Shown here: piece after piece, positions 1 to 38,535 of the stretch
How positions within the stretch are numbered: position 1 is the first letter of the stretch
Layout: every line of letters starts with the position of its first letter
Origin: Verrucomicrobiales bacterium
Lineage (GTDB): Bacteria; Verrucomicrobiota; Verrucomicrobiia; Limisphaerales; JACDHS01
Length of the DNA stretch: 38,535 nt
NCBI GenBank assembly: GCA_028293445.1
Contig: JAQGOU010000107.1
Location: 1 to 38,535, forward strand
Reading direction: 5' to 3'
Translations under genes and position numbers: made by a program
The notes under the pieces: model-generated
What the model saw: the letters and a program-made list of their open reading frames with translations, nothing else
Databases searched by the model: none
What the model was told of the DNA's origin: nothing

Positions 1-1732
1 CATTGCTGTCCTCTCTGATCTGCTTTGTTTCGAGAGTTCCATCTTTAATATTGTAAGTGCCCTTGCCGACGCCGCCGTTGCAGAACGCAACGCTGGCACT
101 GGAAACGGTACCACCGACTTGATTGACGATGCTCGTTGCTCCTGCGGCATAGGGGATTGCGAGGATAGCATTACCCATGGTTATGGTGCTGTTATCGATA
201 TTAAGCTGCGCCGTGATCGGGTTCGCGCTGTCTCCCACCCGCAAAGTATTGGTCGAGCTTAAAGTGAAGCTCGCTCCGTTTGTCAGGATGAGTTGCGCGC
301 CTGCTCCGGTCGGGAGGGACCCGACGGAGTAATTGCCTTGCGAAGCGAAGATGCCGCCGTCGACAATATATTTACCTTCATCGATTTTAATCGCAGGAGT
401 CGCCGCGCTGGCCTGACCAATATTCATGGTTCCTTTTAGGTGCACAGTGCCGCCGCCGCTTAAGGTGTGGTCGCCGTTTACGCCCACCGTGTTGAGGTTG
501 GTCAACAGGACTTCACTCCCACTCGCCACGTTCCATGATTTGGGGAATGTGGTGCTCCAGGAGAGGTCTCCGCCAAAGGTGTTCGTTCCCGCGAGGTTCG
601 CGATCGATGTGGTGAGCGTCCATGGCAGTCCGGAAAGTGCAAACCCGCCATTGCTGAAAGTTACGGAGGGCGCGATCAAGTCCGCTATGTCGTTGACGTT
701 CACCTGGCGCGTCGTGCCATTGAAAATGAGCGAGTTGCCAGTGATCGGAGGAACTCCGCCCCAGTTGTCGCCCGTGCTCCAGTTGTCGTCGCCGCCGCCA
801 CCGTTCCAAACCGTTTGCGAAACCGAGGGCGCGGAAATTAAAGTGACCGCAAAGTTGTCGTAGGTTGCAACTGTATTGCCCGCAATGTCCCAGCTTATAA
901 AGCGACCGGGGCCATCGAGTCGCCATTTGTTCGCAACCTCGGCGCTGGCTTGAGTATCGTAGATCAAGTTCGTCGCCGAGGCTCCGATGATATACACTTC
1001 AATCCTCGAGTTATAGTTCGTGCCGCTTTCTGGTCCCGCGTCAGTGACATGAATTCGAAAGGTAACCTCTGTTCCAAATGCTCCAGCGACGCCACCCGTG
1101 ATGATGGGACTGTTGATGTTTGTTGGGCTTGGGAATCCGTGGGATAGCGAGTTAATGCGCTTCTGCACGGTATAATTTAAGTCTGCAGTCCCGATACGAT
1201 AGAGCTGTATGCCGAAATCCCAGTTATTCGCATCAATTTCCGCGGTGGCAAATCCAAGGGAAAAACGCGCGTTACCGTTAGCCGTAGGAGTATCGTTATC
1301 CATGGTGATTTGAATCTCATAGATCGACGGATTCGTCGGACTCGCGTTGGGGACACCCAGTGCAGGAGCAAAATCAAACGGCGCCGTTCCGTTCGCGGAA
1401 AGAGTGAAGCGCCCTGAGCTGCCTGACCCAGCAACCTTTAATCTATTCGTATTCGCCGTTAGACCGTTGCCGATGGTGAATGAGTTTGTTGATTTGGCGG
1501 TGCCGGTCTGAGTATAGAGATAGCGCAGGTTCGCGGCACTCGTCCCCGTGATACGGGTGAATGGAGGCGTCCCTTGCGGATTAATTCCTGAGTTTACCCC
1601 GTTGCCCAAGGCAAAGCCGGCGTTCACATTCGTGGCAGTATAGTTATCCCTGACGATTTCCACGCCTTGAAGGGCGATACCCGATATGGCCAGCACGAGG
1701 CTGAACAGCATTGTTAGTTTATTTGTTTTCAT
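1..1732 (-). CDS. Secreted autotransporter-associated beta-strand-repeat type protein, C-terminus truncated by window edge
   Basis: Manual minus-strand translation from ATG at 1732 (MKTNKLTMLFSLVLAISGIALQG...) gives a signal peptide followed by sequence closely resembling the N-terminal part of the 16223-23127 protein (NSLIFNGTTR, DGGIF/DGGTF, VGDSANP, QVGGTV, GTYxIKxGTL motifs). Absent from the ORF track because it has no stop inside the window. Confidence 0.85.
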   Translation of the reverse strand, partial: MKTNKLTMLFSLVLAISGIALQGVEIVRDNYTATNVNAGFALGNGVNSGINPQGTPPFTRITGTSAANLRYLYTQTGTAKSTNSFTIGNGLTANTNRLKVAGSGSSGRFTLSANGTAPFDFAPALGVPNASPTNPSIYEIQITMDNDTPTANGNARFSLGFATAEIDANNWDFGIQLYRIGTADLNYTVQKRINSLSHGFPSPTNINSPIITGGVAGAFGTEVTFRIHVTDAGPESGTNYNSRIEVYIIGASATNLIYDTQASAEVANKWRLDGPGRFISWDIAGNTVATYDNFAVTLISAPSVSQTVWNGGGGDDNWSTGDNWGGVPPITGNSLIFNGTTRQVNVNDIADLIAPSVTFSNGGFALSGLPWTLTTSIANLAGTNTFGGDLSWSTTFPKSWNVASGSEVLLTNLNTVGVNGDHTLSGGGTVHLKGTMNIGQASAATPAIKIDEGKYIVDGGIFASQGNYSVGSLPTGAGAQLILTNGASFTLSSTNTLRVGDSANPITAQLNIDNSTITMGNAILAIPYAAGATSIVNQVGGTVSSASVAFCNGGVGKGTYNIKDGTLETKQIREDSN

Positions 1733-1780
1733 GTGTTGCGCGCTTTCTCTCTTCCTTTTTTACAGTCTAAAAATTCAGTT

Positions 1781-3442
1781 TTATTTCGGCATCGTCTGCC
1801 ACCAGGTAATCAGTTGATCCGCCATTGAGTTGGCTAAAGTGCTCTGGCTGCCAACGACATTGGTCGTTTCAAATGGGTCAGTATTGAGGTCGTATAATTC
1901 GATGACGCTCTTGGTGTAATCCGTGAGCACTTTCCAATTGCCGATGCGCAACGCGAGGGGAGGGGCGTGATGATAATTTCCAACTCCCGGACCCGCATCG
2001 TTGATGAACCACCAATAGATCGGTTTCGTTCGCGTTTGGCTTTGACCGAGGATGGCGGCACTCATGTCTTCTCCATCGGGAATGTTATTCGCCGGCAAAC
2101 TGATTTGCGCGAGGGAGCAAACCGTCGGCAGGAAGTCCACACCACTGAGCACTGTGTTCGTGTTGATGGCTCCTTGCGGAATGTGATTGGGCCAACGGAC
2201 AATGAATGGCAATCGCGTTCCACCTTCGTAAAGACTTCCTTTGCGTCCGCGCAATCCACCATTGCGCGCTAAAGCAAATGCGGTCGTCCCATCTCCCGGT
2301 GCTCCGTTGTCGCTCGCGTAAATGACGATGGTATTCGTCGTCAGTTTCAAATTGTCCAGCGCCGTGAGAAAGCGGCCGATTTGCAAATCCAGATTCTCCA
2401 GCACCGCGTAAAACTTTTGTTCATTCACATCGGAAGTAACCGTCGAATATTTCGACCATGTCCCCGCCGCAGGTAGCCAAGCGGTGTGAACATCGTTGAA
2501 CCAGAGATTCACGTAACAGGGGTCGTTGGTATGCGCGGCGAGGAAAGCCACGGCGTCATTGACCTGGTTGGAAGCCGCCTCCGCTTTCGGCATCCACTCC
2601 AACACCCCTTGCTTCGCTTGCGCGCTGAGCGTCGACAATGCATCGCCGTTAAAAAGCACGCGGTTACCCAATCCTTCAAACGACACCACCGATTCATCAA
2701 ACCCGTAAGCCTGCGGCAACGGGGAGTCATCGACGTTTCGACCCGAATCCAAATGCCATTTCCCGAAGTGACCGGTTTTGTAGCCCGCCGCTTTAAAAGC
2801 GCGCCCGATGTTTGGCGCGAGCGGGTCCGCAAAGTCCGCCATGTTCCGCGAGCGGTTAACGCTTTTGTTGTCGAGGTAAGAGGTCACGCGCCAGCGCCCG
2901 GGATAAGAGCCAGTGAGCAACCCGGTCCGTGAAGGTGAGCAAATCGGTGAAGCCGCATGATATTGCGTAAACCGAATTCCCTGTGACGCCAGGCGATCAA
3001 TATTGGTCGTGGTGACGACGGGCGTTCCGCTCGTGCGATAACAGCTCGTGTCCGCATAGCCCATATCATCAATGAGGATGAAGACCACGTTCGGCTTGTT
3101 CGTTTGCGCCGCGCTCGCGACATGAACGAACAACGAAAGCGCGCAAATCAAAACAGTCCCGAGAATCCCAACGGGATTCCGTCCCAGAGCCCAGGGTTGG
3201 CAAAGCCTACCCTGGGATAAACGCACAAGGAATTCATCAACCACAACGTGGTTGCGTCCACCCCGTTCCTCAGTTCGTGACGCAACCCCTTCAGGGTTGA
3301 TTGAAATTGATCGCTTGACCCAGGGTAGCTCGTTCCTCGCAACCCTGGGCTTTGGGGCGCAATCCCGTTGGGATTGAAGAGAGAGCGCCCGATGCAGTCC
3401 GGTCCTCGCGCTTGCCAAATATGTTAAAAATCTTTTCATCAA
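1781..3442 (-). CDS. Type I (formylglycine-dependent) sulfatase, secreted
   Basis: KPNVVFILIDDMGYAD N-terminal metal-binding motif and C-S-P-S-R (PICSPSRTGLLTG) sulfatase signature; GHFGKWHL motif. N-terminal ~95 aa contains an inserted repeat. Confidence 0.93.
   Translation of the reverse strand: MMKRFLTYLASARTGLHRALSLQSQRDCAPKPRVARNELPWVKRSISINPEGVASRTEERGGRNHVVVDEFLVRLSQGRLCQPWALGRNPVGILGTVLICALSLFVHVASAAQTNKPNVVFILIDDMGYADTSCYRTSGTPVVTTTNIDRLASQGIRFTQYHAASPICSPSRTGLLTGSYPGRWRVTSYLDNKSVNRSRNMADFADPLAPNIGRAFKAAGYKTGHFGKWHLDSGRNVDDSPLPQAYGFDESVVSFEGLGNRVLFNGDALSTLSAQAKQGVLEWMPKAEAASNQVNDAVAFLAAHTNDPCYVNLWFNDVHTAWLPAAGTWSKYSTVTSDVNEQKFYAVLENLDLQIGRFLTALDNLKLTTNTIVIYASDNGAPGDGTTAFALARNGGLRGRKGSLYEGGTRLPFIVRWPNHIPQGAINTNTVLSGVDFLPTVCSLAQISLPANNIPDGEDMSAAILGQSQTRTKPIYWWFINDAGPGVGNYHHAPPLALRIGNWKVLTDYTKSVIELYDLNTDPFETTNVVGSQSTLANSMADQLITWWQTMPK
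3164..3375. repeat. Multi-hairpin inverted-repeat element (six palindromes)
   Basis: Palindromes read directly: 3164-3178 AATCCCAACGGGATT; 3190-3216 CCCAGGG..CCCTGGG; 3238-3254 CAACCACAACGTGGTTG; 3283-3299 CAACCCCTTCAGGGTTG; 3319-3349 CCCAGGG..CCCTGGG; 3361-3375 AATCCCGTTGGGATT. The outer ~53-57 nt of each side are imperfect inverted copies of one another. Confidence 0.88.
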
Positions 3443-3443
3443 C

Positions 3444-5690
3444 TCACGGTGTCAGGCTGAACGTTGCAGATTCCGCCGCGACCAGGTCGTTGCCCGCGGG
3501 CAACGCCACTCGAAAACCAAAATGACCCATCGCAAAACGCGGCGGCGCATCCGCTCGGTTCGCCACGCGACTCTTCCACGCGATATCCACGCCACTGCCG
3601 CCGCGATAAACTCGATCGCCGCCCCACGATGCTGAGGACGGTCCGCGGGTGTTGTCACTCGAAGAGCGCGCGTCGGAATACCAGGCGTCGCCGTAAAGAT
3701 CCCAACACCATTCCCAGGTGTTTCCGGCCATGTCGTAAACTCCGTAGCCACTCGGACGGAAACTGCCGGTCGGCAAAACATTGGGATACGCGAGCGCCTG
3801 CGGATGAGGTCCCGGCGCGTTGTTCACGTCGAAGCTTTCGAACGAAGTGCTCCAATAATTTGCTTCCACTTGCGTAATCGTATCGCCGAAAGGAAAGCGT
3901 TTTCCTACCAACCCGCCGCGTGCCGCTTTCTCCCATTCTGCTTCCGTTGGTAAGCGATAGCCCGCGCCGTTCCAGCGCACATTGGCTTCCTTCAAATTGA
4001 CCTGGCCCGTCCGGTAGACGCTGGTCCATGCCTTGTCGACGAAGTAAGCGGGAGGGAAACTTTCTTTCTCCGAACGCGCGTTGCACCATTTCACGGCGTC
4101 GTGCCAACTCACTTGTTGGATGGGTAAATTAGCGGCTGCCGCGACGCCTGCATTATCAAAGGTGTAGCCGTGGTTGGTCGCCCATTGGGTAACATCGTCC
4201 CAGAGCGCCTTCGTGACTTCATGACGTCCGAGGTAAAATGCGCTGACGTTAACGGTGTGCGTCGGCAATTCGCAGGAGAGCCCTTCGCCTTTGCTGTCGC
4301 CCATGCTGAATGCGCCCGCTGGAATCAACGCCAGATCTGGTCCAATGAGAGATCGATCAGCCACAATTTTGATTCGCACCGTCGCGGCCGCGAGCACCGA
4401 CCAGTCAGCTCCGGCATCCCAGACAATGTGCAGGCCCGTGCCGGGATTCACTCCATCACCCACATCACCGCTGAAGCTCGCCGCCGCTGCGTGGTAGGTT
4501 TGGCCTCCGTCCGTGGAAATTAAAACAGAGATGGAAGCAGCGCCTCCGTACACATCCGACAAGTTGAAATAAATATCCACGAGGCTCGTTCCTGTCCGCG
4601 GCACGGCGATCACGTTCGTCAAGGCCAGTCCGGAATGCGCCAGTTGCGCGACGGCAAAATAGTTCGCTGCCGTGCGATTGATCGTGGCGGTCACGGCCGT
4701 GCTGGTGGTCGCGGCGGTTAAGTTCGCGGCGAGCAACCACGCCGGTGAACCGAGTTCCGTCGATCGCAGCACAGAATAATTCGTTCCGGGCAGACTATTC
4801 CACGCCAGTTGCAAGCCGCTCGGCGGAACAAGCTGCTGCGAAGTAATCTTAAATGGATGATTGGTGAGAACAGGGGGCGCGGGCGGGGGCGATACCGTCA
4901 GCGAGAAGGCGTCGTAAGTGACGGGGCCGGCGCCGCCCGCCGTATCGAACAGAACGAGTCGTGCGGCTGAACCTTCAAAACGAAAATCATTCGTCGCACT
5001 GGTAAAGAGGAGTGAATTGTTGACGAACACTTCGTAACGCGAATTGAAATTTCCCGCGCCCGACTCCGCGCCCGCGTCGGTGATGCGCAGCCGCAAATCA
5101 ATTTCGTCACCCGCGGCGTCGATCAGGGTGGCGATAATGTTATTGTAATCGGCGCCACTTGGATTCGAGCCGCCATCGACGCGGCGATAGATATAGAGAT
5201 TGGCATTACTGTTCACCAGTTGGATGCCGAGGTCCCAGTCTTGAATGCCACCATCAACGGGTGCCAGGCCGAAGGAGGTCCGCTCGGTCCCCGGACTTTT
5301 ATTGGCAATCTTCACCGCCAATTCGTAAATGACCGGATCGGTTGGAGTCGCCTCGCTGGTCCCGAGGGCGGGTTGTAAATCGAATGGATTGGAGCCATCG
5401 GACGTGAAGGTGAAACGTCCCGCCCCGCCCGTCGCGGTCACGTTGATTTTGTTACTGAGAATAGAATAGCTGGAAGGCGACCTGGTCGTGGCGGTTTGCA
5501 GATAACTCACCCCGGACGCCGCCGTCCCGCCGAGGCGCGTGCTGACCTGATAATTGACACCCGTATTCACGTTAAAACCAGACCCTGAAGAACTGCCTCC
5601 CGTCACATCACAGGAGTCAGAAAGTACAACCTGCCCGAAAAGCGACACCGAGCGAAGCGCCAGGAGCGTGATGAGAAGGAAATATTTCAG
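3444..5690 (-). CDS. Secreted protein with N-terminal lectin-like module and C-terminal SUMF1/FGE-sulfatase-fold domain
   Basis: IPAGAFSMGD..HTVNVSAFYLGRHEVT..GYRLPTEAEWEKAARGG..YDMAGNTWEWCWD..RGGS..FGFRVA are SUMF1-family motifs. ORF track starts at GTG 5648; extending to CTG 5690 recovers a signal peptide (xKYFLLITLLALRSVSLFGQ). Confidence 0.88.
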   Translation of the reverse strand: MKYFLLITLLALRSVSLFGQVVLSDSCDVTGGSSSGSGFNVNTGVNYQVSTRLGGTAASGVSYLQTATTRSPSSYSILSNKINVTATGGAGRFTFTSDGSNPFDLQPALGTSEATPTDPVIYELAVKIANKSPGTERTSFGLAPVDGGIQDWDLGIQLVNSNANLYIYRRVDGGSNPSGADYNNIIATLIDAAGDEIDLRLRITDAGAESGAGNFNSRYEVFVNNSLLFTSATNDFRFEGSAARLVLFDTAGGAGPVTYDAFSLTVSPPPAPPVLTNHPFKITSQQLVPPSGLQLAWNSLPGTNYSVLRSTELGSPAWLLAANLTAATTSTAVTATINRTAANYFAVAQLAHSGLALTNVIAVPRTGTSLVDIYFNLSDVYGGAASISVLISTDGGQTYHAAAASFSGDVGDGVNPGTGLHIVWDAGADWSVLAAATVRIKIVADRSLIGPDLALIPAGAFSMGDSKGEGLSCELPTHTVNVSAFYLGRHEVTKALWDDVTQWATNHGYTFDNAGVAAAANLPIQQVSWHDAVKWCNARSEKESFPPAYFVDKAWTSVYRTGQVNLKEANVRWNGAGYRLPTEAEWEKAARGGLVGKRFPFGDTITQVEANYWSTSFESFDVNNAPGPHPQALAYPNVLPTGSFRPSGYGVYDMAGNTWEWCWDLYGDAWYSDARSSSDNTRGPSSASWGGDRVYRGGSGVDIAWKSRVANRADAPPRFAMGHFGFRVALPAGNDLVAAESATFSLTP

Positions 5691-5718
5691 GATGATCTAT
5701 TTTAGCCCCCGCCAGAAC

Positions 5719-5747
5719 GCGAAAGGAATACCCGCAAATTAGGGTGT
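5719..5747 (-). promoter_or_regulatory. Conserved upstream element, copy A
   Basis: GCGAAAGGAATACCCGCAAATTAGGGTGT; near-identical to 23262-23292 (one substitution and a 2-nt indel). Lies 29 nt upstream of the inferred start of the SUMF1 gene. Confidence 0.65.
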
Positions 5748-5771
5748 TTCGATTTATGGCCAACCGCCAAC

Positions 5772-5820
5772 CGTCTATCGTCTATCGTCTATCGTCTATC
5801 GTCTATCGTCTATCGTCTAT
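5772..5820. repeat. Heptanucleotide microsatellite, 7 perfect copies of CGTCTAT
   Basis: 49 nt counted as 7 x 7 with no mismatch. Confidence 0.97.
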
Positions 5821-5901
5821 GTGAGCGCAGCGAGCTCAGCGATTGGCCGACAGGTTTGGCTATTGGCAATGTGAGCGTTAGCGAGCCCGATCCGTGATCG
5901 A

Positions 5902-6188
5902 CGATTGCAGAAGAAAAATTCCGACGTTGGATCCGCGAACCACGATTGCAGAAGAAAAACTCCGACAAGGTTCCAACGAGGGTCGATTGCAGAAGAAAAT
6001 TTCCGACGTTGGATCCACGAACGGCGATTGCGGAAGAAAAACTCCGACGTTGGATCCATGAACGACGATTGCGGAAGAAAAATTCCGACGTTGGATCCAC
6101 GAACGACGATTGCAGAAGAAAAATTCCGACGTTGGATCCAAAAACCACGATTGCGGAAGAATAACTCCGACTAAATTGCGAAAAACCA
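5902..6188. repeat. Tandem repeat array, 7 units of exactly 41 bp plus partial eighth
   Basis: Unit CGATTGCRGAAGAAAAAYTCCGACGTTGGATCCACGAACGA starting at 5902, 5943, 5984, 6025, 6066, 6107, 6148; degenerate continuation at 6189. Confidence 0.96.
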
Positions 6189-6331
6189 CGATTTCGGAGG
6201 GAAAACCAGCTCAAATCTTCCCTGAAGTCCTTTTTCGGAGTGATTTTGCCTGCTTTGGGAGTTCAGACGAGGAATTGAACCTTCGGGATGAGTGCTTGCC
6301 GAAATAAAGGCCGTTGGGAAAGATCGAAGGC

Positions 6332-6673
6332 ATGTCTAACAGCAAAATGGCTCCGGTTCCGGGTGCGAACGAGGTGCAATGGGATCAAAACGAGATTTAT
6401 TTAATGCTCAGCGATCCGATGCGGCGCGGAATGCTTTTGTCCATGGCCCGAAAGGGTCCAAATACGGCGACGGTTCTGGCTGGCGGAGGAGTAAAGCGCA
6501 CCGATTCCGCATTGAAACATTTAGTTTGCCTGCGAGCGGCTGGTTTGGTGATTACCAAGCCGAACCCGAATGACGGTCGCCGACTGCTTTACGCCCTCTC
6601 ACCCGCCGTGTCGGTCACCCTGACCGAAACCGGTGCCGTCATCGACTTCGTCTTCTGCGTCGTGCGGTTGTAG
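6332..6673 (+). CDS. Small winged-helix (ArsR/MarR-like) DNA-binding protein
   Basis: QNEIYLMLSDPMRRGMLLSMARKGPNTATVLAG...KHLVCLRAAGLVITKPNPNDGRRLLYALSP matches a wHTH pattern; ATG at 6332 preferred over TTG at 6314. Confidence 0.65.
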   Translation: MSNSKMAPVPGANEVQWDQNEIYLMLSDPMRRGMLLSMARKGPNTATVLAGGGVKRTDSALKHLVCLRAAGLVITKPNPNDGRRLLYALSPAVSVTLTETGAVIDFVFCVVRL

Positions 6674-6784
6674 AAGGGACCCGAGCCACCTCGACAAAGC
6701 AAAAGTGCCGGCTTAAGGTCAACACCTAAACCGTGATAACCAACGGTTCTGTTGCGCAATATAAATGTTAGGAACTGACAGTTC

Positions 6785-7129
6785 ATGCTTCATCCCCTTG
6801 CTAAAAAGTATCTCATCAAGTTCCTGTTTTTCTTTTGGTTTGTCGTCACGTCACCTCCGCTTTTGCTGCTTATTTGGCTTCGTCAGTCCTACCCAACCGT
6901 CGCACCAGCAATTTCATGGATTGCAATTCCCTTAGCCTTGGCTTGGCTATACGGAAGTTGGTGGCTTGCTTTGACGACCGCTCATCACATGGTCAACGAA
7001 AATCGGATGTTCCTCACCGCTGTTAAGTATACTTTTTGCGATCTAAGGTTTCGGTTGGCCTTTTTGCCGTTACTCGGTTGGTTGTTTACGCCGGACAGGG
7101 AGAACAAGCATGACGATGACGATGTCTAA
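6785..7129 (+). CDS. Small hypothetical membrane protein (possible integron cassette ORF)
   Basis: 114 aa with two hydrophobic segments; stop codon TAA overlaps the attC-like GTCTAAC box. Confidence 0.65.
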   Translation: MLHPLAKKYLIKFLFFFWFVVTSPPLLLLIWLRQSYPTVAPAISWIAIPLALAWLYGSWWLALTTAHHMVNENRMFLTAVKYTFCDLRFRLAFLPLLGWLFTPDRENKHDDDDV

Positions 7130-7185
7130 CCAACCAGATCTGTTTACCACTCGCGCGGGCTCGCTGATCCGAAGTACCGTTAGGC
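7124..7185 (+). other. attC-like site
   Basis: R''-like GTCTAAC at 7124-7130 and R'-like GTTAGGC at 7179-7185, matching RYYYAAC / GTTRRRY; 62 bp long. Inner pairing is weak. Confidence 0.5.
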
Positions 7186-7206
7186 GGCACTAAGCATCTT
7201 GACAAC

Positions 7207-7497
7207 ATGAAGCCAAACGAAATCGCCATCATCGGCATCCGGCTCGTGGGTGTCGCCTCGATTGCCTTCGGCGTGATTTTGGCATTGAGCAGCGCAGTGA
7301 TGCACGGACTGTTCCAGCTTCCAATGGCGGATACTTTCACTTCAGACCTCCATCTCCACGACACCTACTACGTCATTTCTCAGGTTCACTACGACTTGCT
7401 CGTTCCGAGTGGAGCCGGCATCGTGGTCGGAGTGTTGCTGCTTGTAATGAGTCGCCGACTTGCCCGGTTGCTTGTGCGCGGCTTAGACGTTTCGTGA
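7207..7497 (+). CDS. Small hypothetical membrane protein (possible integron cassette ORF)
   Basis: 96 aa with two hydrophobic segments, starts 21 bp after the upstream GTTAGGC box. Confidence 0.65.
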   Translation: MKPNEIAIIGIRLVGVASIAFGVILALSSAVMHGLFQLPMADTFTSDLHLHDTYYVISQVHYDLLVPSGAGIVVGVLLLVMSRRLARLLVRGLDVS

Positions 7498-7575
7498 GAG
7501 AGGACAGCGCTGCAGCCCTTCGTCCATTCTGGTTGCGTGTCCCGTGGGCTGGGTCGCTGAGTTCACCCGTTAAAC
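7481..7575 (+). other. attC-like site
   Basis: GTTAAAC (GTTRRRY) at 7569-7575; inner inverted repeat CAGCG-ctg-CAGCCC (7505-7518) pairing with GGGCTG-ggt-CGCTG (7546-7559). R'' degenerate (GCTTAGAC at 7481). Confidence 0.5.
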
Positions 7576-7646
7576 GACATCAAGCGTGAGGATTGCCAGA
7601 TTGCTTGGTCTGATCTTAGTAGAATGGCGAACATCAAAACAGAAAG

Positions 7647-7865
7647 ATGACTATGAAGAAGACCGTATCCACAGTTCTTTGGACGATCGCATCTCAGATT
7701 GTCGGCCTTGTGATATTCTTTGTTTACATCACCGATCCGCTCCGAACGCACGCTAGTCTCGTTAGTCGCCTATTCGTTATCGGATTACCTCTGCTTGTGT
7801 TGCTACTCGGCGTTCGGGGGTTATTGCCAGGCACGGGCCGCAGCAAAGATGTAGCGCACGCATGA
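7647..7865 (+). CDS. Small hypothetical membrane protein (possible integron cassette ORF)
   Basis: 72 aa, two predicted hydrophobic helices. Confidence 0.6.
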   Translation: MTMKKTVSTVLWTIASQIVGLVIFFVYITDPLRTHASLVSRLFVIGLPLLVLLLGVRGLLPGTGRSKDVAHA

Positions 7866-7872
7866 CATTGTG

Positions 7873-7965
7873 GCTTAACCATGTCCCTGACTCTAACAGC
7901 CGATTGCGTCTTTCATTCCGCTTCGCGGTTCACATCTGGGCCGGTTGTGGCTCAGGTCGTTAGCT
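7873..7965 (+). other. attC-like site
   Basis: GCTTAAC at 7873-7879 and/or CTCTAAC at 7891-7897; GTTAGC at 7959-7964; AGCC/GGCT inner pairing and CCGCTTCGCGG hairpin at 7919-7927. Confidence 0.4.
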
Positions 7966-8046
7966 GGTTTCATCCATATCGTCGCCGAACGTCGCGCGTG
8001 ACGAATAGACCTGAGCATGGTCGAATCAAATAGAAGAAGGAAAACA

Positions 8047-8241
8047 ATGAAACGAATCTCCATATTCATCGGGGTTGTGGCTGCCTTGATTGGCGTCACC
8101 GTCATCCTCCCGGCTCTTGCCAACTACGGACGTACAGGCCCGATGGCGAACGACGCACTGAAGTTTCTTCTGCTGGGAAGTCTCGTGAGCATAGCTGGTG
8201 GCAGCGCGATATTCCACGGAGTCCGGAAGCGCAAGGCTTGA
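8047..8241 (+). CDS. Small hypothetical membrane protein (possible integron cassette ORF)
   Basis: MKRISIFIGVVAALIGVTVILPALANYGRTG...; two hydrophobic segments; ATG 8047 preferred to the 8017 start. Confidence 0.6.
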   Translation: MKRISIFIGVVAALIGVTVILPALANYGRTGPMANDALKFLLLGSLVSIAGGSAIFHGVRKRKA

Positions 8242-8252
8242 AGCTACGGCGG

Positions 8253-8341
8253 GCCTAACCACTTGGAGCTGTCACGGCGGTTGAACCCAAGGACTGTGCG
8301 AACATCGTCGCCGCCGCGCAGCTCAACGGCGAGTCATAGGC
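8253..8341 (+). other. attC-like site (best of the set)
   Basis: R'' GCCTAAC 8253-8259; TTGGAGCTG (8263-8271) pairs with CAGCTCAA (8319-8326) leaving one unpaired base; GGCGG (8276-8280) pairs with CCGCC (8311-8315); degenerate R' GTCATAGGC 8333-8341. Confidence 0.55.
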
Positions 8342-8659
8342 GGCATTGTGCGTGAGGATTTGCGTTCGCCTCTGTCAATTAGGCCGCAACAACCAACATC
8401 ACATACTTCATTTGTGTCCTGAGCGTTGTATGGCTTGGAGTCGAGTCCTTACAGTTTCGTAGTCGCTGACTGTCTCAAAACGCGACACGATCGGAGAGAA
8501 GGCTCGATGGCTCCTGTTCATTTTCCAAAAAAAGATTTGTGCAAAATAAGGGGTTTTCACATCTCCGTGACTTTTGACAACACAATCCGGAATTGAGGCA
8601 TTTAAAATGCTATCCGCAAGGGTCCCCTAGTCCCTAAAACCTAAATCCATTGTGCCCTG

Positions 8660-11173
8660 ATGAAAAAATCCTTCCCACCCACTCTCGGCTTGTTGTTCTC
8701 GTCAAAAACATCATTCCCACTGATTCAAAAGCTCTTTGCGGGCGGAGCCGCAAGCAGCGATCGAAAAAGAACGGTGGGGTTTGGTGGAATGCTGGCTCTG
8801 GTTGCATTAATCCTGAGCCTGGGGACCGGAAACGCCATGGCGGTACGCGCCCTGGGAATCGACGTGTCACGCTGGCAAAACACGGTCAATTGGACGAGCG
8901 TCAAGGGTTCAGGCATCACCTTTGCCTGGGCTCAAGCCACGCGCGGCAACTATCTGACCAATAATAATTTCGTCGCCAACATGAAAAATGGCAAGACGGC
9001 TGGCGTCCTGATGAGTCCTTATCATTATGCCACCCCGGCCACGAACAGTGCGGCCACTGAAGCTAGTTATTTCTGGAACCGCGCTGGCGCCCAAATTCTG
9101 GCCGATGGGAAAACCCTCATGCCCATGCTCGATATCGAAGAGTGGAACGGCCATGTGGGCGCGAGCAGTTACTCGGAATGGGCCAACCAATGGGCCACCT
9201 GGGTTATAAACAAAGCCGCTTCCAACGGGGTCAGCATCAAAGTCGTGCTTTATTCGAGCGCCAGCTTTATGTGCAACTTTGACAGTAGTTGCTCTCAATT
9301 TGGCAGTTGGGTAGCCAATTACGGCGGCGCTCCGCAAACGGGCACGCCCTGGAGCTGTTGCACGAGTTGTAACCTTTGGGGCGGAGGCTCCTGGGATTTT
9401 TGGCAGTACTCCAGCACTGGAACGGTTCCGGGCGTGTCCGGAGACTGCGATCTCGATGTCTTCAACGGCACTGTGGCGGAGCTCTCGCCGTGGGTTGCTA
9501 CCGCTCTCAGCGCGCCGGTTATTTCGGGGGTATCGGCCGGCAATTTCTCCGACGCCGGGGCAACGATCACCTGGAACACTGACATCAGTGGTGACAGCGT
9601 TGTGAATTACGGACTGACGACTAGTTACGGCACCACGTCTTCCAACGGCACGATGGTCGTGAGTCACTCCAGAAACCTCAGCGGTTTGAACGCCTTGACC
9701 ACTTATCATTACCGCGTCAAATCCAAGAATGCTATCGGCCAGTTGTCCACCTCAGGCGATTTCACCTTTACGACTCTGGCGCCGGGACAGGTTAATGACA
9801 TTATCATCGACAATCCGCAGGCGACGTTCGTGGGCACGTGGTCCACTGCTACGTCCGCGACAGACAAATTCGGCGCGGATTATCGCTACAATGGCCAAGG
9901 CACCGGTTCGTCCTATGCGCAATTCACACCGACCATTTTGACTGCCGGCGACTATCAGGTTTACGAATGGCATTCGCAGGGCAGCAATCGCGGCTCCGAT
10001 ACGCCTCACGTGGTGACTTACAACGGTGGAACACTGACAGTGGACGTCAATCAGCAAACCGGCGGCGGCGCCTGGAATCTTCTCGGCACGTTTAATTTTG
10101 CGGCGGGTACGGCGGGCAAGGTGAAAATTACCGATGCCGTTTCCGGGGCAAGCCTCCTGGCGATGGCTGATGCCATCAAGTTTTCCTATGCTCAACCGAT
10201 CATGCCCCCGGCGGCGCCCAGCGGTTTGACGGCGACAGCCATCAGCCAGACTCAAATCAATCTCGCCTGGACGGATAACTCCGCGAACGAAGATAATTTC
10301 ATTGTCTCGCGCAGCACCACTTCCGGTGGACCTTACACCGATATTGCGACGCCGGCAGCGAACGCAACTACCTACAATAACACGACTGGTTTAAGTGCCG
10401 GCACGACCTATTATTACGTTGTTCGCGCGGCCAACACTGGCGGTTCTTCCGCCCTCTCCGCGCAGGCCAGTGCCACGACCCAATCGGCGCCCGTCCCGAA
10501 TGCTCCCAGCGGACTGACCGCCACCGCCGTCAGTGCCACCCAAATCAATCTGACCTGGACAGACAATTCATCGGATGAAAGCGGTTTCCGCGTGGAGAAG
10601 TCCACGGACAATGTGAATTTCACCCAGTTTATTTCCCTGAGCGCGAATGTGACCTCCACGTCGAGCAGCGGCTTGAACGGCAGCACGACTTACTACTTCC
10701 GTGTTCGCGCTTACAATGGCGCGGGCAACTCCGCCTATTCCAACACGGCCACCGCGACGACTCAGCCTGTCGCCGATATTATTGTCGACAATCCTTCGGC
10801 CACCGTGACCGGCACGTGGTCCACCGCCACAACTTCGACTGATAAATTTGGCGCCGATTATCGATTCAAGGCTGGAGGCACGGGAACGGCATTTGTGACT
10901 TACTCACCCAATATTCTCGTCGCGGGAAATTATCAGGTCTATGCATGGTATCCGCAGGGTGCCAATCGCACGACCGTCGCGCCTTACGTGATCAATTACA
11001 ATGGGGGTTCCGGTTCTGCCACGCTCAACCAGCAGAGCAACGGCGGCGTCTGGAATTCGATCGGAACATTTAACTTTGCGGCGGGCACAACCGGTAACGT
11101 CCGCGTTACGGACAACTTCACTGGTACCAGTGTCGTCATGGCCGACGGAATCAAATTCGTTTACGTGCCGTAA
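8660..11173 (+). CDS. Secreted GH25 lysozyme-like muramidase with fibronectin type III and two golvesin/xanthan-lyase-type C-terminal modules
   Basis: ALGIDVSRWQ..., MLDIEEW (DxE), WDFWQYSS, DLDVFNG are GH25 motifs; FnIII repeats (PSGLTATAxSxTQINLxWTDNS twice); duplicated DIIxDNPxATxxGTWSTATxxTDKFGADYR...ADxIKFxY module. Confidence 0.9.
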   Translation: MKKSFPPTLGLLFSSKTSFPLIQKLFAGGAASSDRKRTVGFGGMLALVALILSLGTGNAMAVRALGIDVSRWQNTVNWTSVKGSGITFAWAQATRGNYLTNNNFVANMKNGKTAGVLMSPYHYATPATNSAATEASYFWNRAGAQILADGKTLMPMLDIEEWNGHVGASSYSEWANQWATWVINKAASNGVSIKVVLYSSASFMCNFDSSCSQFGSWVANYGGAPQTGTPWSCCTSCNLWGGGSWDFWQYSSTGTVPGVSGDCDLDVFNGTVAELSPWVATALSAPVISGVSAGNFSDAGATITWNTDISGDSVVNYGLTTSYGTTSSNGTMVVSHSRNLSGLNALTTYHYRVKSKNAIGQLSTSGDFTFTTLAPGQVNDIIIDNPQATFVGTWSTATSATDKFGADYRYNGQGTGSSYAQFTPTILTAGDYQVYEWHSQGSNRGSDTPHVVTYNGGTLTVDVNQQTGGGAWNLLGTFNFAAGTAGKVKITDAVSGASLLAMADAIKFSYAQPIMPPAAPSGLTATAISQTQINLAWTDNSANEDNFIVSRSTTSGGPYTDIATPAANATTYNNTTGLSAGTTYYYVVRAANTGGSSALSAQASATTQSAPVPNAPSGLTATAVSATQINLTWTDNSSDESGFRVEKSTDNVNFTQFISLSANVTSTSSSGLNGSTTYYFRVRAYNGAGNSAYSNTATATTQPVADIIVDNPSATVTGTWSTATTSTDKFGADYRFKAGGTGTAFVTYSPNILVAGNYQVYAWYPQGANRTTVAPYVINYNGGSGSATLNQQSNGGVWNSIGTFNFAAGTTGNVRVTDNFTGTSVVMADGIKFVYVP

Positions 11174-11182
11174 ATCCGGGCG

Positions 11183-11407
11183 TTGACGAAGGATTGCAGC
11201 GGCAGAACCAGGAGCGTCAAAGCTCACGCGAACGCTCCTGTCCATCGCGGGCGAACAAAAACACTGGTGCCGACAGCCGACTGCGTCTTTCGTTCGGCAT
11301 CAGCGTTCGCCAGATGGCGTCTGGTTCTCTCGGCTCTATTGTCGGGAGTCGCTGTTGGCCTCGTTGCCCTCGGTTTGCGTCATTGGGTGCAGAGGGCCGT
11401 CGGTTAA
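11183..11407 (+). CDS. Hypothetical small protein
   Basis: 74 aa ORF with one hydrophobic segment (RLVLSALLSGVAVGLVALGL); no family recognised. Confidence 0.3.
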   Translation: MTKDCSGRTRSVKAHANAPVHRGRTKTLVPTADCVFRSASAFARWRLVLSALLSGVAVGLVALGLRHWVQRAVG

Positions 11408-11511
11408 CGAACAAAAATAGGATTGGTTCAATTGCCAAACAGGCCGAATACGATTCTCCCCTCCTGGGAAGAAGAGTGCGGGATGGTTTTGTTTTTCCGG
11501 CGCTATCGAAA

Positions 11512-12138
11512 CTACCGGCTTCCGGCTTTTAAGATCGCCTGCGTTCGGGAATGAACGTGCAGCTTACCGTAGATCGTTTTCAAATAACTGCGGACCGTCG
11601 CGGCCGTGAGGCCCAGGGCGTCGGCCACTTCTTTGTCGCTGTAACCACGCGCGACGTACCCCAACACTTCGGACTCACGTTTGGAGAGGAGTTCATCGGG
11701 CTTGGCCGAAGGAGTCTGGCGCTGGAAGGATTGCACCACTTTTCGCGCAATGTAGGCGGACATCGGCGCTCCACCACGATGGACATCCTGGATGGCCTGG
11801 AGAATTTCGTCGGCCGGGGCGCGTTTGAGCAGGTAACCGCTGGCGCCCATTTGTAACGCCTGAAAAATGCGATCGCTGTCGTCGTAAACGGTCAGCATGA
11901 CAATGTGTGTGTCGGGAAGGAGCGCGCGTAATTGCCGGGTGCATTCCACGCCTGAAATTCCGGGCAGGTTGATATCCATGAGCACCACCTTCGGTCGACG
12001 CGCGGGTAGATCCCGAATGGCTTCTTCGCCGCTGGCGTAGCTGCCGACGCATTCCAGCCCTTCGGTTTCCCGAATCAGTCGCTCCAGATTCGTGCGCCAA
12101 CGCGGGTCATCTTCAACGATAGCAACTTTGAGCAACAT
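11512..12138 (-). CDS. NarL/LuxR-family response regulator
   Basis: Receiver (VAIVEDD, VVLMDINLPGISG, GYLLKRAP) plus LuxR HTH (LSKRESEVLGYVARGYSDKEVADALGLTAATVRSYLKTIYGKLHVHSR). Confidence 0.96.
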   Translation of the reverse strand: MLLKVAIVEDDPRWRTNLERLIRETEGLECVGSYASGEEAIRDLPARRPKVVLMDINLPGISGVECTRQLRALLPDTHIVMLTVYDDSDRIFQALQMGASGYLLKRAPADEILQAIQDVHRGGAPMSAYIARKVVQSFQRQTPSAKPDELLSKRESEVLGYVARGYSDKEVADALGLTAATVRSYLKTIYGKLHVHSRTQAILKAGSR

Positions 12139-12142
12139 AAAA

Positions 12143-15100
12143 TTAGTTCGACTTCACCTTCGGCAATGGGACTGTGAAATCCAATCTCGTCCCTTTTCCT
12201 TTTTTACTTTGGATAGCGAGCGTGCCTCCAAGCCGCTCGATGCGTTCGCGAAGATTGGCCAATCCATCGTGACCTTCGCCTTCCGCTTTTCCAAACAGGC
12301 CACGGCCGTCGTCAGCGATCGTGAGACGGAGTTGGCTGTCGTCACAGGCGAGTTCCAGATAAACCTCCGTGGCCTTCGCATGTCGGACCACGTTGTTAAA
12401 ACATTCCTTAACGATGAGGAGCAGTTGATGACGCGTTTCCATCGCCAATGGGTGCGACGGCAGATTCGCGGGAAGTTCCAAGCGGGTTCGCAGTTCGGTT
12501 GGTCGGAAAAAATCGCGCGTAAATTGTGCGACGTAATTCGCGAAGTTGTCGACTGAATCATTGCGGGGATTCAGCGCCCAGACGATGGCATCCATGGCGG
12601 CGACGCTCTCTCTCGCGGTTTCCGAGATCTGGTCGAGTTCCCGCGCAACGGCAACGGGATCGGATTTATGTCGAGCGCCCATGTCAGCCATCAAACCGAT
12701 ACTGGTGAGATTGGCGCCGAGTTCATCATGAATGTCCTGCGCGATGCGGGCCCGCTCACGGTCGAGGGCTTGTTGTTGACGCAACACTTCGACGCGGCGT
12801 CTCAATTTCAGCACCGTCGCGCGCCGGATCATCCAGACACCACCGCCGGCCAATGCGGCAGCAACTGCCGCTAGAAACCAATTCGTTTGCCAATAATAGG
12901 GATGAACCGCCAGCGCCAGCATGGCCGGTTGTGAACTCCATACGCCTTCAGGACTGCACGCGATGACACGGACCACGTGATCGCCCGCCGGAATGCTCGC
13001 GTAATTGACGGAGCGGGTTGTGCCCGCATCCACCCAGGCGGCATCCAAACCTGACATTTGATAACGAAAGCGGACGCGTTCCGGCGCGGTCAAACAGGGT
13101 GCGGTGAAGCGAAATTCCAATTGTGCCGGACCGGGGCGAAGGCGTTGCAATTCGGCTTTTGTGACTGGTTTTCCATTCAACAGAGTTTGCTCAAGCAGTG
13201 CTTGCGGTGGTTTGCTCTCCGGCAAATCTTCAGGCTTAAAATGAATCGCGCCATTTGCAGTGGCGAACCAAAGTTCTCCATTTTGCGCGCGCCAGCAACG
13301 TGGGTCGCACCAGGAGGCAAACGAGACATCGGGCAATCCATCGCTCCGGCCATAAGTAATGGCATCGACTTTGTCTCCGTGACCGTCAGCCACGGCGTTC
13401 AACTGCGTGAGCGTCATTCGAAAAAGTCGATGCGGCGTGCCGCCCCAGAGGAAGTTTTTGTCGAGAAGCAATTGTTGAATGCAAACATCAGGCAGACCTT
13501 GCTCCTGCGAGATGCGGGTGGTCTGTCCGTTTTTGACGCGTAATAATCCTCCTCCGCTGGTCCCGAGCCAGAGCGCTCCGTCGTGGGCGACCATGGCTCG
13601 CACGGCGTCGGCGTGTCCGCTTGCTTTGCGAACAACTTCCCAACGCTCGTTCTTGAATCGAGCGACGGCTCCTTCCCAATCGCTCGCCCATAAATTACCG
13701 GCATCGTCTTCGACCATTCTCCGGATGTGTTCGCTGGGCAAGCCTTCGGGCACGGAGTAACGCTTGAGATTATTTTTTTCCAGACAGTAGATTCCCGAAT
13801 TGTCGGTCACCATCCACAAGCGGTTCTGTCGGTCTTCGAGGAGATCCATCACGGATTCGGTTGGACCTTTAGGGCCCAGGTCGCGCCGGCTCAATTTACC
13901 ATTTGACCAGTGCCACAAGCCGCGGTGAATCGTGGAGATCCAGACACTGCCATCGTTGACCGGCAACACACAAAGCGAATCAAAACTGCGCCAGCCGTCC
14001 GTTTCGCCTAAGCCATGCCAAACACCATTTTGCCACCAGCCCAATCCGCCGTCCGCAGTGACGAGCCAAACGCGGCCGGCTTTATCCTGTGAAAGACTGC
14101 GCACGAATTCATTTCTCAGGCCGCTTCTTATATCGTGCATGAAAAACTGTCGCTGCCGCACGCGCACGAGGCCGCTTCCTCGCGTACCGACCCAGAGATT
14201 TTCCTGCTCATCTTCCAACAGGCACGAAATGCTGCTCGCCGTCGGAACGACTTGTTTAAACTCACCACCGACGTAGCAGAACAAACCTTGCCCGAGCGTT
14301 CCGATCCAAACACGTTGCCGACTGTCCTCGAAGAGGCAAGTGACTCGTGACAGACCTGCCCAGGGAAAGGTCGCAATGTCGCGAGTGACACCATTCGCTG
14401 TGACAATCCGGAGCTTGGCTTCGCGCGCGATCCACATTCCACCGGCCTGTCGTGGAGCTGCCATCAAGGTTGCGGTGCCGGGCGTCGCGATATCGCGCCA
14501 TTTTTCATTTTCGTAAATCTTAAGGTTGCGCGCGCCAGCCAACCACAAATTGCCCTCGAAGTCGCGGACCCACCTTGATGCCGACGACGCTTCGACATCG
14601 CTCAACTGTTCCGCCTTATGCGGTGCTTCAATTGAGAATCGTCCCACGCCGCCATTTACATCGACCCAAACAATATTTTTATTGGTGTCCGTGCACAGAC
14701 TAACCACGCGGGCTTTCACCGAGCCATTCGTCAACACCTCCGTAAACCCGGTAGCGTCACGTCGAATGAGCCCAGCTTGATCAGGAGCAATCCACAGTCG
14801 ACCCAGGGCATCCAGTTCGAGCGGCCCCATATGTGTGCCAATGCGCGGACCGGTGGGGGTGTTGTAAAAGGTTTCGAAGCGAGCACCGTCGAACCGGATC
14901 AATCCCTGATGGCTCCCCATCCAGAGATAACCATCCGGTGTCTTTTTCAACTCCTGGATTTCATTCACTGGCAAACCGTCGCCCGTTTTCCAGGTCGTGA
15001 TCATGAACTCGGACGTTTGATCAATGTCATCCCGGAGTAGCGTGGCGGGAGGTTCGTCGCTGGTGTTTAAATCTGGAGCACTTAACAAAGGAAAAGCGCC

Positions 15101-15214
15101 GACGCCGAGCGCGCCTATCGAGAGTAGAGCGATAACGATCCGTTTTAAAGTCACAGCCGTCTTGAGTGAGGGCTTAGTGTAACAGAAGAGAATCACTGAG
15201 CCTATCAAATCCAC
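12143..15214 (-). CDS. Membrane sensor histidine kinase with two-component-regulator propeller, Y_Y_Y and HisKA_3/HATPase domains
   Basis: Repeated propeller blades (GYLWMGSHQGLIRFDG, NLWVGTRGSGLVR), one TM segment, HDELGANLTSIGLMADMGARH (HisKA_3), DDGRGL...GLANLRERIERLGG...GKGTRL ATPase motifs. Confidence 0.95.
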   Translation of the reverse strand: MDLIGSVILFCYTKPSLKTAVTLKRIVIALLSIGALGVGAFPLLSAPDLNTSDEPPATLLRDDIDQTSEFMITTWKTGDGLPVNEIQELKKTPDGYLWMGSHQGLIRFDGARFETFYNTPTGPRIGTHMGPLELDALGRLWIAPDQAGLIRRDATGFTEVLTNGSVKARVVSLCTDTNKNIVWVDVNGGVGRFSIEAPHKAEQLSDVEASSASRWVRDFEGNLWLAGARNLKIYENEKWRDIATPGTATLMAAPRQAGGMWIAREAKLRIVTANGVTRDIATFPWAGLSRVTCLFEDSRQRVWIGTLGQGLFCYVGGEFKQVVPTASSISCLLEDEQENLWVGTRGSGLVRVRQRQFFMHDIRSGLRNEFVRSLSQDKAGRVWLVTADGGLGWWQNGVWHGLGETDGWRSFDSLCVLPVNDGSVWISTIHRGLWHWSNGKLSRRDLGPKGPTESVMDLLEDRQNRLWMVTDNSGIYCLEKNNLKRYSVPEGLPSEHIRRMVEDDAGNLWASDWEGAVARFKNERWEVVRKASGHADAVRAMVAHDGALWLGTSGGGLLRVKNGQTTRISQEQGLPDVCIQQLLLDKNFLWGGTPHRLFRMTLTQLNAVADGHGDKVDAITYGRSDGLPDVSFASWCDPRCWRAQNGELWFATANGAIHFKPEDLPESKPPQALLEQTLLNGKPVTKAELQRLRPGPAQLEFRFTAPCLTAPERVRFRYQMSGLDAAWVDAGTTRSVNYASIPAGDHVVRVIACSPEGVWSSQPAMLALAVHPYYWQTNWFLAAVAAALAGGGVWMIRRATVLKLRRRVEVLRQQQALDRERARIAQDIHDELGANLTSIGLMADMGARHKSDPVAVARELDQISETARESVAAMDAIVWALNPRNDSVDNFANYVAQFTRDFFRPTELRTRLELPANLPSHPLAMETRHQLLLIVKECFNNVVRHAKATEVYLELACDDSQLRLTIADDGRGLFGKAEGEGHDGLANLRERIERLGGTLAIQSKKGKGTRLDFTVPLPKVKSN

Positions 15215-15215
15215 G

Positions 15216-16211
15216 TCACCAGGTCTGTTTCAATTCCAGGGCGATACGCTCGGCTGCGAGGACGAGGCGTTGCCGCGCAATCTTCCGGGCGTCTTTGATA
15301 AAATCCTCACTCAAGGTTGGAATGGCGGACGTTGGAATTTTTCCTGATTCCACATCCTCCTCGTGTACAAATTGCATGCGATCCTCGGCATAGGCAAAAT
15401 CGACGGCGAGGTGAAAACTTTCCTGCACCCATGAGGCGATGGTTTTGTGTTGCTCCAGGTCTTTGAGTTTCTGTGGCTTGAGTTCAGGAGCGGCATTGAG
15501 TTCATCCGCCAGCGCGGCCGCTGTTTGGTACGAGGGATTCACGCCCGGCAACTGATCCCAAAATGAGTGAAGGTCGATCTGTCTCTCTCCTTCAACCCTA
15601 ACAATATGGTGTCCGCCCAAACTGTCTCCACGCGGCCGTTTTTTCGTCACGAGATTTGCGGCATGCAGCGGTTGATGCAGATCGCCGCACAAGTGAAGAG
15701 CCCAGCAGAGACTTACCGCACGATCGGATGCCGTCGCCTTTACGTTCTTCAGATTCGCGAAGGAGTTCGACAGCACCATTTCGGCATCGGGTTTGGCGAT
15801 GTAAAAATCCTCGAGCGAAACGCGATTCGTATCCCGCGACAACATGAAGGGATAACCAATGGCGTGCGGATACAGATCGTACTTCGTAACGGAATGCGGT
15901 TTGGAGCGTTGCCCATGTTTTGCCGGACGCACCATATCCGGCCAGTTGGCAGCCATCAGAAATGCCCACTCATTTTTATCCACTCCGCGAGGGACATCCG
16001 CCGTAAGAATTGATTTGTAATGCGGATGTTGCTTCAGGAGATCTGAAACTGCCTGGCGCTCGTCTTTATCCAGTTTTCGCCAGACCAGTTCAGCAATCGT
16101 ACGGTGTCCCACGTTATTCCAGGCCCTCACGGGGAGGGCCTGGAATGTTAACGCGATCCACACTACGAACAGCAACTTGGTTGAGTCTCGGGAGATACGT
16201 TTTGCGTTCAT
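15216..16211 (-). CDS. S1/P1-type secreted nuclease
   Basis: WNNVGHRTIAELVW N-terminus, LHLCGDLHQPLHA, GHHIVRVEG.., LHSFWDQLPG zinc-ligand motifs. ATG 16211 preferred (MNAKRISRDSTKLLFVVWIALTFQALPVRA-W); ORF track uses TTG 16226, overlapping the upstream stop. Confidence 0.92.
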   Translation of the reverse strand: MNAKRISRDSTKLLFVVWIALTFQALPVRAWNNVGHRTIAELVWRKLDKDERQAVSDLLKQHPHYKSILTADVPRGVDKNEWAFLMAANWPDMVRPAKHGQRSKPHSVTKYDLYPHAIGYPFMLSRDTNRVSLEDFYIAKPDAEMVLSNSFANLKNVKATASDRAVSLCWALHLCGDLHQPLHAANLVTKKRPRGDSLGGHHIVRVEGERQIDLHSFWDQLPGVNPSYQTAAALADELNAAPELKPQKLKDLEQHKTIASWVQESFHLAVDFAYAEDRMQFVHEEDVESGKIPTSAIPTLSEDFIKDARKIARQRLVLAAERIALELKQTW

Positions 16212-16222
16212 CAATATCGCCG

Positions 16223-19200
16223 TCAAGGAACTACTTTGATGCGATAAAAGCGAACTCCATTTAAAACAGCGTCAGCATCCGTGAACGATTGGGTCGAAGG
16301 TTCTCCCGATGGACTGTGATCTGTTTCAGTCTCAGTATCCTGCTCGATGTCATTGAAATCTCCGTCAAGCCCGTCCGCATATTGGACCCGGTAGCGTGTG
16401 CCGCCAACAGAAGACCAAGTCAGCGTAACTTGTCCGTCCGCTTCGAGTTTCGTATCAACAACACGCAGAACGGATGCCGCGTTGGTTGGATTCGTATTGG
16501 CAATGAACTCGGCGAAGTTACTCTGTCCATCACCATCGTTATCTGCTTTGGCGTCGGTGATACCGTATGTCGCTTCCCAGTCATCGGGAATGCCATCAGC
16601 GTTAGCGTCGTTCGAAGCAGTCCTCGCAAAGCCAGCGGTCGTGGTGAATTTCCATTCGGGACTGGTGGAGTAATCACCTAACTCATCGGCCACGGTGACG
16701 TACCATTCATAGCCCTTGCTCGCCAGCAGGCCCGACCAGGTATTGCTCGTTTGCGTGCCGGCAACGACGTTGATGTTTGTTTTCAAGGCGGTGTAAGCCG
16801 TGGCTGGCGAACCAGCGCCATTCGGTTGCATATTATACGTATACGAGAACTGGCTATTGGCATCGGTCTCGAAGTTACCCGTGTAAGGCGAGAAGGTTTT
16901 GATGCTGATCGTATTATTGGCCGGTGAAAAATACATCAGCCGCATCAAGCCATTGCCGCCATTGAAGCGTCCCTGGTAATCAGAGATCAACGTGCGCACG
17001 GTGTGGCCGTTAAATGTATCCGAGCGACGGCCTTCGCCACCTTCGTTGAAAACGTGGCCCCCGAGCATCATGAAAAAGTTGGGGTTAGGTTTAAGCGCAG
17101 CGTAGATGGCCGCGCCTTGTGTGCTGAAAGGCGCTGTTACGGTGTCATCCGGAGTATCATCGCCAGCGTGATGTGTCAGGACCAGCACGCGGCGAGTCGG
17201 ATATGTCGCGATAACGTTGTTGGCCCAATCCATGATTAACGAACCGTAGCGCCCGTATTCAAAAGAGATGACGAGGAAATCCATTCCTCCAGCACTGAAC
17301 AGATCATACCAACTGTCATTGTTCGTGTCGTAATGGCCTCCGTAATAGGACTTGCCGGTAAAATGCGAACTTCCGAAATATTGGTTGTAAAAAGCGGTCG
17401 AACCATCTGGATCGCCATTGGGATCCTGGTCATGATTGCCCACAGTGATGCCGTAAGGAATGCCCTCCAGGAGCTGGGTGCTGGACTGTTTTTCCAACCG
17501 ATAATTGGCGTTGGTAGCATTCTTCCACTGGAAAAGTTGATCTGCATTGTTGACGCAATCACCCAATGTCGCGACGAAAGGAATGTTCTCAGAGACACGA
17601 TTAGCGATAATCCAATCCATTTGCGCAAACCACATTTCCTTCGTTGCCGTACCGCTGCCGGCGGCTTCTCGCGCGTAATTTTGCGTGTCAGGCAAAACTG
17701 GAATGAGGAAGTCGGGACCGGGTCCAGGTACGGCGAGCCGGTGCCCGAAGAAGGTCACCGTTAAATTGCCGCCCGCCGTGTTGTTGGCGGTAACTTTCAA
17801 ACTCGGAGCCGAAGCAATGTTGGTGGCGTTATTAGCCGGGGCGACGAGCGTCGCGGTTGGTGCGGGAATGAACACGAACGAAACTGCTGCTTCAGGGGGT
17901 GTTTGCAAGCCCATCCCGGGAATGTCGCGCGATTGAATAATCCAGTCATTGCCGCTCGGTTGTGCGCTAACAACGTTGTCGGCGTTGAAGGGGGCGCCAC
18001 CTTCCGCGGAAATAACCAGGACGCCTTTGGACGATGAGTAGCCAGGGATCGTCAGCTTCCAGGTGCCATTGGTGGTGTTCGTGACACTGAAACGTGCCGA
18101 ACTCCCATTATACATCAGGATCGTGCCATCACCGTGAAATTTCCCGGAGATAATCGAAACGTTTGTCTTGGGAATAAAGGCAAAAGCGACCGGGCCCTGC
18201 GCCGTGGTTGTTGAATTGGTCAGGTTATTTTTAACATATACCGACCAGGTCCCATCGGTATTGGCTTTCGATGAAGCGTAGTAGTTGTTATTGGCGCCGG
18301 CGGTGACGAGCAGAACACCATCCGTTTGTGAATTGATTCCGAAGCTACTCAGATTCACGGTGGAAAGCCCGGCACCGTTATCGACGAAATGCGTTCCCAA
18401 CGTCAATCCGGATGAGGCGGTCAGCAGATCATTCGCGCCGCCAACGGTTCCCGCGGAATTGCGCGCATAGCCACCGAGCCATTTTGCGTAAGGGAAGAAG
18501 GCCGCGGAGACGTTGATATTATATTCGGCTCCGTCCTCGGTTGTTGCAGTAGGAATAAAGTATCCAGTCGAGGTGCTGGCCATGGCGCTGGTGCAATAGT
18601 TAATGCCAGAGTCTTCGCCGTGATCGCGTCCGTTTTCAGCCACCGACGTCACCAGGACGCCGGTCGTTAAATCATCCGTGGCCGACGTTCCAACCTGCAC
18701 CGTGTAATCGCCGCGACTGGAACCATCCCGAACCAGCAAGCCGTTGATCGAAACGGTCGTCGTGACTTCTACGGAATTAGTCGTGTTGGCCAAATCTTTT
18801 TCAATTACTTTGATGCTTGCCGCAGAAACTCCATGCGCCGGGACAAACACTTTCACGGAGATCAATCCGGCGGATTCCACAATCTTCGCGACGAGACCCA
18901 TTCCCAGGCCGGAACCAGTGATCGTCGGAGTCACGTTGAATGAACCGGTTTTTGTTCCCGTGTAGGTAATCAATGAATACGTGCCAACATCGAGGGGGCC
19001 GCCGGTGACGTTGACCGTGATAACGTTGGCACTCAGCGTGATGTTGCCTGAAATATTCAAGGTGCCGACGGTTCCGGTGGTGCCGTCCGCCGTGAGAGAA
19101 GCTTTCGCTCCCGAAGCGAAGGTAACGGCGCCGGTGACAGTCCCCGCGCCCGTCGCAGAATTGCGTGATAGCGTCTGGCTTGCGGTGAGCGCATAACCGG

Positions 19201-22200
19201 CAATGGCAGACACGTTGTAAGTGGCGCTGCTGGCCAGTGAGATTGTGGTGCTCGCGAGTGAGCCGCCGACCGCCAACGCCACCGTTCCAGCGCTAATTGT
19301 GGTTGCGCCCGTATGCGTATTGGCACCACTCAACGTTAGTGTGCCCGCGCCTTGCTTCACCAGGCTGCCGCTGCCGGAGATGCTTCCCGCAAACGTGCTC
19401 GCGCTCGCATCACCAACGGTCAGTGTACCTGAACCGAGAACAACCTGACTGAAGCTGCTCGCACTGGAAATCGAAGCAACCGTTTCGCTGAAGCTATTCA
19501 AATCGAAACGTCCACTTCCAGAAATGTCGACCGCCCCGGAATCAACGATTTGGTCTGCGGCATCCAATCGAAGGATATCCGCCGCTGCACCACCTACACC
19601 GTCACCGACAGTAATACTGCCGGCGATGGCATTGACGCCCGCGGATTTCGCCAATGAAAGAGTTCCTGCATTCACGAGCGTAGCACCCGAATATGTATTC
19701 GCACTTGCGCCGGAAAGTTGGAGAAGACTATTGCCTTCTTTAGTCAGGCCGCCTGCCCCGCTGACGATGCCGCCGAGGGTAAAAGCCCCCGAATCAGATT
19801 GAATCCGCAACGCGGCGCCAAGCGTCAATCCCGCGTTCAACGCGTTGTTTCCAGTGGCGTTTGTAATCGCGGCCGTGACGGTTAAGGCATTGCCATAAAG
19901 CGCAAATCCATCGCTGTTGAAATTCACAGAGGGCACGCTCAGTCCACTGATGTTGTTGGTGTTGATCAGGCGCGTCGTGCCGTTAAAGATGAGTTTGTCA
20001 CCCGTAACCGGAGCCACACCATCCCAGTTTGCCACTGTGCTCCAATTGCCGTCAGTTCCGCCGCCGGACCAGTTGCGTCCGGTCGAATAAATACGAAGGC
20101 TGATTTGGCCGGTGGTTTCCACCAGCTCAATCAAGTAACCGGGAGCTACTCCGGAACCGGTGATGACCGGTGTGGAATTAAAGGATCCACTTTTCGCGCC
20201 GCTGTAAGTGACGAGGGGATAAGTGCCAGCGCCAAGCGGGGAACTATTAATATTGATGGTCAGTGTATTTCCGTTCAGCGTTAGTCCGCCCACGATGCTT
20301 AATGTGCCAATGGATCCCGCCGTTCCATCCGCTTGCAAAGAAACCTGCGCACCTGAGGTGAAAGCCACGGAGCCGTTTACATTTCCTGCGCCGGAAGATG
20401 CGTTGCGAATCAGGGTCTGACTCGCCCCAACCGCGTAGCCACTCACCGCCGAAACATTGAACGTTGCGCCACTCACAATCGTGATGCTGGGTGAACTAGC
20501 AATTGAACCGCCCGCTCCCAACGCCAGCGTTCCTGCGCTGATGGTAGTGGTTCCACTAAATGAATTCGCACCGCTCAACGTCACCGTGCCGGAACCTTGC
20601 TTCACCAGATTTCCGGTGCCGGAAACAGTTCCTGCAAACGTATTCGCGCTGGTATCGCCGACTGTCAACGTGCCTGCGCCCAAAATGATTTGGCTGCTCG
20701 CACTTGCACTGGAAACAGAACCGATCGTTTCACTGAATCCATTCAAATTTAACGAACCGCCCGCGGCAATCGTAACCACTGCTGAATCCGCAATTTGATT
20801 GGCCGCATTCAATTGCACGGTATCCGTGCCGATTCCGTCCCCGATCGTGACATTGCCGGGAAGAGCGTTGCCCGCTGTTTTCGCCAGCAAAAGCGTTCCC
20901 GCATTCACCAGCGTGTTGCCGGAGTAAGTATTCGCACTGCTTCCGGAAAGCTGGAGAACGCCGGTTCCATCTTTGGTCAAACCGCCGGTGCCACTCACGA
21001 TTCCTGAAAGTGTCGTTGTTCCACTGCTGGTCGCTGCGATAGATCGCGTCGCGCTGCCGAGGTTAACTCCGCCGGACAAAGTAACGGCTTCGATTCCTGC
21101 CACCGTAAAATTCCCACCGACTACCACCGCACCACTTAATGTCTTGGCGCCGCCAGTTCCCGTCAGTGTGCCGCCGTTGATCGTGATGGTTCCGGTGCCG
21201 AGCGCAGCATTATTGCCCACGGTCAACGTTCCCGCAGTCAAAGTTGCACCGCCACTGAAACTGTTGTTCGTGTTCAACGTTAAGGCAGCGCTGCCCGTTT
21301 TGGACAATGCGCCGGTGCCGCTCAAGGTTTGGTCAACGATGATATCACTCAGGACATCCAGCGTGAGTCCGCCTGCTTGAATTTGCGCGACATCGAGAGT
21401 GTTCATGAACGGACTGAGCGCTCCGGCGTCGGTGCGCACAGTTGCATTGTCGAAGAAAATGGACGACGAACCTCCGGTGATATTCTTCCGGATTTGTTTG
21501 GCTACGAGCGTGCCGTTTTTAATGGTGTAGGTACCGGTGCCTGCGCCGACGTCATTGAAGAGAATCGTACCGGGAGTAACGGTGCCGCCTACCTGGTTGA
21601 TGACGCCGATGGCACCCGCTGCGTAAGGAAGCGCGAGATGGACACCACCTGCCAGCGTCAAGGTGCTATTATCAATATCCAGTCGGCTGGCGACGGGATT
21701 GGCGCTGTCGCCGACCCGCAAATTGCCACCGGCCGCCGTAATCGTAAGATTTGCGCCATTGGTTAGAATCGTTTGTGCGCCCGGGCCCGTGGCGAGCGAT
21801 CCGACGCGATAGCCACCGATCGTATTAAACGTGCCGCCGTCGATAATGTGCTTGCCTTCATTAATGGCAAAGGCCGGATTGGCCGTAAAATTCATGGTCC
21901 CTTTTTGCCGCAAGGTGCCGCCGCCGATCACGCTGTGGTCTCCGATGTCGCGAATCGTAGTTGTATTATCCAGCAACAGTTCGCCGCCAGTGGCGATACT
22001 CCAGGTTTTCACTGCGGTGGAACTCCAGTCGAGGCCAGCCTTCAACGTGTTAACACCTGCGAGATTGGTGAGTGCACTCGTGTTGGTGAATGTATTGCCC
22101 CAAAGCGTGAACCCTCCGTTGTTGAAAGCCACATAAGGCACAGTCAAACCAACGAGGTTATTCGTGTTGGCAGGACGGGTGGTTCCGTTGAAAATCAACG

Positions 22201-23127
22201 CGCTCCCATTGATCGGAACCGCGCCGTTCCAATTTGTCGTGTTGTTCCAATTGGCATTGGCGCCAAGGCCGTTCCAGATCCGAGGACCGGAATTCCAGTT
22301 CAAAGAAAAATTGTCATAAGTGACCGCCGCATCGGGTGCGATGTCCCACATCAGGATCCTGCTCGCGCCGTCCAATCGCCAGCCGCTGGTGAGATTGGCA
22401 TCGGTGGCAGTATCATAAAACCAGGTGCTGCCGCCATTGATTGATAGTTGCACGCGGGAGTTGAAACCACTGGTTTGCGCCCCCGCATCCGTGACGCGCA
22501 TCAAAATGGTGATCTCCGTTCCGTAAGTCGCCGCGGCCATGGTCAAAACCGAGGCATTCAAATCGGCGGCCAAACCCGAGGAACCGGTATCAATCCTTTT
22601 TCCGATCGTATAGAAATTATCCGTGGCGACATTGCGATAAACCTGGAAGCCAAAATCCCAGGTCGTAGCATCGCCCTCCGCAGTGCCCAGAGCGAATGAG
22701 GACCGTTGCGTTCCGACTGAGTCGTTGTCGATGCTGATGGAAAGATCATAAACGGCGGGATTCGCAGGACTCGCATTCGCGATGGCCAGTGCCGGAGCGA
22801 AATCGAACGCCGTCGTTCCGTTTGCCGAAGGAGTGAACCGCCCTGGATTGATTGCTGAGGTCACCTTCGCTTTGCTGGTGGTAATCGTGTAGACATTTGT
22901 CGCCTTGGTTCCGGTATTGATATATCGGAGTCCAGCGGCCACGGATCCAGTCAAACGGGTCGTAGGCGGATTGATGCCCGAATTGACGCCAGCATTCAGC
23001 GCGAAACCGGACCCGGTCCCGGTCACATTGTAACTATCGCTGAGAATTGTTGTTGCGCCATGAACTGGAGCAACGGACAAAATGCCCAGAAGGACGCCGG
23101 AGAGCAGTATTTTATGAGATGTTTTCA
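16223..23127 (-). CDS. Giant secreted protein: N-terminal shared module, autotransporter-associated beta-strand repeats, metallophosphoesterase domain, Ca-binding type linker and C-terminal module
   Basis: Signal peptide from ATG 23127 (MKTSHKILLSGVLLGILSVAPVHG); multiple LSGANTxTGATTISAGTLAL repeats; MPPE motifs PDTQ, LGDCVN, GNHD, LTHHAGD, GGHVFNEG; NDANADGIPDDWEATYGI..DNDGDGQSNFAEFIANTNP. ORF-track start 23326 is likely over-extended through the upstream element. Confidence 0.92.
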
Positions 23128-23261
23128 TGATGAGTTCTGCGTCTGGGCAAATCACACCGGACCAGGGTGGATTCATAAACAGCCAGCTCCTCGCGGGCAC
23201 ATTGAGGCCAGCAAAGAGACGGCGAAAGTTGCGGGAATGGTTGGATACTGAAATGAACTGA

Positions 23262-23292
23262 GCGAAAAGGGAATACCCACAAATTAGGGTGT
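23262..23292 (-). promoter_or_regulatory. Conserved upstream element, copy B
   Basis: GCGAAAAGGGAATACCCACAAATTAGGGTGT, near-identical to 5719-5747; contains ACCC-N8-GGGT dyad; 135 nt upstream of the inferred start of the MPPE protein. Confidence 0.65.
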
Positions 23293-23360
23293 GGACAAGA
23301 AATCGCATGCAGGGTGACCGCGCCACTCGTTAAGCGTCGACCCAGTCGTGAACTTCGATG

Positions 23361-24428
23361 CTATAGCTGGCGGCTTCGGAGGATTTCGTGGACGAATCGA
23401 AGTTTCTCGATCGCAGGATTGGAGAGCACGAAGGGATACAAGTCCGGGAGTCCCATGCCACGATTCAGTTCGTTGAACGCATAAGTAAGCGGGAACCAGT
23501 TCCCAAGAATCCGATCGAACGACGAATTCAACTTCGCAATGGAATTAGGATCAGCCGTCATCGATTGCGCCTCCGGGTGCCGGGGCTTTAGCGTCACACC
23601 AAAGCTGCCGGCGGTTTCGACGGTGTCGACAATGTGAAAATAATGTGCGGAGGTTTCGGCCCAGTCTTCCCAAGGATGCGCGGTGGCGTACGCACTGACG
23701 TGACGCAACTGCCAGTCCGCCGGTGCGCCGTGTTGATAGTAGTTCTGAAGCGAAGTCTTATAGTCCTGCCTCTCATCGCCAAACAATTCGCGAAAGCGAT
23801 CGAGGTGTTGAGGATGTTCCACGAGCTCACCCCAATAATAATGAGCAATCTCATGCCGCATATGTCCGAGCAAGGTTCGGAAAGGTTCACGCAAATGAAC
23901 TCGACGCCGCTCGCGCTCAGCTGGTTCGGCTTCTGCAATATTAATCGTGATTACACCTTCATCGTGCCCGGTCATCACCGGTGGACCGCCACTCGCATCA
24001 GTCATGAAGCGAAAACGTAGTGGCGCGCGGTTGTGATTCGAGGTTCCTTCGGTCGAAAGTCCCAGACGGAGCAACGTGTAAACCATGCGCCTCTTGGCGA
24101 CTTCCATCTGATGCCACAACTCACGATGGTTCGAGATCGTCAAATCAGGAATCACCGTGTTGAGCCGGCAGGCCGTGCAGAACGGATTCGGGTCTTCGAC
24201 TGGAATCATCCAGTTACAAATCTCATGCTGCTGACCGTTTGCGCATTGGCGGTATAAATGGTTGTGGGCGTTCGGTGTCAGCGCCCGCCATAATCCGTCC
24301 GGCGCAGGTTGGATCGTGCTGAGGTCAATTAGGTCCGGAAGAAAGCCCAATGAGTTGTCGCACTTGAGACAGTGGACATTTTCAAAAAAGGCGAGACTTC
24401 CACAGACATCGCAATGAAACGCTTTCAC
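23361..24428 (-). CDS. Zinc-ribbon plus putative zinc-binding metallopeptidase
   Basis: N-terminal CDVCGS..CLKCDN zinc ribbon; HEIAHYYWGEL (HExxH). GTG start overlaps the upstream TGA (GTGA). Confidence 0.85.
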   Translation of the reverse strand: MKAFHCDVCGSLAFFENVHCLKCDNSLGFLPDLIDLSTIQPAPDGLWRALTPNAHNHLYRQCANGQQHEICNWMIPVEDPNPFCTACRLNTVIPDLTISNHRELWHQMEVAKRRMVYTLLRLGLSTEGTSNHNRAPLRFRFMTDASGGPPVMTGHDEGVITINIAEAEPAERERRRVHLREPFRTLLGHMRHEIAHYYWGELVEHPQHLDRFRELFGDERQDYKTSLQNYYQHGAPADWQLRHVSAYATAHPWEDWAETSAHYFHIVDTVETAGSFGVTLKPRHPEAQSMTADPNSIAKLNSSFDRILGNWFPLTYAFNELNRGMGLPDLYPFVLSNPAIEKLRFVHEILRSRQL

Positions 24429-25351
24429 GACGCGACGACCTTCCGTGCGGATTTCTCTACAACCGCTTTAGCGGGTTCTCCCATGGCGACAACATCCACT
24501 GCGACTTTGAGAGTATGTTGACCGGCACCGAGAATAACGCCTCGGATGGGGCTGACATCATCGTAGTCGCGCCCGTAAGCCACAGTGATATGACGTGCTG
24601 TGGGTAAAACATTATTCGTGGGATCGACGTCAATCCAACCGATACCGTGGCAGTAAAACGAAACCCATGCATGCGACGCATCTGCTCCGACGAAGCGCGG
24701 CTTGCCGGGTGGAGGATCTGTTTCCAGATAACCGCTCACATAGCGCGCGGGCAAACCGAGCGAGCGGAAGCAGGCGATTTGGAATTGCGCAAAATCCTGG
24801 CACACACCGCGTCGATTCTTGAACACCTCTTCCAACGGTGTCGCCAGCGTCGTGGCTTTCGGATCAAATTTAAAGTCGGCGTGAATGCGCTTCGTGAGAT
24901 TAAGCGCCGCCTCGAGGATGGGCCGATTCTTTGGAAACGACGGCGCCGCGTACGCAGCAAAGTCATCCTTCGTTCTGACCAGAGGCGAATCGAAAACAAA
25001 TTCGCTGGCATCGAGCGAGTGGCCGATCTGCTGTCCGCGACTTGATTCCCGCACGCTTTCCCACGCGAGTGTTTCGGCAGGCGGAGGAATAACCCGAGGT
25101 GTCACGGCCACGCTGCTTTCTGATTTCACGATCAGCTTCCTGTGCGCGCCTTCAATGGTCAGGAACGTCACCGCGTTGCCAAAATAATCAAAGTGACGTT
25201 CGGCGATCGCCGGTTTTGGATCGATGTCGACCGCGTGAGTGAGGCAGCGTTGATGCGGCAGGTCGCGCGGCATTAATCGCAGGAGATGATGCGACAGCGA
25301 AACACTATCTGTGTAATCGTAAGTGGTGGTGTGAGTGACTCTGTAAATCAT
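24425..25351 (-). CDS. Transglutaminase-like protein with N-terminal beta domain
   Basis: MIYRVTHTTTYDYTDSVSLSHHLLRLMPRD; catalytic RRGVCQDFAQFQIACFRSLGLPARYVSGYL ... DASHAWVSFYCHGIGWIDVDPTN. Confidence 0.94.
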   Translation of the reverse strand: MIYRVTHTTTYDYTDSVSLSHHLLRLMPRDLPHQRCLTHAVDIDPKPAIAERHFDYFGNAVTFLTIEGAHRKLIVKSESSVAVTPRVIPPPAETLAWESVRESSRGQQIGHSLDASEFVFDSPLVRTKDDFAAYAAPSFPKNRPILEAALNLTKRIHADFKFDPKATTLATPLEEVFKNRRGVCQDFAQFQIACFRSLGLPARYVSGYLETDPPPGKPRFVGADASHAWVSFYCHGIGWIDVDPTNNVLPTARHITVAYGRDYDDVSPIRGVILGAGQHTLKVAVDVVAMGEPAKAVVEKSARKVVAS

Positions 25352-25359
25352 GGCTGCGA

Positions 25360-27876
25360 TTAACTCACGCGCGCGATGGTGAGGCTGAAGTAATGATTCG
25401 TCAGATCGTTCGAGACGGCGGTCAGTTCCGCACTCCATTCGCCAAGCCACTTCGCAACAGTCTCCTTTTGGTCTTTTGGATCCAGGCGAGTGACTTCGGC
25501 GATACTACACTTTTGAAGATCGGCGGAGAGTTCACCCAATCGTTTTTGCGCCAGGTTCCCAACGTGCGTGTATTCATCGTGCGGCAGGTTCGCAGCGTGT
25601 TCTGTCAACGCATGCAACTGAAACGCCAGCGCCCGGGGATTTCCTTTGTCGATGACCAGCAACTCTAGCACCGATGGTAATTGCGCCTGCGCCAGGTAAC
25701 GCCGTCGATAAGTCATCGAACTATCGGCGATTTCCAACAACGGTTCCAAGAGGACTGCCGTGTTTGTTTTCGCGGAAAGCGCACCTCTCAGGAGATTGAC
25801 AAGATTGGTGCCGCGTTCGAGTCGGCGACCAAAATCGAGAAAACGCCAACCATGACCACGTGTCATGTTTTCCATTTCCATGCCACTGAACGCCGCGAGA
25901 TCCACAATGAGCGTGTTGATCAGGCTGAGCGCGTTGGCGAGAGGAATGCGGCCCGGTCGCGTGCGTGAATCAGACTGGAGTTGATGAAGGATACTCCAGG
26001 TATCGACCGAGAACCGGTCGCGCACCACGGAGATGATGTGGCGAATCCGCAAGCCGAGTTCGCGCACACTGCCGACCCGTTGTGGGTTATAAACCAGGGC
26101 CAATATTTCCTGCTGCAATTCCGTTGCGGGAACTCTGTCGGCAAATTGTTTGGGCAACATTTCGGTTCGAACCAACAGTTGCACGAGTTCCTCAAGTTCC
26201 GCAGCAGTTTCGGAAGTGGCTTCGTCGATCATCCGCGCGATCACGCAACGTAAGACCCGCATCGTGTTTTCCAGCCGTTCGACGTAGCGACCGAGCCAAT
26301 ACAAATTATCCGCAACACGGCTGGGCAATTCTGCCGAAGCCCGTGCGACGCTGACGGGTTGTCCCGCTGCCGTGAGTAACGAGACCGGAGCCACCGGTCC
26401 GTCTGATAGAATCCAAGTATCTTTGCTGCCGCCGCCACTTTGCATCGAAACGATGGGGTCGCCAGCCGCAGAGGAAACGCGAGTCAAACCGCCGGGCATG
26501 ACTGTAAAAGAATCTCCATGAGCCGCGACGTAAGCACGAAGCGCAATGCGACGCGGTTCCAATTTGTCGTTAAACCACACGGGCGCGGTCGAGAGTGAGA
26601 CTTGTTCCTGACCCACAAAATCAAAGGGGCGAGCGCGTATCGCGGCCACAAGTTCTTCGCGTTCTTGTTTGTTGAGCCGGCCACCGAACGAAGGTTTGCG
26701 CGCCTGGGTTGAGATTCCCGACTTCACGACGATGTCGTCGAGATGATCGAGGACGTATTGATGTTCTTTCGCCTGACCGCACCACCACGTCGCGACATTT
26801 GGCAGGATCAATTCTTCGCCGAGAATGTGGCGGCACAGGGTAGGGAAGAAGGCGAGGAACGCGGGGCTTTCAATCATTCCCGAGCCGAGCGCATTGGCAA
26901 TGACCACGTTGCCGGCCCGTGCCGCTTCGACCAAACCAGGCACGCCGAGAAACGAATCGCTCCGTAATTCCAACGGATCGCAAAAGCTGTCATCCACCCG
27001 GCGGAAAATCACATCAACCGGTTGCAATCCTTCGAGCGTCTTCAGGAAAACGCGACGGTCACGCACGGTAAGATCGCCACCTTCCACTAACGTGAAACCG
27101 AGATAGCGCGCGAGGTAGGCGTGTTCGAAATAGGTTTCGTTGTGCGGCCCAGGTGTGAGCAGGACCACGTTCGGATTGCTTGTATGCGGCGCGAGATTGC
27201 GCAAGGCGTCACGTTGCAGTCGAAAGAAGGAAGCCAATCGTTGCACCTGTGTATCGCGAAATTCATCGGGCAAAATTCGCGAGAGCACGATGCGGTTTTC
27301 GAGCGCATAACCGGTGCCGGACGGCGACTGCGTTCTATCTCCGAGGACCCACCATTTTCCATCCGGTGCGCGGGCCAGGTCGACCGCATGGAGGTGCAAG
27401 TAGATTTGTCCGGGCACACGCAAACCGTGACAGGAGCGAAGAAATCCCGGGTTCGCAAAGACCAGCGCCGGAGGAATCAGGCCGTCGCGCAGCAACCGTT
27501 GCGGGCCGTAAAGGTCCGTGAGAATGAGATTAAAAAGTTTCGTGCGTTGGGCGAGGCCAGCTTCGAGTTTGCGCCATTCGTCCGCCGGAATTAACAGCGG
27601 CACCATATCCAATTCCCACGGTCGATCCATTCCTTGCGGATCGCCATATACATTGTAGGTGACGCCATGCTCGCGAATGATGCGGCGTCCGCTTTCCCAG
27701 CGACCGCCAAGTTCTTCGCGCCCGAGTTTTTCAAAAGACGAGATGAAATTCCGCCAGTGCGGACGTGGACAACCCGGCGACGACGCGCTTTCGTCGTAAA
27801 CATCTGTCGTCGAGCGGTAGCCACCAAAGATTTTGGCGGCCGAGGCGGCGATTTTAGATGTGGATGAGTCACTCAT
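25360..27876 (-). CDS. Fusion of circularly permuted ATP-grasp domain and alpha-E domain
   Basis: [77 protein letters not shown]....[11 protein letters not shown] (CP ATP-grasp), followed by SRVADNLYWLGRYVERLENTMRVLR (alpha-E). Confidence 0.92.
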   Translation of the reverse strand: MSDSSTSKIAASAAKIFGGYRSTTDVYDESASSPGCPRPHWRNFISSFEKLGREELGGRWESGRRIIREHGVTYNVYGDPQGMDRPWELDMVPLLIPADEWRKLEAGLAQRTKLFNLILTDLYGPQRLLRDGLIPPALVFANPGFLRSCHGLRVPGQIYLHLHAVDLARAPDGKWWVLGDRTQSPSGTGYALENRIVLSRILPDEFRDTQVQRLASFFRLQRDALRNLAPHTSNPNVVLLTPGPHNETYFEHAYLARYLGFTLVEGGDLTVRDRRVFLKTLEGLQPVDVIFRRVDDSFCDPLELRSDSFLGVPGLVEAARAGNVVIANALGSGMIESPAFLAFFPTLCRHILGEELILPNVATWWCGQAKEHQYVLDHLDDIVVKSGISTQARKPSFGGRLNKQEREELVAAIRARPFDFVGQEQVSLSTAPVWFNDKLEPRRIALRAYVAAHGDSFTVMPGGLTRVSSAAGDPIVSMQSGGGSKDTWILSDGPVAPVSLLTAAGQPVSVARASAELPSRVADNLYWLGRYVERLENTMRVLRCVIARMIDEATSETAAELEELVQLLVRTEMLPKQFADRVPATELQQEILALVYNPQRVGSVRELGLRIRHIISVVRDRFSVDTWSILHQLQSDSRTRPGRIPLANALSLINTLIVDLAAFSGMEMENMTRGHGWRFLDFGRRLERGTNLVNLLRGALSAKTNTAVLLEPLLEIADSSMTYRRRYLAQAQLPSVLELLVIDKGNPRALAFQLHALTEHAANLPHDEYTHVGNLAQKRLGELSADLQKCSIAEVTRLDPKDQKETVAKWLGEWSAELTAVSNDLTNHYFSLTIARVS

Positions 27877-27975
27877 CTTTTTTGAAAGGCTATGATATTA
27901 GGTCGCGCAAAACAATCAACCGTAGTGCAAATCGGGTGGTGGTTGAGTTGCTAATCTCCAAAGAGGGGAATGAAC

Positions 27976-28391
27976 TTTCCTAGCTTGGTGGACGTTTTTC
28001 CAGAGCGGTAAAAGACTTTCCGAGCTCGGCGGGCGTTTTTCCGGAGTGGGAAAAGAGTTTCCGAGCTCGGTGGACGTTTTTCTGGAGTGGAAAAAGACTT
28101 TCTGAGCTCGGCGGACGTTTTTCCGAAGCGGAAAAAGACTTTCTGAGCTCGGCGGACGTTTTTCCGGAGTGGAAAAAGACTTTCCGAGCTCGGTGGAGGT
28201 TTTTTCGGAGTGGAAAAAGATTTTCCAGCTCGGTGGAGGTTTTTCTGGAGTGGAAAAAGACTTTCCGAGCTCGGCGGATGTTTTTCCGGAGTGAAAATGA
28301 ACGTTCTGAGCTCGGTGGACCTTTTTCCAGAGTGAAAATGTACGTTTCGAGCTCGGAAACTCTTTTTCCAGAGTGAAAAACCCCACATTTT
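27976..28391. repeat. Tandem repeat array, ~10 units of 41 bp (one unit 40 bp)
   Basis: AGCT landmark at 27982, 28023, 28064, 28105, 28146, 28187, 28227, 28268, 28309, 28350; unit approx. GACGTTTTTCCGGAGTGGAAAAAGACTTTCCGAGCTCGGYG. Confidence 0.95.
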
Positions 28392-28588
28392 CGTTAAAAG
28401 GGAGGCGTGGAGAGCTGTTTGGGGGCTTACCGAGCGTTGAATTGGCTCTTTTTGACCATTTAAACGGAAAAGGAAGCGTTCAGACGACTTGGCCCAAACC
28501 CAGCTGAGAGGGATTTCATGCCGAGTTTCTTCTGGCCCGTTCTCGCCCAGTCCTGAAGGAGTTATTTCCAGGCACAGAACCTTGAACA

Positions 28589-31500
28589 TCAGCCGTGGCG
28601 CAAATCGAGCGTGAATGGAAATTCCGGGTTTCGCTTTGCCGGTTGGACAATCAGCGGACCCGCCGTGTGGCCGATTTTTAAGAACCGCGCCAGACGACGA
28701 CTCTCGGCTTCGTAAGCATTTACTGGAAGTGTCGTGTAGCTGAGTCCGCCCGGATGGGAAACGTGATAGGTGCAGCCGCCCAACGAACGATTGTTCCAGA
28801 TATCTACAATATCGAAGGTCAACGGCGCATGAACCCCAATCGTGGGGTGTAGACATTGTGGCGGTTGCCACGCGCGGAACCGTACGCCTGCGACATATTC
28901 ACCTTCAGTGCCGGTCGGATGGAGCGGGATAGTGTGTCCGTTGCAGGTCACGACGTGGCGTGAATCGATCATGCCGCTGACTTTTACCTGCAGCCGTTCA
29001 AGAGATGAATCGACATAACGAGTGGTGCCACCCGTCGCGCCTTCTTCGCCCAGCACATGCCATGGTTCGAGCGCCTGTCGGATTTCCAGACTCACGCCAC
29101 GTTGTGCGACGGTGCCGTAAGTGGGGAAACGAAATTCCAAATGCGGCGCGAACCATTCTTCTTTGAGCGGATAACCGTTGTCCTGTAAGTCCTCAATGAC
29201 ATCGCGAAAATCCTGCTCCACGAAATGCGGCAGCATGAAACGATCGTGCAACTCCGTGCCCCAGCGGACGAGGGAGCGTTGATACGGATGTTTCCAAAAG
29301 CGGGCAATCAACGAACGCAGCAGCAATTGTTGCGTCAGACTCATGCGCGCGTGCGGCGGCATTTCAAAGGCGCGCAATTCAACCAATCCAAGCCGGCCGC
29401 TGCTGCTGTCGGGAGAATACAGTTTATCGATGCAGAACTCGGCGCGATGAGTGTTGCCAGTGACATCGATGAGCAGGTGGCGGAACAGTCGATCAACCAG
29501 CCATGGCGCGATGTCGCCTTCATCGGGGATCTGGCGAAAGGCAGTTTCGATTTCGTAAAGCGAATCATTGCGAGCCTCATCGACACGCGGATGCTGACTA
29601 GTCGGACCGATGAACAAGCCACTGAACAGAAACGAAAGGGATGGATGATTTTGCCAATACGCAATCATGCTGCGCAAAAGATCTGGCCGCCGAAGGAAAG
29701 GACTGTCCGCTGGCGTCGCACCGCCAACCACAACGTGGTTCCCGCCACCGGTCCCGACATGGCGACCGTCGATCATGAACTTCTCGGTGCCGAGTCGTGC
29801 CTGCCGAGCTTCTTCGTAAAGCACCGTGGTATTCTTGACCAAGTCGTCCCAGCTGTGGGCTGGTTGCAAGTTTACTTCAATGACACCGGGGTCGGGCGTG
29901 ACTTTGACGTTATCCAACCGCGGATCGCTCGGCGGTGTATAACCTTCAATGACCACGGGCGTTTGCAATTGCGCGGCGGTATCTTCGATCGCCGTGATGA
30001 GTTCGAGATAATCCTCGAGCGTGGCGACCGGCGGCATGAAAACGTGGAGCTTGCCGTGACGCGTTTCGATGCAGAGCGCAGTGCGCACAATCCATGCTGC
30101 GGATTCACCCGATTGAGGTAAGCGGGTGGGATCCTGACGGAGAGCGAGCTTTCTGATTTCTTCTTCGCTTGGAGCAGCTTCTTTTTTCGAAGGGGCTTTA
30201 GCGCCAGTGGACGCTTTAATCTTTTGATAACGTTGGCGAAATTCTTCTAGTGCGGGTAGCGGCGGACGCTCAACCGTTGGGTCGAGTTCATTCAGATACG
30301 GATAATCGGACTGGCTCACCCAAGGCAGCGAATCGAGCGGGAGCCGAAGTCCCATTGGCGAATCGCCCGGTGTGAGAAAAAGTTTTTCCGAGCGCAGGAA
30401 CCATGGGCCACTTTCCCAGGCAGGTTGTTTGTTCGGGCACGAACGTTGAATCGGGAGAATGTAACCGACAATGCTCTCGAGACCTTGCGCGAGGATTTTC
30501 GCCAGACGCACGCGTTCTTCTTCATCCTTCCGGTCTGCCTTCTGCGGATCAACGTTCGTCGGGAGGCGTCGCCCTTTCCATACGTGATAAAACGGATCTT
30601 CGTAACCAGCCATCGCCCACTTCGGATCTGCGCCTAATCGGGTGGCGAGCGCGGTGATGAACTTCGACGCATGTTCAGCGGTATAGCTGGATGGAGTTTT
30701 TTCTCCTGCGATCAGCGCGTCGTTGTTCCAGATGGGCTTGCCATCCTTTCGCCAGTAACAGGCGAAGGCCCAGCGTGGGAGTGATTCGCCGGGGTACCAT
30801 TTGCCTTGTCCCCAATGGATCAAGCCGCCGGGCGCGAACTTTTGTTTTAAGCGCAGCAGCAGTTCGCCAGAAAGTTTACGTTTCTCTGGGCCGACAGCGG
30901 TGAAGTTCCATTCCGCACCGTCCATGTTGTCGATGGAAATGAACGTTGGTTCGCCGCCCATCGTGAGCCGCACGTCGCCGGTCTTGAGTTCGCTATCAAT
31001 GGCATTACCGAGGGTCGCAATTTCTTTCCATTGTTCCTCGGTATACGGCTTGGTCACGCGCGGCGTTTCGTGAATGCGCGTGATCTTCATCTCGTGGACG
31101 AACTTCGTTTCGCACTTATCTACTGCGCCACTGATCGGTGCGGCGCTGGAAGGTTCAGGCGTGCAGGCGAGGGGAATGTGACCTTCACCTGCGAGCAGCC
31201 CCGAGGTGGGATCGAGGCCAATCCAACCGGCGCCCGGCAAAAAGACTTCGCACCACGCGTGCAAATCCGTGAAATCAACAGCCGTTCCACTGGGGCCATC
31301 CAACGATTTTACATCCGGCGTGAGTTGAATGAGGTAGCCGGAAACGAAGCGAGCGGCGAGGCCGAGGTGACGGAATAGATTCACCAGCAACCATGACGTA
31401 TCACGGCAGGAACCGGAACGGAGTTGCAGCGTTTCCTCCGGCTTTTGCACTCCGGCTTCCAGGCGGATGAGGTATTTAGTTTCTTGCGAGAGGCGGAGGT

Positions 31501-31945
31501 TGAGTTGAACCAGGAAATCAATGCTGCGCACTTCAGCGCGGCTAACACTCTTGAGGTATTCAGCAATTAACGGGGTCGCGGGCGCAGTTTCGAGAAACGG
31601 GGCCAACTCCTTCAGCAAGCCGGGTTCATATTTAAACGGAAACTTTTCCGCATACGGTTCGAGAAAGAAGTCGAAGGGATTGAACACCGACATCTCCGCC
31701 ACGAGATTTACCTCCACGAGCAGTTCGGTCGTCTGTTCCGGAAACGCGAGTCGCGCAACGTAATTGCTAAAGGGATCCTGCTGCCAATTAATGAAATGTT
31801 TTTTCGGCAACACGTTGAGCGTGTAACTGAGAATCGGTGTGCGGCAGTGCGGGGCAGGGCGGAGTCGCACCAGATGCGGTGCATGCGCGACCGCACGATC
31901 GTACGTGTAATGCGACCGGTGAAGCAGAGAAACGTGGATTGCCAT
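28589..31945 (-). CDS. Large transglutaminase-like protein (DUF2126 type)
   Basis: LRSGSCRDTSWLLVNLFRHLGLAARFVSGYL ... DLHAWCEVFLPGAGWIGLDPTSGL transglutaminase core followed by a long C-terminal region (GGEPTFI, GTGGGNHVVVGG). Confidence 0.93.
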   Translation of the reverse strand: MAIHVSLLHRSHYTYDRAVAHAPHLVRLRPAPHCRTPILSYTLNVLPKKHFINWQQDPFSNYVARLAFPEQTTELLVEVNLVAEMSVFNPFDFFLEPYAEKFPFKYEPGLLKELAPFLETAPATPLIAEYLKSVSRAEVRSIDFLVQLNLRLSQETKYLIRLEAGVQKPEETLQLRSGSCRDTSWLLVNLFRHLGLAARFVSGYLIQLTPDVKSLDGPSGTAVDFTDLHAWCEVFLPGAGWIGLDPTSGLLAGEGHIPLACTPEPSSAAPISGAVDKCETKFVHEMKITRIHETPRVTKPYTEEQWKEIATLGNAIDSELKTGDVRLTMGGEPTFISIDNMDGAEWNFTAVGPEKRKLSGELLLRLKQKFAPGGLIHWGQGKWYPGESLPRWAFACYWRKDGKPIWNNDALIAGEKTPSSYTAEHASKFITALATRLGADPKWAMAGYEDPFYHVWKGRRLPTNVDPQKADRKDEEERVRLAKILAQGLESIVGYILPIQRSCPNKQPAWESGPWFLRSEKLFLTPGDSPMGLRLPLDSLPWVSQSDYPYLNELDPTVERPPLPALEEFRQRYQKIKASTGAKAPSKKEAAPSEEEIRKLALRQDPTRLPQSGESAAWIVRTALCIETRHGKLHVFMPPVATLEDYLELITAIEDTAAQLQTPVVIEGYTPPSDPRLDNVKVTPDPGVIEVNLQPAHSWDDLVKNTTVLYEEARQARLGTEKFMIDGRHVGTGGGNHVVVGGATPADSPFLRRPDLLRSMIAYWQNHPSLSFLFSGLFIGPTSQHPRVDEARNDSLYEIETAFRQIPDEGDIAPWLVDRLFRHLLIDVTGNTHRAEFCIDKLYSPDSSSGRLGLVELRAFEMPPHARMSLTQQLLLRSLIARFWKHPYQRSLVRWGTELHDRFMLPHFVEQDFRDVIEDLQDNGYPLKEEWFAPHLEFRFPTYGTVAQRGVSLEIRQALEPWHVLGEEGATGGTTRYVDSSLERLQVKVSGMIDSRHVVTCNGHTIPLHPTGTEGEYVAGVRFRAWQPPQCLHPTIGVHAPLTFDIVDIWNNRSLGGCTYHVSHPGGLSYTTLPVNAYEAESRRLARFLKIGHTAGPLIVQPAKRNPEFPFTLDLRHG

Positions 31946-32010
31946 GACGAGTTACCGAGACGATGCGGGAGGTCCGTTCAGATAGGAAACGATTTTGCGT
32001 GAGCGGTGGG

Positions 32011-32994
32011 TCATTGCGTCCGTTCCGCAGAGGTTTGTTTGTTTGCTTCGCGAACGCGCTTGGCGAAGAACGTTTCGAAAATGCCCGTCCCAACGAGATT
32101 CATCTGATCCTGCAAATTATCAAGATGCTCGTGCAAACCACTCTTAACAATCTCATCAACGCCCGCCGAAGCCAGATTCGAACATAGACCGCTGAGCAAT
32201 GTTTCAACATTATTGCTCGCCTTGTCGAGCGGTGTGCCGGAAATGGCGTGGAGCGAATCATTCGCCGCGCTCAGGCAAAAACGAATCGCGCGTGGGAATT
32301 CTGAGTCGAGTAAAAGAAATTGCACGATGCCATTCGGAGAGATGCGGCCATGCCGTTTGCGATACATTTCAAAAGCGCTCGCCGAGCGGAGCACCGCGGC
32401 CCATTGCGTGTCATCAAGCGGTGTCCCCACATCCGCGACCGAGCGCAGGAGAATAAAATATTTTACATCCAGAATGCGCGAGGTCTTATCCGCGCGCTCG
32501 AGCTTTCGACCCAACCGACAGAAATGCCAGCCTTCGCCATGGGTCATCGTCGCATCAGTGATGCCGGTGAAGAGGTGACTGGAAAGTTTGACGTCCGTGT
32601 AGAAATCGTGCGGCGACTCCATTCCTTTACCGGTCGTGGCGGCATCATTTACCTTCAGATAAAAAGTGTTTAACTGAAGCCACATTTCGGACGAAATAAT
32701 TTCGCGGACTGAGCGGGCATTTTCGCGAGCGGATCGCAGGCACGAAATGATCGAGTTCGGATTATCGCGGTCGAAGGTTAGGAAATGGAGAACGTTTTCT
32801 TCCGTGGCGAATTTGTAACGTTTCTCGAAATCCTTGTGATCGCCGGTGGTGTTCACGAGCGGCCACCATTGCTGTTCACGATCGCTGGAATCCAACATCA
32901 ACGTAAGATTGACGCCAATGAAACGCGCGACGTTCTCCGCGCGTTCGACGTAACGGCTCATCCAGTAAATCGACTCGGCAACGCGACTGAGCAT
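32011..32994 (-). CDS. Alpha-E domain protein
   Basis: [30 protein letters not shown] alpha-E N-terminus. Confidence 0.92.
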   Translation of the reverse strand: MLSRVAESIYWMSRYVERAENVARFIGVNLTLMLDSSDREQQWWPLVNTTGDHKDFEKRYKFATEENVLHFLTFDRDNPNSIISCLRSARENARSVREIISSEMWLQLNTFYLKVNDAATTGKGMESPHDFYTDVKLSSHLFTGITDATMTHGEGWHFCRLGRKLERADKTSRILDVKYFILLRSVADVGTPLDDTQWAAVLRSASAFEMYRKRHGRISPNGIVQFLLLDSEFPRAIRFCLSAANDSLHAISGTPLDKASNNVETLLSGLCSNLASAGVDEIVKSGLHEHLDNLQDQMNLVGTGIFETFFAKRVREANKQTSAERTQ

Positions 32995-34496
32995 TAAGAG
33001 TTGCCTCCCATGCTTTGAGTTTGTGAGAAACCTGTGTCTTCCGGGATGTCCGTGTCGTTGGAGGTCTTATCGGCGAGGACCCAGGTATCCTTGCTCCCGC
33101 CGCCTTGGGAAGAGTTGACGACGAGCGAACCTTTCTTGAGCGCGACGCGCGTTAATCCGCCCGGCATGACAAAAATATCTTTGCCATAAAGTATGTAAGG
33201 GCGCAGATCGACATGCCGGCCTTCGAGATGATCATCCACCACGGTGGGCACACGTGACAATGCCAGCGTCGGTTGCGCGATGTAATTACGGGGATCGGCC
33301 ACGATACGTTTAGCAAAGTCCGCACATTGTTCCTTTGTCGAATGCGGGCCAATCAGCATGCCGTAGCCGCCTGATTCGTTGGCGGCTTTGACGACAAGTT
33401 GATTCAGGTTTTCGAGCACGTAAGCCAGATCCTTCTCTTCATCGCAGATATAGGTGGGGACATTCGGAAGGATTGCTTCCTGACCTAAATAATATTTGAT
33501 GATCCGCGGCACGTAGGCGTAGACGACTTTGTCATCCGCGACGCCTGATCCGGGAGCGTTGGCCAGTGCCACATTCCCGGCTTTGTAAACTTCCATGAGT
33601 CCGGGTACGCCCAGCATCGAGTCAGGACGGAATGCTTCAGGATCAAGGAAGTCGTCATCGATACGTCGATAGATTACATCGACGCGTTCGAAGCCTTTTG
33701 TGGTCCGCATCCAGACGTAACCGTCGGAGACTACAAGGTCTGAACCTTCCACCAACTCGATCCCCATTTGTTGCGCCAAAAAGGAATGTTCGAAATAAGC
33801 CGAATTGAAAACGCCTGGCGTAAGCAATACCACGCGCGGACTCAGATTACCGGGCGCGAGATATTCCAAAACATCACGTAAACGCAGCGGATAGTTTGAA
33901 ACAGGACGAACTTTTGAAGCCGCGAACACCTCGGGAAACAGGCTCTTCATCAGATGCCGATTCTCGAGAACGTAGGAGACTCCGGAGGGACAGCGCAGAT
34001 TATCTTCAAGGACGTAAATCTTGCCATCACCATGCCGCACCAGGTCAGTGCCGGTGATATGGCACCAGACACCCCGCGGCGGATTCATTCCGATGCATTG
34101 CTTTCGAAAACCTTTGGAGGATTCGATGACATGCGCGGGCACGATCCCGTCTCGAATGATTTGCTGGTCGTGATAAAGATCGTTGATGAACAGGTTCAGC
34201 GCTTCAATCCGCTGCTTGAGTCCGAGTTCAATCTGCGTCCATTCGTCGGCTGCAATGATTCGCGGAACGAGGTCGAAGGGCAGGGTCTTTTCTACGCCGG
34301 CACTTTCCCCGTAAACGTTGAAAGTAATGCCCATTTGAATCAACGCTCGATCCGCCGATTTTTGACGACGGATTAACTCGCCCTCTGGAAGCGCTTCGAG
34401 ATTGCGGGCCAGGTGACGGACAGACGCGCGGGGTCGACCATTCTCGCCCACCATTTCGTCATAAAAGCCGCCAAGATTATAGTCACCAAATTTCAT
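32994..34496 (-). CDS. Circularly permuted ATP-grasp protein
   Basis: [31 protein letters not shown] ... [21 protein letters not shown] ... [36 protein letters not shown] 34496 ([17 protein letters not shown]) preferred; stop overlaps the next start (TAATG). Confidence 0.93.
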
Positions 34497-34748
34497 CAAA
34501 AGGGAAAACAAGAGCACTCTACTCCGTCGAATCCTCAAAGCAACGGTCATGCCGTGTCTTCGAGTAATCGCGATCAACTATAAAAGGGCGGAGTATTTAA
34601 ACAATTCTGATCGGTAATCTTTTCCGATTTTGTCGAAATTTTGCGTCGCTGCACAAAATTCGCCAGAGTCATTAAAGAATCCGCTTTCATCATCCGCCTT
34701 GGATAGACAAGCCAGGAGCACAGAGAAATCTCCGGAGGGGAGTTGAAG

Positions 34749-34824
34749 TGGTGGGCCCACTCGGATTTGAACCGAGGACCAAGCGATTATGAGTCGCCTG
34801 CTCTAACCGCTGAGCTATGGGCCC
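34749..34824 (-). tRNA. tRNA-Ile2 (anticodon CAU, probable lysidine-modified) with encoded CCA
   Basis: GGGCCCATAGCTCAGCGGTTAGAGCAGGCGACTCATAATCGCTTGGTCCTCGGTTCAAATCCGAGTGGGCCCACCA folds as cloverleaf; GGCGACTCATAATCGCTTGGTC resembles tRNA-Ile2(CAU) rather than elongator Met. Confidence 0.9.
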
Positions 34825-34891
34825 ACGAACGCGTCGAATCTAATCCAACCGTCCGCCAAAACAAATGAATTTGCGCAGGTCAATAAAAGAA

Positions 34892-34923
34892 AAAATCCTC
34901 CGAACTTTCGCGCGGAGGATTTT
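34892..34923. terminator. Bidirectional Rho-independent terminator-like hairpin
   Basis: AAAATCCTCCG (34892-34902) and CGGAGGATTTT (34913-34923) form an 11-bp perfect stem between rpoD and tRNA-Ile2. Confidence 0.8.
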
Positions 34924-34941
34924 CGTAAATATTAAACGGAC

Positions 34942-36774
34942 TTAAATCGGCTCTTCGGTTTCGAGGAAGCCTTGCAACTGACGGATACGCGTCGGGTGAC
35001 GCATCTTGCGCAACGCTTTCGCTTCGATCTGACGAATACGTTCGCGTGTCACTTTGAATTGTTTACCCACTTCTTCCAGTGTGCGGCTGTAGCCGTCACC
35101 CAGACCGAAGCGCAGTTCGAGAACTTTGCGTTCCCGTTCATTCAAGCTCGAGAGAACATCACCCAATTTGTCTTTCAACAAACTGTAGCTGGTCATGTCC
35201 GACGGATTTTCCGCCGCCTTGTCTTCGATGAAATCACCGAAGTTCGTGTCTTCGCTGTCACCGACCGGTGATTGCAGGGAGATCGGCTGTTGCGCCATCT
35301 TCAAGACAGCACGCACGCGCTCAACCGGCATCTGCATTTCGTCGGCGATTTCTTCCGGAGCAGGTTCACGACCGAAATCCTGAATCAACTGCTTCTGCAC
35401 GCGCATCAGCTTGTTGATCGTTTCGATCATGTGCACTGGAATACGAATCGTGCGCGCCTGATCGGCAATGGAGCGGGTGATCGCCTGGCGGATCCACCAC
35501 GTCGCATACGTCGAGAACTTATAGCCGCGACGATATTCGAATTTTTCGACCGCTTTCATCAAGCCCATGTTCCCTTCCTGAATCAGATCCAGGAACGACA
35601 GGCCACGGTTGGTATATTTCTTGGCAATCGAAATGACGAGACGCAGGTTGGCTTCCACCATTTCCGTCTTGGCCTGAATCGCCTTCTTGGTGAAGTGCTG
35701 CAACTCATTGTAAGACTTCAGATACACGTCATTCGGCGTGCGGACGAATTCTTCGAGCGCTTTGATTTTGCGTTGCTCAGACTGGATGATCTGCTGTTGT
35801 TGCGCTGATTTGCGTTGCGCTTCCATCTCAGTGATCGAGCGCAGGCTCGCCTGGATCTTGTCGTGGATGTTATCCGCGACCAACGACATTTCTTCGATGA
35901 CTTTCTGTTTGTAGAAAAACTTCGGAAAGGTGCGTTGCAGCTTCGTGTCGAGCTTCTTGAATTCTTCGTTCAGCTTTTCCTGCTTGGCCTTGTTCGGCGC
36001 GTTTTGAGCTTCCGCATATTTGTCGTCCACTTCCTGGTCGACCACACGGACGTTCTTCACCAAGCGACGCAAATCACGAAGATGCGCGTCGCGGCTGTCG
36101 ATCTTCTTGTCGACGATCACGCGATCAAAGCGTTCCTTCGGCGGTTCGGAAATCAGTTTCTCCGCGAGGGCAATGTGTTCTTTGCCGGAAAAGCCAAAGC
36201 TGTAAATAATACGTTTGACTTCGTTTTCCGCATCTTCAATGCGTTTGGAAATTTCCACTTCCTGTTCGCGGGTAAGCAATGGCACCTGGCCCATTTGCTT
36301 CAGATACATGCGGACAGGGTCGTCGAGAATATCGAGGCGCGACTTGTCTTCTTCCTCTTCGGGTTCCGGTTGTTTGACGCGATCGACTTCCGCCTGGTCG
36401 ACAATCTCGATTTCGAGATTGCGCAGTCGGATATAGATATCGTCCATATCTTCCGGGGTAACCACGGCGTCCGGCAACGCTTCATTGATATCTGTATAGG
36501 TCAGATAACCTTGTTCCTGGGCAAGGCGAACGAGATCCTTGATCTTCTCGGTCAAATCGATTCCCGACTGACTCTTCACCGGTCCGATCGCGACGATTGG
36601 TTCCACGGGCGGTGGAACGGCAGCGGCCGAACGTGCGTTTTTCCGACCGACTGTGGCCGTAACAACGCCACCCGCATGGTTATCGGCGCCTTTAGCAGTG
36701 GCAACGGGTTTGGTTGAACGGACTGCGGGTTGTTTCTTCAGACGGGCAGGTTTCTTTTCCTTCAATTTGGCCAT
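34942..36774 (-). CDS. rpoD: RNA polymerase primary sigma factor
   Basis: [144 protein letters not shown]. Confidence 0.97.
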
Positions 36775-36987
36775 AGGTTTAACGCAACTACAATTCTCTT
36801 CAAAAAAGGCCGAACACTATGGTTAAAAGGCAATCGGCAAGTCAAGCGACCAAAAATTTATTTTCGAACTCTCTCAGTTGGCACGCAACTATGAAACGGG
36901 CTATTGACGGCCTGTTTCAGCAGGTAGGCGATTACCCGAATCATCGGCTCCGTGACTGGCTGACTCGTTGTCGTGGAGCAGGGGAGG

Positions 36988-37170
36988 AAACACCAAAGCC
37001 CAAAAACAAAACAACAAAAAACTTCCAATTTCAAAGCTCAAAGCCTTCACACTTTGAAGGCTTTAGAGGCTGGATCGGTTTAGATTTTCTGCACTCCATG
37101 TTCTAAAGATTCTATAAACTTGGTGTTTGAATTTTCTTTGGTGTTTGGTTTTTGGGTTTTGGTGTTTTTT
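36988..37170. repeat. Imperfect long inverted repeat flanking a perfect hairpin
   Basis: Left arm AAACACCAAAGCCCAAAAACAAAACAACAAAAAACTTCCAA (36988 on) is complementary with mismatches to the right arm TTTGAATTTTCTTTGGTGTTTGGTTTTTGGGTTTTGGTGTTT (ending ~37166); inner hairpin AAAGCCTTC (37040-37048) / GAAGGCTTT (37056-37064). Confidence 0.6.
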
Positions 37171-37261
37171 TTAAACACGGTTTGCCTCAGGCCGTGATAC
37201 ATCCTTTTCCGCAACGTCATTTCATGATGCACCGCCGCTGGTCAGGAGCGAGGTTCTTACC

Positions 37262-38077
37262 ATGCGAGCAATTTGGAAAGGTGCCATCAGTTTCGGGCTC
37301 GTGAATATTCCGGTCGGGCTTTATACCGCGACGAAATCCGCCAGCCAAATCAAGTTACATATGCTCCGGGACAGCGATGCGAGTCCCATTCGCTACAAAC
37401 GGGTCGCTGAGGCCGATCAAAAGGAAGTTGAATGGGAACATATCGTCAAAGGCTACGAGTATTCCAAAGGGGAATTCGTGATCCTGACCCCGCGGGACTT
37501 TGAACAAGTGGAAATCAAGTCTGCGCAGGTCGTTGATATCAAAGAATTCGTGGATCTGGCCGACATTGATCCCATGTATTTCGACGAACCCTATTATTTG
37601 GCCCCCGAGAAGGGAGGCGACAAAGCGTATACGCTCTTGCGCGAGGCGTTGGCCAGGAGCGGCAAAGTCGGGATTGCTAAAGTCGTGATCCGAACCCGTG
37701 AACATCTGGCCGCGGTCAAACCGGCCGGCAAAGCTTTGGTTTTGGAACTGATGCACTTCGCCGATGAGCTGGCTGACACGAGTGAGCTGAAACTGCCCGA
37801 TGCTGAAGCGGGGAAAAAAGAGCTGACGATGGCGGAGTCATTGATTGACCAGATGTCCGGCGAATGGGAACCCGAACAGTACAAAGATGAGTATCGAGAA
37901 GCTTTGGTAAAACTGATTGAAGAGAAGGTCGCGAGCGGTGGGAAGTTGCCGGAGAAAAAGGGCAAAGCGCCGAAACCGAGCAAGGTGGTGGACATCGCTT
38001 CGCTCCTGCAGGCCAGCCTCGATCAAGCCGGAAAAGGGAAGAAGTCGCACAAAACCAAGTCCCGGAAAGCGGCGTAA
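37262..38077 (+). CDS. ku: Ku protein (bacterial NHEJ)
   Basis: MRAIWKGAISFGLVNIPVGLYTAT...KGYEYSKGEFVILTPRDFE...DPMYFDEPYYLAPEKGGDKAYTLLREAL...GVAKVVIRTREHLA-like; Lys/Ala-rich C-terminal tail. Confidence 0.96.
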   Translation: MRAIWKGAISFGLVNIPVGLYTATKSASQIKLHMLRDSDASPIRYKRVAEADQKEVEWEHIVKGYEYSKGEFVILTPRDFEQVEIKSAQVVDIKEFVDLADIDPMYFDEPYYLAPEKGGDKAYTLLREALARSGKVGIAKVVIRTREHLAAVKPAGKALVLELMHFADELADTSELKLPDAEAGKKELTMAESLIDQMSGEWEPEQYKDEYREALVKLIEEKVASGGKLPEKKGKAPKPSKVVDIASLLQASLDQAGKGKKSHKTKSRKAA

Positions 38078-38221
38078 TTCCGTCCACAGCGATGGATTCG
38101 TCAAACTCGTCCGTCCAATCTCCTGCTCACCCTCCGTTCCCGCCCCATTTTGCGTAATGGTTCACTTTCCGGCTGAGATTTTGACGCCTCGGGGAAGTTG
38201 AGGTCTATAAAAAGAGTTTAA

Positions 38222-38535
38222 GACAGGAGTTTCACGCGAAACTGCTAACTTTGGGCCACCCAAAACAGGAGTTTCACGTGGAAGTGGCAACTTTGGGTCG
38301 CCCAAAACAGGAGTTTCACGTGAGAGTGGCAACTTTGGGTCACCCGAAACAGGAGTTTCACGTGAGAGTGGCAACTTTGGGCCGCCCGAAACAGGAGTTT
38401 CACGTGAGAGTGGCAACTTTGGGTCACCCGAAACAGGGGTTTCATGTGAGAGTGGCAACTTTGGATCACCCAAAACAGGAGTTTCACGTGAGAGTGGCAA
38501 CTTTGGGCGGCCAGAAACCGGAGTCTCACGTGAAA
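38222..38535. repeat. Tandem repeat array, >=7 units of exactly 42 bp, continuing past the window end
   Basis: Unit CAGGAGTTTCACGTGAGAGTGGCAACTTTGGGTCACCCAAAA starting at 38224, 38266, 38308, 38350, 38392, 38434, 38476, 38518. Confidence 0.96.

Follow-up and report, generated by a model that had tools for sequence, protein, structure and literature searches.

In Xanthomonas the integrase gene intI has been inactivated or lost lineage-wide and the cassette arrays have been kept (PMC12444791); in Halorhodospira halochloris a cluster of cassettes lacking an integrase (CALIN) occurs in a genome without intI (PMC7923331). The DNA examined here is contig JAQGOU010000107.1 of a Verrucomicrobiales bacterium (Limisphaerales; JACDHS01), analyzed over its whole length of 38,535 nt and referred to as the window. 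It belongs to a draft assembly (GCA_028293445.1) of 659 contigs, 89% complete and with an estimated contamination of 3%. We assign a probability of about 0.9 to the window containing a degenerate CALIN: decayed attC sites with no neighbouring integrase. An earlier note, written from the letters of the sequence, had proposed a CALIN at this place, and the proposal is supported by homology to attC, by the identification of ORF4 as a cassette and by the lack of IntI in the assembly.

The cluster contains four consecutive small ORFs, all on the plus strand and all coding for small membrane proteins, exactly where the earlier note had placed them: ORF1 (6785-7129; 114 amino acids), the first cassette-like gene; ORF2 (7207-7497; 96 amino acids), with an HDTYYV segment similar to cytochrome oxidase subunit 1; ORF3 (7647-7865; 72 amino acids); and ORF4 (8047-8241; 64 amino acids, or 74 if translated from an in-frame ATG upstream at 8017). 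None of the four proteins could be convincingly assigned to a family, ORF1 matching no Pfam or NCBIfam family. No relatives of ORF1 or ORF3 were found in the 195 other genomes of the order searched, so that the cassette status of these two ORFs is judged from their position; for the same reason relatives do not show the four ORFs in this order without the repeats, an arrangement that would have spoken against cassettes. For ORF2 a single stand-alone relative was obtained, in genome G534 (48%), apparently frameshifted and with no attC seen nearby; the other matches were to a segment of full-length COX1, and a separate ORF2 search matched long frames only, mostly recognisable as COX1. Plasmid relatives were sought for ORF1 and ORF2 and none were found. 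No sigma-70-like promoter was seen for the four ORFs, and the sole Rfam match at gathering thresholds was to tRNA, with none in the cluster stretch.

The attC sites share the strand of the ORFs, each site being located just downstream (3') of an ORF stop. The ORF1 stop codon (TAA) lies inside the R'' box GTCTAAC of site 1, and the stops of ORF3 and ORF4 precede the R'' boxes of sites 3 and 4 by 7 and 11 bases. The boxes listed earlier were all present: GTCTAAC (7124-7130), GTTAGGC (7179-7185), GTTAAAC (7569-7575), GCTTAAC (7873-7879), GTTAGC (7959-7964), GCCTAAC (8253-8259) and GTcaTAGGC (8333-8341).

Two covariance models were used to score the sites. Model R1 was constructed from 16 aligned attC sites of arrays near intI in other Verrucomicrobiota genomes only, which avoided circularity; a TIGR02249 search for intI was positive in 109 of the 390 phylum genomes examined, and a separate sample of 292 genomes from the order contained 100 with the gene. 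In these 16 sites the known attC layout, with R boxes, L boxes and two extra-helical positions, was paired in 92% of the cells, and 45 both-side changes were counted against a mean of 16 after shuffling, a number reached in none of 500 shuffles. At E<=0.001 no R1 match was obtained in 3 of 15 genomes of the order, which speaks for the specificity of the model. Model R2 was constructed from 63 attC sites of the own genome, the window being left out. As controls, 200 segments of the window were aligned locally to the own-genome attC sites. Within the window R1 ranked 7873-7964 first and 7124-7185 second, with 8253-8341 among the best; a strict box-matching detector with relaxed settings recovered site 1 alone of the four sites listed earlier.

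Site 3 (7873-7964) gave the strongest signal: 28.3 bits with R1 and 44.9 bits with R2, the E-values (1.6e-5 and 1.1e-9) being rough, as are all those quoted from these home-made models. Its alignment score of 122 was reached by none of the 200 controls, and it is 84% identical over 90 bases to an attC site of another contig (C38:42411-42504). The site is full length and decayed, with a mutated L'' arm and an R' box one base short. Site 1 (7124-7185) retains both outer boxes, R'' GTCTAAC and R' GTTAGGC, which match at six of seven positions by Watson-Crick pairs and at one by G-T, and has lost about 35 bases of L'' and the centre. It scored 14.7 bits (E=0.078) with R1 and 16.4 bits (E=0.041) with R2; positions 7139-7185 match the right half of attC sites in the own genome at up to 91% identity (E=1e-14), and the alignment score of the site, 78, was again reached by none of the controls.

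Site 2 (7498-7575) was detected by neither covariance model. Its L'' arm GCGCTGCAGC (7507-7516) and the L' half (CGCTGAG) are retained, as seen from the alignment of 7507-7564 to an attC site, together with an R' box, GTTAAAC. The identity to an own-genome attC site was 92% over 25 bases (blastn, E=1.7e-5) and the alignment score of 54 was reached by 0 of 200 controls. The earlier placing of an attC-like site in this stretch is upheld. The R'' box proposed for it, GCTTAGAC at 7481, is not: it falls within the coding region of ORF2, and since L'' aligns at 7507-7516, the alignment to genuine attC sites places the true R'', now eroded, near 7497-7503. Judged by these alignments, sites 1, 2 and 3 are related in sequence to the attC sites of the own genome. 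The cluster comprises three homologous sites within 0.85 kb, strong for site 3 and partial for sites 1 and 2, and one structural site.

That fourth site (8253-8341) has an R'' box GCCTAAC, paired L'' and L' arms with one extra base, and a disrupted R' box. What had been described as a hallmark arrangement of attC held for the arms, TTG(G)AGCTG and CAGCTCAA pairing exactly with one extra base, and failed for the R' box (GTcaTAGGC), which is without the AAC/GTT triplet, the one that is cut. The scores were 11.0 bits (E=0.77) with R1 and 12.2 bits (E=0.51) with R2; rescaled to the 1.6 kb stretch of the original proposal, the E-value is about 0.01, a rough figure on our own scaling. The alignment score of 34 was equalled in 39 of 200 controls, and no sequence homology to other attC sites was found; it is the structure that weakly suggests an attC. 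These values, together with the broken R' box, would also be expected if only sites 1-3 were attC remnants, site 4 being a chance hairpin and ORF4 ending at a site since lost. We consider this rather improbable: site 4 starts with GCCTAACCA directly after ORF4, which occurs as a cassette elsewhere (see below), its L boxes pair, the extra base is in the expected arm, and its predicted fold is the best of the four.

A weak site suggested upstream (about 6724-6773, ending GTTAGGA) had to be discarded: it was undetected by R1 and R2, and its alignment score of 25 was equalled in 160 of 200 controls. Conversely, an attC half-site that had escaped the earlier note was found on the plus strand at 11259-11351. 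It represents the R''/L'' side of a site of the site 3 type, with 81% identity to an own-genome attC over 43 bases (E=4e-7), an alignment score of 62 reached by none of 200 controls, and a partial R2 match of 13.9 bits at 11250-11369. Between site 4 and the half-site, and in the same direction, lies a gene with GH25, fn3 and golvesin domains (8660-11173, plus strand), which is possibly a large cassette or else a plain chromosomal neighbour. A GH25 paralogue adjoins an attC cluster on contig C439, and several other copies lie away from attC clusters. Two GH25/fn3 paralogues, this one and L141:3002-5107, each follow an attC cluster immediately and share its orientation; their homology is confined to the gene.

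With R1 and a threshold of E<=1, 62 matches were obtained in the own genome; they are distributed over about 20 contigs, many lying at contig ends. When the same genome was searched at the DNA level with positions 6680-8460 of the window, five matches were found on contig C38, four to the site 1 sequence and one to site 3 (94 bases, 84% identity). This contig carries an intact array of ten attC sites (GCCTAACCAACCGGATGCAGCGAACCCCGCG...GGGCTCGCTGATCCGGAGTATCGTTAGGC and others related to it), which are spaced by hundreds of bases and each follow a different small ORF of the same direction; R1 recovered all ten (34-71 bits). The cluster of the window is one among many in its genome.

Relatives of ORF4 were found in 13 of the 195 other genomes of the order; a search of named GTDB genomes found none. 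The relative in a genome of another family of the same order (G045, contig C231) has 45% amino acid identity, and the DNA similarity (70%) begins at 7993, upstream of the start codon. It is flanked by attC, with 94 bases for the upstream site and 33 for the downstream one, which has an internal deletion. The similarity to the window stops before these flanking sites. The G045 genome encodes IntI, with intI on another contig than the ORF4 array. Because attC sites enclose this relative, and its genome has IntI, ORF4 is identified as a real cassette. The centre of the downstream mini attC (L167:1468-1500) is missing entirely, both R boxes being kept; site 1 of the window shows a deletion of similar kind.

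Palindromic intergenic elements are common, and site 4 is without a sequence relative, as might be expected if the inverted repeats were ordinary terminators or a dispersed palindrome of the REP or MITE type with no connection to integrons. For sites 1-3 this reading is refuted by homology. It is very improbable for the cluster as a whole: the R and L boxes, the extra-helical bases and the covariation match those of attC sites adjacent to intI; the sites are found repeatedly at the borders of cassettes, enclosing different genes; in a genome that has IntI, ORF4 is flanked by attC on both sides; and no terminator-like site coincides with the sites of the window.

The earlier note had seen no integrase in the window. 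This was confirmed, and the search was extended to the whole assembly: no IntI ORF was found in the 38.5 kb and none in the assembly above the TIGR02249 cut-off. The two highest scores in the own genome were 87 and 75 bits, the cut-off being 265. Tyrosine recombinases were considered as candidates for IntI and rejected, the two best belonging to the XerD/XerC family and the others scoring far lower. With no IntI in the assembly, a complete integron, in which intI and attI adjoin the array, was not found.

A second member of the same family (G001, 98% complete) gave 43 attC matches and likewise no complete IntI. It contains three copies of a truncated 5' piece of intI (model residues 1-72), at L149:8437-8883, at L150:1616-1972 and at a contig end (L151). 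At least two of them (contigs C69 and C220) are oriented towards an attC array, the junction on that side reading GTTGGGC, and the integrase start region seems itself to have been copied. The pieces extend for about 95 codons and are followed by unrelated sequence and 42-base tandem repeats. Repeats of similar period were observed in the window: tandem arrays with units of 41-42 bases, differing in sequence, at 5899-6171, 27974-28356 and 38223-38533. At 5772-5820 the heptamer CGTCTAT occurs in seven perfect copies.

The lack of IntI could be due to the draft state of the assembly. The cluster might be a satellite of a live integron, with a functional intI present in the cell, missing from the contigs and acting in trans. 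The completeness of 89% and the attC arrays at contig ends, as seen when repeats break assemblies, are compatible with this, as are the frequency of IntI in the order (100 of 292 genomes) and the many intact attC sites elsewhere in the genome. We regard it as unlikely: the 98% complete relative has truncated pieces only, and the cluster lies well within a 38.5 kb contig with its own sites damaged. Even with a live intI elsewhere, or with a chance hairpin at site 4, the cluster of the window would still be a CALIN.

The damage was also visible in the predicted folding of the bottom strands. When compared with shuffled sequences, z was +1.56 for site 1, -0.36 for site 2, +0.39 for site 3 and -1.39 for site 4; four intact sites of the C38 array gave -1.1 to -4.1 in the same test. 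The predicted folds of sites 1-3 are thus about as good as, or worse than, those of the shuffles, and that of site 4 is moderate. None of the four sites in the window is intact. Sites damaged in this way should be poor or dead substrates for attC recombination; the folding predictions suggest that sites 1-3 are impaired, and the cluster is probably inactive at present.

The degenerate CALIN can be accounted for as follows. An integron integrase would once have inserted the small genes at this locus one after another, each with its attC at the 3' end, presumably acting on the folded bottom strands of the sites, as is known for this family of enzymes. Subsequently the lineage would have lost full-length intI, and as a consequence the sites would have drifted, which would account for the missing centre of site 1, the absent R'' box of site 2, the lost L'' arm and incomplete R' of site 3 and the broken R' box of site 4. 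The cassettes would now be fixed genes in a cluster decaying in place, site 4 being the only one of the sites that might still be able to fold.

A decayed CALIN is a further example of something already known, and the definition of the integron is unchanged. What the locus adds is a decayed integron cluster recognisable from raw sequence alone, without tools, and a family of Verrucomicrobiota rich in attC sites, in which no intact intI was found and one member has copied truncated intI 5' ends. What is most unusual concerns the genomes as a whole: in both family members examined, the own genome and G001, attC sites number in the dozens and no intact intI was found. There is a slim chance that the whole family keeps dozens of dispersed attC clusters in this state, in which case an undetected or unusual recombinase, or a role other than shuffling, may be the explanation. 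The family offers a case for studying the fate of cassette arrays after integrase loss.

Unlike the CALINs described with IntegronFinder 2.0 (PMC9024848), the sites of the window are individually damaged, and an intact intI was found neither in the assembly nor in the single family relative examined. The likeness to Xanthomonas (PMC12444791) is that arrays persist after intI inactivation or loss, some of them in the form of CALINs at a distance from the ancestral locus; the difference is that here, in Verrucomicrobiota, some 60 attC sites are spread over about 20 contigs, with no known conserved locus of the ilvD type. Halorhodospira halochloris (PMC7923331) similarly combines a cassette cluster with a genome without intI, although there it is one cluster of ten cassettes and here there are many clusters. 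A further comparison is with three genomes of the same order (G042, G109 and G045), which share with this one the attC family GCCTAACCA...GCTGCAGCGAACC...GGTCGCTGAGCTTGGGTCGTTAGGC and at least one common cassette, ORF4, but differ in that all three encode IntI, G042 and G109 with intact attC sites beside intI.
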